The translations under genes and the position numbers were made by a program. A model generated the notes under the pieces. The model made no database searches. It was not told where the DNA came from and saw only the letters and a list, made by a program, of their open reading frames with translations. A stretch of 64,000 bases of DNA, from NCBI RefSeq assembly GCF_009846755.1, contig NZ_AQOR01000014.1:1-64000 (forward strand), read 5' to 3'. Shown piece by piece: positions 1-64,000 of the stretch. The stretch is from Alcanivorax sp. S71-1-4. Its GTDB lineage: Bacteria > Pseudomonadota > Gammaproteobacteria > Pseudomonadales > Alcanivoracaceae. Every line of letters begins with the position of its first letter. Positions within the stretch are counted from its first letter, which is position 1.

Positions 1-20
1 TTGGCTCTACCCACCCTACG
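1..20. repeat. Right end of a 167-bp repeat element (R1), cut by window edge
   Basis: The first 20 bases match the right terminus of the R1 element found complete at 15998, 19219, 43789 and 60581. It ends 8 bases before the stop codon of the GMC oxidoreductase on the minus strand, so this copy also lies at a gene 3' end. The remainder is outside the window. Confidence 0.85.
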
Positions 21-27
21 CCCAAAT

Positions 28-1626
28 TCAATATGGTCGGCCATCCTCCACCATCCGTGACGCGGCGTACTCCGCCAGGGCCGCAATGGTGCGCGACGGA
101 TTCAGCCCGAGCGCCACCGGCACCACACTGCCATCCATCACGAACAGGTTCGGATACCCGAATACTTCACCCTTTGCATCCACCACGCCCTGCTCGACCG
201 TATCGGCCATATTGCAACCGCCCAGCGGGTGCGGCGTGACCAGATTGCGGAACAGGCTCCAGGTCGGTGGCACCATCGCTTGCCCCCCCGTGGCCTCGCT
301 CAGACGCTTGTGCATGTCCGCCAGGCCCTGCACCGCCTTTTCCGCCGCGCGGTAATCCCATTTCAGTTTCAGCCGGTCACGCCGCCAGGGCATGTACCAG
401 CGCCGGCCCAGTGAAAACTCGCCGCCGGCCTGGTCCACGGCCTGACCGAACCAGGGCATCATGTTGTCCAGCGGGTCCCGGCGCTCGATCAGCGCGGCGA
501 GCATCCGCGCCAGCAGGTTCTGCTCCATTGGCACGCGCTTGAGCAGCCGTCGTTTACGGCGGCGCAGCAGATTGGTCAGCACATCGGGGAAACCACCGTC
601 CTCGACAAAAAAACGCGCACCGTCTTCACTGCCGTCGAGAAAATCAATGGCCGCGGAAATGGTCGGGCCGTGCGAGGGCGAGATCACCCGGTCATCGTAA
701 AAAGCCGGTGTCATGAAATCGCCGTTCGACAACCAGCCCTTGCCGAGCCGGGCACTGAGCGCCGGCAGCGTGCGGTGCTGGTCGCGGCAGCGCAGCAACA
801 GTTCGGTGGAACCGATACTGCCGGCGGCCAGCACCACCCGGTTTGCCTCCAGTTCTGTATCAGTCCCCTGGTCCAGACGCCGCACGCGCACGCGGTAGCC
901 GCCGTCAGGCAGCGGCGTAATGCAGCGCACCTGATGCAGCGGTCGAACGTCGACGCCCAGGTCCTCCGCTGCCGCCAGGTAATTCAGGTCAAGCGTATTC
1001 TTGGCCTGCACCGGGCAACCGATATCGCAGTTGCCGCAATGCACACAGGTGCCCTGCTGCCGGCCCTGGTCATTGGTCCAGGCCCGCGAGTGACCGTAGT
1101 CGAACGGTTGCGGCAGTTGGTCGTGCCAGTCCGGGTCGAACGTCACGGCCTGCGGCAACACCCGGAAGCGCTCCCCGGCACCGATCGATTCCGCCGCGTC
1201 ACGCATCAACCGGGTGCGGGGGGTGTACTGGTTTACCGGCAGCGGTTGCACGTTCATCATGCGCGCCACGGTGTCGTAATGCGGACGCAGCACGGCATGG
1301 GAGATCGCCGCCGGCCAGCCCTGGCTGAAACGCTCCGGCGGCGCCTCGACACTGATATTGGCATAGATCAAAGAGCCGCCGCCGACCGCCGCCCCCACCG
1401 CCACACTCATGTCGCCGAAATAACGAAAATCAATCCAGCCGTTCTGCTTCTCCGGTTCGTCCTCATCCCACAGCCAGTGCCGGCCACTGACACTGGGATA
1501 ATCCGCCGGCGCCCAGCGTCTCCCGCGCTCCAGCACCACCACCTTCGCCCCTTTCTCAGCCAGCCGCAGCGCCATCACGGCACCGCCAAAGCCGCTGCCA
1601 ATCACCAGCGTATCCACCCGTTCCAT
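28..1626 (-). CDS. GMC family FAD-dependent oxidoreductase (cholesterol-oxidase-like)
   Basis: A 532-residue flavoprotein of the glucose-methanol-choline family. The N-terminus carries the FAD-binding Rossmann motif (VIGSGFGGAVMALRL, residues 8-22). Near the C-terminus are the active-site region HPLGG (His ~466) and the second FAD motif with GLNPSRT (Asn ~509). A four-cysteine cluster (C194, C197, C200, C204) of the form CxxCxxCxxxC resembles a small iron-sulfur or metal site known in some members. The family oxidises alcohols or sterols; the substrate cannot be read from sequence. The ATG at 1626 is chosen because GGAAGGAAG lies just upstream and the fold begins at once; the upstream extension is non-homologous. 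It is divergent from the gene at 1822. Confidence 0.88.
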   Translation of the reverse strand: MERVDTLVIGSGFGGAVMALRLAEKGAKVVVLERGRRWAPADYPSVSGRHWLWDEDEPEKQNGWIDFRYFGDMSVAVGAAVGGGSLIYANISVEAPPERFSQGWPAAISHAVLRPHYDTVARMMNVQPLPVNQYTPRTRLMRDAAESIGAGERFRVLPQAVTFDPDWHDQLPQPFDYGHSRAWTNDQGRQQGTCVHCGNCDIGCPVQAKNTLDLNYLAAAEDLGVDVRPLHQVRCITPLPDGGYRVRVRRLDQGTDTELEANRVVLAAGSIGSTELLLRCRDQHRTLPALSARLGKGWLSNGDFMTPAFYDDRVISPSHGPTISAAIDFLDGSEDGARFFVEDGGFPDVLTNLLRRRKRRLLKRVPMEQNLLARMLAALIERRDPLDNMMPWFGQAVDQAGGEFSLGRRWYMPWRRDRLKLKWDYRAAEKAVQGLADMHKRLSEATGGQAMVPPTWSLFRNLVTPHPLGGCNMADTVEQGVVDAKGEVFGYPNLFVMDGSVVPVALGLNPSRTIAALAEYAASRMVEDGRPY

Positions 1627-1821
1627 GCTGTCTTCCTTCCCCCGACGGCGTGCACAGTCTGCGCACCGTTGTTTACGGCTTATCCGCCAACCCTGCCGGG
1701 CATCAACCCGCGCCGGCACCACTCAGCAGACAATGCTGGCGCTGTCACAAAAGCTACAACACTATAGCGGGAAAAATAATAACCCGAGTGCGCCCCGCAC
1801 CGGCTATCGAGAACGCATGCT

Positions 1822-2754
1822 ATGCGGCCACGCCAGATCCTGATTGCCGGCCAGGGCGCCACCGCCACGGTGTTTGCCGCCCATTTGCAGCGCGCCGGCG
1901 TGCAACCCGTGCTGTTGCGGAGGCCAGGCAGCCCGCCCCGTGCACAGGCCCTGCACCGCCTGCGCCGGCGTCGCGCACCGGAAAGCGTGACGCTGCACCT
2001 GCCCAGCGTGACCCACCTGAAAGAACTGCCCCGGCGCCCGGATCAGTTCTGGCTTTGCCTGCCATCGCAGGCGCTGCTGGACGACTGGCTCGGCGAGCAG
2101 TTGCAGGCGCTGGGCAACGCCACCCTGGTGGTGAGCTGGACGCCGGATGTGCGGGATCGCACGCGGCTGCGCCAGTATTACGCCGGTCCGGTCTTGCAGG
2201 GCATGGCAACGTTTTCCGCCTTCCGCACACCGCAGCCCTTTGCCGACCTGCCGGCCGGTATCGCCTGGCACCTGCCTGCCACCGGCGCCGTGGTGCAACG
2301 TTGTCCGGCCGGGCGCGATCTGGCCCGGCTGTTGCGCGCCGGCGGCCTGCCGACGCTGACCAGCCGCGACCTGCCCTGGCTCGCCGCGCGCCTGAACGCC
2401 TTGCTGATCCCCGCAGCGGCGGCACTGGAACACTGCGACTGGTCATTGCAAGCCTTGCGGCGCTCCGCGCAACTTGGCCTGGCGGCACGCGGTGCCAGTG
2501 AAGCCTTGCGCATCAGCGCGCACTATCTGGACCACGGCGTGGGCCGGCCGCTGCCCCGCGGTCTGCTGCTGCATGCGTTGACCCGGCTGTTGCCGGTGTT
2601 CAGCCCGATGCCGCTGGCACCCTTTCTCGCCCAGCATTTTCACAAGCTGGCGCCGCAGACACGGCTGATGCTGGATTCCTGGATCGAACTTGGCGACCGC
2701 CACGCGCTGCACTGCCAGGCACTGCATCAGCTACGCCAGCAATTGCCCGGCTGA
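1822..2754 (+). CDS. Ketopantoate reductase (PanE/ApbA)-like NAD(P)-binding protein
   Basis: A 310-residue protein with an N-terminal Rossmann signature (ILIAGQGATATVFAAHL, residues 6-22) and the two-domain layout of ketopantoate reductase-like enzymes: an NAD(P) domain to about residue 165, then an all-helical domain. Family knowledge suggests reduction of a 2-keto acid or a related small substrate with NADPH, but the protein is divergent and I do not see the full PanE catalytic pattern, so panE should not be assigned. An alternative ATG lies 5 bases upstream in another frame. The gene is divergent from the GMC oxidoreductase across a 195-bp gap with AT-rich promoter-like sequence. Confidence 0.6.
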   Translation: MRPRQILIAGQGATATVFAAHLQRAGVQPVLLRRPGSPPRAQALHRLRRRRAPESVTLHLPSVTHLKELPRRPDQFWLCLPSQALLDDWLGEQLQALGNATLVVSWTPDVRDRTRLRQYYAGPVLQGMATFSAFRTPQPFADLPAGIAWHLPATGAVVQRCPAGRDLARLLRAGGLPTLTSRDLPWLAARLNALLIPAAAALEHCDWSLQALRRSAQLGLAARGASEALRISAHYLDHGVGRPLPRGLLLHALTRLLPVFSPMPLAPFLAQHFHKLAPQTRLMLDSWIELGDRHALHCQALHQLRQQLPG

Positions 2755-2851
2755 CGCCTGTCACAAACACTTCACCGGCCTGTCACCAAAGCGACGGCGA
2801 CAACAGCGACGCTCTGCGAAGCATCACACGGCTTTGATGGAGGTGATTCTC

Positions 2852-3976
2852 ATGACGCAGACCGCACTGGCCGATCTCTTCCTGCTCTGTATCGGCGCCG
2901 CATTCGCCCTGCTCTATCAATGGCTGTTCCGTATCCTGCCCCGCGCGCGCTGGCAGTTCATCGCGGTGCTGCCGCTGGGGCGCGATGCGCAAGGCCACTG
3001 GCGAGGCCGCAACCTGACGTTCTACGGTTTCTTTACCGCCTGCGCCGGCGCCATTGCAGTGGCCACGTTCATCCTGTTGACGTCGGCGGTGGGTGCCGAC
3101 CTCGGCCTGACCCTGTTGCTCACCGTGGTGGTGCTCGCACTCTGCCTGCCGGCTGCAAAGCTGATCGCCGTGGTGGTGGAAAAAAACCGTCACGGGTTTA
3201 CCGTCGGCGGCGCCAGTTTTGTCGGCATCATCGTCGCCCCGATCCTGCTCTGGTGGCTGGACACCCGCGCCCAGGCCTGGTTCGGCACCTCCCTGCCGGT
3301 GCTGCCGATGCTGGCCGCCATGGCCATTGCTTACGTGATCGGCGAAGGCGTCGGCCGGCTGGCCTGCATCAGTTTCGGTTGCTGCTACGGCAAGCCGGTC
3401 CACGACAGCCCTGCCGCACTGCGCGTCCTGGCGCAGCGCTATGCTCAGGTGTTTGAAGGTGAGACCAAGAAAATCGCCTTTGCCGGTGGCCTGGAAGGCC
3501 GCGCCGTGATCCCGATCCAGGCCATGACTTGCAGCCTCTACACGCTGCTCGCCCTGGGCTGCGCCGTGTTGTTTTTTCACCAGCAGTTTGAGCTTGCCTT
3601 CGGCATTGCCCTGGTCGGCAGCCAGCTCTGGCGGTTGTATTCGGAAACGTTGCGCGCCGATTATCGCGGCGGCAGCAAACAGATTTCGGCCTATCAGGTG
3701 ATGGCGCTGATTGCCTGCGGCTGGGGCATCGGCATTACCCTGGCGCTGCCGGTGCATACCGGCATGCCGGCAGACCTCGGTGCCGGCCTCGCCGGCCTGT
3801 GGCATCCCGGCGTGCTGATCGCTCTGCAAGGCATCTGGGCGGTGATGTTCGTCTTCAGCGGCAGCAGCACCATCACCACCAGCACATTGCGCTTTGGCCT
3901 GGCACCGGACTGGCGTTGCCAGGCCGGCTGCGAGCATCCGCCGGCCTCGCAACCGCTGGCACCGCCGCGCTACTGA
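2852..3976 (+). CDS. Lgt-like polytopic membrane protein
   Basis: A 374-residue, very hydrophobic protein with about eight membrane segments. Residues 164-182 (GEGVGRLACISFGCCYGKP) resemble the conserved GRxGCfxxGCCYG block of prolipoprotein diacylglyceryl transferase, which places it in the Lgt superfamily. It is longer than Lgt, and the flanking sequence has little obvious similarity, so it may be a paralogue with a different acyl or lipid substrate. The ATG at 2852 is preceded by GGAGGT at a 7-base spacing; the longer reading frame upstream is not expected to be translated. It stands alone between the reductase-like gene and the convergent nirD paralogue. Confidence 0.65.
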   Translation: MTQTALADLFLLCIGAAFALLYQWLFRILPRARWQFIAVLPLGRDAQGHWRGRNLTFYGFFTACAGAIAVATFILLTSAVGADLGLTLLLTVVVLALCLPAAKLIAVVVEKNRHGFTVGGASFVGIIVAPILLWWLDTRAQAWFGTSLPVLPMLAAMAIAYVIGEGVGRLACISFGCCYGKPVHDSPAALRVLAQRYAQVFEGETKKIAFAGGLEGRAVIPIQAMTCSLYTLLALGCAVLFFHQQFELAFGIALVGSQLWRLYSETLRADYRGGSKQISAYQVMALIACGWGIGITLALPVHTGMPADLGAGLAGLWHPGVLIALQGIWAVMFVFSGSSTITTSTLRFGLAPDWRCQAGCEHPPASQPLAPPRY

Positions 3977-3987
3977 TACGACGGCAC

Positions 3988-4353
3988 TCAGGCTGCGCGC
4001 GCGTGCCGCGACACCAGCAGGCGTCCATCACGGAGGGTGACGGGCCAGGTCGATAGCGCCTGCGTCATGTCTTCCAGGCAGATGCCGGTGCGCAGGCAGA
4101 AATGCCGGTCACTGCCTGGCACCGCCACCACCAGCTTGCCGCGAATTTCGCCAACGCGCCCCTGCCAGAGCACGTTGCGCTGGGAAAACGGGTCACGATT
4201 GCTGACCGCAAAAAAGCCGTCCACGGTGTGGAAAATGGCCACCGGTTGGCCATTCACCTGCACGGCAATACCACCATCAAGCACGATGTCGGTGACACCA
4301 CAGATGTCCTGCCAGCCACTGATCACATCGGACGTCATGTCGTTGTCGCGCAT
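3988..4353 (-). CDS. nirD: Nitrite reductase small subunit NirD, second copy
   Basis: A 121-residue Rieske-fold protein of the NirD type. It keeps the family blocks HTVDGFFAVSNRDPFS and CLRTGICLEDMT but, like other NirD proteins, lacks the CxH/CxxH cluster ligands of true Rieske proteins. It is roughly 55 % identical by eye to the NirD at 9348-9716. It lies 258 bp downstream of cobA on the same strand, so it could be the last gene of the nitrate operon or a separately expressed paralogue. The ATG at 4353 follows GGGAGGACAGGG. The gap from cobA contains a 16-bp GC palindrome (4559-4574) and no other gene. Confidence 0.85.
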   Translation of the reverse strand: MRDNDMTSDVISGWQDICGVTDIVLDGGIAVQVNGQPVAIFHTVDGFFAVSNRDPFSQRNVLWQGRVGEIRGKLVVAVPGSDRHFCLRTGICLEDMTQALSTWPVTLRDGRLLVSRHARAA

Positions 4354-4611
4354 CCCTGTCCTCCCGTCAGTTTTTCTGCGGCCATCATTGGCCAGCATGC
4401 GCAGAACCGTTGCAAATGCTGCGCCACATTCAGCAGGCATCGGCGACGAATTTACAAAGCCATGACGCCGTACGCAGGAATCCGATAATCAGCGCCCGCT
4501 GCCGCCTTCCCGTGCATCTGTCAACGACCCCTTCACGCGCCGGGCAGCCGCCTCAAAGCGGTGCGCGCGCACCGGCCTGTGCGCGACGGCGCCATGCTGT
4601 GGCCCGCACCG

Positions 4612-5454
4612 TCATGCCGTGGCCATCTGCTCGATGGCGCACAGTCGTGCCGGATCACCCAGCGCCACCACCTGCCCGATGATCAGCAGGCAGGGTGACG
4701 CCATTGCAGCGCGTTGTGCCGTCTCGTCCAGGGTGTCGAGACGGCAGCGCACCGCACGCTGCGCCGCCGTGGTGCCATGGCAGATCAGCGCCGCCGGTGT
4801 CGACGCCGGCAGGCCGTGCGCGATCAATTGCTCGCTGATCCGTGCCAGCTCACTCAGGCCCATGTAGCACACCAGCGTGCGCGACGGCTGTGCGGCCAGC
4901 GCCGCCCAGTCGGTACCGGCCGCACCGTCGCGGCGGTGCGCGGTAATGAAGGTGACGCCATCGGCCAGGTCCCGATGAGTCAGCGGAATGCCGGTGGCCG
5001 CCGCGCAGCCATGGGCGGCGCTGATGCCGGGCACCACGGACACCGGCACGCCAGCGGCCTGCAGGGCCAGCATTTCCTCTCCCCCCCGCCCGAACACAAA
5101 CGGGTCACCGCCCTTGAGCCGGACCACGCACCGGCCGGCCTGCGCCTCGCGCACCAGCAGCGCGTTGATGTCCTGTTGCGGCACGCTGTGCGCGCCGCTG
5201 CGCTTGCCGACATACAATCGCCGCGCACCGCGCCGGCAATGCGCCAGCAACGCCGGCGCCACCAGCCGGTCATAGACCACCACATCGGCCTGCTGCAGTA
5301 ACCGCAACGCGCGCACGGTGATCAGTTCCGGATCACCGGGCCCGGCGCCCACCAGCCACACGTGTCCCGGGCCTGCGGCACTGCGCCAGCGCGCAAACCA
5401 GCGTGGACGCGACACATCCGTCCCCCGATCCCAGGGCGCAAACAGACTCAACAT
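4612..5454 (-). CDS. cobA: Uroporphyrinogen-III C-methyltransferase
   Basis: A 280-residue SAM-dependent methyltransferase that makes precorrin-2, the first step from uroporphyrinogen III to siroheme. The SUMT signatures are clear: VWLVGAGPGDPELITVRAL (about residues 32-50), VVYDRLV, RLKGGDPFVFGRGGEE and VPGISAA. It lacks the dehydrogenase/chelatase module of CysG, so those steps must be encoded elsewhere. It overlaps the end of nasA by 7 bases and is last in the tight nirB-nirD-reductase-nasA-cobA run. This fits the siroheme demand of NirB and matches the order known from Pseudomonas aeruginosa nitrate assimilation. Confidence 0.95.
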   Translation of the reverse strand: MLSLFAPWDRGTDVSRPRWFARWRSAAGPGHVWLVGAGPGDPELITVRALRLLQQADVVVYDRLVAPALLAHCRRGARRLYVGKRSGAHSVPQQDINALLVREAQAGRCVVRLKGGDPFVFGRGGEEMLALQAAGVPVSVVPGISAAHGCAAATGIPLTHRDLADGVTFITAHRRDGAAGTDWAALAAQPSRTLVCYMGLSELARISEQLIAHGLPASTPAALICHGTTAAQRAVRCRLDTLDETAQRAAMASPCLLIIGQVVALGDPARLCAIEQMATA

Positions 5455-8132
5455 GGGGCAATCTCCTCAGCCGTTCCGGCGCGCACGCGCGCCAGCAGTG
5501 TCTTGAGTTCCGGCAGGCAGGAACCGCAACCCGTCCCGGCGCGCGTGCAGTGGCCCAGCGCCGCGGTATCGTGGCAACCGTTTCTGATCGCTTCTTCCAG
5601 TGCGGCCTCCCGTACCTGGTGGCAACTGCAGACCACCGGGCTGGTATCACGCGCCCCGCCGGGCTGCCCCGCCATCAGTTGCAACGCGTCGACCGGCCCG
5701 GATGCACGCAATTGCTGCACCAGCCAGTCTTCATCCAGCGCGGCCAGGGACGGCGCCAACGCGGCGAAGCACACCGGCCGGCCATGGCGATATCCCAGCA
5801 GACGAAAATGCCCGCGCGGTGCGTCTACCATTTCGGCCCAGTCGGTGATGGACGGGCAACGGGCTTTCAGCCATTCCAGCGTGGCGGCACGGCTGCCGGC
5901 CATGCGCCAGCGCACCAGCGCACCGTCGGGAATACGGCACCAGTAATACTGGCCGTCCGGTGTATGGACCGGCTCTGCGGTGATCACACGGGCCTGCCAG
6001 CGGGCGGCATAGCGTTGCAGCCGCACCGGGGTCTGCTTGAACGCCGGCTGGCCGGATTCCGCATCACAGATCGCGGCCACCAGTGCATCGACGCGGGCGG
6101 CGCTGGCAAAGCAGTCATTCCAGTGAATCGGCATGAACACTTCACCGGGGGTCTGTTCGTTGCTGGCACGTGCGGTGACCAGACATTGCCCGAGCGGACT
6201 TTCCACCTGCACAAGGTCACCGTCACCCACACCGGCCGTGGCCAGGTCTGAGGGATGCACCGCGATGTAAGGTTCGCTGACGTGGCTGAGCAGCCGGGCG
6301 GCCCGGCCGGTGCGCGTCATGGTGTGCCACTGGTCACGCAGGCGCCCGCTGTTCAGCAGCAGCGGCCATTCGGCACTGGTTTGCGAGGTCGGCAGGCGCG
6401 GCGTCACCGGCACACAGTGCGCACGGCCATCGGCAGAAAAAAAGTGGCCGTCAGCAAACAGGCGCTCGGTGCCAGACGCACCGTCCCTGAACGGACCGGT
6501 ACCGCTGAGTGGCCACTGGACAGGGACAAGCTGTTCGTACTGCTGATCCGTCAACTGCGCCAGGGCGCTGATGTCGAAGGCGCGGCGACCGCCGTTTTCA
6601 TAGCCGGACAACGCCGCGTGCTCACGAAAAATCTGCGCGGGTGACTGATAGGGAAAGGCCGCTTCGAAGCCCATTCGCCGCGCCACTTCGCTGATGATCC
6701 ACCAGTCCGGTTTTGCGTCGCCTGGCAGTGGCAGGAAGGGACGCTGGCGAGAAATACGGCGCTCCGAATTGGTCACCGTCCCGTCCTTTTCGCCCCACCC
6801 GGCGGCGGGCAACCTGATGTGGGCCAGCCGCAGCGTGTCGGTATCCGCCACGCAATCGGACACGATCACCGTCGGACAATGCGCCAGTGCCGCGCGCACC
6901 AGATCCGCCTCCGGCATGGACACCACCGGATTGGTGGCCATGATCCAGACCACCTTGATGCGCCCTTCGCCGACAGCACGAAACAGATCCACGGCCTTGA
7001 AACCCGGGCTGCGTGCGATGCGATCAGTGCGCCAGAAGCGCGCCACCTGTGCACACGCCTCAAACCCCATGTGCGCCGCCAACTGGTTTGCCAGCCCGCC
7101 GACCTCGCGGCCGCCCATGGCGTTCGGCTGGCCGGTAATCGAAAACGGCGCCGCGCCGCGCTTGCCAATGCGGCCAGTGGCCAGATGGCAATGGATAATG
7201 GCGCACGCCTTGTCAACGCCGGTATCGGACTGGTTGATGCCCTGGGAAAACACCGTCACCGTGCGCGGTGACCCGGCGAACCATGCAAAGAAAGTGCGCA
7301 GTGTTTCCGGTGACAATCCGCACTGCTGTGCGGTGCTGACGAGATCGGGGCAGGCCTGCGTCGCGGCGGCCAGGCACTCGGCAAAACCGCGCGTGTGCGC
7401 GTCAATGTATGCCTGGTCCAGCAGCCCCTGCCGTGCGCACCAGGCCAGCAAGCCGGTAAACAGGAAGCCGTCCGTACCTGCAGCCAGCGGCAAATGCAGA
7501 TCGGCCAGGTCGCAGGTGGCCGTTTCGCGCGGATCAATCACCACCACTTTCATCGCCGGGCGCGCCTGCTTCGCCGCCACCAGTCGCTGATACACCACCG
7601 GGTGTGTCCAGGCCATATTGGAGCCGGTGAGGATCACCAGATCGGCCAGCTCCAGATCGCGGTAACAGCCGGGTACGGCATCCGCGCCCAGAATTTTCTT
7701 GTGCGCCGCTACGGCACTGGACATGCACAGGCGCGAGTTGGTGTCGATGTTCGCCGCGCCAATGAACCCTTTCATCAGTTTATTGGCGACGTAGTAGTCC
7801 TCGGTGAGCAATTGCCCGGAGACATAGAAGGCAACAGATTCGGGGCCATGCGCCTGTATCGCGTCCTGCAGGCGCGCAGCGACCGTGTCCAGCGCCTGGT
7901 CCCAGTCCACACGACAGCCATTGATCTCGGGTGACAACAAACGCTCCTGCAGGCCCAGCGTTTCACCCAGCGCGCTGCCCTTTACACACAGGCGGCCGAG
8001 ATTCGCCGGATGCGGTCCCAGGCCGGTGGCACGCCAGCCCTCCTGCTCACGCTGCATGCGGACACCGCAGCCGACACCGCAATAGGGACAGGTGGTGTCA
8101 CGCGCTTCGTTGCGCACCGCAATGGCCGTCAT
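5448..8132 (-). CDS. nasA: Assimilatory nitrate reductase, molybdopterin catalytic subunit
   Basis: An 894-residue cytoplasmic nitrate reductase reducing nitrate to nitrite. The N-terminus has the [4Fe-4S] ligands CPYCGVGCG and the later GRLCVKG. The long central part is a bis-MGD molybdopterin oxidoreductase domain with its C-terminal dinucleotide-binding domain. A BFD-like [2Fe-2S] domain closes the protein (CSCHQVREAALEEAI then GTGCGSCLPEL), as in nasA/nasC enzymes that take electrons from an NADH-dependent flavoprotein. That partner is most likely the next gene upstream. The start at 8132 overlaps the stop of that FAD gene by 4 bases, indicating translational coupling. Full length for the family. 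Confidence 0.95.
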   Translation of the reverse strand: MTAIAVRNEARDTTCPYCGVGCGVRMQREQEGWRATGLGPHPANLGRLCVKGSALGETLGLQERLLSPEINGCRVDWDQALDTVAARLQDAIQAHGPESVAFYVSGQLLTEDYYVANKLMKGFIGAANIDTNSRLCMSSAVAAHKKILGADAVPGCYRDLELADLVILTGSNMAWTHPVVYQRLVAAKQARPAMKVVVIDPRETATCDLADLHLPLAAGTDGFLFTGLLAWCARQGLLDQAYIDAHTRGFAECLAAATQACPDLVSTAQQCGLSPETLRTFFAWFAGSPRTVTVFSQGINQSDTGVDKACAIIHCHLATGRIGKRGAAPFSITGQPNAMGGREVGGLANQLAAHMGFEACAQVARFWRTDRIARSPGFKAVDLFRAVGEGRIKVVWIMATNPVVSMPEADLVRAALAHCPTVIVSDCVADTDTLRLAHIRLPAAGWGEKDGTVTNSERRISRQRPFLPLPGDAKPDWWIISEVARRMGFEAAFPYQSPAQIFREHAALSGYENGGRRAFDISALAQLTDQQYEQLVPVQWPLSGTGPFRDGASGTERLFADGHFFSADGRAHCVPVTPRLPTSQTSAEWPLLLNSGRLRDQWHTMTRTGRAARLLSHVSEPYIAVHPSDLATAGVGDGDLVQVESPLGQCLVTARASNEQTPGEVFMPIHWNDCFASAARVDALVAAICDAESGQPAFKQTPVRLQRYAARWQARVITAEPVHTPDGQYYWCRIPDGALVRWRMAGSRAATLEWLKARCPSITDWAEMVDAPRGHFRLLGYRHGRPVCFAALAPSLAALDEDWLVQQLRASGPVDALQLMAGQPGGARDTSPVVCSCHQVREAALEEAIRNGCHDTAALGHCTRAGTGCGSCLPELKTLLARVRAGTAEEIAPC

Positions 8133-9343
8133 GCCGCCCGCTCCGGCAAGCAGTCCGCAAACAGCAGGCCGTCACGGAAGGCAGACACATCCTCACCCAG
8201 GCGTTGTTCAAACCAGGCCGCACCACGGGTGTCGCCGTACAGCACCACGCCCCGCAACCGGTCGCCCTGCAACCACAGCCTGCGATATACGCCGGCACGG
8301 GTATCGCGCCAGTACAGATCGCTGTCGCCCTGAATGTCACCGGCGGAGAACATGGCCACGCCGCTGACTTTCAGCCGTGTGGCGCTGTCCCGATACCGAT
8401 AGCGCCGGTGGCCCTGCTCGGCCAGGTGCGCAGCACACACGCGCGCCTGTTCATACAGGGGCGCCACCAGGCCGAAGGTGCGCTGCCGGTGTTGCACGCA
8501 TTCGCCCACGGCATAGATCGCCGGGTCATACGTCTGCAGGGTGTCGTCGGTAAGCACGCCCTGCTCGCAGTGCAGGCCGGCGGCACGGGCAAGACGCACA
8601 TCCGGCGTGATGCCGATGGCCTGCACTACCAGGTCGGCTTTCAGGCGGCGGCCGTCCTGAAGGCGCACCGCGCGCACCTGGCCCCGGTGATCCTGCTCGA
8701 ACGACGCTGTGCGCGACGGCAGGCAGACCTGCACGCCGCGACGCTGCAATTCATCGCGCAACAAGGCGCCGGCTTCCCGGTCGAGCTGCCGGTTCAGCAA
8801 CCACTCGCCGGTATGCAGCAAGGTCACGGCCACACCACGCCGGTGCAGCGCCTCGGCGGCTTCGATACCGAGGAAGCCGCCGCCGATCACTACCGCCGCG
8901 CGGCTGCGCGTGCTGGCCTGGATCAGCGCGCGGGTATCACGCAAATCGCGGAACGTGGTGATGCCCTGTGCGTCGGCCCCGTCACAGTCCAGACGCCGTG
9001 GCAGCGACCCGGTGGCCAGTACCAAACGATGATACGGCACGCACAGTCCCGAGCGGCTGGTGACCTGGCGGCGGCGGCGGTCAATCGCGCACACCGGGTC
9101 GCCGGTTACCAGATGAATGCCGCGCGCGTGATACCACGTCTGATCATGGGTGACGATGCTGGCTTCGTCTTTTTCGCCACCCAGCACCGGCGACAGCAAC
9201 ACACGGTTATAGCCCGGTGCCTGCTCGGCGCTGAACACCGTGATCTGATAGCGCGTCGGCGCCAGCGCCAGTACTTCTTCCAGCAGGCGGGTGGCGGCCA
9301 TGCCGTTGCCCACCACCACCAGATGCGGACGTTGCGGGCTCAT
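8129..9343 (-). CDS. FAD/NAD(P)-dependent electron-transfer subunit of assimilatory nitrate reductase
   Basis: A 404-residue pyridine-nucleotide-disulfide-type flavoprotein homologous to the N-terminal part of NirB and to the NasB/NasC small reductase subunits. It shows the FAD motif VVVGNGMAATRLLEEV near the start, a second nucleotide-binding motif VVIGGGFLGIEAAEAL, and the C-terminal FAD motif DPAIYAVGEC. It probably passes electrons from NADH to the [2Fe-2S] domain of NasA. The ATG at 9343 begins 4 bases after the nirD stop and the family alignment starts there. The longer frame would extend back into nirD and is unlikely. It is in one operon with nirD upstream and nasA downstream. Confidence 0.9.
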   Translation of the reverse strand: MSPQRPHLVVVGNGMAATRLLEEVLALAPTRYQITVFSAEQAPGYNRVLLSPVLGGEKDEASIVTHDQTWYHARGIHLVTGDPVCAIDRRRRQVTSRSGLCVPYHRLVLATGSLPRRLDCDGADAQGITTFRDLRDTRALIQASTRSRAAVVIGGGFLGIEAAEALHRRGVAVTLLHTGEWLLNRQLDREAGALLRDELQRRGVQVCLPSRTASFEQDHRGQVRAVRLQDGRRLKADLVVQAIGITPDVRLARAAGLHCEQGVLTDDTLQTYDPAIYAVGECVQHRQRTFGLVAPLYEQARVCAAHLAEQGHRRYRYRDSATRLKVSGVAMFSAGDIQGDSDLYWRDTRAGVYRRLWLQGDRLRGVVLYGDTRGAAWFEQRLGEDVSAFRDGLLFADCLPERAA

Positions 9344-9347
9344 GCGC

Positions 9348-9716
9348 TCACACCAGCCGCGCCTGATGCGACACCAGCACGCGGCCATCCCGCACCGTCA
9401 CCGGCCAGGTCGGCAGCGCCACGGTCATGTCTTCAAGACAGATGCCGGTGTGCAGGCAAAAATGTTGTTTGTACACCGGCGAGGCCACCACCAGCTTGCC
9501 GTTCACATCCCCGAGGATGCCCCGTGCCAGGACGTTCGCGTCGCTGAACGGATCGTGATTGCCGATGGCAAAGAAGCCGTCCTCGGTGTGAAACAGAGCC
9601 ACCTGTGCGCCCTGGATACGGGCGGCCACGCCGGTACCCGGCAGGACATCGTCAATGGCGCAGACATCCTGCCATCCTGCGGAATTCATGTTGCCGGGCT
9701 GCACTCTGCTGTTCAT
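9348..9716 (-). CDS. nirD: Nitrite reductase small subunit
   Basis: A 122-residue NirD protein, the small partner of the siroheme NADH-nitrite reductase NirB. It contains ALFHTEDGFFAIGNHDPF and CLHTGICLEDMT and, as usual for NirD, lacks the four Rieske cluster ligands. The ATG overlaps the nirB stop (ATGA) and has GGAGAA upstream, so nirB and nirD are translationally coupled. An in-frame ATG nine codons later is possible but lacks this arrangement. A second nirD-like gene sits at 3988-4353. This copy is presumably the main one because it is coupled to nirB. Confidence 0.93.
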   Translation of the reverse strand: MNSRVQPGNMNSAGWQDVCAIDDVLPGTGVAARIQGAQVALFHTEDGFFAIGNHDPFSDANVLARGILGDVNGKLVVASPVYKQHFCLHTGICLEDMTVALPTWPVTVRDGRVLVSHQARLV

Positions 9717-12259
9717 GCCGGTTCTCCTTTGGCCAGCGTATCCATGGCGTTCACGGCCAGACGCTCCGCGGCGGTGGCCGGGCGCTTCTGCCCCCGCTCC
9801 CGCACGTAGACGATATGTTCGTCCGCCGTGTCATCGTTCACAAAAGAACGGAAGCGTTTCAGCGCCTGCTCGTCCTCCAGCGTGCGTTTCCATTCGCAGG
9901 CGTAGGTATCCACCACCGCCTGCATCTGCGTTTCCAGTTCTGCCGCGATGCCGAGCGAGTCGTGCATGATCACGTCCTGCAGATAGGCCAGACCGCCTTC
10001 CAGGTTGTCGCGCCATACCGAGGTCCGTTGCAGCCTGTCGGCCGTGCGGATGTAGAACATCAGAAAACGGTCGATGTAGCGGATCAGCGTGGCGTCATCC
10101 AGGTCACTGGCAAACAGCTCCGCATGCCGTGGACGCATGCCGCCATTGCCACAGACGTATAGATTCCAGCCTTTCTCGGTGGCGATGACACCGACGTCCT
10201 TGCTCTGCGCCTCGGCGCATTCGCGAGTGCAGCCGGACACCGCCATTTTCAGTTTGTGTGGCGAACGCAGACCGCGATAGCGTTCCTCGACATAGATCGC
10301 CATGCCGACCGAATCCTGCACCCCGTACCGGCACCAGCTGCTGCCGACACAGGATTTCACTGTGCGCAGTGACTTGCCGTAGGCGTGACCGGATTCAAAA
10401 CCGGCCGCCACCAGTTCGCCCCAGATCAGCGGCAGTTGTTCCACCCGGGCGCCAAACAGGTCGATGCGCTGGCCGCCGGTGATTTTCGTGTAGAGGTCGT
10501 ATTTTTTCGCCACCTGGCCAATCACCAGCAGCTTGTCAGGGGTGATTTCGCCACCGGGTACGCGTGGCACCACAGAATAGGTACCGTCCTTTTGCAGGTT
10601 GGCGAGAAATGCGTCGTTGGTATCCTGCAGGCCGGCATGCTCAGGCCGCAGCACATAGTCGTTCCAGCAGGACGCCAGGATCGACGCCACGGTCGGTTTG
10701 CAGAGGTCGCAGCCTTTTCCCTGGCCGAAACGGGCGATCAGATCGGAAAAGGTGCGCACTTCATGCACGCGCACCAGGTGATAAAGTTCCTGCCGGCTGT
10801 AGGGGAAATGCTCACAAAGGTGGTTGTTGACCTCGATCCCCTGGCGCACCAGTTCCGCATCCAGCACCTGCTTGACCAGTGCAGCACAACCACCGCAACT
10901 GGCTGAGGCACGGGTGTCGCTTTTCAGCGCGCCCACGGTGGTGCAGCCGGCACTGATGGCCGAACACAACTGCCCTTTCGAAACATTGTTGCACGAGCAG
11001 ATCTGGGCACTGTCCGGCAGTGCGTCCACCCCCAGCGCAGGCTTGCCACCGGTATCCGGCAAAATCAGCGAGACCGGCTGCGGCGGCAGCGGCATGTCAT
11101 TGAGACAGAACTGCAACAGCATGCCGTAATCGGCCACATCGCCCACCAGCACCGCACCCAGCAACCGTTTGCCCTGGGCATCGAGTACCAGTTTTTTGTA
11201 GACACCGGTGGCGCCGTCCTCGAACACGCAGCTCAGGCTGCCCGGCGTGCGCCCGTGCGCATCGCCGATGGAGCCGACATCCACGCCCAGCAATTTCAGC
11301 TTGGTGCTCATGTCGGCACCGGTAAATCCCCCCGCACTCTCACCCAGCAGGCGGGCCGCACAGGCCCGCGCCATGTCGTAGCCCGGTGCCACCAGACCGA
11401 AAATGCGCCCCTGCCACAGTGCCACTTCGCCAATGGCGAATATCGACGGGTCAGAGGTTTCACAGCCATCGTTGATGACCACGCCACCCCGTTCGCCCAG
11501 CTCAAGCCCCGCCTCGCGGGCCAGCGCGTCCGCCGGACGGATGCCGGCAGAGAACAGCACCATATCCGTCTCCAGCGATTCGCCATCGGCAAACTCGAGC
11601 CGGTAACGGCTGTGCTCACCGGCGACGATGGCCGACGTGGCCTTGCCGGTATGCACCTGCACGCCCAGCGCCTCGATCTTGGCGCGCAACAGCCGGCCGC
11701 CCTGTTGATCCAGCTGCACCGCCATCAGTTGCGGCGCAAATTCCACCACGTGGGTTTCCAGCCCCAGATCATTGAGCGCGCGGGCAGCCTCCAGGCCAAG
11801 CAGGCCACCGCCGATGACCACGCCACGTTTTGATTCGGCAGCGCTGTCGCGAATGGCTTCGAGATCCTCGATGGTGCGATACACCAGACAGTGTGGCTGG
11901 TCGTTCCCCGGAATCGGCGGCACAAAAGGATAGGAGCCGGTGGCCAGCACCAGCCTGTCATACGGCACCCGGTCGCCGTTGCTGCTGATGACGACCCGCG
12001 CCGCGCGATCAATGCGTTCGGCCCGTTCGCCCAGCCGCAAGCGGATACCGTGCTCGGCAAAAAAACCCGTGGTTGTCAGCGCCAGGTCTTCCGTCGTGGC
12101 GCCATTGAACCAGCTGCTGAGCTGGACCCGGTCATAGGCTGGCCGGGGTTCTTCACAGAACACCGTAATGTGATAGCCATGTTCCCGGTCGACCAGTGCT
12201 TCCAGCAGATGCTGCCCGACCATGCCGTTGCCGATAATCACCAGTTCAGGTCTGCTCAT
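9713..12259 (-). CDS. nirB: NADH-dependent nitrite reductase large subunit
   Basis: An 848-residue enzyme reducing nitrite to ammonium in the cytoplasm. In order it shows an FAD/NAD(P)-binding module (VIIGNGMVGQHLLEAL, then VVIGGGLLGLEAARAL), a BFD-like [2Fe-2S] domain (CSCNNVSKGQLCSAI and SCGGC), and a C-terminal sulfite/nitrite reductase domain. The siroheme-[4Fe-4S] ligands are CVGSSWC and CTREC (Cx5C and Cx3C). Length and motifs are complete. It is the first gene of the minus-strand nitrate operon. Its roughly 190-base leader carries a terminator and is preceded by a sigma-54 promoter, both listed separately. Confidence 0.96.
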   Translation of the reverse strand: MSRPELVIIGNGMVGQHLLEALVDREHGYHITVFCEEPRPAYDRVQLSSWFNGATTEDLALTTTGFFAEHGIRLRLGERAERIDRAARVVISSNGDRVPYDRLVLATGSYPFVPPIPGNDQPHCLVYRTIEDLEAIRDSAAESKRGVVIGGGLLGLEAARALNDLGLETHVVEFAPQLMAVQLDQQGGRLLRAKIEALGVQVHTGKATSAIVAGEHSRYRLEFADGESLETDMVLFSAGIRPADALAREAGLELGERGGVVINDGCETSDPSIFAIGEVALWQGRIFGLVAPGYDMARACAARLLGESAGGFTGADMSTKLKLLGVDVGSIGDAHGRTPGSLSCVFEDGATGVYKKLVLDAQGKRLLGAVLVGDVADYGMLLQFCLNDMPLPPQPVSLILPDTGGKPALGVDALPDSAQICSCNNVSKGQLCSAISAGCTTVGALKSDTRASASCGGCAALVKQVLDAELVRQGIEVNNHLCEHFPYSRQELYHLVRVHEVRTFSDLIARFGQGKGCDLCKPTVASILASCWNDYVLRPEHAGLQDTNDAFLANLQKDGTYSVVPRVPGGEITPDKLLVIGQVAKKYDLYTKITGGQRIDLFGARVEQLPLIWGELVAAGFESGHAYGKSLRTVKSCVGSSWCRYGVQDSVGMAIYVEERYRGLRSPHKLKMAVSGCTRECAEAQSKDVGVIATEKGWNLYVCGNGGMRPRHAELFASDLDDATLIRYIDRFLMFYIRTADRLQRTSVWRDNLEGGLAYLQDVIMHDSLGIAAELETQMQAVVDTYACEWKRTLEDEQALKRFRSFVNDDTADEHIVYVRERGQKRPATAAERLAVNAMDTLAKGEPA

Positions 12260-12333
12260 GAACGCAACGCTCCTTCACCTGTCCGGCCTCTCGCCCTGCC
12301 GGCTCACGCCGGCGAAACAGGAAAAAGAGGCAC

Positions 12334-12377
12334 AAAAAAAAGCGCTCACTGCCCGGAGGTGACCGGACCGTGAGCGC
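12334..12377 (-). terminator. Intrinsic terminator inside the nirB leader (attenuator)
   Basis: Read on the minus strand, GCGCTCAC and GTGAGCGC form an 8-bp stem around a 20-base loop that itself contains a CCGG/CCGG inner stem, followed at once by eight T residues. It lies between the sigma-54 promoter and the nirB start codon, so full transcription of nirB requires read-through. That is the arrangement known for ANTAR-controlled nas leaders in Klebsiella, and a NasR homologue is encoded at 19407-20711. I could not locate the ANTAR target hexaloop hairpins with confidence. Confidence 0.85.
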
Positions 12378-12460
12378 CTTTGCTCATTCATTCAATATGT
12401 ATTGACGCGCATGCCCGCCAGCTCGCCGTTGAGCCGGACGCGGTATGCACCGAGTACAGG

Positions 12461-12476
12461 AGCAAGAGTTGTGCCA
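12461..12476 (-). promoter_or_regulatory. Sigma-54 (-24/-12) promoter of the nirB operon
   Basis: The minus strand reads TGGCACAACTCTTGCT, an excellent match to TGGCAC-N5-TTGCW with exactly 10 bases between the GG and GC elements. Transcription would start near 12450, giving a leader of about 190 bases before nirB that includes the terminator at 12334-12377. Confidence 0.88.
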
Positions 12477-12585
12477 GCTTCGTCAGCCCGCGCCGAGACC
12501 AGCGCCGGAGCGCAGGCACAGCCGTTTTTCACAGCAGCAGGCGATCCTGTTCACCCGCGTCACCCGCGTTGTCGCGGCATGCCGT

Positions 12586-12602
12586 TGCATCACACCTGTG
12601 CA
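12586..12602. promoter_or_regulatory. Candidate NtrC enhancer site
   Basis: TGCATCACACCTGTGCA resembles the NtrC operator TGCACCA-N3-TGGTGCA (14 of 17 positions by eye, with both TGCA ends kept). It lies about 110-125 bp upstream of the nirB sigma-54 promoter, a normal enhancer distance, and could also serve narK on the other side. A half-site-like GCACC follows at 12607. Confidence 0.5.
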
Positions 12603-12686
12603 TCGCGCACCACAAGCAGGCACAACATCGCAGCACGGGCGCCCCGCTGCCCCCGCATGGGCGCGGCGCATCACGTGTCCGCGTTC

Positions 12687-12703
12687 TGGTATGCATCCTG
12701 CAT
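12687..12703 (+). promoter_or_regulatory. Possible sigma-54 promoter for narK
   Basis: TGGTATGCATCCTGCAT keeps GG and GC with the required 10-base spacing and matches about 9 of 12 consensus positions, weaker than the nirB and nirC sites. It would give a leader of about 150 bases. Confidence 0.4.
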
Positions 12704-12773
12704 CCTGCCCAACTGACAGCGCGCGACAATGATGCCGCGTGCTACCTGTAACACGGGCAACGGCGCCCACCCA

Positions 12774-12790
12774 CCCGGCTTTTCGCCGGG
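12774..12790 (+). promoter_or_regulatory. Stem-loop in the narK leader
   Basis: CCCGGC and GCCGGG flank a short TTTTC loop, and a wider pairing of GGCGCC on both sides (12761-12803) is possible. Unlike the nirB and nirC leaders there is no T-run after it, so it is not an obvious terminator. The role is unknown. Confidence 0.4.
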
Positions 12791-12866
12791 CAGGTCCGGC
12801 GCCGTGTCATGCACCTCGCCCGGACGGGTGGGCCCGGTCCCCGCTATTCGCGAGTACGGAGACCCC

Positions 12867-14336
12867 ATGGCTGCACAGCACGCGCGACTCAACCTGCTGA
12901 ACCTGTCCGAACCCCGCATACGCCTGCTGCACCTGAGCTGGATGGCGTTCTTTGTCAGCTTTGTGGTGTGGTTTTCCCATGCCCCGCTGATGGGCGATCT
13001 GCGCCAGGCATTTGATCTCACCAGCGAGCAGATCAAGGCCCTGCTGATTCTCAACGTGGCACTGACCATCCCCGCCCGCGTCGTCATCGGTTCGCTGGTG
13101 GACCGCTTCGGGCCGCGCCGTGTGTTTGGCTGGCTGCTGATTATCGCCGCCCTGCCCTGCTGGGCGTTCGCGCTGGCCAATACCTACGAGCAACTGGCCG
13201 TCACACGGCTGCTGCTCGGTTTTGTCGGGGCCGGCTTCGTGGTGGGCATTCGCCTGATCAGTGAATGGTTCCCGGCCCGGGAAGTGGGCCTTGCAGAAGG
13301 AGTCTACGGCGGCTGGGGCAATTTCGGTGCAGCCGCCATGAGCCTGCCGACACTGGCACTGCTGCTCGGCGGCGACAACGGCTGGCGCGGTGCAATCGCC
13401 TGCACTGGCGCACTGTCCTGTGTGTACGGCGTGATTTTTCTCTGGCGGGCCCGCAATACGCCTGCCGGTGCCTCGTACTTTCGCCCGAAAAAAGCCTCGG
13501 CGCTGGAAGTCAGCAGCCGTCGCGACCTGTTCTTCTACATGGCCATGTGCGTGCCGCTGTACAGCGCGTTGCTGGTGATTGTCTGGCGCCTGGGGCCGGG
13601 CCAGCTCAGCCTGTATGGCCTGAATGCGCAACTGGCCCTGGCGGCCGTCATCCTCAGCCTGGCCATGGTTCAGCTCTGGCAGATCTGGCGCGTGAATCAC
13701 GCCCGCCTGCGCCACGGTGTGCCCGAGCATGACCGCTATCAGTTCCGTCAGGTGGCGATTCTCAATCTGGCCTATATGGTGACGTTCGGTTCCGAGCTGG
13801 CGGTGGTGTCCATGCTGCCGCTGTTCTTCATCGACACCTTCGAGCTCAGCGCGGTCACTGCCGGTCTGCTGGCGTCCGGTTTTGCCTTCATGAACCTGGT
13901 CGCCCGCCCCGGCGGCGGCTGGCTGTCCGACCGCTTTGGCCGCAAGCGTTCGCTCGCGTTGCTGCTGTGTGGCCTGATGCTGGGTTACGGCCTGATGAGC
14001 CAGATCGGCAGTGGCTGGCCGCTGGCACTGGCGGTGATCGCCACCATGCTCTGCTCGTTCTTCGTGCAGGCGGGCGAAGGCGCCGTGTTCGCCACCGTCC
14101 CCCTGATCAAGCGCCGCCTGACCGGCCAGATTGCCGGCATGGTGGGCGCCTACGGCAACGCCGGCGCGGTGTGTTTCCTGACCGTGCTGACGTTCGTCGA
14201 GCCGTCGGTGTTTTTTTTGGTCATCGCCGGCTTTGCCGCCGTGACCCTGGCCACGGTGCAATGGCTGGATGAACCACGCGGCCACATCGCCGAGGTGGAT
14301 GAAAACGGCCAGGTGCAATTGATCGAGGTGAACTGA
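12867..14336 (+). CDS. narK: Nitrate/nitrite transporter, MFS family (NarK/NasA type)
   Basis: A 489-residue, 12-helix major facilitator superfamily permease. Both nitrate-signature segments are present: [13 protein letters not shown] in the first half and [12 protein letters not shown] in the second, with the cytoplasmic loop motif DRFGPRR after helix 2 and DRFGRKR after helix 8. It imports nitrate (and possibly exports nitrite) for the NasA/NirBD pathway encoded divergently. The ATG at 12867 follows CGGAG; the longer frame upstream reads through the leader. Its stop overlaps the start of the kinase/phosphatase gene (TGATG), so the two are translationally coupled. Confidence 0.93.
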
Positions 14337-16000
14337 TGACAAGCCTGCCACCCACCCCTGCGGCGGGCCACGCGACACTGCAGGTGCGCGTGGGGCAGCA
14401 CAGCGCGCAGGGCATCAAGGCCGAGAATCAGGATGCCCTGGCCATGCGCCTGCCCGACGGTGAGTCATTGCGCACCAAAGGCGTGGTGGCCGCATTGGCC
14501 GATGGCCTCAGTTCCGCCGGGGCCGGGCGAGAAGCTGCGGAGGCCTGCGTGCTCGGTTTCATCAATGACTACTACGCAACGTCCCCGCTCTGGAGCGTGC
14601 CGCGCTCGGCACAACGGGTGCTGGAAGCCCTGAACCGCTGGTTGTGCCGCCGCACACTGGCCGGCGAGGATCATCTGTGCACGCTGTCGGTGCTGATCCT
14701 GCGCTCGCGCGTGGCGCATCTGTTCCAGGTCGGCGATTCACGCATCTGGCGATTACGCGGCCCGCAACTGGAATGCCTGACCGAAGATCACAGCCGCCAG
14801 GCAGGCGGACGCCGTCTGCTCACCCGCGCCATGGGCGGCGACACCCGCCTGGAGGTGGATTATCGTCACTGCGCGCTGCAACAGGGCGATGTCTTTGTGC
14901 TCACCAGCGATGGCGTCCACGATGTCCTGCCACCGGCGGTGATGACGCAAACCCTGTCCGGCGCGGCAAGCCCGCAGGCCGCCGCCGAACATCTGGTGCG
15001 GCTTGCCCTGGCGCACGGCAGCCGCGACAACGTCAGTTGCCAGGTGCTGGCCGTGCAGGCGCTGCCGGACGCCAGCGCCGACGATGCGCTGGCGTCACTG
15101 CGCGGGCTGCCGCTGCCACCCCCGATGACCGCGGGCATGCGCATCGACGGCCTGACCGTGGTGCGCGCGCTGCATGCCAGCGCGCGCAGCCACCTGTATC
15201 TGGTGCGCGACAGCGCAGGGCACCTCAGCGCACTCAAGGCTCCTTCGGTCAATCTGGAAGACGACGCGGCAGCACTGACCCGCTTTGCACTGGAAGGCTG
15301 GATTGCAGCGCGTCTGCGCAGTGCCCACCTGATGAAACCGCTCACCGCCACGGCACCGCAAAGCGGCCTGTATCAGCGGCTGGAATACATCGACGGCGTC
15401 ACCCTGCGGCAATGGCTGCGCGAACATCCGGATGCGGCCGTGGAAGAAAAACTGTATCTCGCGGATCAGTTGCTCAACGGCGTGCGGGCCCTGCATCGGG
15501 CCGATGTCATGCATGGTGATCTGAAGCCCGACAACATCATGGTCGACCGCCACGGGCTGGTGAAACTGATCGACTTCGGCAGTTGCCATTGCCGTGGCCT
15601 GGAGCAACCGGCACCCGCCGTGCCACTCGGCACACGGCACTACAGCGCACCGCATGTCCGTGCCGGCGCCGCACCCGATGAGCAGGGCGATCTGTACGCC
15701 GTGGCAGTGATCATTCACGAAATGCTGACCGGGACACTGCCGGCACCAGACAGGCCGACACTGCGCCTGCAGCAACACAATGCGTTTGTGCCTGCCTGGC
15801 TGGACAACGTCCTCTACCGCGCACTGCATCCCGATGCGCAACCTTACGCCGATGCGGCCGAATTCCGCGCCGCCCTGCGCAGCCCCGCCACACAGCCCGC
15901 GTTTGCCCCCCGGCATGAACACAACACCCTGCGCTGGTGGCAGGCCAGCTCAATGCTCCTGCTGGTGTTGCTGATCTTGAGCCTGGCAATGGGACAGTAG
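14336..16000 (+). CDS. PP2C phosphatase-Ser/Thr protein kinase fusion, membrane anchored (paralogue 1)
   Basis: A 554-residue bifunctional protein. Residues ~15-245 are a PP2C-like phosphatase with metal-binding acidic motifs ENQD (30-33), ADG (55-57), GDSR (133-136), SDG (191-193) and RDN (230-232). Residues ~270-510 are a protein kinase with Lys301, Glu320, catalytic loop HGDLKPDN (393-400) and DFG (413-415). The APE motif is replaced by APH and the glycine loop is degenerate. One C-terminal membrane helix (~533-552) ends the protein. It is coupled to narK. A kinase at the same place is known in the P. aeruginosa nitrate cluster; its target is not established. The stop codon TAG is the first three bases of repeat R1. 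Confidence 0.9.
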   Translation: MTSLPPTPAAGHATLQVRVGQHSAQGIKAENQDALAMRLPDGESLRTKGVVAALADGLSSAGAGREAAEACVLGFINDYYATSPLWSVPRSAQRVLEALNRWLCRRTLAGEDHLCTLSVLILRSRVAHLFQVGDSRIWRLRGPQLECLTEDHSRQAGGRRLLTRAMGGDTRLEVDYRHCALQQGDVFVLTSDGVHDVLPPAVMTQTLSGAASPQAAAEHLVRLALAHGSRDNVSCQVLAVQALPDASADDALASLRGLPLPPPMTAGMRIDGLTVVRALHASARSHLYLVRDSAGHLSALKAPSVNLEDDAAALTRFALEGWIAARLRSAHLMKPLTATAPQSGLYQRLEYIDGVTLRQWLREHPDAAVEEKLYLADQLLNGVRALHRADVMHGDLKPDNIMVDRHGLVKLIDFGSCHCRGLEQPAPAVPLGTRHYSAPHVRAGAAPDEQGDLYAVAVIIHEMLTGTLPAPDRPTLRLQQHNAFVPAWLDNVLYRALHPDAQPYADAAEFRAALRSPATQPAFAPRHEHNTLRWWQASSMLLLVLLILSLAMGQ

Positions 16001-16164
16001 GGTGGGTAGAGCCAAAGGCGAAACCCACCTAGTCCATGTCGCACACTGCTCGCACAAAACCAGCGGAACTACCCACCTAACAAGCCTGGTGATTTCGATG
16101 ATTTTGCGGGAGTGAATAACTGGCATGGACCCCGTGGGTTTCGCCTTTGGCTCTACCCACCCTA
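15998..16164. repeat. R1 element, 167 bp inverted-repeat element
   Basis: The ends are an imperfect ~31-bp inverted repeat: TAGGGTGGGTAGAGCC at the left and its complement GGCTCTACCCACCCTA at the right. The conserved interior includes TCGCACACTGCTCGCAC and GATTTCGATGATTTTGCGGG. The first three bases are the stop codon of the kinase/phosphatase gene. It lies just upstream of the nirC regulatory region. Confidence 0.92.
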
Positions 16165-16187
16165 CCCCCAACAGCATCATTTCGCTT

Positions 16188-16194
16188 TGCACCA
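16188..16194. promoter_or_regulatory. Possible NtrC half-sites upstream of nirC
   Basis: TGCACCA at 16188 and TGCGCACCA at 16229 match the left half of the NtrC operator, about 110 and 65 bp upstream of the nirC sigma-54 promoter. The right halves are poor, so this is only suggestive. Confidence 0.3.
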
Positions 16195-16300
16195 GGGCCT
16201 TGATAAACACCGCCCCACCGGAACGCACTGCGCACCAAAACAACGCACCCATTTTCCGTTTCCATGACCTGCACAGCGCATTTTTCCTGATCCCGGACGC

Positions 16301-16316
16301 TGGCATGTTTCATGCA
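16301..16316 (+). promoter_or_regulatory. Sigma-54 (-24/-12) promoter of nirC
   Basis: TGGCATGTTTCATGCA keeps GG-N10-GC and nearly the full TGGCAYG/TGCA consensus. It would start a leader of about 185 bases that contains the terminator at 16411-16464. Confidence 0.8.
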
Positions 16317-16410
16317 TTCATCCCATGGCAACAGGCACAGGCCCAATGGCGGGCATGGCCTGATTGCAAGGCGGCTCTCTTCCGGGCCGCTGCGGCAACA
16401 CAGGGCAATG

Positions 16411-16464
16411 GCGCCCACACGCTTCTTCGGCCACCCGGTCGGGCAGCGAGTGGGCGCTTTTTTT
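16411..16464 (+). terminator. Intrinsic terminator inside the nirC leader (attenuator)
   Basis: GCGCCCAC (16411-16418) pairs with GTGGGCGC (16450-16457), followed by seven T residues. It lies between the sigma-54 promoter and the nirC start and has the same architecture as the nirB leader, including a GGGCAG sequence just before the right arm. Both leaders also contain TGGCGGGCATG upstream of the terminator, a candidate for part of the antiterminator recognition structure. Confidence 0.85.
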
Positions 16465-16514
16465 GTGCGCCGGAAACGGCCACCTGTCACCACACTGGAA
16501 AACAGAGAATCGCT

Positions 16515-17327
16515 ATGTCTTATCTGGTCCCGTCGGAATTTGTCTCGAAAATGGTGGACGCCGGTGAATCCAAACTCTACATGGCCACCCGCGATGCCCT
16601 GATCCGCGCCTACATGGCCGGCGCCATTCTTGCCCTGGCCGCCGTTTTTGCCGTGACGGTCTCGGTGCAGACCGGGTTTCCGATCCTCGGCGCGATGCTG
16701 TTCCCGGTCGGCTTCTGCATTCTTTACCTGATGGGTTTTGATCTGCTTACCGGCGTATTCGTCCTGACACCGCTGGCGCTGTTCGACAAGCGGCCTGGCG
16801 TAACGCCGGGGGTGATCCTGCGCCACTGGGGCGTGGTCTTTACCGGAAACTTTCTCGGCGCACTGACCGTCGCCCTGATGATGGCGATTGTCTTTACCTA
16901 CGGTTTCTCCACCGAGCCAAGTCAGGTGGGCAAGGTGATTTCCCATATCGGTGAAGACCGCACACTCGGCTACAAGGAATACGGCGCCGCCGGCATGCTG
17001 ACCATTTTCATTCGCGGCGTACTGTGCAACTGGATGGTGTCCCTGGGTGTGGTGGGCGCGATGATCTCGACCACGGTGGGCGGCAAGGTGATCGCCATGT
17101 GGATGCCGATCATGCTGTTCTTCGCCATGGCGTTTGAGCACTCGGTGGTGAACATGTTTCTGTTCCCGTCCGCGCTGATCATGGGCGGTGACTTTTCCAT
17201 CATGGATTATCTGATCTGGAATGAAATTCCGGTGGTGCTTGGCAACCTGGTCGGCGGCCTGTCGCTGACCGGCCTGACGCTCTACACCACCCATCTGCGT
17301 ACCGGCGCGGCGCGGGCACTGCGCTGA
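16515..17327 (+). CDS. nirC: Formate/nitrite transporter family channel (NirC-like)
   Basis: A 270-residue, six-helix membrane protein of the FocA/NirC family. The conserved segments AYMAGAILALAA, the first half-helix region around FPVGFCILYLMGFDLLTG, GNFLGAL, FIRGVLCNWMVSLGV and AFEHSVVNMFLFP are all present. In this context it should carry nitrite across the inner membrane. The ATG at 16515 is the only start matching the family N-terminus (MSYLVPSEFV). Ribosome binding is weak (AACAGAGAATCGCT). A PP2C/kinase fusion gene follows 91 bp downstream, repeating the transporter-kinase pattern of narK. Confidence 0.92.
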   Translation: MSYLVPSEFVSKMVDAGESKLYMATRDALIRAYMAGAILALAAVFAVTVSVQTGFPILGAMLFPVGFCILYLMGFDLLTGVFVLTPLALFDKRPGVTPGVILRHWGVVFTGNFLGALTVALMMAIVFTYGFSTEPSQVGKVISHIGEDRTLGYKEYGAAGMLTIFIRGVLCNWMVSLGVVGAMISTTVGGKVIAMWMPIMLFFAMAFEHSVVNMFLFPSALIMGGDFSIMDYLIWNEIPVVLGNLVGGLSLTGLTLYTTHLRTGAARALR

Positions 17328-17418
17328 AACGCCTCATGCTTTCCACGCTTCACCAAGCCCATCGGCCTGCCCCGAGCCCACGCGGGTCAGGCCGGTGGCA
17401 CCCCACACCGGTGCGGGC

Positions 17419-19221
17419 ATGACCGGGCTGTCGGTGTCTTTCGGCCAGTACAGCGACAAGGGACGCAAACCGGCCAACCAGGACTGCCACGGCCTGTACC
17501 TGCCCGACGAACCCTTACGCACCACCAAGGGTATCGCCGTCGCTCTCGCGGACGGCATTGGCAGCAGCAGCGTCAGCCACATCGCCAGCGACTGTGCCGT
17601 ACGGGGATTTCTGTCGGATTATTTCAGCACCCCGGACACCTGGTCCGTCAAACAGTCCGCGTCCCGCGTGCTGATGGCCATCAACGCGTGGCTGTATGCG
17701 CAGACGCGCCAGAGCCAGTTTCGCTACGACATGGACCGCGGCTATGTCTGCACACTCAGTGCACTGGTGCTGCGCGGCGGCCACGCCAGCCTGTTTCATG
17801 CCGGCGATTCACGCATCTACCGCTGGCGTGCGGGCGAACTGGAACAGCTCACCACCGATCACCGGCTCTGGGTGTCACGCGAGCAGCATTATCTGAGCCG
17901 GGCGCTGGGTATCCAGCCCCACCTGGAACTGGACTACCTGCGCTGCACACTGGCACCGGATGATGTGTTTCTGCTGGTCACCGACGGCGTGTATGAATAT
18001 CTCGGACACACCGAACTGTGCGATCTGTTGCGCACGGCCAGCGCACTGGATGACACCGCAGAACGCATCGCCGCGCAGGCCCTGGCGCAGGGCAGCGACG
18101 ACAATGTGACGGTGCAACTGCTGCGTGTCGAGACACTGCCACCGCCGGACGCCACGACACAGCTCGGGCAGGCCGGCGCGCTGCCCTGCCCCCCCGCGCT
18201 GGCGCCGCGCACCCTGCTCGAAGGTTATGCCCTGCTGCGCGAACTGCACCAGGGTCACCGCAGCCATGTGTACCTGGCGCGGGATGAGGCCCGCCAGCAG
18301 CCGGTGGTCATCAAGGTGCCGTCCACCGAGGGGCGTGATGATCCGGCCTGGCTTCAGCGTTTCGTCATGGAAGAATGGATCGCCCGCCGCATTGATCATC
18401 CTCATGTACTGCGTGCCGTGCCGCCCACGCGGCCGCGCCGCTATTGTTACACCGTGACCGAATACATCGACGGGCAGACGTTGCGCCAGTGGCTGCACGA
18501 TCACCCGGCGGCGACACTGAACAGCGTGCGCGATATCGTCCGGCAGATCGCCAGCGCCCTGCGCGCATTTCACCGGCTGGAAATGTTTCATCAGGACCTT
18601 CGCCCGGACAACATTCTGATCGACAGCAGCGGCACCGTGACGCTGATCGACTTTGGCGCCACCCGCATCGCCGGCCTGCAGGATCAGTTGCCGCGCGCCC
18701 TGCACGACGGCCTGCTGGGCACGGCCCCGTACACCGCCCCCGAGTGCTTTCGGGGCCACGACAGCCACGAAGGTTCCGATCTGTTTTCGCTGGGCATCAT
18801 CACCTACCAGTTGCTGACCGGTCAGTTGCCATACGGTACGGCGGTCGCCGCGGCCAGTCTCCGTGGCCAGTCGCACCGGCTGCGCTATCGCCCGCTGACA
18901 CAGTATCGCCAGGACCTGCCGCCCTGGATTGATGGCCCGCTCCGCAAGGCGGTACACCCCGATCCGAATCAGCGTTACGCGGTAGTGTCGGAATTCCTGT
19001 TTGATCTGGCGCATCCAAACCCGGCGCTGCACGCCGGCACCGCCGCGCCGCTGCTTGAGCGCAATCCGGTGTTGGCCTGGCAACTGCTGTCACTGGTACT
19101 GGCCCTGGCCGCTGTATTGACGTGGTACGCGCCAACCGTGAGCACCGAGCGCGATGACGAAGCCCCCCCCGGCCATAGCGAGACGCTCACACGCCCACTA
19201 ATCTCTTCCATGGGCCGGTAG
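17419..19221 (+). CDS. PP2C phosphatase-Ser/Thr protein kinase fusion, membrane anchored (paralogue 2)
   Basis: A 600-residue paralogue of the protein at 14336. The phosphatase part (1-240) has NQD (20-22), ADG (44-46), GDSR (129-132), TDG (188-190) and DDN (227-229). The kinase part (~265-540) has Lys299, HQDLRPDN (391-398, with Lys replaced by Arg), DFG (411-413) and an intact APE. One membrane helix (~558-580) precedes a 20-residue tail. An in-frame GTG at 17395 is an alternative start; ATG 17419 fits the paralogue better. It lies downstream of nirC and is probably co-transcribed. Its TAG stop codon is the first triplet of an R1 element. Confidence 0.88.
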   Translation: MTGLSVSFGQYSDKGRKPANQDCHGLYLPDEPLRTTKGIAVALADGIGSSSVSHIASDCAVRGFLSDYFSTPDTWSVKQSASRVLMAINAWLYAQTRQSQFRYDMDRGYVCTLSALVLRGGHASLFHAGDSRIYRWRAGELEQLTTDHRLWVSREQHYLSRALGIQPHLELDYLRCTLAPDDVFLLVTDGVYEYLGHTELCDLLRTASALDDTAERIAAQALAQGSDDNVTVQLLRVETLPPPDATTQLGQAGALPCPPALAPRTLLEGYALLRELHQGHRSHVYLARDEARQQPVVIKVPSTEGRDDPAWLQRFVMEEWIARRIDHPHVLRAVPPTRPRRYCYTVTEYIDGQTLRQWLHDHPAATLNSVRDIVRQIASALRAFHRLEMFHQDLRPDNILIDSSGTVTLIDFGATRIAGLQDQLPRALHDGLLGTAPYTAPECFRGHDSHEGSDLFSLGIITYQLLTGQLPYGTAVAAASLRGQSHRLRYRPLTQYRQDLPPWIDGPLRKAVHPDPNQRYAVVSEFLFDLAHPNPALHAGTAAPLLERNPVLAWQLLSLVLALAAVLTWYAPTVSTERDDEAPPGHSETLTRPLISSMGR

Positions 19222-19385
19222 GGTGGGTAGAGCCAAAGGCGAAACCCACCGGGTCCATGTCGCACACTGCTCGCACAAAACCAGCGGAACTACCCACCTA
19301 ACAAGCTGGGTGATTTCGATGATTTTGCGGGAGTGATTAACGGACATGGACATGGTGGGTTTCGCCTTTGGCTCTACCCACCCTA
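19219..19385. repeat. R1 element, 167 bp
   Basis: This copy has the same length and ends as the one at 15998, differing by scattered substitutions. It separates the convergent ends of the second kinase/phosphatase gene and nasR. Its leading TAG is the stop codon of the kinase/phosphatase gene. Confidence 0.92.
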
Positions 19386-19406
19386 CGCGCAATTATTTCC
19401 GCGCGA

Positions 19407-20711
19407 TCATTCCCACACGTCCTGCATGCTGACCACGGCGCGCGCCACATCCACCAGCCGCCGGCTCTGGTTCATGGCCATCTGCCGCAGCAGACGATAG
19501 GCCTGCTCTTCGGTCAGCTTGCGGTGTTTCATCAGCAAGACCTTGGCCCGCTCCATGAGCTTGCGTTCGTCCAGCGCGGTGCGTGCTGCGTTGAGCTCGT
19601 CCTGCATGGCCTGCAAGCGCTGGGACTGCAATTGCACCAGTTCAATGATCGAGCGGCCCAGGCGTGGGCTGACGCCGTCGCTGTGATAGCTGTCCGGTTG
19701 CCCGGCCACGCCCTGGGTACCACAGAACACGATGTAGGCATCTTTGTGCTCCGCCTCCTGCGCCAGCGCCGATTCAACCAGCGACTGATGGCGCACCAGG
19801 CCTTCGCGGGCCTCGGCAAGTTTGTCGGCGCACTGGCCGTGCAGGCGCGACTCAAGATAGTCCTCGACACTTTTCATCGCATCGATGCGTTCGGTGGTCA
19901 GTTCAAACCAGCGGTCACTGAGTGTTTCATCGACCTGTGCGCGGTCACGCAACGCCGCGGTGCACGCCAGCCGGCGCAGCCGCTCCAGCTCACCTACCGC
20001 TGGCGCGCCCTGCACCACTTGCCACAACCGCAGTGCCTGTTCATCGGCAAAACTCTCGAAGATCTGGAAACAGCGCTCCTGCGCTTCAAGCAGATGCAGC
20101 AGCCGCTCGCTGAGCGCATTGTCCACTTCGCCGCGGGCGAAACCGGCACAGCCTGCGGCACGCTCCTGGCCGGCCAGCTCCTTGCCCTGCATGAAATTGA
20201 ACATGGCCACCAGCGTGCGCGAAATGGCCGGGTCAGCCGCATTTTCGGCTGCCTCGAACACCACGGCCAGCAGGCCGCGTACCAGCTCGCTGTAGCAGCG
20301 CACGGCTTCTTCCGGGGTCAATGTCTGCGTCTGTACCCGGTCGCGCACCTGCGGCAGTTCGGCCAGCGTGTGCACGCAATAGGCCAGGCGACTGAACAGA
20401 CGGCTGCCGCCGATCATGCCGCCGGCATGATCCAGCGCCGCCAGGGCGGCATCGAATCTGGCGCGCTGCGCATCCACGTCGGCGCTCATGGCCGCCAGCC
20501 GGTCACCGTGGCGGCGCCCGTGGGCACCAAGATAAAGATTGGATGCACCGCGTTCACGTTGCAGCGCGTGGACCAGATTGCTGACCGCCACAACCAGCCG
20601 CCCCATGCCCAGAAACGCTTCCAGGCTGAGCATTTCACTCTGTCGTGAGGCGATCAGGAAATCCGTGGCACTGGGCGGCCGGCGGCGCCCCTCCGGGGGA
20701 ATGCTGTGCAT
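19407..20711 (-). CDS. nasR: Nitrate-responsive transcription antiterminator (NIT domain + ANTAR)
   Basis: A 434-residue soluble protein. Residues ~30-330 form a helical NIT (nitrate/nitrite-sensing) domain, with RERGASNLYLGAHG near the start. The C-terminal ~60 residues are an ANTAR RNA-binding domain (ERKLMERAKVLLMKHRKLTE, then EEQAYRLLRQMAMNQSRRL). In Klebsiella NasR binds nitrate and then suppresses a leader terminator. Here two leaders with intrinsic terminators, nirB and nirC, are the obvious targets. The ATG at 20711 has AGAGGATG upstream. The gene faces the nitrate locus tail-on, separated from the second kinase by an R1 element. Confidence 0.93.
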   Translation of the reverse strand: MHSIPPEGRRRPPSATDFLIASRQSEMLSLEAFLGMGRLVVAVSNLVHALQRERGASNLYLGAHGRRHGDRLAAMSADVDAQRARFDAALAALDHAGGMIGGSRLFSRLAYCVHTLAELPQVRDRVQTQTLTPEEAVRCYSELVRGLLAVVFEAAENAADPAISRTLVAMFNFMQGKELAGQERAAGCAGFARGEVDNALSERLLHLLEAQERCFQIFESFADEQALRLWQVVQGAPAVGELERLRRLACTAALRDRAQVDETLSDRWFELTTERIDAMKSVEDYLESRLHGQCADKLAEAREGLVRHQSLVESALAQEAEHKDAYIVFCGTQGVAGQPDSYHSDGVSPRLGRSIIELVQLQSQRLQAMQDELNAARTALDERKLMERAKVLLMKHRKLTEEQAYRLLRQMAMNQSRRLVDVARAVVSMQDVWE

Positions 20712-20765
20712 GGCCTGGCATCCTCTGTGCGATGTATGCCCGGAATCATGCAAGGAACAAGCCAG

Positions 20766-20790
20766 CCCCGGCACCGTGATGGTGCCGGGG
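20766..20790 (-). terminator. Stem-loop downstream of trhO
   Basis: A perfect 10-bp inverted repeat, CCCCGGCACC/GGTGCCGGGG, with a 5-base loop. It lies 23 bases after the trhO stop on the minus strand and before nasR. The T-run after it is weak. Confidence 0.6.
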
Positions 20791-20813
20791 AAAGCGGGAG
20801 AAAATCAGGCGGT

Positions 20814-21752
20814 TCAGTCGGACAGCGGGCGTGGCTGGCGCGGGTCCGCACCACGATGGCGCAGACCGCGGCGGCGGGCCAGTTCAATCTGTTTCTGGCG
20901 CTCGGCGAAGCGGGCTTTCTGCTCGTCGCTGAGGCTGTCGAAGCATTTCGGGCAGGACACACCCGGCTGGTACTGCGGCGCGGCCTTGTCGGCATCGGAG
21001 ATCGGACGGCGGCAGGCGTGGCACTGGTCGTACTGGCCAGGTTGCAGATCGTGGTCCACAGTGACCCGTTCATCGAACACGAAACACTCGCCTTGCCACA
21101 GCGATGTGTCTTTCGGCACGTCTTCCAGGTATTTGAGGATGCCGCCCTTGAGGTGATACACCTCTTCAAAACCCTGCTCTTTCAGAAAGGCGGTGGATTT
21201 TTCGCAGCGAATGCCGCCGGTGCAGAACATCGCCACCTTGCGATGCCGGGACGGGTCCAGGTGCTCGCGAACATAGTCGGGAAATTCACGGAAACTGGTG
21301 GTGTTCGGATTTACCGCGCCTTTGAATGTGCCGACTTCGTACTCGTAATCATTGCGCGTGTCGATCAGCAGCACCTCCGGGTCGCTGATCAGCGCGTTCC
21401 AGTCTTCCGGCTGCACATAGGTGCCGACCACGTGGCGCGGATCAATGCCTTCCACGCCCATGGTGACAATTTCCTTTTTCAGCTTGACCTTGGTGCGCAG
21501 GAACGGGTGCGCGGCGTGCAGGGATTCCTTGTGCTCCAGATCCGCAAACCGTGCGTCCGCACGCAGCCAGTCCAGCAACGCATCCACCGCCTGCCGGGTA
21601 CCGGAGACCGTGCCATTGATGCCTTCGTCGGCCAGCAACAGGGTGCCGCGCACGTCCAGCCGCTGCATCGTCGCCAGCAGCGGCGCCTGCAGGGCTTCAA
21701 AATCCGCCAGGCGGACAAACTTGTACAGTGCGGCAACGACAATCTGGTTCAT
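20814..21752 (-). CDS. trhO: tRNA uridine(34) hydroxylase / rhodanese-family protein TrhO
   Basis: A 312-residue protein of the UPF0176/TrhO family, which performs oxygen-dependent 5-hydroxylation of U34 in certain tRNAs. It has the N-terminal domain ([15 protein letters not shown], then [16 protein letters not shown]), a rhodanese domain with active-site loop [10 protein letters not shown], and a Cys-rich C-terminal part (CHACRRP, CPKC). The ATG at 21752 matches the family start; the long upstream frame overlaps bolA antisense sequence and is not real. The bolA-like gene starts upstream on the same strand, 31 bp away, so the pair may be co-transcribed. Confidence 0.93.
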
Positions 21753-21783
21753 GGTGCAAGGTTCTCTGTTTCGGACAATAGAC

Positions 21784-22101
21784 TCAGCCAGCCTGGCTGC
21801 CGCCACGACAATTCGGCGACGCTTCGGCCTGCTCGCCCCGCTCGGCCCACTCCGCCGGGGTAAAGGTATGCAGCGCCAGCGCGTGCACAGGCCCGGCCAG
21901 TTCTTCCGCCACCAGGGCATAGATGCGCTGGTGGCGCTGCACCAGCCGCAGGCCGTCAAAGGCATCGGACACCACCACCATACGGAAGTGCGAATCCGTG
22001 GCGGGCCCACTGTGCATATGGCTTTCGTTTTCCAGCGCCAAGTGTGCCACGGACAACCCGTCGCGCACCTTGCGCTCGATCAATGCGGCGATACTGCTCA
22101 T
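21784..22101 (-). CDS. BolA family protein
   Basis: A 105-residue BolA-like protein. It contains [23 protein letters not shown] and the [13 protein letters not shown] helix with the downstream [13 protein letters not shown] segment, all typical of the family. BolA proteins act with monothiol glutaredoxins in iron-sulfur handling and influence morphology and stress response; the exact paralogue (BolA or IbaG) cannot be decided here, although the sequence is closer to BolA. The start is supported by CGGAGG 6 bases before the ATG. It is upstream of trhO on the same strand. Confidence 0.9.
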
Positions 22102-22115
22102 AGTGGCCTCCGTCA

Positions 22116-22273
22116 GCAGACTGTTGCATAACAGGCTGCATTGACGGCTTGATCCAGCCGTCAACACAATCAAGCGCGGTCAGCGGTTGATGTCGTGTCC
22201 ACCTTTGCGGACCTGCGCCGCAAAGGTGGGCTTGAAAAAGCCTCGAAGGGACTTTTTCAACACCCTGTCAGGG
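22116..22273. repeat. R2 element, ~160 bp (copy 1)
   Basis: This aligns along nearly its whole length with 61517-61676. Shared blocks include TCCACC, GGACCTGCGCCGCAAA and CCCTGTCAGGGG, and a TTGAAAAAG/CTTTTTCAA stem-loop that could act as a terminator. It begins within the bolA upstream region and ends 9 bases after the TAG stop of the esterase gene (minus strand), so it sits exactly between the two genes. Confidence 0.85.
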
Positions 22274-22282
22274 GCGGCCATT

Positions 22283-23830
22283 CTACGCCGCATCGCCGCC
22301 GGTTGCAGGTGCCGGGATGATATCCGCCCACAGCGCGGCGCGGGCCGGGTCCAGCAACGGGCCGCTGCCCGCCTCGCGGCCAAAGTGATGGGCCTGGCCG
22401 GCTTCATCCCAGCCGCCCCAGCCCGGCGAGCCGCCCCGGGCAAAGTTGCCCCAGCACTGCTGTACGCGCTGCGACAGCGCGGCGGCTTCCTCGCCGCCGC
22501 CGGTGAACAGTTGCCCCACCGGGGTATCGGTGATCCCAAACACGAACGGCACATCCACCACATGGCAGGCGCCCAGCGGCACGCCGAACATGCTGACCTC
22601 CCAGGTGAATTCGTAGCCCCAGGCCTGGCCCCCTGCTGCGTGGTGCGCATCCAGCAGGCGCTGGGTCGGCACGCGGAACAGGCGGTCGGATTCCATGCTG
22701 CTGAACCAGTCCAGATGACTGCGGGCGGGGTCCGGCGTCACCGCCTCGCGGTAGACCTCAAATGCGCGCTCGCCGTGCTGTGGCAGCGCGCGGCGGAAAC
22801 GGCTGAGGATGGCGTCGTCGTCCAGTGCGCGCAGCGCATCCAGGGTCTGCCCGCCGTTGAACGGCGCAGCGTACTGGAACAGGTGGTATTCGTCCCGGCA
22901 GGTGCCGGCCAGCAGCGCCCGGTCGCGCGCGCAGCCTGCGGCAATCGCCTCGATCGGGCTGCGAGGCAACAGGTCGCCGTCCACCACCGGCATGAACACC
23001 ATGCCGTACTGTGGCGTGGCGTCGCGCAGGCCACGCTGCACGGCGGTTTTCAGCGCCGCGCGCTGGGCCCGCACGATGGCGCGGGGTTCGGCGGCCAGCA
23101 GGCGTTCGGCCATGTCACCCTCGCCCGGCAGCGCCTCGCACATCAGCGCCGTCACGCGCGCCGCTTCTGCCGGCATCAGCACCATGTCGGCGGCCCCGGA
23201 CTGCACGATGGCGCGCTGGAACAGCCCGTCAGCCGCCGGCGTGGCCAGCAGCGTGGCAACGGAAAACCCGCCGGCGGATTCACCAAACACCGTCACCTGT
23301 GACGGGTCACCACCGAATGCCGCCGCGTTGCGCTGCACCCACTGCAGCGCTGCCACCTGGTCGCGCAACCCCAGATTGCTGTCGCTCTCCAGCGACGGCG
23401 CAATGTCGCGGAACCAGCCATACCCCCAGACACCGAGCCGGTAGGCGGCATTGACCACGATCACCCGCTGGCTCGCGGCCAGCCGCGCACCGTGATACAG
23501 CAACTGCGACGGGGAACCGGACACGTAACCGCCACCGTGCAACCACACCATCACGGGGAAAGGTCCATCGCCTTCCGGCACCCAGACGTTGACTGCCAGG
23601 CAGTCATCCCCGATCGCCTCCACGCCCATCACCGGGTTTCTTTCCTGCCAGGCCGGCAGCGCCGTGCGGTCGCAGGCGCGCACACCGTCCCAGCCCGGCA
23701 CAGGCTGCGGCGCGCGGAACCGCAACTCCCCGACGGGTGCCGCCGCAAACGGGATGCCCCGGTATTCGGTCACGCCGTCGTCGCGGCGCAGGCCGGTGAT
23801 CCGGCCGCTGTCGAGTTGCACTGTTGTCAT
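22283..23830 (-). CDS. Type B carboxylesterase
   Basis: A 515-residue alpha/beta-hydrolase of the carboxylesterase type B family. It shows the N-terminal signature GIPFAAAPVGELRF, the oxyanion-hole HGGG (98-101), the nucleophile elbow GESAGG (Ser185), and the late GACHVVDVPFVFG block carrying the catalytic His. No signal peptide is visible, so it is probably cytoplasmic and hydrolyses carboxylic esters or a similar xenobiotic. The start at 23830 is the only reasonable ATG. It is divergent from the phasin gene and followed by repeat R2. Confidence 0.9.
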   Translation of the reverse strand: MTTVQLDSGRITGLRRDDGVTEYRGIPFAAAPVGELRFRAPQPVPGWDGVRACDRTALPAWQERNPVMGVEAIGDDCLAVNVWVPEGDGPFPVMVWLHGGGYVSGSPSQLLYHGARLAASQRVIVVNAAYRLGVWGYGWFRDIAPSLESDSNLGLRDQVAALQWVQRNAAAFGGDPSQVTVFGESAGGFSVATLLATPAADGLFQRAIVQSGAADMVLMPAEAARVTALMCEALPGEGDMAERLLAAEPRAIVRAQRAALKTAVQRGLRDATPQYGMVFMPVVDGDLLPRSPIEAIAAGCARDRALLAGTCRDEYHLFQYAAPFNGGQTLDALRALDDDAILSRFRRALPQHGERAFEVYREAVTPDPARSHLDWFSSMESDRLFRVPTQRLLDAHHAAGGQAWGYEFTWEVSMFGVPLGACHVVDVPFVFGITDTPVGQLFTGGGEEAAALSQRVQQCWGNFARGGSPGWGGWDEAGQAHHFGREAGSGPLLDPARAALWADIIPAPATGGDAA

Positions 23831-24015
23831 GCTCTGCCCTCTCGGAACCTTCGGTCCGCAGAATGTGGTGGGTGTTCAATTGTCGGACAGCAGTGCCCCG
23901 ACACGCGTGCAGGGCCCGCTAGACTGCTCCCGTTCGCAGGCACCGCCACCGGTCGCCTGCCAGATGGCACCGGGGACGGACGCCTGACACGAGTACATGC
24001 CAAAGGAGCGAGATA

Positions 24016-24390
24016 ATGCCTGAGACCAACAAGGAAAGCCTTGACCAGATCAACGCCCGTGTAGAGCGTGCCCGCGAAGAACTGAAAGACGCGCTGGAAC
24101 AGGCCCGTAAAGCCGTACGCGGTGTGGTCACCCGGGTGACCGACCGTGGCACCGAACTGTTCAACGAGCTGGTGAAAACCGGCGAGTCGCTGCAGCAGGA
24201 GCGCGCCAAGGCCCAGAAGACCGCGCAGAAAAAAGCCGCCGACGCGGAAAGCCTGTTCACCAGCCTGCGCCAGCGGACCGCCACCCTGCTCGGCCTGCCG
24301 ACCCAGGATGACATCGCCGCCCTGGACAAGAAGCTGAACAGCCTGACCCGCAAAGTCCGCAAGATCGAGAAAGCCACCGGCGCCGCCTGA
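24016..24390 (+). CDS. Phasin-like / PHA granule-associated protein
   Basis: A 124-residue, highly charged, almost entirely helical protein, rich in Lys, Glu and Ala. It has a segment resembling polyhydroxyalkanoate granule-associated PhaF/PhaI proteins (RGTELFNELVKTGESLQQE) and a C-terminal coiled coil (LDKKLNSLTRKVRKIEKA). Such proteins coat storage granules and may bind DNA nonspecifically. Excellent ribosome site AAAGGAG before the ATG. No PHA synthase is in the window, so the role is inferred only from the protein. Confidence 0.75.
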   Translation: MPETNKESLDQINARVERAREELKDALEQARKAVRGVVTRVTDRGTELFNELVKTGESLQQERAKAQKTAQKKAADAESLFTSLRQRTATLLGLPTQDDIAALDKKLNSLTRKVRKIEKATGAA

Positions 24391-24539
24391 GGTGCGCTGT
24401 CCCTGCCGGGCCCGCACGGGCCCGGCGGCGGTCTGACCAGACCGCTCACGCCGGTCGTATACACGCCATTGACTCCCCCGCACCGCTGCCGTTGACTTGA
24501 GCCTTCCGCAACCCGCTGCAACGTCAGGTGGTGTGCACG

Positions 24540-25604
24540 ATGTATTCCAATGCAGTCCATTCCGCTCTCCACAGCAAGACACCGGCGATCCGCCCCGAGA
24601 GCCTGACCGTGGCCGGCCACTGGCTGGAATTCCTGCTCCATGCCGCCGGCCAGGCCGGCGTCGAGCTGGACGACGAACTGGCCCGCCTGGGCCTCAGCCG
24701 TGAGCAACTGGCGACGCCCCACTGCCGGGCGCCGCTGCAGGCCGAACAGGCCTTGCTGCAAGCGGCGCTGACGCGCAGCAACGACCCCTGTTTCGGCCTG
24801 CACATGGGGACCCAGGTGCGGCCACGCTTTCTCGGGGCACTCGGCTACGCGGCCATGTCGAGCGCCACGCTGCGGCAGGCGATGGCGCTGGCGCTGCCTT
24901 TCCAGCGTGTCACCCATGAGTTGCTGGTCCCCGACGTAGAGCGCCCTCCCGGCCAGCTGGCGATCATCTGGCAGCTACAGGGCCCCCCTTCCGCGCTGGA
25001 CCCGCAACGTCTGGAGATTTTCTCCGCTGCATCCATCACCTTTGGCCGCTGGATCACCGGAGCCGTGGTCAATCCGCTGCAGGTCACCTTCCGCCATCGG
25101 CCCGCCGGCGACCCGGCCGAGTACGAACAGGCGTTCCAGTGCCCGGTGGTGTTCGGCGCCGAACGCGACAGCGTACTGCTGGATGACGCCGTACTGGACT
25201 TGCCCGTCCGCGATGCCGACCCGGAAGTGCACCGCATCATGCGCACCCGCGTGCATCAGGTCATGACCCGTTTCATGGCACGCGACAACCTGATCGGCCA
25301 GGTCCGCTCGGCCATCCAGCGCCAGTTGCTTGACGGCACCGCGCAACTGGACAGCGTCGCCGCCTCCCTCGGCATGAAACCCTGGACATTGCGCCGGCGA
25401 CTGCGCGCGGAAGGGGCCGACTTCACCACCCTGCTTGATGACGAGCGCAAGACGCTGGCCACCGACTGGCTGCTGCACAGCAACCGGCCGGTAAGCCAGA
25501 TCGCCACCGATCTGGGTTATTCCGAACAGAGCGCCTTCAATCGCGCCTTCCGCCGCTGGTTTGACTGCACGCCGGTGAGCTGGCGCGAGCAGCAGCGGCT
25601 GTAA
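24540..25604 (+). CDS. AraC family transcriptional regulator (Arabinose_bd-type N-terminus)
   Basis: A 354-residue regulator. Residues ~25-220 match the effector-binding domain seen in OruR/ArgR-like AraC proteins, with ALLQAALTRSNDPCFGLHMG. The C-terminus has the two helix-turn-helix motifs, ending in the family signature (VSQIATDLGYSEQSAFNRAF then RRWFDCTPVSWRE). The ATG at 24540 has AGGTGG upstream; an in-frame GTG four codons earlier is an alternative. Its last 68 bases overlap the convergent FAD-reductase gene. The target genes are unknown; the adjacent phasin and reductase are candidates by position. Confidence 0.9.
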   Translation: MYSNAVHSALHSKTPAIRPESLTVAGHWLEFLLHAAGQAGVELDDELARLGLSREQLATPHCRAPLQAEQALLQAALTRSNDPCFGLHMGTQVRPRFLGALGYAAMSSATLRQAMALALPFQRVTHELLVPDVERPPGQLAIIWQLQGPPSALDPQRLEIFSAASITFGRWITGAVVNPLQVTFRHRPAGDPAEYEQAFQCPVVFGAERDSVLLDDAVLDLPVRDADPEVHRIMRTRVHQVMTRFMARDNLIGQVRSAIQRQLLDGTAQLDSVAASLGMKPWTLRRRLRAEGADFTTLLDDERKTLATDWLLHSNRPVSQIATDLGYSEQSAFNRAFRRWFDCTPVSWREQQRL

Positions 25605-26688
25605 GCCAGCGCCGTTTGCTCTGCACCAGCGTCAGGCCAGCGGCGGCGCCTTCCATGAGCGGCGATTTCAGCAGGTGTGTGAGCACCCCGAACGCCAGCG
25701 GCAGGGTGCCGTAAAACAGGCGCGTTATCTGGCGCGTGTGCCGTAGCTCCAGGCGCCAGCGCGCCATCTGGCGCGCGTAGACAGACGCCGCATCCTCATT
25801 CAGCACCGCCGCCGCAGCCTGCTGGCCACTGAGCAGGGCACCATAGATCCCCTCCCCCAGCAACGGCTCGGCCAGCCCGGCCGCATCGCCGGCAAACAGC
25901 ACCCGGCCAGCGCTCAGCGGCAGCTGATCACCGTGCGTGGCAATGGGATAGCCCTGGATATCCGTCAGCGCGTCACTGCCCAGGGTGCGGCGGGCATAGT
26001 CGAGCAATTGCGGCTGTCCCAGCGTGACGCCCGGATGCCAGCAGTACAGGCCCACGTTCACGTGGTCGCCCTTGGGAAACAGCCAGCCATACCCCCCCGC
26101 CACTTCACCAAAATCAAACTGCATGCCCGGCCAGCGGCGACACACATCACGGGCCAGCAACCCTTCCAGCGCCACCGCCACCGGCACGGCGCCCTGGCCC
26201 AGCACCAGCCGGCGCACCGGGCTGTGGGCTCCGTCAGCGGCAATCAGCCAGCGGGCCCGCCAGGTGCACACGGTGTCGCGCTCGTCCAGCACAGTGAGCG
26301 ACACGCCTTGAGTGTCCTGCCGCAGCCGCAGCAAACGCCGCACGGGCGTTATCACGGCGCCCGCCGCGCACGCCAGCCCACGGTGCCAGTCATCCAGTTC
26401 CGGGCGGTGTGTCAGCAGGCATACGTCGTCGCTGCCACGAAAATCCGACGCCCGGTAGCCACGCCAGCTCATGCGGATCACCGGCGTGCGCTCACGCACC
26501 ACCGGGCTCACGTCCGCACGCAGCCGTGCTGCCGCTTTCGGGGTCAGCCCCCCGGCGCAAGGCTTGGGCCGCGCGCCGGGCAGCCGGTCCAGCCAGAGCA
26601 CATCGTGCCCGGCCCGGACCAGATCCAGCACCGCCGCCGTGCCCGCCGGCCCGCTGCCCACCACAATGACCTCTGCCTCCGTGCCCAT
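25537..26688 (-). CDS. Geranylgeranyl-reductase-family FAD-dependent oxidoreductase
   Basis: A 383-residue flavoprotein. It has the N-terminal FAD motif VIVVGSGPAGTAAVLDL, the PCAGGLTPKAAARL block typical of geranylgeranyl reductase-like proteins, and the C-terminal FAD motif GRVLFAGDAAGLAEPLLGEG. In bacteria such enzymes reduce isoprenoid or related double bonds, but the substrate here is unknown. The start has AAGGAG at good spacing. The final ~22 codons overlap the end of the convergent araC-type gene; the coding frame continues smoothly into the overlap with an Arg/Ala/Ser-rich tail. Confidence 0.85.
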   Translation of the reverse strand: MGTEAEVIVVGSGPAGTAAVLDLVRAGHDVLWLDRLPGARPKPCAGGLTPKAAARLRADVSPVVRERTPVIRMSWRGYRASDFRGSDDVCLLTHRPELDDWHRGLACAAGAVITPVRRLLRLRQDTQGVSLTVLDERDTVCTWRARWLIAADGAHSPVRRLVLGQGAVPVAVALEGLLARDVCRRWPGMQFDFGEVAGGYGWLFPKGDHVNVGLYCWHPGVTLGQPQLLDYARRTLGSDALTDIQGYPIATHGDQLPLSAGRVLFAGDAAGLAEPLLGEGIYGALLSGQQAAAAVLNEDAASVYARQMARWRLELRHTRQITRLFYGTLPLAFGVLTHLLKSPLMEGAAAGLTLVQSKRRWLTAAAARASSPACSQTSGGRRD

Positions 26689-26790
26689 TCACGACTCCTT
26701 GTCTTGCACTGTTGCCTGTGTTGCGTGCCTGCCTGCGGCCCCCGACCCAGGTCTGGTGCCCGCCCAGGTGCGGACCCAGGCCCAGTCCTT

Positions 26791-26796
26791 TATAAT
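26791..26796 (+). promoter_or_regulatory. -10 element upstream of mdh
   Basis: A perfect TATAAT lies about 100 bp before the mdh start. No good -35 hexamer is seen at 16-18 bp (GTGCGG), so the assignment rests on the -10 alone. Confidence 0.5.
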
Positions 26797-26892
26797 GCGC
26801 GCCGCCCGGGGTCTCCGCCCACTCGTGCCCACAAAGCGTCGGATAGGAGCTGCCCCTTTAATCCGCCCACAGGCGACTGATGGAGATTGTTC

Positions 26893-27873
26893 ATGAAAGC
26901 ACCCGTACGCGTTGCAGTCACTGGTGCCGCAGGCCAGATCAGCTATTCCCTGCTGTTCCGCATTGCCTCCGGCGACATGCTCGGCAAAGACCAGCCGGTG
27001 ATCCTGCAACTGCTGGAAATCACCCCGGCCCTGGAAGCCCTCAAGGGCGTGGCCATGGAACTGGACGACTGTGCCTTCCCGCTGCTGGCCGGTATCGTGC
27101 AGACCGATGATCCGAAAGTTGCTTTCAAGGATGCCCAGTATGCCCTGCTGGTCGGCGCCCGTCCGCGCGGCCCGGGCATGGAGCGCAAAGACCTGCTGGA
27201 AGCCAACGCCGCCATCTTCTCGGTGCAGGGCAAGGCCATCAACGAAGTGGCCAGCCGCGACATCAAGGTGCTGGTCGTCGGCAACCCGGCCAACACCAAC
27301 GCCCTGATCGCCCAGCGCAACGCGCCGGACATCAACCCGCGTCAGTTCACCGCCATGACCCGCCTGGACCACAACCGTGCCATGGCGCAACTGGCGGCCA
27401 AAGTCGGCAAGACCGTGAACGACGTGAAGAAAATGACCATCTGGGGCAACCACTCCTCCACCCAGTACCCGGACCTGCACCACGCCACGGTCGACGGCAA
27501 AGTGGCCGTGGACCTGGTTGAACAGGACTGGTACGAAGGCACCTACATTCCGGAAGTACAACAACGCGGCGCCGCCATCATCAAGGCACGTGGCGCCTCT
27601 TCCGCAGCTTCCGCTGCCTCCGCTGCCATCGACCACATGCGCACCTGGGCACTGGGCACTGCCGACGGCGACTGGGTGTCCATGGGCATTTACAGCGACG
27701 GTTCCTACGGTATCCAGGAAGGCCTGATCTACTCCTTCCCGTGCACCTGCAAGGACGGCGACTGGGCAATCGTTCAGGGCCTGGACGTGAATGATTTCTC
27801 CCGTGGCCGGATGGAAGCCACCGAGAAAGAGCTGGCTGAAGAGCGTGATGCGGTGAAGCATCTGCTGCCGTAA
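26893..27873 (+). CDS. mdh: Malate dehydrogenase (NAD)
   Basis: A 326-residue TCA-cycle enzyme interconverting malate and oxaloacetate. It is of the cytosolic/actinobacterial type, as in Alcanivorax and Burkholderia. It shows the NAD motif [16 protein letters not shown], the substrate-loop region [27 protein letters not shown], the catalytic His in [11 protein letters not shown], and [14 protein letters not shown]. The ATG at 26893 follows GGAGAT; a TTG two codons before is less likely. It is monocistronic, ending in a strong terminator. Confidence 0.97.
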
Positions 27874-27894
27874 GGCAAGCGCTTGCATTGCACT

Positions 27895-27926
27895 GAAAAC
27901 GGGGCCTGTTGGCCCCGTTTTTTGTT
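27895..27926 (+). terminator. Rho-independent terminator of mdh
   Basis: AACGGGGCC/GGCCCCGTT stem with a TGTT loop, preceded by an A-run and followed by a T-run. It lies about 25 bases after the mdh stop. Confidence 0.92.
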
Positions 27927-28032
27927 TATAGCAACAACCTGCATTGCCGGAGAGGGATCCGAAAAGCACTTCGCCACAAGGACGCAGTCACATCAGCCCC
28001 TTATCCTTGGTATGACGAAATAACCGGCAACA

Positions 28033-29346
28033 TCATTGTTCCTCAAACAGGTAAACCCGATCATTCCCGTTTTCATCTTTCGCCGCCACGACAATATATT
28101 TCCCAGACTCACTCGCCGCCCAATTCATATTTATTGTACTGTTAGACGATGGGTAGCCAGGAAAATAATAACTCGGCGCAGTTGCGACAGTTTCGCCAAA
28201 ACGATCATGGATGATTTCGATCAGGTTATAGAAAGCAGGTGTCGACGACCTCACATCAATTGCGCCAGGCCCACCCGGGACACCTGCCAAGGTGCTACCC
28301 AGCCACACTCCGTTGTTCAGCAATGCTGGCGAGTAGGCATCCAGGGCTATCGGATCATCAAATACATCCATCGTCACGCAGCCGCTGGAAAAATGACACC
28401 GACCAATGTTTGTTACAACATCACCATCCTTGGAAAAGCCGAGGACTCGCGCATAGTCTCCATTGTCATCCAGGGCAGTCAATGTAATTGTTGTCGTTTG
28501 ATAAACACCACTCCCCTCATAGGTAAACTGGTACAGCTCATCCGGGACCGGGCCAGCCCCCGTCACCCACACCCAGGCAACATCCTTTCCATTGAGCGCC
28601 CCAAGAACGGGGTTATTCGCATCCGCCGGATAACTGATCAGAGACTGAAACGCAGCGTCAAAAGCCTGCATTGAGTTATCACTGTGATAAAGGTTCGCAC
28701 TATCGCCAAAGCCGTCAGAATCATCCGGCAAGTCTGCCACCATTGAGCTCGCATGACGATTTGTGGCGGTATAACTCAAACCAGCACTGCCAATAATATT
28801 TGACGAAATATAGATCGCCGGCCAGTACTCGTTCGGCAAGGCTTGGCCGCCGGCAGGTGTCTGGTCCAGAAAATCGTTGTCTATTACTGTACAACTTGGA
28901 TTATCGTAGATGTCCGAGCTGGCACGCTTGACCAGCCCATCAATATCACAACGCAGTGTTTGCCAATACTGACCGTTCGGATGCAACCGCTTGCCGATGT
29001 ATTGATCGTCTCCAACATAAGAAACCACGTGATTGGCGATCTGCTGCGCAATATATGTCTTGCTGTTCAAGTCATACAGATACCCACTTTCACTGACCAG
29101 ACCCACTGTACCGCCTGCGGACAATGGCTTTGGTTGCCAGGTAAATCTCATGCCTCCCATAATGCCGCCGTCGCTTACAAAGGACGGAACGATAAGCCGG
29201 GGATTGCCGTTGGTATCAAGCAGCTGCCTTGCCAGAGAAATTGGCAGCCTGCTCAAAGTATAGCCTGGCAACTCCATATCTGCCGTTGCGCCCCCGGCGC
29301 TTAACAGCACACTCGTCAAAGCAATGCCTGCCCACTTGGACTTCAT
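28033..29346 (-). CDS. Secreted protein of unknown function, AT-rich
   Basis: A 437-residue protein with a clear Sec signal peptide (charged MKSKW, hydrophobic core, likely cleavage after ATA near residue 22). I recognise no family. Visible features are two pairs of cysteines (C133/C152 and C316/C323, approximate positions) that may form disulfides, a Gly/Asn/Asp-rich mature part suggesting a beta-structured extracellular or periplasmic protein, and no membrane anchor. Base composition is much more AT-rich than its neighbours and codon use is unusual, so transfer is likely. It ends head-on with mdh; no partner gene is evident. Confidence 0.7.
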   Translation of the reverse strand: MKSKWAGIALTSVLLSAGGATADMELPGYTLSRLPISLARQLLDTNGNPRLIVPSFVSDGGIMGGMRFTWQPKPLSAGGTVGLVSESGYLYDLNSKTYIAQQIANHVVSYVGDDQYIGKRLHPNGQYWQTLRCDIDGLVKRASSDIYDNPSCTVIDNDFLDQTPAGGQALPNEYWPAIYISSNIIGSAGLSYTATNRHASSMVADLPDDSDGFGDSANLYHSDNSMQAFDAAFQSLISYPADANNPVLGALNGKDVAWVWVTGAGPVPDELYQFTYEGSGVYQTTTITLTALDDNGDYARVLGFSKDGDVVTNIGRCHFSSGCVTMDVFDDPIALDAYSPALLNNGVWLGSTLAGVPGGPGAIDVRSSTPAFYNLIEIIHDRFGETVATAPSYYFPGYPSSNSTINMNWAASESGKYIVVAAKDENGNDRVYLFEEQ

Positions 29347-29986
29347 CAGGATACTCCCTTCATATTGTCAAAGAACGGCTGCACGCCATTTCGTGATTCA
29401 AATATCGGGAACAAGAAGGAGACAAAACGGAAGGAGAAGAGCACTTATCCCCGGGAAAAAGAATCATGGCGCACCTTATTTTTCTGATTATGTTTCTTCT
29501 AATTTCTTCAGATCTTATACAAATACAGATAATATCAAAACATTTTTTTATGATATCAAAAAGCAATCACCCAAGGAAAAACAGGCTCATGCCCTCTTTC
29601 ATTCTTCAAAGGGAAATTACAGCAACCTTTCACCCACCAAAGACTTCTATTTGCCGAGAAGCCTGCATTTATCGCGAGCACATGCGTCCCATGCTGGGCT
29701 GAACGCGCACGCCGTCCTGCCGGATGTCTTGTCACTGTAAAAACGCAGGGCCATTGTGCAATGCTTGCCACCAGAAAACCGCCTCCCCAATACAATGGGA
29801 AAAACTCCGCACCAATGCCTTCTAGTCGAGCCACCCTGCCACAGCCAAACATGAAATTTGTACAGACCGGCTCATAAGCTGCCTGCCCTGATCTTCTGGC
29901 GCAGGACAAATCCAGCTATAGTGAGCTTCGCTCGCCAACCTGGCGGGCCTATTCATTTGGCCAATTTTCTTCTGGGGGAAACAGGG
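29347..29986. other. 640-bp AT-rich intergenic region
   Basis: The part from about 29400 to 29660 is markedly AT-rich, and the right third returns to genome-like composition. Reading frames on both strands lack ribosome sites and recognisable sequence. It must contain the promoter of the secreted-protein gene (leftwards) and that of the DUF805 gene (rightwards). I see no repeat or RNA gene. Confidence 0.5.
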
Positions 29987-30532
29987 ATGAACAATCATTA
30001 CCAGGCGCCTGCCTCGGCGCCGGCCGATCCGGCCTTCGCGACTTACCAGCCCCGCTTTCTGAGCCTGTCCGGCCGCATCGGGCGGCTGCGTTATCTCGCT
30101 TACTGCATGGGGCTGTCGCTGCTGACCTATCCGGTGATCTTCGCGATTTTCGCGTTCTCGGGCCTGTTCAATGGCGAAGCACCCGGCCCGCTGATGTTCA
30201 TTCCTCTCGGGCTGGTCTACATCGCCCTGCTGGTCATGACCTTTGGCTATATGGTGCGGCGCCTGAATGACATCGACCAGAGCGGCTGGCTGTCATTGCT
30301 GATGCTGATTCCGCTGGTCAACGTCATCATGGTGCTGGTGCTGCTGTTCGCACGTGGCACGGCCGGTGCCAATCGCTATGGCCCGGCGCCCGTCGCCAAT
30401 ACAAAGGGCGTGGTGGTGCTCGCGCTGCTGCCCCTGCTGTTCGTTGTGCTGGGGATTTTTGCTGCCATCAGCCTGCCGGCGTATCAACAGTACCTTCTCC
30501 AGGCGGAGCAGATGCAGCAGGCGTTTGAATAG
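29987..30532 (+). CDS. DUF805 family membrane protein with pilin-like C-terminal helix
   Basis: A 181-residue inner-membrane protein. The DUF805 signature is present: FLSLSGRIGRLRYLAYC, four hydrophobic helices and RRLNDIDQSGWLSLL, then the NRYGPAP tail that normally ends the family. Here a further hydrophobic helix follows (residues ~140-181), reading LLFVVLGIFAAISLPAYQQY. This strongly resembles the N-terminal helix of type IV pilins (GILAAIAIPAYQDY) but lies at the C-terminus without a prepilin peptidase site. GGGGGAAACAGGG precedes the ATG. Function unknown. Confidence 0.88.
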   Translation: MNNHYQAPASAPADPAFATYQPRFLSLSGRIGRLRYLAYCMGLSLLTYPVIFAIFAFSGLFNGEAPGPLMFIPLGLVYIALLVMTFGYMVRRLNDIDQSGWLSLLMLIPLVNVIMVLVLLFARGTAGANRYGPAPVANTKGVVVLALLPLLFVVLGIFAAISLPAYQQYLLQAEQMQQAFE

Positions 30533-30547
30533 TCCTGTCGTGCAAAA

Positions 30548-30573
30548 AAAACGGGGCCGCGCTGGCCCCGTTT
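30548..30573. terminator. Bidirectional terminator between DUF805 gene and rraA
   Basis: AACGGGGCC/GGCCCCGTT stem with a 5-base loop, an A-run on the left and T-rich sequence on the right. It serves the convergent gene ends on both strands. Confidence 0.85.
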
Positions 30574-30597
30574 CTGTTTCTGCGTTCAGGGTGACGG

Positions 30598-31080
30598 TTA
30601 TACCAACGCCTTGTCCGCCACGATAACGCCATTATTGTCGGCATAGACCCACTGCCCCGGCTGAAACGTCACGCCACCGAAGCTCACCGGAATATTCAAC
30701 TGGCCTTCGCCCCGGCGCACGCTCTTGATCGGCACGCAGCCCAGCGTGATGACGCCAATGTCCAGCTGCGCCAGGGCGTCCACATCGCGGCAGGCGCCGT
30801 AGATGATGACCCCTTCCCAGCCGTTTTCCACGGCGTTTTCCGCGATCATGTCGCCGATCAGCGCATTGCGCAGGGAACCGCCGCCATCGACCAGCAACAC
30901 CTTGCCTTTGCCCGGCGTGGCCAGCTGTTCCTTGACGCGGGAATTGTCCTCGAAGCACTTCACGGTATCGATCTGGCCGCCGAAGGCGCTGCGGCCTCCG
31001 AAGCTGCGCCAGGACAGGCCGGTCACGACAGCGACGTCTTCGGCATGGTCGTCACAAAGATCGCAGGTCACAAAATCCAC
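30598..31080 (-). CDS. rraA: Ribonuclease E activity regulator RraA
   Basis: A 160-residue RraA-family protein, a trimeric inhibitor of RNase E. Conserved blocks are [41 protein letters not shown] and [14 protein letters not shown]. The start is GTG at 31080 with AGAGGTGA 7 bases upstream, and the family N-terminus (xDLCDxxxEDVxVV) begins right there. RraA-like folds can also act as hydroxymethylglutarate/oxaloacetate aldolases, but the sequence is typical RraA. It is downstream of, and possibly co-transcribed with, the two minus-strand genes beyond 31135. Confidence 0.93.
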
Positions 31081-31134
31081 GGTGGTTCACCTCTTGTGTG
31101 TGGGTGCGGCACCTGACACCGCACTGTTCGAAAT

Positions 31135-31803
31135 TCAGTTGATGCCTGCCAGACGCTGTATGTCGCTGTAGCGCAGCCGGCGCACGCCACTGACCGGCTC
31201 TCGCGCAGCCACCAGCATCGCCCGGGCCACGGTGGCCGCTTCTACCGGCAGCCAGTCGGCATCGGTCCAGCCCAGCACGGGGCGCAGCAGTTGCATGCCG
31301 GCGGCAGCCAATCGTTCGCCAGTGCGGAATTCACTGCGGTCCCCCAGCAGCAGCGATGGCTGCATGATCGTCAGGGCACGAAAATCCAGCGCCTCGACGG
31401 CCTCTTCCATTTGTCCCTTGGTGCGCGAATAAAACACCCGGGAGCGGGCGCTGGCATTGACGGCGGAGACCACCAGAAAATGATCCGCACCCTGAGCCCG
31501 GGCCAGTTCTGCCGCCTGCACGCAATAATCGAAATCCACCTGCCGGAATGCGGACCGCGAACCGGCTGCACGCAAGGTGGTGCCCAGGCAGCAGAACACG
31601 TCGTCCACGGCGAACAGGTCCGGCCGGCTGGCCATCTGCTCCAGCGGCAGCACCGTTTCATGCAGCTTGTCGTGACGGAACCCCAGCGGCCGCCGCGTCA
31701 GCACCTGCACGCTCTGCCAGTGCGGCGAATCCAGTAATGCCCGCAACAGATGGCGGCCGATAAGGCCGGTGGCGCCCAGCACCAGTGCGCGATGCGTCGT
31801 CAT
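31135..31803 (-). CDS. NAD(P)H-binding oxidoreductase, HTATIP2/YbjT-like
   Basis: A 222-residue atypical short-chain dehydrogenase-like protein. It has the glycine-rich NAD(P) motif (LVLGATGLIGRHLLRALL, residues 7-24), DVFCCLGTTLRAAGS, and YSRTKGQMEEAVEAL, the latter corresponding to the YxxxK region. Relatives include human HTATIP2/TIP30; the bacterial role is unknown. Its ATG overlaps the stop of the upstream histidine kinase gene by 4 bases, so the two are translationally coupled. Confidence 0.82.
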   Translation of the reverse strand: MTTHRALVLGATGLIGRHLLRALLDSPHWQSVQVLTRRPLGFRHDKLHETVLPLEQMASRPDLFAVDDVFCCLGTTLRAAGSRSAFRQVDFDYCVQAAELARAQGADHFLVVSAVNASARSRVFYSRTKGQMEEAVEALDFRALTIMQPSLLLGDRSEFRTGERLAAAGMQLLRPVLGWTDADWLPVEAATVARAMLVAAREPVSGVRRLRYSDIQRLAGIN

Positions 31804-34100
31804 GGCCGGGGCACTCCCTCGACCGGGACATCGTCGTCTTCATCATCCTGCGGTTGCGGCGCCTCGGGCGGTAACCAGTGGCGCAGCACGGTTTCCAGTT
31901 GTTCGATCTGCACCGGCTTGGCCAGGAAATCGTCCATGCCGGCGGCCAGGCAGCGGGCCTGTACGCCTTCCATGGTGTTGGCGGTGATGGCGATGATCGG
32001 CACCCGGGGGATGCCGTCGAGGCTGTCCAGCTTCGAGGCTGGCGCATGGGCACGTTCGAATTCGCGCACATGCCGCGCCACATCAAAGCCGTCCATGTCC
32101 GGCATCATGCAATCGAGCAGCATCAGGTCGAAGTGTTCCTGCTCCAGCAGCGCCAGGGCTGTTTCGCCGTTGCTGACGGTTTTCACCTGATAGCCGAGCT
32201 TGCCGAGCATGCCGCGGATCACCAGTTGATTGACTTCGTTGTCTTCCACCAGCAGCAAACGGTAGTCACGACGGCGCGCCCGGTCTTCGTCGGTTTCCTG
32301 ATAGCCAGTGTCGCTGGCCTGCGGGTCTTCCAGGCCGTACAGCGTCGACAACAGCATGCGCAGGCCGGTCCGGTGCAGCGGTTTGGTCAGCACCGGCAGG
32401 TCGTATTGCTGCACCAGTTTCTGTACCGCGCTGTGGCTGCGTTCGTCCACCCCCACGCAGAGCAGCACCTGCACGCCCTGCAACGCCGGGTCACCGTATA
32501 CGGTGCGGCACAGGTTCAGGGCGCTGTCACGGCGCAGCCAGGTGTCGACCAGCAGCAGCGTGTATTCCTGTTTGTCGCGATGGCCGGCCCGCAGCGCCTG
32601 CAAGGCATCATCGTAATCCTCGGCCAGCGTGCACTGGCCTTCCAGTGCGTCCAGTTCTTCCACCAGCATCTCGCCGGTACCGCTGGCGGCACCGGCCACC
32701 AGCAGTCGCTTATCGCGCAGCACCCGGCGCAGGTCGGGCCGGTCACCCACATCCGGCTGCGCCTGCATCGGCAGGCTCAACCAGAAGCAACTGCCCTGCC
32801 CGGTCTCGCTGTCGACGCCGATGCGTCCGGACATGGCTTCCACCAGCCCCTTGCACACCAGCAGGCCGAAGCCACCCTGCCGATTACTGAACGGGTCCGG
32901 GTCAGGGCCGAGGAACTGATCCTCGAACAATTGCCGTGCCGTCTCCGGTTCCATGCCGATGCCCTGGTCGCGCACACGCAGTTGCAGCATGCCTTCGCGA
33001 TCGGTATCGCCCTGGAAATCCACTTCCACACGAATCTCGCCACGCTCGGAAAACTTGATCGCGTTGCTGAGCAGGTTGTTCATCACCTGCAGGATACGCT
33101 CGCGGTCGCCACGCACCCGGCGCGGCAGGTGGCGGCTCATGACGCAGGTCAGTTCAATGCCCTTGCCCTGGGCGATATGCCCGTAGGCATCCAGTGACTG
33201 CTCCAGCGCCGAACGCAGATCAAAGAAATCCGGGTTCAGCACGATGCGGCCAGTCAGGATGCGGCTGTAGTCGAGCACATCATCAATCAGCGACAGCAGT
33301 AACTTGCCCGATTGGGAAGCGACCTGATGGTATTCCTTCTGTTCTTTCGACAACTCGGTTTCGTCGAGCAGCGCCAGCATGCCGAGCATGCTGTTCATCG
33401 GCGTGCGCAGCTCATGCGCCAGCCGGTACACCAGGCTGAGCTGGATATCCTGCCCCGAGCGCGGTACCACGCCGGCGACCGCGCCCTGCGACAGCGCAGG
33501 CCGCCGCTCACGCGCCAGCGCGTGCCAGAAGGTGTCGTAGAGGTTGGCAAACATGCGGTAAAGGTAGAGAGCATACACGGCCAACAGCAGCGCCAGGATG
33601 ATGCCCTGGGGGGCGCCGCTGAGGGCCAGCGCCACGATGCCCGGTGCAAACATCAGGCCGATATACACTTGCCGGGTCGGCAACGCCGCCATCCAGGCAC
33701 TGGACAGCGCCGTGGTGACACCGATGTTGTACAGCGCCACGGCGAAGAAATTGAAGCCGATGCCGTACAGCACCGTCACGGTGCCGAACAGCGCGCCCCA
33801 GACGCAGGCATGTGCCAGCAGGCCGATGCCGAACAGACGGCGCCAGCGCGCCGGCCCCGATGCATAGAGCGCATCAAAGCGCGCCACAATGAGCAACCGG
33901 TAGGCCGTGACCAGCAGGACCATCAGCCCGAAGCCGAGCACCAGCCCCTCGAAGTCGTAATACAGCCGCCCCCAGAAGCCGATCAGGGCAAAAACGGCAA
34001 GGGCCGCCAGGACGCCCGCGACGGACGTTCTGGCGGCCCCGAAGTCAATCCTGCGCAGGACCTTACGGTCCTTGCTGGCCGATACGGCAGAGCGATTCAT
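31800..34100 (-). CDS. Hybrid sensor histidine kinase/response regulator
   Basis: A 766-residue membrane sensor. About six hydrophobic helices occupy residues ~25-185 with almost no periplasmic loop. A HisKA domain with phospho-acceptor His229 (LAHELRTPMNSML) and an HATPase_c domain follow (NLLSNAIKFS, RDQGIGM, GGFGLLVCKGLVEAM). Two receiver-like domains come next: a degenerate one (~440-590, with LLLVDTW) and a canonical C-terminal receiver (LLLVEDNEVNQL, phospho-site in LMLLDCMMPDMDG, KPVQ). No DNA-binding output is present, so the signal must pass to another protein. The stimulus is unknown. It is coupled to the reductase-like gene downstream. Confidence 0.9.
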   Translation of the reverse strand: MNRSAVSASKDRKVLRRIDFGAARTSVAGVLAALAVFALIGFWGRLYYDFEGLVLGFGLMVLLVTAYRLLIVARFDALYASGPARWRRLFGIGLLAHACVWGALFGTVTVLYGIGFNFFAVALYNIGVTTALSSAWMAALPTRQVYIGLMFAPGIVALALSGAPQGIILALLLAVYALYLYRMFANLYDTFWHALARERRPALSQGAVAGVVPRSGQDIQLSLVYRLAHELRTPMNSMLGMLALLDETELSKEQKEYHQVASQSGKLLLSLIDDVLDYSRILTGRIVLNPDFFDLRSALEQSLDAYGHIAQGKGIELTCVMSRHLPRRVRGDRERILQVMNNLLSNAIKFSERGEIRVEVDFQGDTDREGMLQLRVRDQGIGMEPETARQLFEDQFLGPDPDPFSNRQGGFGLLVCKGLVEAMSGRIGVDSETGQGSCFWLSLPMQAQPDVGDRPDLRRVLRDKRLLVAGAASGTGEMLVEELDALEGQCTLAEDYDDALQALRAGHRDKQEYTLLLVDTWLRRDSALNLCRTVYGDPALQGVQVLLCVGVDERSHSAVQKLVQQYDLPVLTKPLHRTGLRMLLSTLYGLEDPQASDTGYQETDEDRARRRDYRLLLVEDNEVNQLVIRGMLGKLGYQVKTVSNGETALALLEQEHFDLMLLDCMMPDMDGFDVARHVREFERAHAPASKLDSLDGIPRVPIIAITANTMEGVQARCLAAGMDDFLAKPVQIEQLETVLRHWLPPEAPQPQDDEDDDVPVEGVPRP

Positions 34101-34327
34101 GCAGCGCCATCTCCCAGGCCCGGGCCTGTTGCAACCTAACCCCCCGCCACACCGCCCTCATGGCGCAGGCGTCGCTGGCGGGACCGCACCCGGTTTCCAG
34201 GCTGAACCTGTTAAAGAAAGCAGGAAACCGGCCCCGCGATGACGCGCTACGTTACCACCGGCTCACGGGGCCGGCTACCCCTTGTCGGACAAGCGCTGGC
34301 GCGGCTTTCCGGGGCTGCGGACAGCAC

Positions 34328-34343
34328 TTTACGTTAACGTAAA
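34328..34343. promoter_or_regulatory. LiuR operator
   Basis: TTTACGTTAACGTAAA is a perfect 16-bp palindrome, matching the LiuR motif reported for gammaproteobacteria. It lies 22-37 bases before the liuR start codon, so LiuR should autoregulate the whole liu operon. Confidence 0.9.
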
Positions 34344-34364
34344 CTTCCGCTACCGTTGCGCAGC

Positions 34365-34790
34365 ATGAGCCAGACCAAAAACACCCCCCAGCCCCGCCCG
34401 GATGCCCGCACCTTCAGCATCGGCGAACTGGCCCGGGAGCTGGATGTCACCACCCGCACGATCCGTTTCTACGAGGACATGGGGCTGCTGACACCACGGC
34501 GCCGGGGCCAGACGCGTATCTACAGCCCCGCCGACCGGGTCCGGCTGAAACTGATCCTGCGCGGCAAGCGCCTCGGCTTTTCGCTGGCGGAAAGCCGCGA
34601 GCTGATCGAACTGTACAACCCGGCCAGCGACAACAACCGTGGCCAGTTGCAGGCGCTGATGGACAAGATCCACGAGAAGCGCGCGCAACTGACCCAGCAA
34701 CTGCATGACATCGAGGTCATGCAACTGGAACTGGACGAAGCCGAACAGCGCTGCCGGGAAACCATGCAGCGCATTACCCATCACAACTGA
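34365..34790 (+). CDS. liuR: MerR-family regulator of leucine/isovalerate degradation
   Basis: A 141-residue MerR-type regulator. It has the N-terminal winged helix (FSIGELARELDVTTRTIRFY, EDMGLLTPRRRGQTRIY), a long dimerisation coiled coil, and no metal-binding cysteines. It is first in the liu operon, directly behind a perfect LiuR palindrome. The ATG at 34365 is used because residues upstream are not conserved; ribosome binding is weak (possibly short-leadered). The next gene begins 24 bases after its stop. Confidence 0.93.
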   Translation: MSQTKNTPQPRPDARTFSIGELARELDVTTRTIRFYEDMGLLTPRRRGQTRIYSPADRVRLKLILRGKRLGFSLAESRELIELYNPASDNNRGQLQALMDKIHEKRAQLTQQLHDIEVMQLELDEAEQRCRETMQRITHHN

Positions 34791-34814
34791 GCCATCTCCG
34801 TGAGGAAGCACGCC

Positions 34815-35981
34815 ATGAGCCTCTACCCCACCCTGCAATTCAATTTCGACGAGACACTGACCGCCCTGCGCGACAGCGTGCGTGCCTTCGCCGAAAAGGA
34901 AATCATGCCGATTGCTGCCGACGTGGACCGCGACAACGCCTTCCCAATGCCGATGTGGCGCAAGCTGGGTGACCTGGGCGTGCTCGGCGTCACCGCCAGC
35001 GAAGAATACGGCGGCGCGGGCATGGGCTATCTGGCCCACACGCTGGTCATGGAAGAAATCTCCCGTGCCTCGGCCTCCATTGGTCTTTCCTACGGCGCGC
35101 ACTCCAACCTGTGCGTGAACCAGATATCCCTGAACGGCAGCGACGCCCAGAAAGCCCGCTACCTGCCAAAGCTGACCTCCGGCGAACACGTCGGCGCACT
35201 GGCCATGAGCGAGCCGGGCGCCGGTTCGGACGTGGTAAGCATGAAGCTGCGCGCCGACAAGCGCGGCGACCGTTACGTCCTCAACGGCAACAAGATGTGG
35301 ATCACCAACGGGCCGGATGCCGACACCTACGTGATCTATGCCAAAACCGACACCAGTGCCGGCCCGCGCGGCATCACGGCCTTTATTGTCGAACGTGATT
35401 TTCCCGGTTTTTCCCGCGCCCAGAAGCTGGACAAGCTCGGCATGCGCGGCTCCAACACCTGTGAGCTGGTGTTCGAGGATTGCGAAGTGCCGGAAGAAAA
35501 CGTGCTCGGCAAGCTCAACGATGGGGTGCGCGTGCTGATGAGCGGCCTTGATTACGAGCGCACCGTGCTGGCCGGCGGCGCCGTCGGCATCATGCAGGCC
35601 GCACTGGACGTGGTGGTGCCCTACCTGCACGAGCGCAAGCAGTTCGGCCAGAGCATCGGTGAATTCCAGCTCATGCAGGGCAAACTGGCCGACATGTACG
35701 TCACCCTGAACGCCAGCCGCGCCTACCTGTATGCCGTGGCGCAGGCCTGCGACCGTGGCGAAAGCAGCCGCAAGGATGCCGCCGGTGTGATCCTCTATTG
35801 CGCCGAAAACGCCACCAAAATGGCGCTGGAAGCGATCCAGTGCCTGGGCGGCAACGGCTATATCAACGACTACCCCACCGGCCGCCTGCTGCGCGACGCC
35901 AAACTGTACGAGATCGGTGCCGGCACCAGCGAGATCCGTCGCATGCTGATCGGCCGCGAGCTGTTCAAGGAAACCGCCTGA
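34815..35981 (+). CDS. liuA: Isovaleryl-CoA dehydrogenase
   Basis: A 388-residue acyl-CoA dehydrogenase that oxidises isovaleryl-CoA to 3-methylcrotonyl-CoA, passing electrons to ETF (encoded at 56745-58423). Family motifs are [50 protein letters not shown], the YERTVLAGG region that includes the IVD catalytic glutamate, [20 protein letters not shown] and the [10 protein letters not shown] end. GAGGAAG precedes the ATG at 34815; an upstream in-frame GTG is less likely. Confidence 0.96.
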
Positions 35982-35998
35982 GCGCGGCCGGAGCCACC

Positions 35999-37606
35999 AT
36001 GCCCAGAATCATTTCCCGTATCAACACCGGCAGCGACGACTTCGCCGCCAACCGTGCGCACAACCTGACGCTGAAAACAGAACTGCAGCACAGGCTGGCA
36101 CACATTGCCCACGGCGGCGGCGAAGCTGCCGAGGCACGCCTGCGCAGCCAGGGCAAACTGCCGGTGCGCGAGCGGATCGCGCGCCTGCTGGACCCCGGCT
36201 CGCCCTTTTTGGAGTTGTCGCCGCTGGCCGCGCTGGATGTGTACGGTGAAGACGTGCCCGCCGCCGGCTGCGTCGGCGGCATCGGCCGCGTGCACGGCGT
36301 GGAATGCATGATCGTCGCCAACGACCCCACCGTAAAAGGCGGCAGCTATTATCCGCTGACGGTAAAAAAACACCTGCGCGCCCAGGCCATCGCGGCGGAA
36401 AACCGCCTGCCCTGCATTTACCTGGTGGATTCCGGCGGCGCCAATTTGCCGCGCCAGGACGAAGTTTTTCCTGACCGCGAACATTTCGGCCGGATCTTCT
36501 TCAACCAGGCGAACATGTCTGCACGCGGCATTCCGCAAATTGCGGTGGTGCTCGGCTCCTGCACTGCCGGTGGCGCCTATGTGCCGGCCATGGCCGATGA
36601 AACCATCATGGTGAAAAACCAGGGCACCATTTTCCTGGCCGGCCCGCCGCTGGTCAAAGCCGCCACAGGCGAAGAAGTCAGCGCCGAGGAACTCGGCGGC
36701 GCCGCCCTGCACTGTGAACAATCCGGCGTGGCCGATCACCTGGCCGAAGACGAAGCCCATGCGCTGGCACTGGCGCGGCAGGCCGTCTCGCGTCTGAACT
36801 GGCGCAAGCCGCAGCAACTGGACATGGCGCCCCCCGTATCGCCGGTGTACGACCCGGAGGAACTCTACGGCATCATTCCGCCGAGCACGCGGCAGCCGAT
36901 GCCGGCGCGGGAAATTATCGCCCGCATCGTCGACGGCTCCGAGCTGGACGAATTCAAGGCCCGCTACGGCACCACCCTGGTGACCGGCTTTGCCCGCATT
37001 CATGGTTTCCCGGTCGGCATCCTGGCCAACGACGGCATTCTGTTTTCCGAGTCCGCCCTCAAGGGCGCGCACTTTATCGAGCTGTGCAACCAGCGCGGCA
37101 TTCCGCTGCTCTTTCTGCAGAACATCAACGGCTTTATGGTCGGCAAAAAATATGAGGCCGAAGGCATTGCCAAGCACGGCGCCAAGATGGTCAACGCCGT
37201 GGCCTGTGCCAGCGTGCCGAAATTCACCGTGGTCACCGGCGGCAGCTACGGCGCCGGCAACTACGGCATGTGCGGCCGCGCCTACGACCCGCGTTTCATG
37301 TTCATGTGGCCCAACGCCCGTATTTCCGTCATGGGCGGTGAACAGGCCGCCAGTGTGCTGACACAGGTGCGCCAGGCATCGCTGAAGAAAAAAGGCGAAC
37401 AGTGGAGCGAGGACGAGGCGAAAGCCTTCCAGCAATCCATGGTCGAGCAGTACGACCAGATGGCCCGCCCCTATTACGCCAGCGCGCGGCTGTGGGACGA
37501 CGGCATCATCGACCCGGCCAGCACCCGCGATGTGCTCGGCCTGTGCCTGTCGGCCAGCCTGAACGCCCCCATCACTGAAACACGCTACGGCGTGTTCCGC
37601 ATGTAA
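35999..37606 (+). CDS. liuB: Methylcrotonyl-CoA carboxylase beta (carboxyltransferase) subunit
   Basis: A 535-residue carboxyltransferase transferring CO2 from biotin on LiuD to 3-methylcrotonyl-CoA. It shows the two crotonase-like carboxyltransferase halves, with [74 protein letters not shown] and [12 protein letters not shown]. The ATG at 35999 follows CGGAG and lies 17 bases after the liuA stop. Full length. It works with LiuD. Confidence 0.96.
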
Positions 37607-37619
37607 CAGGATTTCCGCC

Positions 37620-38396
37620 ATGAGCATTCTGCTGCAGTACGACGGCCCGGTGGCCCGCATCACTCTGAACCGGCCGGACAAACTCAATGCCTTTGACGAT
37701 GCACTGATCGAAGACATCATCCGCTGTGTCACCGAAGCCGGTGACAGCGACGCCCGGGTGATCGTGCTGGCCGGCGCCGGCAAACATTTCAGTGCCGGCG
37801 GCGACCTGGGCTGGATGCGCCGCATGGCCGACAAGAACTGGGACGAAAACCGCGCCGACGCCGCGCGGCTTGCCGCGCTGATGAGCACGATTGATCGCGC
37901 CGCCAAACCGGTGATCACCCGCGTGCAGGGCGCAGCCTACGGCGGTGCCACCGGCCTCGCCTGCGCCAGCGACATCACCATCGCCGCCGACACCGCCCGC
38001 TTCTGCCTGAGCGAAGTGCGCATCGGCCTGCTGCCCGCCGTGATTTCGCCTTACGTCGTGCGCGCCATCGGCGCGCGCCAGGCGCGGCGTTATTTCATGA
38101 CCGCCGAAGTGATCGACGCGGCCCGCGCCGTGCAGATCGGCATGGCCCACGAAGCTGTGCCGGAAGCCGAACTGGACGCAGCGGTAGACCGCTGTATCGA
38201 GGCATTACTGGCTGGCGCACCGAACGCGCAATTGAAAGCCCGCGAGATCGTCGACAAGGTGGCCGGGCAACCGGCCAGCGATGAGCTGATCGCCTGGACG
38301 GCGGAACTGATCGCCGGCCTGCGCAGCACCGACGAAGGCCGCGAGGGCCTGAGTGCCTTTCTGGAAAAACGCGCGCCAAGTTGGCGGCCACACTAA
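37620..38396 (+). CDS. liuC: Methylglutaconyl-CoA hydratase
   Basis: A 258-residue enoyl-CoA hydratase/isomerase family enzyme acting on 3-methylglutaconyl-CoA to give HMG-CoA. It shows ITLNRPDKLNAFDDAL, the oxyanion-hole segment FSAGGDLGWMRRM, GAAYGGATGLACASDI and FCLSEVRIGLLPAVISPYV. Start 13 bases after liuB. The glutamate in SEVRIG corresponds to one catalytic position. It is the last dehydration/hydration step before HMG-CoA lyase, which is not encoded in this operon. Confidence 0.94.
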   Translation: MSILLQYDGPVARITLNRPDKLNAFDDALIEDIIRCVTEAGDSDARVIVLAGAGKHFSAGGDLGWMRRMADKNWDENRADAARLAALMSTIDRAAKPVITRVQGAAYGGATGLACASDITIAADTARFCLSEVRIGLLPAVISPYVVRAIGARQARRYFMTAEVIDAARAVQIGMAHEAVPEAELDAAVDRCIEALLAGAPNAQLKAREIVDKVAGQPASDELIAWTAELIAGLRSTDEGREGLSAFLEKRAPSWRPH

Positions 38397-38414
38397 CGTC
38401 ACGGGAGCTCGCGC

Positions 38415-40387
38415 ATGATCCACCGTCTGCTGATCGCCAACCGGGGCGAAATCGCCTGCCGCATTATCCGCACCTGCCGCGCACTGGGCATCGAAACCGT
38501 CGCCGTCTATTCCGACGCCGACGCCACCCTGCCGCATGTGATACAGGCCGATCAGGCGATACGCCTGGGGCCGGCGGCGGCGCGGGAGAGCTACCTTGAT
38601 ATCGAAAAGGTAATCGCCGCAGCGCAGCAAAGTGGCGCCGACGCGATCCACCCCGGCTACGGCTTTCTGTCTGAAAACGCCGCGTTCGCCAAAGCCTGTG
38701 ACACCGCCGGCCTGATCTTTGTCGGCCCCGGCACCAGGGCCATCCAGCTGATGGGCGACAAAGCGGCTGCCCGGCAGCACATGGCGCAGCATCAGGTGCC
38801 AGTGCTGCCCGGCTTTGATCGCGAAGGCGCGAGCGATGACGACCTGCTCGCCGCCACCGGCGACATCGGCTTTCCCCTGTTGATCAAGGCCGTGGCCGGT
38901 GGCGGCGGCAAGGGCATGCGCGTCGTGCAGCGCGCCGACGACTTTGCCGATGCACTGGCCGCCGCCCGCCGCGAAGCCCGTGGCGCCTTCAATGATGATC
39001 GCGTACTGCTGGAGCGTTATCTGGAACAGGCACGCCATGTGGAAGTGCAGGTCTTCGCCGACCGCCACGGCAACGCCGTGCACCTGTTCGAGCGCGACTG
39101 TTCTGTGCAGCGCCGTCATCAAAAAATTATCGAAGAAGCCCCGGCCCCCGGTGTCAGTGACGCCCTGCGCCAACAGTTGGGCGAGGCCGCCGTGCGGGCC
39201 GCCCAGGCGATCGATTATCACGGTGCCGGCACCGTGGAATTCCTGCTCGCCCCCGACGGCCAGTTCTATTTCATGGAAATGAACACCCGCCTGCAGGTGG
39301 AGCATCCGGTCACGGAACTGATTACCGGCGAAGATCTGGTGGCCTGGCAGCTGACCGTGGCCGCCGGCGGTGCGTTGCCGAAACAGCAGGCCGACTTGCG
39401 CATCCAGGGCCACGCCATGGAAGTGCGGTTGTATGCCGAAGACCCGGCACGCCAGTTCATGCCCTCCTCGGGCGTGCTGGCCGTGTGCGAATGGCCACAG
39501 CAGACCGGCCTGCGCGTGGACACCGGCTTTGGCGAAGGCGACCGGGTCAGCGATCATTACGACCCGATGCTGGCGAAGATCATCTGCTTTGGTGACGACC
39601 GCGACCAGGCCCGCCGCCGGCTGGCCCAGGCCCTGTCCCACACACGCATTTCCGGTATCCGCCACAATATTCCGTTCCTGATCAGCGTGCTCCAGCATCC
39701 TGCGTTTGCGCAGGCCGAGCTCTCCACCCGTTTTCTGGAACAACACCAGCCCGCCACCGGCGTGGCCGACGACAGCCTGCCGCTGCGCCTGTGTGCCGCG
39801 GCACTGTGCTGGCGCGACCAGTTGCATGCCCGCGCCGACGACGATCCGTGGTCGCAACTGAGCGGCTGGCAGCATCTGGCGCCACCACGTTTTGTCGCGA
39901 CCCTGTTGCTGGACGACAGTGTGCATACCGTCACGCTGGAAGGCGCTGACGAGGCCCTGAAGGCACGCTGCGATGATCAACGCCTGTCGCTGCACTGGCA
40001 GCGCAGCACGGGGCGCCTCACCGACAACCACACATCACGCAGCCTGAGCGCCAACGCGCGGCTCGACGGCGAGCGCATGCATCTCTTCAGCCACGGCCAC
40101 ACCGACACCCTGCTGCTGAACCCGGACCTGGGCAACGCCGACGATGCCACGCGGGGCGCCGCGTTTGCCGCCCCGATGAACGGCACGGTGGTGGCCTGCC
40201 ACGTCAGCGCCGGCAGCCGGGTTGACGCGGGCGCCGCCGTGATCACCATGGAAGCGATGAAAATGGAACACACGCTGCGGGCGCCAGCGGCCGGCGTGGT
40301 ACGCGAGTTGCCTTTCGCCGCCGGCGATACCGTCAACGAAGGCGCCCTGCTGGCGGTGTTCGAAGCGGACGACACGGAGAACGCAGG

Positions 40388-40391
<4 letters not shown>
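38415..40391 (+). CDS. liuD: Methylcrotonyl-CoA carboxylase alpha (biotin carboxylase/BCCP) subunit
   Basis: A 658-residue biotin-dependent carboxylase subunit. The order is biotin carboxylase N-domain (LIANRGEIACRIIRTCRALG), ATP-grasp domain (PLLIKAVAGGGGKGMRVV, then MEMNTRLQVEHPVTELITG), biotin carboxylase C-domain, a linker, and a C-terminal biotinyl domain with the modified lysine in EAMKMEH. It pairs with LiuB. The ATG has GGAGCTCGCGC upstream. It overlaps the next gene by 4 bases. Confidence 0.96.
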
Positions 40392-42334
<1,943 letters not shown>

Positions 42335-42473
42335 ACCGCTTGTCGGCACGCACGTCCTCTGTGATGGAGGTCATTGACAGCAAGGCGCACTTTTCGGGCT
42401 GACTGGCATTGACCTGCAGCCCGGAAATACCAATGATGGCGTTTCAGCCCCAGCCATTATTCTTATAAGAAAA

Positions 42474-43766
42474 ATGACCATCACCCTTTTGCTTCGCCTG
42501 TTCTGTTCAGCTTTCCTCCTGAGCAGCCTGCTGCCGCCCGCCGCCCAGGCGCACCTGCTGCAACTCAGCGGCCGCGACCTCGGCCCGCTGGTCGGCCAGC
42601 CCACCGCGCAGTTTTCCGTGTTCAGCGCCAGCCAGGGCCAGCTTCGTCCGGTGCCCCACCAGTGGCTGCCCTGGTCGGAAGACGGCCTGCCGGCGTTTCG
42701 CAGCGACCGCAGCACACGCTGGGCCGGCCAGCCCGGCCGCATCAACGCCGGGGATCGCCTGTTTCTGGATGCCCAGGACGCCGGCGAAGCGCTGGACGCC
42801 GCCGCGCTGTCACACTCCACAGAGAATGTGGTTGGCGAATTGCGCGTCCGGCACGACGATGGCGACGCCTATTTCTATGTGGTGCGCAATGCCTACCAGC
42901 AGGCCACACAACGCTACGTGCGGTTTGACCGCGAGCGCATGCAGATCAAGAGCACCCACTATCAGCTCAATATGGCGCCGGACAATCTGCTGGTGTGGAA
43001 TGACTTCTTCTTCCGTGGCTATGAGAGCCCCGGAGGCCGCCCGCAAAGCATTCTCGACACGCTGAAGATTCGACTGAGCGCCGGCGTGCTCGGCGATCGT
43101 TCACGCATCACGCTGGACAACAGCAACCTCAGCCCGCGCATTGAGGAAGTCATCGAAGGCCCGCTGGTCACCGCCGTCTACGCCACCACCTCGGTGCGCT
43201 TTGCCCGCGTGCCGGTGCTCAACATCGACAATTACTTCCTGATCATGCCGCAGCAAACGGATATCCACTCCCGCTTCACCCTGCCCGGCATTGCCAATAC
43301 CGTGCTGAACAGCCCGGCGGTGTCCATGTCGCTCGACGGCAACCAGTTGCTCGGCGCCCGCCTGCGCACCAGTTGGACAGGTGAGCTGGAAGCACGGGTG
43401 GACGGCACTGTTTCGGACACAGAACAGCGCATGCTGGACACGCCCATGAGCGGCCGCAACTGGCTGTGGTTCAGCACCGGCCGGCAGTTTGACCTGCTGG
43501 CCGAGCTGGATTTCCGTGACGGTTTTGATACGCCAGTGAAGCTGGTCTACGAAGACGACCGCACCCTGGCCAACCCGCCAGAGCGCTTCCCCGGCCAGGG
43601 CCCGAATGTGGGTTTTGCATTGCAGGATATTCCGTTCGGGCAGGAGTTCTATTTTGTCGCGCGGTTGCTGTTCAGTGGCGACAGCCAGGGCTTGCCGGCA
43701 GAAGACTATGCGCGCCGGGCGCTGTCGGGCAATAGCGCGAGTTATCGTGTTCTAGGCGCGCCGTAA
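42474..43766 (+). CDS. Secreted protein of unknown function
   Basis: A 430-residue protein with a Sec signal peptide (hydrophobic residues 4-23, likely cleavage after AQA at ~26). I do not recognise the family. The mature protein is rich in beta-strand-like, Asp/Arg/Asn-containing segments with repeated aromatic positions (YFYVVRNAYQQATQRYV, LNMAPDNLLVWNDFFFRGYE). It ends without an anchor, so periplasmic or outer-membrane-associated localisation is likely. It starts 139 bp after the liu operon and ends at an R1 element, convergent with a GMC oxidoreductase. Codon use matches the genome. Confidence 0.75.
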   Translation: MTITLLLRLFCSAFLLSSLLPPAAQAHLLQLSGRDLGPLVGQPTAQFSVFSASQGQLRPVPHQWLPWSEDGLPAFRSDRSTRWAGQPGRINAGDRLFLDAQDAGEALDAAALSHSTENVVGELRVRHDDGDAYFYVVRNAYQQATQRYVRFDRERMQIKSTHYQLNMAPDNLLVWNDFFFRGYESPGGRPQSILDTLKIRLSAGVLGDRSRITLDNSNLSPRIEEVIEGPLVTAVYATTSVRFARVPVLNIDNYFLIMPQQTDIHSRFTLPGIANTVLNSPAVSMSLDGNQLLGARLRTSWTGELEARVDGTVSDTEQRMLDTPMSGRNWLWFSTGRQFDLLAELDFRDGFDTPVKLVYEDDRTLANPPERFPGQGPNVGFALQDIPFGQEFYFVARLLFSGDSQGLPAEDYARRALSGNSASYRVLGAP

Positions 43767-43788
43767 AGCCTTCCATGCAAGGGGCGCG

Positions 43789-43980
43789 TAGGGTGGGTAG
43801 AGCCAAAGGCGAAACCCACCATGTCCATGTCGCACACTGCTCGCACAAAACCATCGAAACTGCCCACTTCCCAAACCATCGAAACTCCCCACCTCCCAGA
43901 CCAGGTGATTTCGATGATTTTGCGGGAGTGATTAACGGGCATGGACCCGGTGGGTTTCGCCTTTGGCTCTACCCACCCTA
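43789..43980. repeat. R1 element, 192 bp with internal 25-bp tandem duplication
   Basis: It has the same ends and core as the 167-bp copies. It is exactly 25 bp longer because a unit beginning AAACCATCGAAACT is repeated in tandem at about 43851-43900. It separates the convergent ends of the secreted-protein gene and a GMC oxidoreductase. Confidence 0.9.
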
Positions 43981-43988
43981 CGCGCCCC

Positions 43989-45596
43989 TCATGCTTTGCC
44001 GTTCAGAAACAGTCCGCTGGCGCTGTCGAGAATATTGCGCGCCACCTGCTTGGCCAGCGCCTGCACCGTCCAGTGCGGTGCGGACGGCATCGGCTCGGGA
44101 ATCAGGCTGGCATCCGCCAGGAACAGCCCCTTCACATCGTGCACTTCACCGCGCGCGTTGGCCACGCTCTGGAAGCGGTCATTGCCCATGCGGCAAGTGC
44201 CGTGCGGGCTGAAGGAATTGATACGCAGGGAATACATGCCCTTGAGGCCATAGCTCACCTGATCCATGGTCGCATCCAGCTCGAACACCGAGTCCGCCTG
44301 CAATTGCTGGAAGCTCGGGATATACACCCGCTTCGCACCCGCCGCGAAAAACACCCGTGCTGCCAGTGACGCACCACGCTTGAGTTTTTCGAACTCCGTG
44401 CGGCTGGGGTTCCAGCTGATCACCTTGCGCCCGGTGGCGGCATCCCCTTCCCAGCTCACCTGCCCGCGCCCTTCATCAATGGCAAAGGCGTTCAGGCCGG
44501 CGAGATGCTTGTACTGCTTCATAAAGCGAATATGGTCCGGCCCGGCACCCTGTTCGCCCTGAATCATCAATTGCTCAGGTTCAGCCAGCGCCGAGAAGAA
44601 CATGTAACCGTCGCTCTCGAGGAATTCATCGATCTCGACACCGACCAGTGCCCCCCGAAAACCAAACAGCTCTTCGTCATACTGTGCCAGCACCTGCACA
44701 AACGGCTGCACCGCCATATTGCGGCCAATCTGGCCACTGATGTCGGGCACCTGGCTGCGTTGCAGCAACACCGGCGTCTGGATCGCGCCGCCGGCGACGA
44801 CCACCACTTCGGCATCGACACGCATCTCGGCCATCTGCGCGCCGGTCAGCGGATCACGCACAATCGCTTCCACACCGGTTGCACGGCCTGCGCGCATCAG
44901 CACGCGCTGCACGTGGGTGTCGGCAAACAGCCGCGCGCCATAGGCGGTGGCCCAGGGCAGATGGGTCACCAGCGAAGACATTTTCCGGTCCGACGGGCAG
45001 CCGGCCAGGCAGTGGCCGGTCAGCGCGCACTGGCGCACGTTGCGCGCCACCGGCTTCCAGCTGAAGCCCATTTTTTCGCAGCCCTGGATCACCTTGTGCG
45101 CGGTGGTATTGATCTCGTGTGCCTCGTTGAGATGCACGTATTGCTCCGCGCCCACCTCATCAAACAGCGGGCCGATGGCGTCCGGTGCCAGGTTGCCCAG
45201 GCCCAGTTCCGTCGCCCAGCGCTGGAGCAGCGAATCCGGTGGCCGCTGCATCACGCAGGCGCCGATCACCGTGGAACCGCCAACGCATTCGCCTTCCACG
45301 AACAACACGTCCGCTGTGGAATTGAACTGGCTGCCCTGCTCGCGATACACCTCGGTCATGGTGTCGCCCAGGTGTTCGGTAAAGTTGGCGCTGGGGAAGT
45401 AGCGGCCGGATTCCAGCACGACGACCTTGCGACCCGCCTTGGCCAGTTCATAGGCCACCGTCGCGCCACCGGCCCCGGAGCCGACCACCACCACTTCGGT
45501 TTTCACGCTGAAGCGACGGCCCATGGACGGATCGCGGGCGATATCCGCCGCCGTCGTCACCGGCACACCGTCACGGGGTACAGTAATCATGCGCAT
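43989..45596 (-). CDS. GMC family oxidoreductase, module 2 large subunit
   Basis: A 535-residue FAD-dependent dehydrogenase. It has the N-terminal dinucleotide motif VVVGSGAGGATVAYEL, GECVGGSTVIGACV, a cysteine cluster CALTGHCLAGC, the active-site region FSPHGTCRMG and the late FLADASLIPEP block. It carries no export signal. The gene directly upstream encodes a Tat-signal small subunit, so the pair is probably exported together, as with other membrane-bound dehydrogenases. ATG 45596 has GAGGAGAG upstream; ATG 45590 is possible. Substrate unknown, likely an alcohol. Confidence 0.88.
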   Translation of the reverse strand: MRMITVPRDGVPVTTAADIARDPSMGRRFSVKTEVVVVGSGAGGATVAYELAKAGRKVVVLESGRYFPSANFTEHLGDTMTEVYREQGSQFNSTADVLFVEGECVGGSTVIGACVMQRPPDSLLQRWATELGLGNLAPDAIGPLFDEVGAEQYVHLNEAHEINTTAHKVIQGCEKMGFSWKPVARNVRQCALTGHCLAGCPSDRKMSSLVTHLPWATAYGARLFADTHVQRVLMRAGRATGVEAIVRDPLTGAQMAEMRVDAEVVVVAGGAIQTPVLLQRSQVPDISGQIGRNMAVQPFVQVLAQYDEELFGFRGALVGVEIDEFLESDGYMFFSALAEPEQLMIQGEQGAGPDHIRFMKQYKHLAGLNAFAIDEGRGQVSWEGDAATGRKVISWNPSRTEFEKLKRGASLAARVFFAAGAKRVYIPSFQQLQADSVFELDATMDQVSYGLKGMYSLRINSFSPHGTCRMGNDRFQSVANARGEVHDVKGLFLADASLIPEPMPSAPHWTVQALAKQVARNILDSASGLFLNGKA

Positions 45597-45610
45597 GGGT
45601 GCGGCTCTCC

Positions 45611-46210
45611 TCAGACCTGCGGCAGGGGTGCGTTGCCCAGACGGCGCACGCCCCATATTTCGGTGACCGGGCCGTGGTAATCCAGGCCCGGCCAGGTACG
45701 GGCATCGCGCCAGTAGTTCACGCAGACGAGGGTTTTCAGGGTGGTCATCAGACCGCGCTCAAAAAAAGTGCCTGCCTGCATCGCGTTGACGTAACGCAAT
45801 GCCTCATCGTCATCCAGCCGGCTGAAACGGCTGAAGCGGAAGCTGGCCATCGAGCGGTGCTCGAACACCCACAGCCCCAGCCCCAGCAGTTCACGGGTCT
45901 GGCCGGCCATCTGCCCGACCATGCCGTCGATGTTCTGCACGGTGGGGACTTCCGACAGGCTGGACGGCAGCCCGAACTGCTCTGCCGGCAGCAACACCTG
46001 CGTGAGCCGCTTGAGCACGATGGATTCGTCTTCGGTGAGGTGCTGGTAACGACGGTCGCTGTTGGCACCGCCACGGCCCAGCAGGGTGGCACAGCCACTG
46101 CTCAAGGCAGCGGCGCTGATCACTGCGGTACGCAGAAATCCCCGGCGAGATAAAGGCGCAAGGCCCGACATCCAGCCCGGCTCATCTGGACGGGCGTTAT
46201 TATTATGCAT
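45611..46210 (-). CDS. Tat-exported small subunit (gluconate 2-dehydrogenase subunit 3-like), module 2
   Basis: A 199-residue protein with a twin-arginine signal (SRRGFLRTAVISAAALSSGC). The cysteine at the end of the signal could be a lipoprotein lipidation site. The mature part begins with YQHLTEDESIVLKRLTQVLLP, typical of gluconate 2-dehydrogenase subunit 3-like partners of GMC enzymes. It lies 14 bases upstream of its GMC partner. ATG at 46210 follows CGGAGACAGG; a later ATG at 46171 would leave a shorter n-region and is an alternative start. Confidence 0.82.
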   Translation of the reverse strand: MHNNNARPDEPGWMSGLAPLSRRGFLRTAVISAAALSSGCATLLGRGGANSDRRYQHLTEDESIVLKRLTQVLLPAEQFGLPSSLSEVPTVQNIDGMVGQMAGQTRELLGLGLWVFEHRSMASFRFSRFSRLDDDEALRYVNAMQAGTFFERGLMTTLKTLVCVNYWRDARTWPGLDYHGPVTEIWGVRRLGNAPLPQV

Positions 46211-46327
46211 TGACCTGTCTCCGCAGGACGGCCCTCGGGGGGGCCTTGTTGTTTTTTTGTTACTGCGGAAGTCTAGTACAAATATTCACTGACTGAAAAC
46301 GCCCCGTGCGCCGCCCGGCGGCGGCGC

Positions 46328-47866
46328 TCAGGCCGAGGCCAGCAGCCGGTCGGCCACGTAGTTCGCCAGGGCGTACACCGTGACCTGCGGATTCACGATC
46401 AGCGAGGTGGGCAGCAGGCTGGCATCCGCCACATACAACCCCTCCACCCCGTGCAGGCGGCCGTGCGGGTCCACCGCGCTGTTGGCCGGGTCGGCCCCCA
46501 TGCGGCAACTGCCCTGCGGGTGGTAGGACACCATGCGCAGCGCCTGCGGGCGGTTGCGCAACTGCCCCACCATGGCCTCGATCTCGCTTTCCCGGCGTAC
46601 CGCCAGCCGCTCGGTGGCCGGCAGGAACACCTCTTCCGCACCGGCCGCCAGGTGCAGGCGGACGGCCGCTGTCAGCGCCGCCATCATGGACGGGAAATCC
46701 TGGTCGCTGAGGCGGTAGTCGATGGTCTTGTACTCACCGTTCCAGCGGATCTCGCCCACATTGTGGTCATGTATCAGCGTCACGATGCCGGCATTGAAAC
46801 GGGCGTGCTGCATATAGTCGATATACGGCTTGCCGGTGCCCGGCTCGGTGATCAGGCACATTTCGGCCACGCCGAGGCCGCCGACTTCGAGCACGAAGCC
46901 GCCGTCTTTCGGGTGCATGAATTCATCGACATAGGTGCCCAGCAGCGCCCCGCGCCAGGGATAGACCGGCTCCGGGTAACGCGCCCCCACATACATCGAC
47001 GGGTGGCAGGCAAAATGGCGGCCAACCTGCGCATTGCCCAGCTCACTGCGTTGCAGGATCACCGGCGTCTGCACCGCGCCGGCCGCCAGGATTACCCGGG
47101 GCGCCTCGACACGCACGTCCGCCACCTTGTGGCCGGTACGGTCGATCACCTCCCCTTCCACCCCGGTCACGCGGCCGTTGTCGCTCAGCACCCGGCTAAC
47201 GCGGGTATCGCTGTGGATGCGCGCGCCATGCGCCGCCGCCCACGGCAGATACGTGACCAGCATCGACTGCTTGCGGTCGGTCTTGCAGCCGGACAGGCAA
47301 TGCCCCGTCAGGGCGCATTCGCGCACATTGCGCTGGAAGGGTTTCATCGACCAGCCAAGCTTCTGCGCGCCGGCCATCATCAACTGGCTGTGGCGGGCAA
47401 TTTCATGCGGGCCGTTGGTGCTGATAGAGAGGTGTTTTTCCACCCGCTCGAAATAGGGGTTGAGCGTTGCCGGCGTCATCTCGGCCAGCCCGAAGTCCCG
47501 CCGCCACTCCTCCAGAATAAAATCCGGTGTCCGGAACGCCACGCAGCCGTTCACCACCGTGGACCCGCCCACACAACGCCCTTGCAGGATCAGCAGGTCT
47601 CCGTCCTTGTTGGACTGGCTGCCGTGGTCCTCGTACAGGGTTTCCAGGCTGTCGGCAAAATCCTCCGTGAAGGCGGTCGACGGCACATACGGCCCCGCCT
47701 CCAGCACCAACACGTCCAGCCCCTGGCGCGCCAGTTCATAGGCCGTCACGGCCCCGCCGGCACCGGAGCCGACAATCACCACATCCGCCTTCAGCGTCAG
47801 TTGCGCGCTGGTCACATCACTGGCCTGCACCACCGGCAGGCCCCGGGCTATGGCTTGCACGCTCAT
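46328..47866 (-). CDS. GMC family oxidoreductase, module 1 large subunit
   Basis: A 512-residue paralogue of the protein at 43989. It shows VVIVGSGAGGAVTAYELARQ, GRCVGGSTVVNGCVAF, the cysteine cluster CALTGHCLSGC, the active-site segment YHPQGSCRMG and YVADASLLPTSLIVNPQ. The ATG at 47866 overlaps the stop of its Tat-signal partner (ATGA) and has GGAGG at ideal spacing. It is presumably exported as a complex with that partner. The two modules are tandem duplicates that have diverged considerably. Confidence 0.88.
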   Translation of the reverse strand: MSVQAIARGLPVVQASDVTSAQLTLKADVVIVGSGAGGAVTAYELARQGLDVLVLEAGPYVPSTAFTEDFADSLETLYEDHGSQSNKDGDLLILQGRCVGGSTVVNGCVAFRTPDFILEEWRRDFGLAEMTPATLNPYFERVEKHLSISTNGPHEIARHSQLMMAGAQKLGWSMKPFQRNVRECALTGHCLSGCKTDRKQSMLVTYLPWAAAHGARIHSDTRVSRVLSDNGRVTGVEGEVIDRTGHKVADVRVEAPRVILAAGAVQTPVILQRSELGNAQVGRHFACHPSMYVGARYPEPVYPWRGALLGTYVDEFMHPKDGGFVLEVGGLGVAEMCLITEPGTGKPYIDYMQHARFNAGIVTLIHDHNVGEIRWNGEYKTIDYRLSDQDFPSMMAALTAAVRLHLAAGAEEVFLPATERLAVRRESEIEAMVGQLRNRPQALRMVSYHPQGSCRMGADPANSAVDPHGRLHGVEGLYVADASLLPTSLIVNPQVTVYALANYVADRLLASA

Positions 47867-48513
47867 TGCACTGCCTCCTGCGACACCGCCTGCTGGTCCG
47901 GCAACGGCGCATTGCCCAGATAGGCCAGGCCCCACTTCTCCGAGACCGGGCCATCGAATTCCACCGGCCCCCAGGTGGCCGGATCCCGCCAGTAGGCGAC
48001 ATAGACAAAACGCTTCACCAACGTCGCCAGCGCTTTCTGAATGGTGTTGCCGTGGGACCAGTCATCGAAATACTGCACCGCATCCGCTGTTTCCAGATCG
48101 ACAAACCGGCGGCCGTGCCAACCGGAGACCACGGCGGCGTTATCAAACAGCGTCAGCCCCATGCCGACCTGCTTGCGCAGGTGGCCCGGCAACAGGCCGA
48201 TCATATGATCAATGTGCTGCACCACCGGCACCTGCGACAACGGCGTCAACGGCGTGCCCTGCACCGGCAGCAACACTGCCGTGGCGTGCTGGAACAGATG
48301 GTATTCCGAGGCGGTGAGGTACCGGATGCCCTCGCCTGGCGGCAGGCTGTCCACCGGCGAGCGGCGCAGCCAGGCAAAACCGGCGCCCGCCAGTGCGGCC
48401 ACACCGGCACCGGCAATAAGCGTGGTACGCAGAAAACGTCGCCGGCTTAGCGACGCAACGGGTGCCGCCGCATGGCGGGCAGCCCCTGGAGTGGGTGTTG
48501 TTGTTCTGGTCAT
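47863..48513 (-). CDS. Tat-exported small subunit (gluconate 2-dehydrogenase subunit 3-like), module 1
   Basis: A 216-residue protein with a twin-arginine signal peptide (SRRRFLRTTLIAGAGVAALA). A mature helical domain starts at YLTASEYHLFQHATAVLLP and ends with VYVAYWRDPATWGPVEFDGP, a segment also found in the module 2 subunit (NYWRDARTWPGLDYHGP). It is first of the four-gene run. The 211-bp region upstream holds the likely promoter and, at 48585, a GAAACGCGTTTTC palindrome resembling a PsrA-type site; that assignment is weak. Confidence 0.82.
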   Translation of the reverse strand: MTRTTTPTPGAARHAAAPVASLSRRRFLRTTLIAGAGVAALAGAGFAWLRRSPVDSLPPGEGIRYLTASEYHLFQHATAVLLPVQGTPLTPLSQVPVVQHIDHMIGLLPGHLRKQVGMGLTLFDNAAVVSGWHGRRFVDLETADAVQYFDDWSHGNTIQKALATLVKRFVYVAYWRDPATWGPVEFDGPVSEKWGLAYLGNAPLPDQQAVSQEAVQ

Positions 48514-48676
48514 GGCGGCCTCGCCGGTCAGGGCAGTACATCCACGGGCAGTGCACGGGATGAATAGCCGGGCTCAAATGCGCTGAAACGCGTTTTCGCA
48601 CATTAACCAAGGCTTCAGGGTGAAACAAGCTGTCTACCTGACAGGATGGCTTGACCGGATACGACAATCCATACAA

Positions 48677-48701
48677 CAACGCCCGGCATGGCCGGGCGTT
48701 G
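48677..48701 (-). terminator. Stem-loop terminator after the SPFH gene
   Basis: CAACGCCCGGC/GCCGGGCGTTG, an 11-bp perfect inverted repeat with a 3-base loop, begins 24 bases after the SPFH stop. Only a short T-rich stretch follows. Confidence 0.75.
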
Positions 48702-48724
48702 AAAGAGGCATGAAACCGGGGCGA

Positions 48725-49645
48725 TCAGCTGCGCGCGGTTTCCAGCGTCTTGGTGATCGCCGCCACCGCACTGCCGATATTGCTCAGCTCCGCCGGCAGG
48801 ATCATGGTGTTATTGGTCTTCGCCAGGTTGCCAAATTCGTGCACGTACTGCTCGGCCACGCGCAGCGCCACCGCATCCTTGCCCCCGGCAGTGCTGATGG
48901 CCGCCGCCACCCGCTCCAGACCCCGTGCGGTGGCCTCGGCGATCAGTTCGATCTCGCGGGCCTTACCTTCTGCCTCGTTGATCTGGCGCATCTTCTCCGC
49001 CTCGGAAACGTTGATCATCTCCTGCTTGAGACCTTCGGAAACGTTGATCTTCGACTGCCGCTCACCTTCCGACTGCGCCACCACCGCACGGCGTTCCCGC
49101 TCGGCGCGCATCTGCTTTTCCAGCGCATCGAGGATGGTCGCCGGCAGCTCGATGTCGGCAATCTCGTAACGCAGCACCTTCACGCCCCAGGGCTTGGCCG
49201 CATCATCCAGGGTGATTACCACCTGATTGTTGATGCTCTCGCGCTCTTCAAAGGTCTTGTCCAGGTCGATCTTGCCCACCACCGACCGCAGCGTGGTCTG
49301 CGCCAGCTGCATGGCCGCATAGCGGTAGTCGTTGATGCCATAGCTGGCCTGCTTGGGATCGATCACCTGCAGGTAGATGACGCCGTTCACCACCACCTGG
49401 ATGTTGTCCTTGGTCACACAAGATTGCTGCGGCACATCGATGGCTTCTTCCTTCAGGGTGTGGCGGTAGGCCACCTTGTCCACAAACGGAATCAGCAGGT
49501 GAAAGCCGGCGTCCAGCGTCTTGGCGTATTTGCCCAGCCGTTCGACCACAAAGGCGGACCGTTGCGGCACAATCCGCGCCGTCTTGATCACCGCCACTAC
49601 TACAAACACCACCGCCAGACCGGCGAGAATCGTCGCTATCGACAT
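48725..49645 (-). CDS. SPFH/Band 7 domain membrane protein (QmcA/stomatin-like)
   Basis: A 306-residue protein with one N-terminal membrane helix (~6-24), then an SPFH domain (KTARIVPQRSAFVVERLGKY, LIPFVDKVAYRHTLKEE) and a long charged C-terminal coiled coil (RAERERRAVVAQSEGERQSK). Family members form large membrane rings and influence proteases and lipid domains. Start at ATG 49645 with GGAG at 7 bases; upstream residues of the longer frame are not conserved. The NfeD-like gene sits upstream on the same strand, the well-known SPFH-NfeD pairing. Confidence 0.93.
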   Translation of the reverse strand: MSIATILAGLAVVFVVVAVIKTARIVPQRSAFVVERLGKYAKTLDAGFHLLIPFVDKVAYRHTLKEEAIDVPQQSCVTKDNIQVVVNGVIYLQVIDPKQASYGINDYRYAAMQLAQTTLRSVVGKIDLDKTFEERESINNQVVITLDDAAKPWGVKVLRYEIADIELPATILDALEKQMRAERERRAVVAQSEGERQSKINVSEGLKQEMINVSEAEKMRQINEAEGKAREIELIAEATARGLERVAAAISTAGGKDAVALRVAEQYVHEFGNLAKTNNTMILPAELSNIGSAVAAITKTLETARS

Positions 49646-49720
49646 TGCGTTACTCCATGATGTGAAAATCGAGTCCAAGCTATAAAAACCGTGGCCCAGA
49701 CCGCGCCGTCCCGGGGGACG

Positions 49721-50179
49721 TCAGCGCTGGCTGGCCGATACTTTCAGCACGATACCGCAGTTGCCTGATACCCAGGCCACATCACCGGCTTTCAGGTCAT
49801 CACTGGACTCCGCATCCCATTTGGCACCGTGCATCTGCACATGGCCGCTGCCATGGACAAAGTCCGTCAGCACCGTCACCCGGCTGCCCACGGCATCCCC
49901 CAGCCCCGCCTCAGAAGACGGCGCATCCCCCACATTGCCGGTCAGCCAGCCCTTGAAGTGACGGCGGGCGCCAAACAGCGCCACCAGGCTGATCACCGCA
50001 AACAGCCACAGCTGGCTGGTCAGGCTCTCGGTGATGCCGAACAGCGTCAGCAGGCCGACGATGATCGCGCCGATGCCGAAGAACACAGCGATGACGCCGG
50101 TGACGAACAGCTCGGAGATGATCAGCAGGAAACCCAGGATCAGCCACAGGGCGTAATCGGTGAATAGTTCAGCAAGCAT
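49721..50179 (-). CDS. NfeD family protein
   Basis: A 152-residue protein with three or so membrane helices (ALWLILGFLLIISELFVTGV, GIGAIIVGLLTLFG, SQLWLFAVISLVALFGA) followed by a C-terminal OB-fold-like soluble domain (GSRVTVLTDFVHGSGHVQ). It corresponds to the short NfeD1b type that partners SPFH proteins. The ATG at 50179 begins the conserved N-terminus. Its stop is 75 bp before the SPFH start. Confidence 0.9.
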   Translation of the reverse strand: MLAELFTDYALWLILGFLLIISELFVTGVIAVFFGIGAIIVGLLTLFGITESLTSQLWLFAVISLVALFGARRHFKGWLTGNVGDAPSSEAGLGDAVGSRVTVLTDFVHGSGHVQMHGAKWDAESSDDLKAGDVAWVSGNCGIVLKVSASQR

Positions 50180-50431
50180 GGCGGGGTTCCGTGTTGGGGA
50201 TATGACGGGGAGTGAATATAGCAGGATGAGGGGGTTAATGCGCGGGGGGAGTCGAGGCCACAACGCTATGGGGCAAGCGGCCTAGCCTGCGGAGGATAGG
50301 CGATATGCTTCCCTAGGCCCCAGACCAGAGGCGATGTTTCAGTGAACGATATTCGGCTTTTCCCCAACGTGCGGTACGGCGGGCCGGCAGCAGGGACAAA
50401 GAGCCCCCGATGCCAGCACTTGCCAAATTTC

Positions 50432-50803
50432 TCACTCGCTCGCATACCAATGATGATAAAAATCATCTTCGGCCACTTCGCCTAGCGAAGGCGGCACTAT
50501 TAGCTGATAGTCGTTTGAGAAACCCAGTACCAAACGCCCCTTGCTATACTCAACCGACGTCAGGCGCACTCGATCAAGCGGATTCAGGCAGACGCACCAT
50601 ACTTCAAACTCTGGAGTAGCTCCCGGATATTCACTTGAATCAGCCACACAGCCTGACAGACCGTGAAGCGTCCAGGGTGGGTCAATCCAGATGTACTCTT
50701 TCTTGCCAGCGAAGCGAAGTTTTATTGAGTTACATGCCAGTGTTCTTTCGCAGAGTCTACCGACAAAACCGTTAATAATTCTTACATCTTTGTCGTGATC
50801 CAT
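50432..50803 (-). CDS. Hypothetical protein (possibly DUF6188-like)
   Basis: A 123-residue soluble protein with no export signal. The pattern of a short N-terminal GFVGRLCERTLACNSIKLRF strand pair, YIWIDPPWTLHG, and a C-terminal LVLGFSNDYQLIVPP recalls small DUF6188-type proteins. That is a weak similarity from memory, and no function is implied. It is the first gene of the AT-rich island, on the same strand as the cassette genes, but no attC was found next to it. The element R3a lies 48 bp upstream of its start. Confidence 0.6.
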   Translation of the reverse strand: MDHDKDVRIINGFVGRLCERTLACNSIKLRFAGKKEYIWIDPPWTLHGLSGCVADSSEYPGATPEFEVWCVCLNPLDRVRLTSVEYSKGRLVLGFSNDYQLIVPPSLGEVAEDDFYHHWYASE

Positions 50804-50850
50804 TTTTTCCCTGAAGTTAGTCCCCAGAAATCAGCCAACGAATTCAATTA

Positions 50851-50936
50851 GGTACACGCATGGATTCATGATATCAATTCCTGCTGGAATGACATCGCAC
50901 AAACATCAACCTAAACCACCAGCTCGTGCGTGCCCG
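50851..50936. repeat. R3 element a (~86 bp)
   Basis: It begins GGTACACGCATGGATTCATG and ends CGTGCGTGCCC, one of five related copies. It shares the interior AATTCCTGCTGGAATGACATC and CAAACATCAACCTAAACC with copy d (type I interior). It forms the left boundary of the transposase fragment. Confidence 0.85.
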
Positions 50937-50937
50937 T

Positions 50938-51239
50938 ATTTTCCGACCGACAAAGCCTGCTGTGACTCCGCAGCATCTACCGCACCGCTCACCCAACGCT
51001 TCACCACCATCGGGCCACTAAAGAGCATCATCCAGCGTTCTGCCACCTCCAGACCAGTCCAGGAGGCAGCCTTGTCGCGGTTGATCCGCAACACCAGATG
51101 GTAATGATTGGACATCACTGCATAGCCACACAGATCAATGGCGAATACATCAACCAGCACCGCCAGACGATCCACCACCCACTGGCGGCGGTGTTCACAA
51201 TTCTGCCCTGAATAGCAATCCTTGCCACAAAGAGAAACA
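50938..51239 (-). pseudogene. Fragment of a Y1 (REP-associated, TnpA_REP-like) transposase
   Basis: Reading on the minus strand it gives GKDCYSGQNCEHRRQWVVDR, FAIDLCGYAVMSNHYHLVLR and VAERWMMLFSGP, the internal part of REP-associated tyrosine transposases. The HYHLVL segment contains the HUH metal-binding motif. The N-terminal ~25 residues of the family and everything after roughly residue 125, where the catalytic tyrosine would lie, are absent. Both breaks coincide with R3 elements a and b; an ATG inside R3b gives an open frame starting at 51277, but that is a chimera. Not expected to be active. Confidence 0.8.
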
Positions 51240-51242
51240 ATC

Positions 51243-51322
51243 GGGGACACGCATGGATTCATGACACAGCCCACCATGACATCACCTTAACATCCACATA
51301 GATTGCCAATTCATGCATATCT
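51243..51322. repeat. R3 element b (~80 bp)
   Basis: It begins GGGGACACGCATGGATTCATGA, has the type II interior CACCTTAACATCCACATAGATTG, and ends in a degenerate ATTCATGCATATCTC. It lies between the transposase fragment and the HEPN gene. Confidence 0.8.
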
Positions 51323-51398
51323 CGCACTTACTACCGCCAGAAAATCATGCCAAATCCGCCTCTATTATTATAGAAAATACGCAAATTAATGTGCGCCA

Positions 51399-52040
51399 CT
51401 AGTTTTTCTTGTCTAGTTTACGAAACAAGTCATTTTGAAATACATCCGCCATAAGAAGCAGCATCATCTGCGTAAATTGAATATGCTGCTGCAGATCAAT
51501 CGAAGATAAATCTGGTTCATTACCATGAGCGACCCCATGCCTCCAGCCGACCAGCTCTTTATCAATTTTTATTCTCCATCTCTGAAACGGTACAATCTCA
51601 AAACCGAGAATATTAAAATTGTGGGAGAGGGTTTCAAAGTTAAGATTTGATCTTGATCTAATAGCCATATCGTCAAAACTACTGAAATTGCTATTGATGA
51701 GCAACTTCAGCCTATCAACGAACTCTCTTTCTGCAGACGGAGAATGGTTCCTATCCCTAAGACGCTGCAAATCCGGCTTTAAAACACCTATCAATAAAGA
51801 CCAAGATATATCACTAACCTTGCTATCAGAATCCCTCAGAGCTTCAATATATTTGTTTACACATTCGTTATAGAACCCTTCCCAATGTGCATAAGATAAG
51901 ACAATCAGGGCCTTAGAGTTAATGCCATATTTTGCCACCCCATTGATTTCAGCCATTCTAATTTTCAGTTCTGAGAGTTCACGAGCTCTCCTTAATCGCT
52001 CCGCATCGATCTTGTGTATAAAATTAGCTAGATTAGTCAT
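51399..52040 (-). CDS. HEPN-domain protein, MAE_28990/MAE_18760-like
   Basis: A 213-residue soluble, helical protein. It contains ALIVLSYAHWEGFYNECVNK near residues 44-63 and GWRHGVAHG (R167 and H172), the Rx4H motif of HEPN ribonucleases. This family is usually found next to a DUF262 gene, as here; HEPN proteins act as toxins or as RNases in defence systems. ATG 52040 overlaps the DUF262 gene by 8 bases, so the two form one unit. AT-rich composition. Catalytic activity is inferred from the motif only. Confidence 0.8.
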   Translation of the reverse strand: MTNLANFIHKIDAERLRRARELSELKIRMAEINGVAKYGINSKALIVLSYAHWEGFYNECVNKYIEALRDSDSKVSDISWSLLIGVLKPDLQRLRDRNHSPSAEREFVDRLKLLINSNFSSFDDMAIRSRSNLNFETLSHNFNILGFEIVPFQRWRIKIDKELVGWRHGVAHGNEPDLSSIDLQQHIQFTQMMLLLMADVFQNDLFRKLDKKN

Positions 52041-53136
52041 TTGGATTAAACCAGGCTTCTCCAAACGGTATAGTCCTCTGCAATCTAGTTGTGCCCCTGA
52101 GCCCTGACGCACTTAAATCGGCAACTTCCTTTTGCCTCCAAAAATCATCGATCCTAGATCCAATAAACTCTCTAGGGTTCCCCATGCTAGAAATTGATTC
52201 TTTATTTCTTGCAATGCCTACCAAAATTGACTCTAGCCCTCGTAGAGAGAAGCGCTTTGCGATTCCTGAATGAGCCTCGTCATGAGGAATTAGTGCGTTT
52301 CCCTGATACAAATCGTCGAGCATATTCAATGCCCAAGCGACCTTATCTATTTCAGGCTCTGGGTCGCCATCTACGATTACCTTTAAGATACTTCTATCTA
52401 AAAAATCTTGCACATCGAGCTCACCACTATAGTCTTCTGCTGTATGAACTATAGCTCGAACCAAATACTCCACATTCTTTTGCTTATACCTTTGTTCCTC
52501 AGTGACATTAAGGACCCTAATGAACCTTTCTGAATCTGCTATTTCCTTAATACGCCGAGTGGCGTCGGGATTACCAAGCACCATTGAACATGTACGGACT
52601 TCCTGCTCATTTGCGTACTCCCCTCCTCTATTTAACCTCTGAAACAAATCGAACTTTGTTTTGGGATCACTAGGATGCTTTAGTATTTGAAAATCCAAAC
52701 GAGATCTACGAAAAAAAAGCTGTAGAGACTTATCCAACGCAGAGTTTGCATCCTTTCCAGACCAACTTATTCCTTTAAGGGATTTTAGGTAAGTCGCAGA
52801 GTATAATATTGAAGAGGGAACTATTTTAGTTCGATCATCGGGATCTCTTAGTATCCCCATAAACTCTAGTATGGTTGAAATCCTTTGCAATCCATCAATC
52901 AACTCCCACGTACCATCACTATTCTCAAAAGCGAAGGCAGGAGGAACTGGGATTCCTATTAGGATAGATTCTATAAATGCTGTCTTTTTCTCAATTCCCC
53001 AACGAAACAATCGTTGAAAATCAGGAATGATATCCAACTCCCCTTGGGAATACATTGATGCGATCTCACCGATAGATATTTGAATATTATCTGTCGTAAC
53101 AGATCTTTTGGCTTGTTCTAGCTCTTCTCTTAACAT
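52033..53136 (-). CDS. DUF262 domain protein (ParB/Srx-like N-terminus)
   Basis: A 367-residue protein. DUF262 hallmarks are IPDFQRLFRWGIEKKTAFIE (residues 37-56) and WELIDGLQRISTI (77-89), where the DGxQR motif resembles the NTPase/nuclease site of the ParB superfamily. DUF262 proteins include GmrSD-type modification-dependent nucleases and many phage-defence components. No DUF1524 HNH domain is visible, so it is not GmrSD. The ATG at 53136 has AAGGTAGGG upstream. In-frame starts further upstream lie in R3c (MNSCVS), so the element might supply an alternative start. Confidence 0.85.
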   Translation of the reverse strand: MLREELEQAKRSVTTDNIQISIGEIASMYSQGELDIIPDFQRLFRWGIEKKTAFIESILIGIPVPPAFAFENSDGTWELIDGLQRISTILEFMGILRDPDDRTKIVPSSILYSATYLKSLKGISWSGKDANSALDKSLQLFFRRSRLDFQILKHPSDPKTKFDLFQRLNRGGEYANEQEVRTCSMVLGNPDATRRIKEIADSERFIRVLNVTEEQRYKQKNVEYLVRAIVHTAEDYSGELDVQDFLDRSILKVIVDGDPEPEIDKVAWALNMLDDLYQGNALIPHDEAHSGIAKRFSLRGLESILVGIARNKESISSMGNPREFIGSRIDDFWRQKEVADLSASGLRGTTRLQRTIPFGEAWFNPND

Positions 53137-53165
53137 AACCCTACCTTGCTGGAAAAACCCTATTG

Positions 53166-53251
53166 AGGACACGCATGAATTCATGATACTAACCTGCACC
53201 ACTATGCCATTACATTAACATCCACATAGATCGGCAATTTGTGCGTGTCCC
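53166..53251. repeat. R3 element c (~86 bp)
   Basis: It begins GAGGACACGCATGAATTCATGA and ends TGTGCGTGTCCC with the type II interior. On the minus strand an ATG inside it (53184) is in frame with the DUF262 gene. It abuts, and seems to have removed the left half of, attC 3. Confidence 0.85.
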
Positions 53252-53254
53252 ATG

Positions 53255-53312
53255 CTTGCTTCGTCGCAAACAGCGGCGCGTCAGCGTCCGCCATTGCTTT
53301 GCCTTGTTATAC
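53255..53312 (-). other. Partial integron attC site (3)
   Basis: The minus strand reads GTATAACAAGGCAAAGCAATG directly after the GIY-YIG gene, the usual 5' end of an attC, then GC-rich sequence. The expected GTTRRRY end is missing where R3c begins. The core GTTATAC (plus strand, 53306-53312) equals the core at the other side of the same cassette (53742-53748). Confidence 0.6.
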
Positions 53313-53315
53313 GAA

Positions 53316-53732
53316 CTATACATCATCCAGGTATTTTCTCTGATTCAGGGGCCAATCGCCCATACAGACGACCGACAATCCTGGACGTGAAATTCTGGAA
53401 GAACAACTTTGAATATTACCCCATGGTTGTACACGATGAATTAACAAGCTTTCGATATCGCAAAGCAGCTGGTGGGTTAACCTGCGATCGTTATCCAAAG
53501 CCACCTCACCGATTAACGCGCTATGCTCATAAATCCCACGCTGACGCTCTAGATCATCCCAGAATTCTGCTTTACCCGAACGACTCCATCGTTCTCGGAC
53601 TGTGGCGCCCCAAGATTTTCCGATATACAAAATTTCGCGCTGACCCGGTGCCAGATAGGCATAGAGGCAGCGGATCTGCCGCCAGCCTTCATGTCCCTCA
53701 TCCAAATTCTGCCAATGGATATCTACTCTCAT
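53316..53732 (-). CDS. GIY-YIG nuclease-like cassette protein
   Basis: A 138-residue protein. LYAYLAPGQREILYIGKSWG (about residues 23-42) corresponds to the GIY-x10-YIG region, in a variant form (LYAYL/LYIGKS), followed by a conserved arginine in VRERW. The C-terminal part (LLCDIESLLIHRVQPWGN) fits the family, with a Glu in the right area. The ATG at 53732 is 10 bases after the attC core, typical of cassette genes, and attC 3 follows its stop. Function in the cassette is unknown; it could be a defence or repair nuclease. Confidence 0.75.
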   Translation of the reverse strand: MRVDIHWQNLDEGHEGWRQIRCLYAYLAPGQREILYIGKSWGATVRERWSRSGKAEFWDDLERQRGIYEHSALIGEVALDNDRRLTHQLLCDIESLLIHRVQPWGNIQSCSSRISRPGLSVVCMGDWPLNQRKYLDDV

Positions 53733-53741
53733 GCTCGACAC

Positions 53742-53815
53742 GTATAACGCCCGCCGCACGCGCGGCTTTGTAGTGGAGGCGAAGCCGCAACGAAAAAGCC
53801 GTCGCTGTACCTGCG
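53742..53815 (-). other. Integron attC site (2), degenerate
   Basis: It shares the central hairpin region GCGGCTTTGTAGTGGAGGCG plus AAGCCGC with attC 1. On the minus strand it ends GGGCGTTATAC just before the GIY-YIG start codon. The other end has lost the AAC core (reads AAAAATCGCAGG). Confidence 0.72.
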
Positions 53816-53829
53816 ATTTTTATGCATAT

Positions 53830-53927
53830 CTATTCAGCCCCCAGCATATCTCGCAATTCATTTACATAACGCTGCCATTCCTCAACAATCTGCCTAGTAA
53901 CGGTAGATTCAAACTCTGGACGAACCA
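53830..53927 (-). pseudogene. C-terminal remnant of a cassette gene
   Basis: An open 32-codon stretch on the minus strand with no start, reading LVRPEFESTVTRQIVEEWQR and on to RDMLGAE and a TAG stop, just before attC 2. Codon choice and helical character look like real protein. Element R3d begins 4 bases upstream, where the rest of the gene should be, so the gene was apparently truncated at the R3 insertion. Confidence 0.55.
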
Positions 53928-53930
53928 ATC

Positions 53931-54017
53931 GGGGACACGCATTGATTCATGACATCAATTCCTGCTGGAATGACATCACACAAACATCAACCTAAACCAC
54001 CATTTCGTGCGTGTCCC
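53931..54017. repeat. R3 element d (~87 bp)
   Basis: The clearest copy: GGGGACACGCATTGATTCATGA at the left and TTCGTGCGTGTCCC at the right. Two internal stem-loops are visible (TTGAT/ATCAA and ATTCC/GGAAT). Type I interior, as in copy a. It lies between the DUF2513 gene and the truncated cassette gene. Confidence 0.88.
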
Positions 54018-54048
54018 GTATTTTGGTCCCCTGTCCCCTACTTTTTCT

Positions 54049-54426
54049 TTAGCCCCCAGCCGCGCCGCGAATCAGGGCCACCGAGATCTCGGATGCGACG
54101 GACTTGACCAAGTCAAACGTCATGTCGATGCCCTTTGAGGTGAATGTTTTCTTGGTCTTATTCCAGACAGTGTCAGACCGGATGGCGTCCAAGAGCTCGT
54201 GGCCCGGCCACGTGAGGCGTCTGGCGAAGAAGTGTGTAGGGCCATGGCCCAGCGTCCGCGACATCTGTCCCTCAATGAGACCAGCGCCAATGAGTAGCTC
54301 TACATGGTAGGAGTACTCGTAGGCGCGATCAGCAGGGAAGTCGGATAGGTGAAGCGTAGCATCGGTATCCGGCAGTTCTTCCAAGCGTGTCAGGATTTCG
54401 CGGATTGTGTCCCAGTTGCGCTTCAT
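54049..54426 (-). CDS. DUF2513 domain protein
   Basis: A 125-residue protein. MKRNWDTIREILTRLEELPD at the N-terminus and YHVELLIGAGLIEGQ followed by RRLTWPGHELLDAIRSDTVW match the DUF2513 pattern, a small family common in prophages and mobile DNA with a winged-helix-like appearance. The C-terminal part has a hydrophobic helix (DLVKSVASEISVALIRG). It is preceded by R4a upstream and followed by R3d, with no attC of its own visible. Function unknown. Confidence 0.8.
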   Translation of the reverse strand: MKRNWDTIREILTRLEELPDTDATLHLSDFPADRAYEYSYHVELLIGAGLIEGQMSRTLGHGPTHFFARRLTWPGHELLDAIRSDTVWNKTKKTFTSKGIDMTFDLVKSVASEISVALIRGAAGG

Positions 54427-54442
54427 CTTTCCCTTAGGGTCT

Positions 54443-54555
54443 CAGAGATTAGAACGACGGATCGTATATTGAATAACGACGAACGCCCCCCCTTCAATAA
54501 TTTATGCATTCACAGAATAAGCCCCATCCATCAAGGACTTACAAATAAAGCAGAA
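54443..54555. repeat. R4 repeat copy a (~113 bp)
   Basis: It aligns with 56080-56197 at high identity. Shared blocks are TCGTATATTGAATAACGACG, CTCAATAATTTATGCATTCA and CTTACAAATAAAGCAGAA. It lies immediately upstream (minus strand) of the DUF2513 gene, as copy b does for the DUF5343 gene, so it may carry a promoter or an old cassette end. Confidence 0.85.
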
Positions 54556-54575
54556 GAAAAGCATGAAACCGATTT

Positions 54576-54670
54576 GGGACATGCATGAATTTATGATGTC
54601 AACTTCCGCCGCCACGAAATCACCTTAACATTCACATAGATCGTCAATTCGCACCAATTCGTGCGTGTCC
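54576..54670. repeat. R3 element e (~95 bp)
   Basis: It begins GGGACATGCATGAATTTATGA and ends TTCGTGCGTGTCC with the type II interior. A short GCACCAATTC duplication near the right end makes it longer. It lies between R4a and a truncated cassette ORF. Confidence 0.82.
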
Positions 54671-54675
54671 TATAC

Positions 54676-54735
54676 TTACTCCTGACGGTCGTTATTTGAA
54701 ACAATCGCAGAACCCACGTCATCTTCTGTTCTCAT
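54676..54735 (-). pseudogene. N-terminal remnant of a cassette ORF
   Basis: ATG at 54735 follows the attC 1 core GTTAGGG by one base, the usual place for a cassette start. The frame (MRTEDDVGSAIV...) runs 19 codons and stops at the edge of R3e. It looks like the beginning of a cassette gene cut off by the element. Too short to be sure. Confidence 0.35.
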
Positions 54736-54736
54736 G

Positions 54737-54820
54737 CCCTAACGCCGCCAACACGCGCGGCTTTGTAGTGGAGGCGAAGCCGCAATGAAAAATACGCCGC
54801 TGTGCTTGGCCTTGTTAGAG
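54737..54820 (-). other. Integron attC site (1)
   Basis: Best attC in the window. The minus strand begins CTCTAACAAGGCCAAGCAC seven bases after the stop of the 172-aa cassette gene, contains GCGGCTTCGCC and CTACAAAGCCGC as an imperfect palindrome, and ends TGTTGGCGGCGTTAGGG. AAC and GTT cores are at the ends, 84 bp overall, normal for an attC. Orientation agrees with the minus-strand cassette genes. Confidence 0.82.
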
Positions 54821-54826
54821 ATCAGA

Positions 54827-55345
54827 TCACTTAAGAGATGCAAGAAAGACGATCTCCTGAACTACTGTGCGTACATCTTGCATAACCCTGTCAATATCTC
54901 TTCTTTGTGCAATGAATCTTCGACTGTGCGCAGATTTGTCACCAATATCTTTTAATGCCTTAAGTGATGCCTTGGCATTTCTACCCAGATTCCAAGTTGG
55001 TTCAGTCAGCATTGCAGAAATTAGATCACTTAGATACACGAAGTCACCTGAGCTATTTTTTATTTTTTCAGACAATCCCTTAGATTCAAAGCACTCAATA
55101 ATCAACGTCTCTACAAGTCGTCTAGTAATGACTGCACATGCATCATACCAACCGTGCTCATATGTGCCATTGATTTGGTGAGCGAGTTTTTCAATATACC
55201 CCCTCGTCCCACTGACTAAAGATAGATATACAACTGGCTGCTGCACACTATGCCCAGTGTCTTCTGGGGGTGGATTATTTTTCCTTAAAGCCTCATTTAG
55301 AGCTTTTACTTTTTCGAGGACTTCAGTCGTACTTTCGTTTAGCAT
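54827..55345 (-). CDS. HEPN-like (DUF4145-type) cassette protein
   Basis: A 172-residue soluble helical protein. YEHGWYDACAVITRRLVETLIIE and the late LKALKDIGDKSAHSRRF are typical of DUF4145-like and other HEPN-fold proteins, although a clean catalytic Rx4H is not present. Its ATG overlaps the stop of the DUF5343 gene by one base (TAATG), and attC 1 lies directly after its stop. The two genes therefore probably travel as one cassette. Role unknown; a toxin-antitoxin or defence function is only inference. Confidence 0.72.
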   Translation of the reverse strand: MLNESTTEVLEKVKALNEALRKNNPPPEDTGHSVQQPVVYLSLVSGTRGYIEKLAHQINGTYEHGWYDACAVITRRLVETLIIECFESKGLSEKIKNSSGDFVYLSDLISAMLTEPTWNLGRNAKASLKALKDIGDKSAHSRRFIAQRRDIDRVMQDVRTVVQEIVFLASLK

Positions 55346-56034
55346 TACTGGTTAAAGTCCTTAAGATGCTTTGCCATTGATTCGAAGATCTTATCAATTT
55401 GCTCAGGCGAACTTTCAGGCGATATATGCACCTGCACATCGATATGTAACTTTGGGCTAAAGCCACGACCATTCGGGTCTGGATTACGAAGCTGTTGTTG
55501 TGGTGCTGGATCAACCGCTTTGGGATTGGAAGTCTTCGGTTTTGGATTGTCCTGTTTCTTAGCAGATTTTGTTCGCGGGCTGGACGCCTTTCCTAGATCT
55601 TTCGAAGGTTCTGGCTTTTTCTGGAGCAGCATTAGGTATGTCGCAGCATATTTTTTGGCCGCTGCCTCGCCGACTTTCGCATCTCTCATGAACCAGGTCG
55701 TTAAATTTCCGAGTTCTGCATCAGCGGTGTGATAGAGATCACGCAACTCTTGCGGGTAAATCGTATCGATTATGCTTTCGCAGACTCCCGGATATTTACT
55801 GTCATCGCGCCAATCATACGCGAGATCAGTGGGTTTTGAGTCGGCTCCTATTATCCCAAGCGCTTTTAGTGGGGAAACAACGTTTGATCTGGCTGATGCT
55901 TCAGCCATTGACATAGCACTCGCAACGTAAGACGAACTAATTTCCGCCGGAACCCTTTGCTTCAATTTGTCTCGCAGGCCGAACCAATTGGCCTGTGCGA
56001 TCATGGGATACCCTTTCTTCTTATCCTCTGCCAT
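55345..56034 (-). CDS. DUF5343 domain protein
   Basis: A 229-residue protein. Residues ~5-145 fit DUF5343 (GYPMIAQANWFGLRDKLKQR, AEASARSNVVSPLKALGIIG, DLAYDWRDDSKYP, IYPQELRDL). This is followed by a low-complexity Lys/Pro/Ser/Asn linker and a short C-terminal strand-helix segment (LHIDVQVHISPESSPEQIDK) that may be a partner-binding tail. GTTAGAC, a perfect attC-type core, lies 27 bases upstream of the ATG. It is the first gene of a two-gene cassette with the HEPN-like protein. Confidence 0.8.
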   Translation of the reverse strand: MAEDKKKGYPMIAQANWFGLRDKLKQRVPAEISSSYVASAMSMAEASARSNVVSPLKALGIIGADSKPTDLAYDWRDDSKYPGVCESIIDTIYPQELRDLYHTADAELGNLTTWFMRDAKVGEAAAKKYAATYLMLLQKKPEPSKDLGKASSPRTKSAKKQDNPKPKTSNPKAVDPAPQQQLRNPDPNGRGFSPKLHIDVQVHISPESSPEQIDKIFESMAKHLKDFNQ

Positions 56035-56060
56035 ATAAAGGCTCCTTGAGTGCTTTCAGT

Positions 56061-56067
56061 GTCTAAC
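56061..56067 (-). other. Isolated attC-type core (GTTAGAC)
   Basis: The minus strand reads GAGTTAGACAC, a perfect GTTRRRY core. Another GTTAGAG core lies just upstream (56073-56079). This is where the DUF5343 cassette would have been joined. The remainder of the neighbouring attC is not recognisable. Confidence 0.4.
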
Positions 56068-56079
56068 TCGGATCTCTAA

Positions 56080-56197
56080 CAGAGATTAGGACGACGGCTC
56101 GTATATTGAATAACGACGCACGCGGCCTATCTCCCCTCAATAATTTATGCATTCACAAAATAAGCCCCACCCATCAAAGGCTTACAAATAAAGCAGA
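56080..56197. repeat. R4 repeat copy b (~118 bp)
   Basis: The second copy of R4 (see 54443-54555), with a few substitutions and a short insertion near the middle. On the minus strand it contains TTGTGA-like and TAAATT-like hexamers that might form a promoter for the DUF5343 cassette; this is uncertain. Confidence 0.85.
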
Positions 56198-56744
56198 AAC
56201 ATCACGCCCTATTTGCTTGGCTTCCGCTCTCCCAACCCACCAACAACACGCATATCGATATTAACGAAATCCTCGATAATTCCAGAAAATAATACTGACC
56301 ACATTGCCGCCCTGCCCTATTATCCAAGCATCAACAGGCACACAATCAAAACACGAAATGGCATTAACACAGCGGCCCTTTCTCCCGAGCGCCTACCGCC
56401 TACACCAGCAACCTTCACCCGATAGTGCCTTCGCCAAAATGTGATATCAAGCACAAAAACAGCGAGCTGCGCATCACCACAAAGCTCTGCATTCGGAGTC
56501 CGACCACACAACAGGCCGTAAGATCATCCCCTATGATTCCTCAGGAGAGGAAAGACAGGCATCTAAACGAGGAATTCCCTTTAACTACCCAACAAACCCC
56601 ATTACCCCAAAACAAAAAAATCCGGCCTCCCCTCTCAGGAAAGCCGGATCCTCCAAGACCCCACCCCAGACCGCAACACCTACCTAACCAGCATCACGCC
56701 CCAGCCGGGCCTCTTTTCCTTACAACCATCTAACGCAACACCAA
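56198..56744. other. Intergenic region, no gene recognised
   Basis: C/A-rich sequence between the cassette island and etfA. Frames on both strands are short, low-complexity and lack ribosome sites. The only feature found is the etfA terminator near its right part. An integron integrase would be expected near a complete array; no intI is present here or elsewhere in the window. Confidence 0.55.
56614..56650 (-). terminator. Terminator of etfBA
   Basis: On the minus strand ATCCGGC and GCCGGAT pair around a 16-base loop, followed by seven T residues. It lies about 95 bases after the etfA stop. Confidence 0.85.
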
Positions 56745-57674
56745 TCAGAGCTTGGAATCCAGCTCCGGCACCGCCTCAAACAGATCCGCCACCAGGCCAT
56801 AATCCGCCACCTGGAAAATCGGCGCTTCTTCGTCCTTATTGATGGCCACAATCACTTTCGAGTCTTTCATACCCGCCAGATGCTGAATGGCACCGGAGAT
56901 ACCCACCGCCACATACAGATCCGGAGCAACGATTTTGCCGGTCTGGCCGACCTGCATATCGTTCGGTACGAAGCCGGCGTCGACAGCCGCGCGGGATGCA
57001 CCCACGGCAGCGCCGAGTTTGTCGGCCACTTTGTACAACATTTCGAAGTTGTCACCGTTCTGCATGCCACGGCCGCCGGAGATGACGATCTTGGCAGCGG
57101 TCAGTTCCGGACGGTCGGACTTGGCCAGTTCTTCGCTGACGAACTTGGACACGCCGGCGTCTTTCACGACGTCGATGCTTTCAACGCTGGCGGAGCCGCC
57201 TTCGGCGGACACGGCGTCGAAGCCGGTGCCGCGCACGGTGATGACCTTGATGCTGTCGCCGCTTTGTACGGTGGCGATGGCGTTGCCGGCGTAGATCGGG
57301 CGCTTGAAGGTATCGGCGGATTCAACACCGCTGATTTCGGAGATCATGCCCACATCCAGCAGTGCCGCCACGCGCGGGGCGAAGTTTTTGCCGGTGGTGG
57401 TGGCGGCAGCCAGGATGTGGCCGTAGTCCTTGCCCACTTCCGCGACCAGATCGGCCACGTTTTCGGCCAGTTGGTGGCCGTAGGCGGCATTGTCGGCCAG
57501 CAGGACCTTGCTCACGCCTTCTACCTTGGCAGCTTCGTCAGCGACAGCGGCACAGCCTTCACCGGCAACCAGCACGGTGATGTCGCCGCCGATGGCCTTG
57601 GCGGCAGCAACGACGTTCAGGGTGACCCCTTTCAGAGCGGCATTGTCATGTTCTGCGTAGACTAAAACACTCAT
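56745..57674 (-). CDS. etfA: Electron transfer flavoprotein alpha subunit
   Basis: A 309-residue FAD-binding subunit of ETF, which collects electrons from acyl-CoA dehydrogenases such as LiuA and passes them to ETF-QO. The C-terminal ETF signature is clear: [61 protein letters not shown] and [23 protein letters not shown] overlaps the etfB stop (TGATG), giving tight coupling. Full length. Confidence 0.97.
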
Positions 57675-58423
57675 CAGATCACCTTCGCTTCGTTCTTCAG
57701 TTTATCAACCAGCTCCTCGACGGAAGCCACCTTGATACCTGCCTGGCGCTCGGCCGGCGGCTCAACCTTGAGGGTCTTGACGCGCGGCGTCAGATCCACG
57801 CCCAGATCGGCCGGGGAAACGGTGTCCAGCGGCTTTTTCTTGGCTTTCATGATGTTCGGCAGGGAGGCGTAGCGCGGCTCGTTGAGGCGCAGGTCGGTGG
57901 TGACCACCGCCGGCAGGCTCAGCTCAACGGTTTGCAGACCACCGTCGATTTCGCGGGTGACGCTCACTTTGCCGTCGGCGACGTTCACTTCGGAAGCAAA
58001 GGTGCCCTGCGGCATGCCGGTCAGCGCGGCCAGCATCTGGCCGGTCTGGTTGTTGTCGTCGTCGATGGCCTGTTTGCCGAGGATGACCAGATCCGGGCTT
58101 TCCTTTTCCACCAGCGCCTTGAGTGCCTTGGCAACGCCCAGCGGCTGGGTGTTCTCTTCGGTTTCGACCAGGATGGCACGGTCAGCGCCCAGTGCCATGG
58201 CGGTGCGCAGTTGTTCCTGGGCGGTCTTGCTGCCCACGGTGACCACCACGATTTCGGTGACAACACCTTTTTCTTTCAGGCGCACGGCCTCTTCCACTGC
58301 GATTTCGCAGAACGGGTTCATGGCCATTTTGACGTTGGCGAGATCGACACCGGACTGGTCCGCCTTGACGCGTACCTTCACGTTGTAATCCACGACCCGC
58401 TTGATCGGTACAAGAACCTTCAT
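57674..58423 (-). CDS. etfB: Electron transfer flavoprotein beta subunit
   Basis: A 249-residue AMP-binding ETF subunit. Hallmarks are [59 protein letters not shown] and [24 protein letters not shown]. The ATG at 58423 starts the conserved N-terminus; upstream codons in the same frame are not part of the family. It is first in etfBA, divergent from ETF-QO. Confidence 0.97.
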
Positions 58424-58677
58424 AGGATCCTCGGAATATTCCGTTAGTGATGACTGGAAAGGAGGCGCGCCAGCGCCGGCCGCGGCCACCCCCGCGCGAT
58501 GAGTGCGGTATGTTGACGGCAGACATCTTGGACGTCAATAGCCACGGGCTTGCCCAAGCGCCCCGAACCTTTTGATTTTCCTGCAAATAGCCTTGCAGTT
58601 CGTACCAGAAAACCGACGCGGCAGTCACATTTAGCCATTGCCTTTTCCTTGTAAATCAAGCAGTTCAAAGCCGATAA

Positions 58678-58695
58678 TTAAAACGGTTGTTTGAA
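58678..58695. promoter_or_regulatory. PsrA-like operator between etfBA and ETF-QO
   Basis: TTAAAACGGTTGTTTGAA is an 18-bp palindrome with one mismatch, fitting the PsrA consensus (AAAC-N4-GTTT core). PsrA is the fatty-acid-responsive repressor known to control etf and ETF dehydrogenase genes in Pseudomonas. The rest of the 429-bp divergent region contains a TATACT -10-like box at 58778 for ETF-QO and no gene. Confidence 0.55.
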
Positions 58696-58852
58696 TTGAC
58701 ACCGGGACGCGGCGCGCGGGCCATGCACGGGGTGGCATGCCGGCCCCAACGGTGTGGCAGGGGCTGTCCCTGCTCTATATACTGCGCGCCACCCCGATAT
58801 TGCCCGCCCGACGGGCACATGCTCTCTAACCTTGTGACAAAGGAGACAGGCT

Positions 58853-60505
58853 GTGGAACGCGAAGCAATGGAAGTCGACGTCGTTATCGTCGGCGCAGGC
58901 CCTTCCGGGCTGGCAACTGCTTGCCGTCTGGGCCAGATCGCACAGGAAACCGGCCAGGAAATCAGCGTCGTCGTGGTCGAGAAAGGCTCCGAGGTCGGCG
59001 CCCACATCCTCTCCGGTGCCGTGCTGGAGCCGCGCGCGCTCAACGAACTGTTCCCGAACTGGAAGGACCTGGGCGCACCGTTGAACGTACCGGTGAAAGA
59101 AGACGAGATCTTCTATATGACCAGCGCCGACAAGGCGATGAAGGTGCCCGGCCTGTTCGTCCCGAAAACCATGCACAACGAAGGCAACTATATTGTCTCG
59201 CTGGGCAATGTCTGCCGCTGGCTGGCTGAACAGGCCGAGGGCCTGGGCATCGAAGTGTTTCCGGGCTTCGCCGCCACCGAGATTCTCTATGACGAGAACG
59301 GCGCCGTGCGCGGTATCGCCACGGGCGATTTCGGCATTGGCCACAATGGCGAGCACAAGGCCAGCTACGCGCCGGGCATGGAGCTGCATGCCAAGTACAC
59401 CATCTTCTCCGAGGGCTGCCGTGGCCACCTGGGCAAGCAGTTGATGGAGAAGTACAACCTGCGCGAAGGCGTGGACCCGCAACACTACGGCATCGGCATC
59501 AAGGAGCTGTGGGACATCGACCCGGCCAAGCACCGCGAAGGCCTGGTGATGCACTCCGCCGGCTGGCCGCTGACCGAATCCGGCTCGCTGGGCGGCGGCT
59601 TCCTGTATCACCTGGACAACAACCAGGTGGCGCTGGGGCTGATCACCGACCTGTGCTACAGCAACCCGCACGTCAGCCCGTTTGACGAGATGCAGCGCTG
59701 GAAGCTGAACCCGGAAGTGAAGAAATACCTGGAAGGCGGCAAGCGCGTCTCCTATGGCGCCCGTGCCATCGCCAAGGGTGGCCTGCAATCGCTGCCGAAG
59801 ATGACCATGCCCGGCGCGCTGCTGGTCGGCTGTGATGCCGGCACGCTGAACTTCGCCAAGATCAAGGGCAGCCACACGGCGATGAAGTCCGGCATGATCG
59901 CGGCCGAAGTGATCGCCGAGGCGCTGAAGGCAGGCCGTGGCAATGACGAGCTGACCGAGTACAAGGCCGCGTTTGACGGCAGCTGGATTCATGAAGAGCT
60001 GCATACGCAACGCAACTTCGGCCCGTACCAGCACAAGTTCGGCAACTTCATCGGCTCCGGCCTGGCGGTGCTCGACCTGAACTTCCTCGGCGGCAAGATG
60101 CCGTTCACCCTGCGTGACGAAACGCCGGACCACGCCACCATGAAACTGGCGTCCGAGTGCAAGAAGATCGATTACCCGAAACCGGACGGCAAGCTGACCT
60201 TCAACAAGCTGGATTCGGTGTTCCTGTCGAACACCAACCACGAAGAAGACCAGCCCTGCCACCTGCAGTTGAAGGACCCGTCCGTTCCCATCGACGTGAA
60301 CCTGCCGAAGTGGGACGAGCCGGCACAGCGTTACTGCCCGGCGGGTGTGTATGAAGTGGTAACCAACGACGACGGTTCCAAGCGCTTCCAGATCAATGCG
60401 CAGAACTGTGTGCACTGTAAAACCTGTGACATCAAGGACCCGACCCAGAATATTAATTGGGTGGCGCCGGAAGGCACGGGTGGGCCGAATTACCCGAATA
60501 TGTAA
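58853..60505 (+). CDS. Electron transfer flavoprotein-ubiquinone oxidoreductase
   Basis: A 550-residue membrane-associated enzyme that carries electrons from ETF to ubiquinone. It has the FAD motif VDVVIVGAGPSGLATACRL, GAHILSGAVLEPRALNEL, ubiquinone-site sequences in the middle, PGALLVGCDAGTLNFAKIKG, and a C-terminal [4Fe-4S] ferredoxin-type domain with CPAGVYE and NCVHCKTCDIKDPTQNI. The start is GTG at 58853 with AAGGAG seven bases upstream; ATG 58868 would remove only five residues. It is expected to be co-regulated with etfBA. Confidence 0.96.
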   Translation: MEREAMEVDVVIVGAGPSGLATACRLGQIAQETGQEISVVVVEKGSEVGAHILSGAVLEPRALNELFPNWKDLGAPLNVPVKEDEIFYMTSADKAMKVPGLFVPKTMHNEGNYIVSLGNVCRWLAEQAEGLGIEVFPGFAATEILYDENGAVRGIATGDFGIGHNGEHKASYAPGMELHAKYTIFSEGCRGHLGKQLMEKYNLREGVDPQHYGIGIKELWDIDPAKHREGLVMHSAGWPLTESGSLGGGFLYHLDNNQVALGLITDLCYSNPHVSPFDEMQRWKLNPEVKKYLEGGKRVSYGARAIAKGGLQSLPKMTMPGALLVGCDAGTLNFAKIKGSHTAMKSGMIAAEVIAEALKAGRGNDELTEYKAAFDGSWIHEELHTQRNFGPYQHKFGNFIGSGLAVLDLNFLGGKMPFTLRDETPDHATMKLASECKKIDYPKPDGKLTFNKLDSVFLSNTNHEEDQPCHLQLKDPSVPIDVNLPKWDEPAQRYCPAGVYEVVTNDDGSKRFQINAQNCVHCKTCDIKDPTQNINWVAPEGTGGPNYPNM

Positions 60506-60522
60506 TTTCCCCCGCCTCATGA

Positions 60523-60554
60523 CAAGGCCCCGCAATGCGGGGCCTTGTTTTTTT
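60523..60554 (+). terminator. Terminator of ETF-QO gene
   Basis: CAAGGCCCCGC/GCGGGGCCTTG stem followed by seven T residues, 18 bases after the stop. Confidence 0.93.
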
Positions 60555-60580
60555 GGGTGCATCACACATGACGTCTGCCG

Positions 60581-60747
60581 TAGGGTGGGAAGAGCCAAAG
60601 GCAAAACCCACCACGTCCATGCCGCACACTGCTCGCACAAAAACAGCGAAACCACCTACCTCCCAAGCTGGGTGATTTCGATGGTTTTGCGGGAGTGATG
60701 AACGGGCATGGACACGGTGGGTTTCGCCTTTGGCTCTACCCACCCTA
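60581..60747. repeat. R1 element, 167 bp
   Basis: A full-length copy between the ETF-QO terminator and higA. Its right-hand CTA is the TAG stop codon of higA on the minus strand. Confidence 0.92.
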
Positions 60748-61050
60748 CCCCTCCTTCAACCGTTGCTGCCAGGGAACGATCTGGCTAAGCGTATCCGCCA
60801 GGGCCCGCTCCGCAAGCTCGGAATCATGCTCCATCTGCGCGCGTAGCCAGTAGCCTCGGGACAGGCCGAAGAAGCGGCACAGGCGCAGGTCGGTGTCGGC
60901 GGTGACGGCGCGTTTGCCGGCGACGATATCGCCGATGCGCTGGGCCGGCACGCCGATTTCCTTGGCCAGGCGGTATTTGGTGATGCCCAGCGGTTTGAGG
61001 AATTCTTCGTCCAGCAGTTCGCCCGGGGTGACGGGATCAAGACGGGTCAT
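60745..61050 (-). CDS. higA: HigA-family antitoxin
   Basis: A 101-residue XRE-type DNA-binding antitoxin. VTPGELLDEEFLKPLGITKY and LAKEIGVPAQRIGDIVAGKR form the helix-turn-helix, followed by LRLCRFFGLSRGYWLRAQ. It neutralises HigB and represses the operon through the palindromes upstream of higB. ATG 61050 has GGAGGTG and follows higB by 14 bases. Its stop TAG is the end of an R1 element, with codons up to there fitting the family; the last residues (QRLKEG) may have been altered by the insertion. Confidence 0.92.
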   Translation of the reverse strand: MTRLDPVTPGELLDEEFLKPLGITKYRLAKEIGVPAQRIGDIVAGKRAVTADTDLRLCRFFGLSRGYWLRAQMEHDSELAERALADTLSQIVPWQQRLKEG

Positions 61051-61064
61051 GGTGCACCTCCCGG

Positions 61065-61343
61065 TCAGTGGTAATCGACGATCTCCACCTCGGCCGGGCC
61101 AAGCGGCGTCCAGCGGAAGCAGAGACGGAACTGATCGTTCACCCGGATGCTGTAGCAACCTGCGCGGTCACCATAGAGGGACTCCAGCCGGTTGCCGGGC
61201 GGGACGCGCAGGTCACTGAGTTCGCTGGCGATCTGCAACTGCCGCAGCTTGCGCAGCACCACCCTGGCCACCGCACTGAAACGCGGGACGGACTGCCCTG
61301 CTGCCAGCCGTCGCGTCTCCCGGCATCGGAACGACACGATCAT
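61065..61343 (-). CDS. higB: HigB-family mRNA interferase toxin
   Basis: A 92-residue RelE/HigB-superfamily ribosome-dependent RNase. It shows VARVVLRKLRQLQIASELSD, LRVPPGNRLESLYGDRAGCY and SIRVNDQFRLCFRWTPLGPA, and ends EVEIVDYH, all typical of HigB. The ATG at 61343 gives the standard length; a TTG three codons upstream is less likely. It is first in higBA, with two tandem palindromes directly upstream. Confidence 0.92.
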   Translation of the reverse strand: MIVSFRCRETRRLAAGQSVPRFSAVARVVLRKLRQLQIASELSDLRVPPGNRLESLYGDRAGCYSIRVNDQFRLCFRWTPLGPAEVEIVDYH

Positions 61344-61352
61344 GGCGAACAA

Positions 61353-61383
61353 TAACGCGATGCGTTAATAACGTCAAACGTTA
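61353..61383. promoter_or_regulatory. Tandem operator palindromes of higBA
   Basis: Two 15-bp perfect palindromes, TAACGCGATGCGTTA (61353-61367) and TAACGTCAAACGTTA (61369-61383), stand one base apart just upstream of higB. They share the pattern TAACG-N5-CGTTA. A TTGACG/TATTGT promoter-like pair (17-bp gap) overlaps them on the minus strand, so HigA binding should block transcription. Confidence 0.82.
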
Positions 61384-61516
61384 ATATCGAGAACATGGCG
61401 ACCCCCTGCATGAATGTCAGCAGGACGGTAGCAAGCCTGGGCGGGGAACGACGTCAGCCATCCGCCCGGATGGCTGTCAGCCTTTGCGGTCTGTTGCCGT
61501 AGTCTTTTGCTGCCTG

Positions 61517-61676
61517 GCAGGCTGTTGAAAAACAGCCTGCGCTGACGGCCCAATCAGGCCGCCAGCAAAATCAAACGCGATAAGCGATTGATTTTCCATG
61601 TCCACCTTGATGGACCTGCGCCGCAAAAGTGGCTTGAAAAAACTCGAAGAGGCTTTTTCAATACCCTGTCAGGGGG
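61517..61676. repeat. R2 element, ~160 bp (copy 2)
   Basis: It aligns with 22116-22273. It ends 5 bases from the TAG stop of the GNAT-nitrilase gene (minus strand), the same placement as copy 1 after the esterase gene. The GAAAAA...TTTTTC stem-loop is kept (61634-61659). Confidence 0.83.
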
Positions 61677-61680
61677 ACGG

Positions 61681-63225
61681 CTACTCCGCCCCCACCTGGC
61701 TGCGCCACTTGAGGCGATACATGTCGTGGCGGCGGTCCTTGAGGTTGGTCACCGAGCCCTCCTTGTGCAGCAGTTTCAGTTTTTCCAGGTCCACGTCGGC
61801 GAACAGCAGCATCTCGGTGTTCGGCACCGCTTCGCTGATGATGCCGTCGTGCGGGAAGTAGAAATCGCTGGGGGTAAATACCGCCGATTGCGCGTACTGG
61901 ATATCGACGTTGTCCACCCGTGGCAGGTTGCCGACCGAGCCGGAAATGGCCACGTAGCACTCGTTTTCAATCGCGCGCGCCTGGGCGCAGTGGCGCACGC
62001 GCAGGTAACCATTTTTGGTGTCGGTCCAGAACGGCACGATCAGGATTTCCATGCCCTGCTCGGCGAGGATGCGGCCCAGTTCGGGGAATTCCACGTCGTA
62101 GCAGATCAGGATGCCGATACGCCCGGCGTCGGTTTCGAATACCTGAATATGGTCACCGCCTTCGATCCCCCAGTCACGACGTTCGCCCGGAGTGATGTGG
62201 ACCTTGCGCTGTTCTTCCACGGTGCCGTCGCGCCGGCAGAGGTAGGCCACGTTGTAGACGTTGCCATTGTCCACCAGCGGCATGGAGCCGGCCACGATGT
62301 TGATGTTGTAGCTGACGGCCAGGTCGGATACCGCATCGCGGATTTCTTCGGTGAAACCGGCCAGGAAACGGATCGCATCGATGGACGGCAACTCTGCCTC
62401 CAGCCCCATCAGCGGCGCGCTGAAAAATTCGGGCAGCACAGCGAAATCCGCGCGGTAATCCGACAGTGCATCGACGAAGAACTCCACCTGGCTGAGCAGG
62501 TCTTCCACCGAGCGCGCGGCGCGCATGCGGCGCTGCACCACACCCAGCCGCACGATGGTCTTGCTGACGTAGCCGGACTCGTCTTCCGGCTCCGGCATGT
62601 AGAGGATGTTGTCCCATTCCAGCAGCGTGGCGTAACCGCGCGAGTCTTCGTCTTCCGGCAGGTAGCGCTTGAGCAGGCGCTTGACGTCAAAGCCGTTGGA
62701 CAACTGGAACGAGAGGATCGGGTCGTACAGCTTTTGCCGCTCGACCTGTTCGATATAGTCGGTCACCGACAGCGTGTCGGCATGCGCGGCGTAGCCCGGC
62801 AGACGGCCGCCGGCCAGTATCGCGCGCAGGTTTTCCTCACGGCAGAGTTCCTTGCGCGCCTCGTACAGGCGCCGGCCCAGGCGGTAGCCACGGAATTCCG
62901 GGTGCACGAACACATCCAGCCCGTACAGCGCGTCGCCTTCGTCATCGTGCGAGTGAACCTGGTTCTCGGTGATCAGGTCTTCGTAGCGGTGCGGGTTGGA
63001 GAAGCGGTCGTATTTCACCTTGATGGTCAGCGCCGCGGCCACCAGTTCATCATTGTCGACGATGCAGAGCTGGCCTTCCGGGAACAACCGCATGAGTGCG
63101 CGCACGGTGTCTTCCGGCCAGGCGCCGCCGATGTCGGCGTAGACCATGTTCATCAGTTCCGCCAGTTGCGGGTAATCGTCCTCGGACAACGCACGCAACC
63201 GGAGTTTGGTACTTTCCTCGCCCAT
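61681..63225 (-). CDS. GNAT acetyltransferase-carbon-nitrogen hydrolase fusion
   Basis: A 514-residue two-domain protein. Residues ~5-200 are a GNAT N-acetyltransferase (LRLRALSEDDYPQLAELMNM, then FVHPEFRGYRLGRRLYEARK). Residues ~225-500 are a nitrilase-superfamily hydrolase with the triad Glu (FAVLPEFFSAP), Lys (RKVHITPGER) and Cys (IGILICYDVEFPELGR). This fusion is widespread in bacteria; substrates are unproved, probably an amide or amine metabolite. The start at 63225 has GAGGG upstream and matches the fold. It is followed by element R2. Confidence 0.92.
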   Translation of the reverse strand: MGEESTKLRLRALSEDDYPQLAELMNMVYADIGGAWPEDTVRALMRLFPEGQLCIVDNDELVAAALTIKVKYDRFSNPHRYEDLITENQVHSHDDEGDALYGLDVFVHPEFRGYRLGRRLYEARKELCREENLRAILAGGRLPGYAAHADTLSVTDYIEQVERQKLYDPILSFQLSNGFDVKRLLKRYLPEDEDSRGYATLLEWDNILYMPEPEDESGYVSKTIVRLGVVQRRMRAARSVEDLLSQVEFFVDALSDYRADFAVLPEFFSAPLMGLEAELPSIDAIRFLAGFTEEIRDAVSDLAVSYNINIVAGSMPLVDNGNVYNVAYLCRRDGTVEEQRKVHITPGERRDWGIEGGDHIQVFETDAGRIGILICYDVEFPELGRILAEQGMEILIVPFWTDTKNGYLRVRHCAQARAIENECYVAISGSVGNLPRVDNVDIQYAQSAVFTPSDFYFPHDGIISEAVPNTEMLLFADVDLEKLKLLHKEGSVTNLKDRRHDMYRLKWRSQVGAE

Positions 63226-63240
63226 GGGAGCCCTCGAAGG

Positions 63241-63615
63241 TTACTGTCGCGGGGTGAAGGGGATCAGCCACTGCATGGCCTGATTACGCAGTGCGGACGG
63301 CCCGTCCGGGTACAATGCCACGCCATCGGGACGGATAAACAGTACCGCGCCGGAGGTGAGGCCGACAAAGCCGGCGATCTGCTCGCGCACGAAGCCGTGT
63401 TCCTCGTGCCAGTCCGGTTGCATTGGCGCCGGGATCAGTTCGAAGCCGAGCACGCCGTTGCCGAGCGGGTCGGTCAGCGCCGGGCGGTCGCGGTACAGGC
63501 CCACCGCTTCAGCGCTGATCATCAGCACCATATCATGGTGAAAATACAGCAGGTTCACGTCCCCGCGTTCTGCGAGGGCGCACCGTTCATGAGACTGGAT
63601 GATGGTATCGGTCAT
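63241..63615 (-). CDS. Hypothetical protein, 124 aa
   Basis: A small soluble protein with no family that I recognise. Segments LLYFHHDMVLMISAEAVGLY and GVLGFELIPAPMQPDW suggest a beta-rich fold. The start could be ATG 63615 or ATG 63624; TATAAT overlaps the latter region, so a very short leader is possible, and no clear ribosome site is seen. It is 15 bp upstream of the GNAT-nitrilase gene on the same strand, so probably in its operon, and divergent from the sirtuin gene. Confidence 0.6.
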   Translation of the reverse strand: MTDTIIQSHERCALAERGDVNLLYFHHDMVLMISAEAVGLYRDRPALTDPLGNGVLGFELIPAPMQPDWHEEHGFVREQIAGFVGLTSGAVLFIRPDGVALYPDGPSALRNQAMQWLIPFTPRQ

Positions 63616-63644
63616 GGGCGGCATTATAACGTCAGGAGGGCGCC

Positions 63645-64000
63645 GTGCGCGAAAGCCGTGAAGCATTGAATATTGTGATCCTGACCGGGGCGGGCATTTC
63701 GGCCGAGTCCGGCATCCGCACTTTTCGCGGCGATGATGGCCTGTGGGAGAACCACCGGCTGGAGGACGTGGCCACGCCCGAGGCATTTCTGCGCCAGCCG
63801 GCACTGGTGCAGCGTTTCTATAACGACCGCCGCCGGCAACTGCATGCCCCGACACTCGCCCCCAACGCGGCGCACCATGCGCTGGCGCGGCTGGAACAGG
63901 CTCTGCCCGGACAGGTGCTGGTGATCACCCAGAACATCGACAACCTGCACGAGCGTGCGGGCAGCCAGGCACTGATTCACATGCACGGCGAACTGCTCAA
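63645..64000 (+). CDS. cobB: NAD-dependent protein deacylase, sirtuin family (partial, runs off the window)
   Basis: The first ~118 residues of a sirtuin. The NAD-binding motifs [18 protein letters not shown] and [14 protein letters not shown] are present, and the catalytic His lies in MHGELL at the window edge. [15 protein letters not shown] is typical of CobB-type (class III) deacylases. The start is GTG 63645 with AGGAGGG four bases upstream. The zinc-binding domain lies beyond base 64000. Confidence 0.92.

Follow-up and report, generated by a model that had tools for sequence, protein, structure and literature searches.

Mobile elements found among integron cassettes include IS1111-attC elements and group IIC-attC introns, which insert at a fixed place in attC. 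Elements of the TIRYT (or TIRtron) class (Di Nocera 2013, PMC3733652), which is the same as TnpA-Y1 subclass 2.1 (Quentin 2018, PMC6006769), consist of an HUH/Y1 transposase gene encoding ~330 aa, flanked by inverted repeats that carry a GGGGWSAS-type motif, and repeats of the family also occur as gene-less dimers or clusters (PMC3733652, PMC6006769). TIRYT-class transposases are common: Quentin 2018 (PMC6006769) gives subclass 2.1 as present in 14.9% of strains, and reports no evidence of mobility for the TIRYT class. A word search of both papers (PMC3733652, PMC6006769) yielded no mention of integrons, attC or a leading-strand bias in connection with TIRYTs.

The present locus represents a known kind of element in a new setting, along with a mobility signature for TIRYTs. 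It contains ~90-bp repeats, named R3, which on account of their ends we assign to the TIRYT class of Y1 transposase elements as putative miniatures. When compared with the TIRYT literature, the element edges and strand bias described below argue for mobility, and the dimers sit in integron arrays. As the earlier note had surmised, a literature search found no description of such repeats paired with integron arrays, the TIRYT class itself being described. Within the window, that is, the entire stretch of 64,000 nucleotides analysed, the relevant features are:

50849-50937 (tips extend to 50842-50942), minus (= transposase sense): R3a, putative type A miniature TIRYT element with R3d-like interior (recombinant)
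50942-51241, minus: TIRYT-class Y1 transposase gene relic spanning codons ~28-121, HUH motif kept, part with the invariant Tyr missing
51242-51324, minus: R3b, putative type A miniature; left-end side (transposase sense) degenerate, right-end side adjoining the Y1 relic
51399-52040, minus: RiboL-PSP-HEPN gene, overlapping its GmrSD_N / NsnA-like neighbour
52033-53139, minus: GmrSD_N / NsnA-like gene, between R3c and R3b
53164-53252, minus: R3c, putative type A miniature; left-end side adjoining an attC without its last box
53261-53309 (approximate), minus: attC without the R' (last) box, adjoining R3c; seen by eye, not called by the model
53742-53825, minus: attC with mutated R'' (first) box; covariance model E 3.6e-15, member of the seed alignment
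53930-54018, minus: R3d, putative type A miniature with intact inverted ends
54443-54486, minus: second attI-like site, damaged, whose duplicated leader of ~85 bp reaches about 54570
54574-54672, minus: R3e, putative type A miniature with an internal insertion of 10 bp
54737-54820, minus: attC; covariance model E 2.2e-17, member of the seed alignment
56072-56131, minus: attI-like site at the array head, without an integrase relic alongside

The attC sites were searched for with a covariance model, pattern scripts having proved either too strict or no better than shuffles. The earlier proposal that nearly every cassette boundary carries an R3, an attC or an attC cut by an R3 fits the window; on contig C2 of the same genome, however, an R3 separates a gene from its intact attC. 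The two attI-like sites, neither of which has an adjacent integrase relic, had been missed in the first reading.

The five copies of R3 in the window share one orientation and a mean column identity of 76%. They are real repeats and not a product of chance, since a sequence-only model built from these five copies (R1) recovers four further copies on C2 (E 1e-9 to 0.008) and 13 copies in G004, a sister genome (E 7e-20 to 0.002). A model-free pattern of exact inverted cores spaced 50-80 bp apart likewise finds four sites in the own genome (two of them within the window) and three in G004, the reversed-pattern control giving none. Searched genome-wide and among the 46 genomes of Alcanivoracaceae, R3 amounts to 22 strong copies of ~90 bp in two genomes; 21 of the 22 are seed members of the model that scores them, and the 17 copies outside the window were also recovered by the five-copy model at E up to 0.01. 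No strong copy is present in the remaining 44 genomes, though attC was found in 40 of the 46. The end GGGGACACGCATG, which the first reading quoted as common to the copies, is exact in the copy at 51243 alone, the others differing by a few bases. The two interior types that it distinguished, A and B, do exist (58% identity between types, 70% and 77% within them), and all five window copies are of type A.

The affiliation with TIRYTs can be read from the ends. A full-length element of the class measures ~1.13 kb; its HUH/Y1 transposase gene is flanked by a left end, GGGACACGCA, usually followed by AATTG, and a right end, AAATTTATGCGTGTCCC. R3-like ends (GGGACACGCA…TGCGTGTCCC) are present on full-length relatives in the same bacterial family and are usually located about -110 relative to the start codon and +36 past the stop; in full-length elements of other genera the core is mostly located -108 to -111 upstream and 34-39 nt past the stop. 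When the R3 ends were typed against full-length elements of another genus, all 21 testable copies agreed on direction (one cut copy is untypable), with the same end always being the more left-end-like. The transposase sense of R3 is the strand opposite to that of the first reading, parallel to the cassettes. Inverted terminal motifs were tested at 67 of 80 loci, the remainder being without flank or left out: the strict 8-mer GGGG[AT][CG]A[CG] occurs on both sides at 1/67, and GGGACA, i.e., the motif with one G relaxed and used after that result, occurs upstream and inverted downstream at 9/16 Alcanivoracaceae loci and 0/51 other loci (control 0.1%). In Alcanivoracaceae the elements hence possess the terminal inverted repeat of TIRYT / TnpA-Y1 subclass 2.1, with one G relaxed. 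R3 exhibits both ends, no gene and several copies, the features of a candidate miniature TIRYT. The end-typing and the full-length elements with such ends thus support the proposal that R3 belongs, as a non-autonomous relative, to the Y1 family represented by the relic.

R3 is not a plain internal deletion, since only ~16-20 bp per end overlap with full-length elements and no source was found for the ~50-bp interior. A derivation of R3 by deletion from G4_716 was considered and rejected, as the match was reread as a truncated R3 upstream, the gene's own left end being nearer to its start. The usual right-end position is empty in 6/7 TIRYT genes checked in the own genus; therefore, an intact source pair of enzyme and element was not seen in the two R3 genomes.

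In the window, the transposase family is represented by a dead relic between R3a and R3b. At the DNA level it matches a full-length relative over 51237-50955 (codons 28-121 of the latter), so that the truncation, reported earlier as being exactly at R3, is close on both sides but leaves gaps of 5 nt to R3b and about 18 nt to R3a; the protein alignment continues to 50909, within R3a, which is probably a loose extension. Full-length proteins combine the HUH motif and a single catalytic Tyr with a Y1 fold, as is characteristic of TIRYTs: H71, H73, Y182 and N186 are invariant in 20/20 aligned transposases, and Y182 is the residue that we take to be equivalent to the catalytic Tyr of E. coli TnpAREP. 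Among solved structures, the REP-associated transposase 4er8 matches best (E 3.8e-3, prob 1.00); chains of IS608 and ISDra2 are among the next matches, and nothing is found at E 0.001 or less. Scores are below cut-off for Pfam Y1_Tnp (17-20 bits) and for the NCBIfam REP transposase model (38-40 bits vs a cut-off of 80), and neither a PDB sequence search nor PHROGs gave a match. The C-terminal extension, which in TIRYTs resembles helix-turn-helix domains, contains helices in the predicted model, and two full-length proteins gave no Pfam HTH match up to E 1. One other Y1 gene of this genome scores above the cut-off of PF01797.

R3 resembles REPIN/RAYT systems in being a short gene-less inverted doublet on which a Y1 enzyme presumably acts in trans, and the closest solved fold to the TIRYT transposase is a RAYT (4er8). 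R3 differs from them in its few copies and long inverted ends and in lacking a GTAG-tagged hairpin REP, and the full-length unit appears mobile. The R3 ends are GGGACACGCA inverted repeats devoid of covarying pairs, and not REP hairpins with GTAG/GGAG. With IS200/IS605 elements (IS608, ISDra2) the TIRYTs share the HUH/Y1 enzyme and a one-way orientation to replication; unlike IS200/IS605, which have a subterminal hairpin at each end and no terminal inverted repeats, TIRYTs have inverted terminal ends and a larger protein with a C-terminal extension. Finally, R3 is akin to IS1111-attC and group IIC-attC introns as a mobile element among integron cassettes, but has no fixed place in attC, and the transposase class differs.

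Support for mobility comes from the edges of full-length copies and from replication. Among 59 pairs of full-length copies at least 80% identical, the shared unit starts 110-119 nt ahead of the start codon in 26 and elsewhere in 33 (10 at 40-49; 8 extend beyond the flank compared), and in 19 pairs it ends 30-59 nt past the stop. One TIRYT copy in genome G010 is 96.5% identical to three others, which together form one tandem repeat, exactly from -110 to +42. In three complete genomes, 26/26 transposase matches, from 15 loci spaced by more than 20 kb, lie on the leading strand, the baseline for ordinary ORFs being 314/582 (54%), and R3 follows replication direction in 13/13 cases in G004; replication direction was taken from the skew, sampled 20 times in each genome, and one TIRYT (G010 788926) is close to a skew switch. 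This is a replication-oriented strand bias of the IS200/IS605 type, as expected of single-strand transposition on the lagging strand. Shared element edges together with a complete replication bias in three genomes thus constitute a testable sign of single-strand transposons. We consider it very probable that R3 is a gene-less miniature relative of TIRYTs, presumed to be mobile as a single strand, which multiplied locally and later took part in recombination within arrays. Like that of IS200/IS605, the transposase would cut single-stranded elements out of the lagging-strand template and insert them into it. Comparison of sister arrays gave no R3-free homologous junction with both flanks from which an empty site could be reconstructed, so that insertion itself remains presumptive.

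R3 might instead be thought a selected functional part of the array, such as an attC-like site, a terminator or an RNA element, in keeping with its cassette-boundary position and inverted ends; this we regard as extremely unlikely. The R3 alignment has no consensus fold, compensatory change is seen in 0/11 end pairs, and the match in size between R3 and attC hence appears fortuitous. Ten R3 strands folded singly have z-scores between -4.06 and +0.60, a spread that permits no general claim. Rfam has no match in the window and, at R3 in six other loci, two group II intron matches and nothing else; on the basis of Rfam, alignment fold and pair counts, R3 as RNA was rejected. The absence of strong copies from 44 of the 46 genomes, of which 40 have attC, likewise opposes a function in arrays. 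Nor does R3 fit an integron attC, which has R''/L''/L'/R' boxes (TAAC…GTTA) and a structure conserved over sequence; the attC model calls none of the strong copies at E below 0.1, and one match at E 0.25 overlaps the end of G4_709513.

The earlier note had advanced the more striking idea that the transposase seeks folded attC-like single strands. Such targeting of integron sites, with R3 or TIRYTs inserting beside or into folded attC or attI strands, would agree with three observations: (i) all 22 strong copies lie within loci having attI-like and/or attC sites, and in G004 5/5 R3 clusters have an att site within 8 kb, only 2.6% of the genome being within 10 kb of one; (ii) by eye, 3/22 copies (R3c, G4_3771677, G4_709513) and a further truncated R3 end beside G4_3771509 touch a partial attC; and (iii) R3 (transposase sense) is parallel to the attI/attC of its own locus in 22/22. 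However, the idea was not borne out, and we judge it very unlikely. Despite the prevalence of attC in the family, attC is found near same-family transposases with such ends in 0/38 sources (27 of which reach only 1.5 kb to each side), a wider set of 80 transposase loci gives four weak attC matches, and in the two genomes with R3, 8/14 transposase matches are situated away from arrays. Inspection of the flanks of all 22 copies by eye revealed no R3 between two halves of one attC, and in two cases it is a group II intron relic that an R3 end interrupts. The parallel direction is already explained by replication direction, which transposases far from arrays follow too.

Returning to local multiplication, R3 may have multiplied close to TIRYT copies after these had inserted into integron arrays in this lineage, helped perhaps by the tolerance of arrays for insertions. 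A TIRYT gene or relic is present in 4/7 R3 loci, which leaves 3/7 unexplained; since two own-genome loci are orthologous to two in G004, the seven loci represent only five distinct sites. Alternatively, R3 could be a passenger carried from array to array by a host cassette or a group II intron, with no targeting involved. One copy (C2:109841) indeed sits inside a cassette, between the stop codon and the intact attC; C2_112221 and G4_3808, which belong to different loci, are each preceded by a relic of one and the same group II intron (95.8% over 119 nt), and this intron is also found ~0.14 kb ahead of G4_710830; and an intact intI resides on contig C56 of the own genome. We nevertheless find this rather doubtful, because R3 sequence types group by array (72% identity within vs 65% between; reached in 5/5000 label shuffles), the integrases at R3 loci are intI relics only, the array beside the intact intI has no R3, and no other R3 neighbours are shared at E up to 1e-6 except at orthologous sites. 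Integron recombination is not needed for the steps of local multiplication, although cassettes may have carried some copies.

Recombination between same-direction R3 copies, or adjacent deletion, would then have deleted segments of the arrays and exchanged others. In R3a, which is a recombinant, one end resembles the orthologous sister copy and the rest R3d; 22/23 informative sites fit a single breakpoint, which 11 of 100000 shuffles reach. Homology between the sister arrays ends in or near R3, and in R3a inside it, so that R3s mark breakpoints and may delimit mobile cassettes, as the earlier note had suggested. Such events may have produced R3a and could also account for the ends, close to R3, of the Y1 relic, of some attC and of a group II intron relic. 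The homology end inside R3a, the shared direction of R3 copies in an array, and the GmrSD-HEPN pair flanked by R3c and R3b with no attC called in between would also fit a composite arrangement, in which the transposase would use one R3 for the left end and its neighbour for the right end, the genes in between moving as one single-stranded unit. We deem this unlikely, since no second location was found for any R3-bounded unit, the GmrSD-like gene lacks close relatives in the 45 other family genomes (37% identity at best), and ordinary recombination between repeats explains the same facts. That TIRYT enzymes form a second single-strand mobile system acting on integron arrays, in which R3-to-R3 segments (e.g., GmrSD-HEPN defence genes) are excised from the lagging-strand template, reinserted and so moved between arrays with neither integrase nor attC, appears a little less probable still. 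The R3 loci suggest, under the preferred reading of multiplication and recombination, that miniature repeats can turn an integrase-less integron array into one that is reshuffled at repeats, which bears on the evolution of attC-only arrays. On C2, R3 112221 has on one flank sequence that is not the continuation of the adjoining group II intron, and its left-end side breaks this intron, which continues in L041.

The view that R3, a short repeat of ~90 bp with interior types A and B, is a non-autonomous relative of a Y1 transposase family is borne out by its ends. The Y1 piece between copies R3a and R3b (50942-51241, minus strand) matches a family of ~330-residue transposases, the best match (82%) being in the sister genome G004, and the predicted transposase fold has the RAYT structure 4er8 as its best structural match (E 3.8e-3). 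Transposase genes of other genera have the core GGGACACGCA upstream, mostly at a distance of 108-111 nt from the start codon, and the same core inverted 34-39 nt past the stop codon. Of 59 copy pairs with at least 80% identity, 26 share a left edge between -110 and -119 and 19 a right edge between +30 and +59, the rest beginning nearer the gene or having more flank in common, and the 96.5% identity between one copy and a tandem set of three in genome G010 is confined to -110 to +42. The same layout is described for TIRYT genes, in which a HUH/Y1 transposase gene lies between inverted ends (Di Nocera 2013, PMC3733652), and for TnpA-Y1 subclass 2.1 (Quentin 2018, PMC6006769); the parts of R3 and of these TIRYTs fall in this known class. 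These exact ends occurred on both gene sides in none of 51 loci outside Alcanivoracaceae. R3 was typed against both ends of full-length elements that come from genera other than the host's, and the end drawn on the right in the earlier note proved more left-end-like in 21/21 testable R3 copies. In the transposase sense R3 therefore lies on the window's minus strand and runs the same way as the genes and attC. A search for the source of the ~50-bp interior found none, and R3 is thus not simply a deletion. The relation of REPINs to RAYTs resembles that of R3 to TIRYTs.

The five R3 copies reported for the window were all recovered (R3a-R3e: 50849-50937, 51242-51324, 53164-53252, 53930-54018 and 54574-54672) and share one orientation. 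They lie in a minus-strand cassette array between SPFH/NfeD-like genes and ETF genes (domain scans covered the array ORFs; flanking genes were named by reading translations), with the following integron sites:

56072-56131, minus strand, attI-like site at the array start, no integrase relic beside it
54737-54820, minus strand, attC (covariance model; in the model's seed)
54443-54570, minus strand, second attI-like site with a duplicated ~85-bp leader
53742-53825, minus strand, attC (covariance model; in the model's seed)
~53261-53309, minus strand, attC without its last box (by eye)

No integrase relic was found in the window array, and the single full integron integrase of this genome lies on contig C56. 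The first cassette region (54827-56034, minus strand) holds a PDC-M34A/DUF5343-like gene and a weak DUF4145/PD-Lambda-5_A-like gene. At 51399-53139 (minus strand) a GmrSD_N/NsnA-like gene overlaps a RiboL-PSP-HEPN gene, with R3 on either side and no attC called between; the pair is a candidate two-gene defence module. A small ORF (53316-53732, minus strand) resembles a GIY-YIG nuclease by eye and gave no match in a Pfam scan.

A sequence-only model built from the five window copies gave 13 matches in the host genome at E up to 1, four of them on contig C2. Across seven genomes of the genus it gave 14 in G004 (13 R3-like in full or nearly) and half a copy in G002; the remaining four genomes had no match. 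A second model, built from 21 copies and run over 46 Alcanivoracaceae genomes, returned 22 strong hits at E 4e-15 or lower (21 belonged to its seed), nine in the host, 13 in G004 and none elsewhere. Its weaker rows, at E up to 0.01, were partial R3 or transposase ends at contigs C2, C12, C53 and C59 and at 716-724 kb of G004, reverse-strand shadows, and one weak match each in six other genomes. A model-free pattern search found exact inverted cores in both of these genomes. It also found them in three that belong to other genera, where some of the cores are close to the genome's own transposases.

Every one of the 22 strong copies belongs to a locus that has attI-like sites, attC sites or both, and points the same way as these; the G004 copies form five clusters 0.4-7.8 kb from such a site, with 2.6% of the genome within 10 kb of one. 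Two R3 loci are common to the two genomes (window/1.90 Mb and C2/41 kb), so that the seven R3 loci represent five distinct sites; further orthologous arrays are C59/0.71 Mb and C56/3.77 Mb. The C56 array, beside the intact intI, holds no R3, and its G004 counterpart four. Both genomes contain scattered attI-like sites with no working integrase alongside, in the host (two in the window, C2:105912, C53:110, C59:7255, C56:3025) and in G004 (41245, 708322, 1904279, 3773525; the full-intI search covered the host genome), and intI relics remain beside two, on C59 and at 708 kb of G004.

This shared location and direction might suggest that R3 or TIRYTs target attC (or attI) sites, folded attC-like strands having been proposed as the target in the earlier note; we consider this very improbable, and the transposases themselves lend the proposal no support. 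Of their 14 matches in the two genomes, six lie in arrays and eight outside. In other genera attC occurred near transposases in 0/38 sources (27 reach 1.5 kb on each side; 11 span 10-16 kb), although the same model recovers attC in 40/46 family genomes; 80 wider loci yielded four weak attC with this model, whose training on this genus may make it overlook others. Reading of flanks by eye revealed no R3 with the two halves of one attC around it. Three R3 copies and one truncated end are in contact with a partial attC, one R3 is placed after a stop codon and before an intact attC, and a broken group II intron, instead of attC, precedes two R3 ends.

The common direction follows instead from replication. 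GC skew (20 samples per genome) divides each of three complete genomes, G004, G010 and G019, into two clear halves, with which transposase matches agree in 8/8, 13/13 and 5/5 cases, respectively, at 15 loci separated by over 20 kb; these counts take in fragments and one tandem set, and one G010 gene lies near the switch point. In G004, R3 (13/13) and attI sites (4/4) agree with replication direction likewise, compared with 314/582 ordinary ORFs. Because attI sites, and transposases far from any array, keep to this direction as well, it accounts for R3 running parallel to attI and attC. A one-way bias of this sort is what one would expect from transposition into the lagging-strand template, as described for IS608 and ISDra2 in Quentin 2018 (PMC6006769). 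Together with the shared element edges it is indirect evidence of TIRYT mobility, of which that survey saw none for this class.

We prefer the account that R3 would have multiplied locally near resident transposases, in arrays that tolerate insertions, because a transposase gene or relic is present at 4/7 R3 loci and copies are more alike within the same array (72%) than between arrays (65%; 5/5000 shuffles). Such multiplication has been suggested for Marinomonas REPs (PMC8266576). It does not account for the R3 loci devoid of a transposase relic. That cassettes or introns carried R3 between arrays as a passenger is conceivable, if rather unlikely. Type B R3 copies have relics of a single group II intron next to them (L041:8425-8694, L035:7042-7217, L043:8800-8918 on the minus strand, and L035:2550-2610; RF02005 in two). 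A TIR-like core with GCA as its last bases directly precedes the intron part in three relics, as it does in a short match next to G4_1906, which looks as though the intron had used TIR ends as insertion site.

R3 also marks breakpoints. G004 carries the same array site, with 94% homology over 48001-50921 that runs into R3a, past which the two arrays hold different genes. The outer part of R3a resembles the G004 copy and its inner part R3d, 22/23 informative sites splitting at a single point (equalled in 11/100000 shuffles). In the C2/G004 pair homology stops 39 nt ahead of an R3 (L042:8339 and 8378). Recombination between R3 copies would yield the mosaic, these homology ends and the nearness of the transposase relic to R3 on both sides. 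The earlier note has the relic truncated exactly at R3, and this is almost true (DNA similarity 51237-50955; R3 edges 51242 and 50937-50942). The traces would be the same if an R3-bounded segment had transposed, yet a search for such a segment at two places found none, and we regard this as quite unlikely.

Within the searchable literature on TIRYT, RAYT/REPIN, REP or IS200 with integrons, and Alcanivorax integrons (subscription papers lie outside it), we found no description of R3-like repeats paired with integron arrays, in agreement with the earlier note. What is new, within the same bounds, is the miniature family itself, its presence in integron arrays and, for these TIRYTs, the common element edges and the bias with respect to replication.

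Some TIRYT left ends are doubled in tandem (L035:2610-2825, and L219 at 1.047 Mb of G004; cores at -214 and -108, and at -164 and -108), perhaps by repeated insertion or slippage. Three copies at L164-L165 (G010, 1.192-1.220 Mb) are 99.8-99.9% identical, flanks included, at a spacing of ~3.2 kb or multiples, and form a tandemly repeated unit. At L042:6894-7620 (G004, 43 kb) a second TIRYT fragment interrupts a TIRYT copy after codon ~108.
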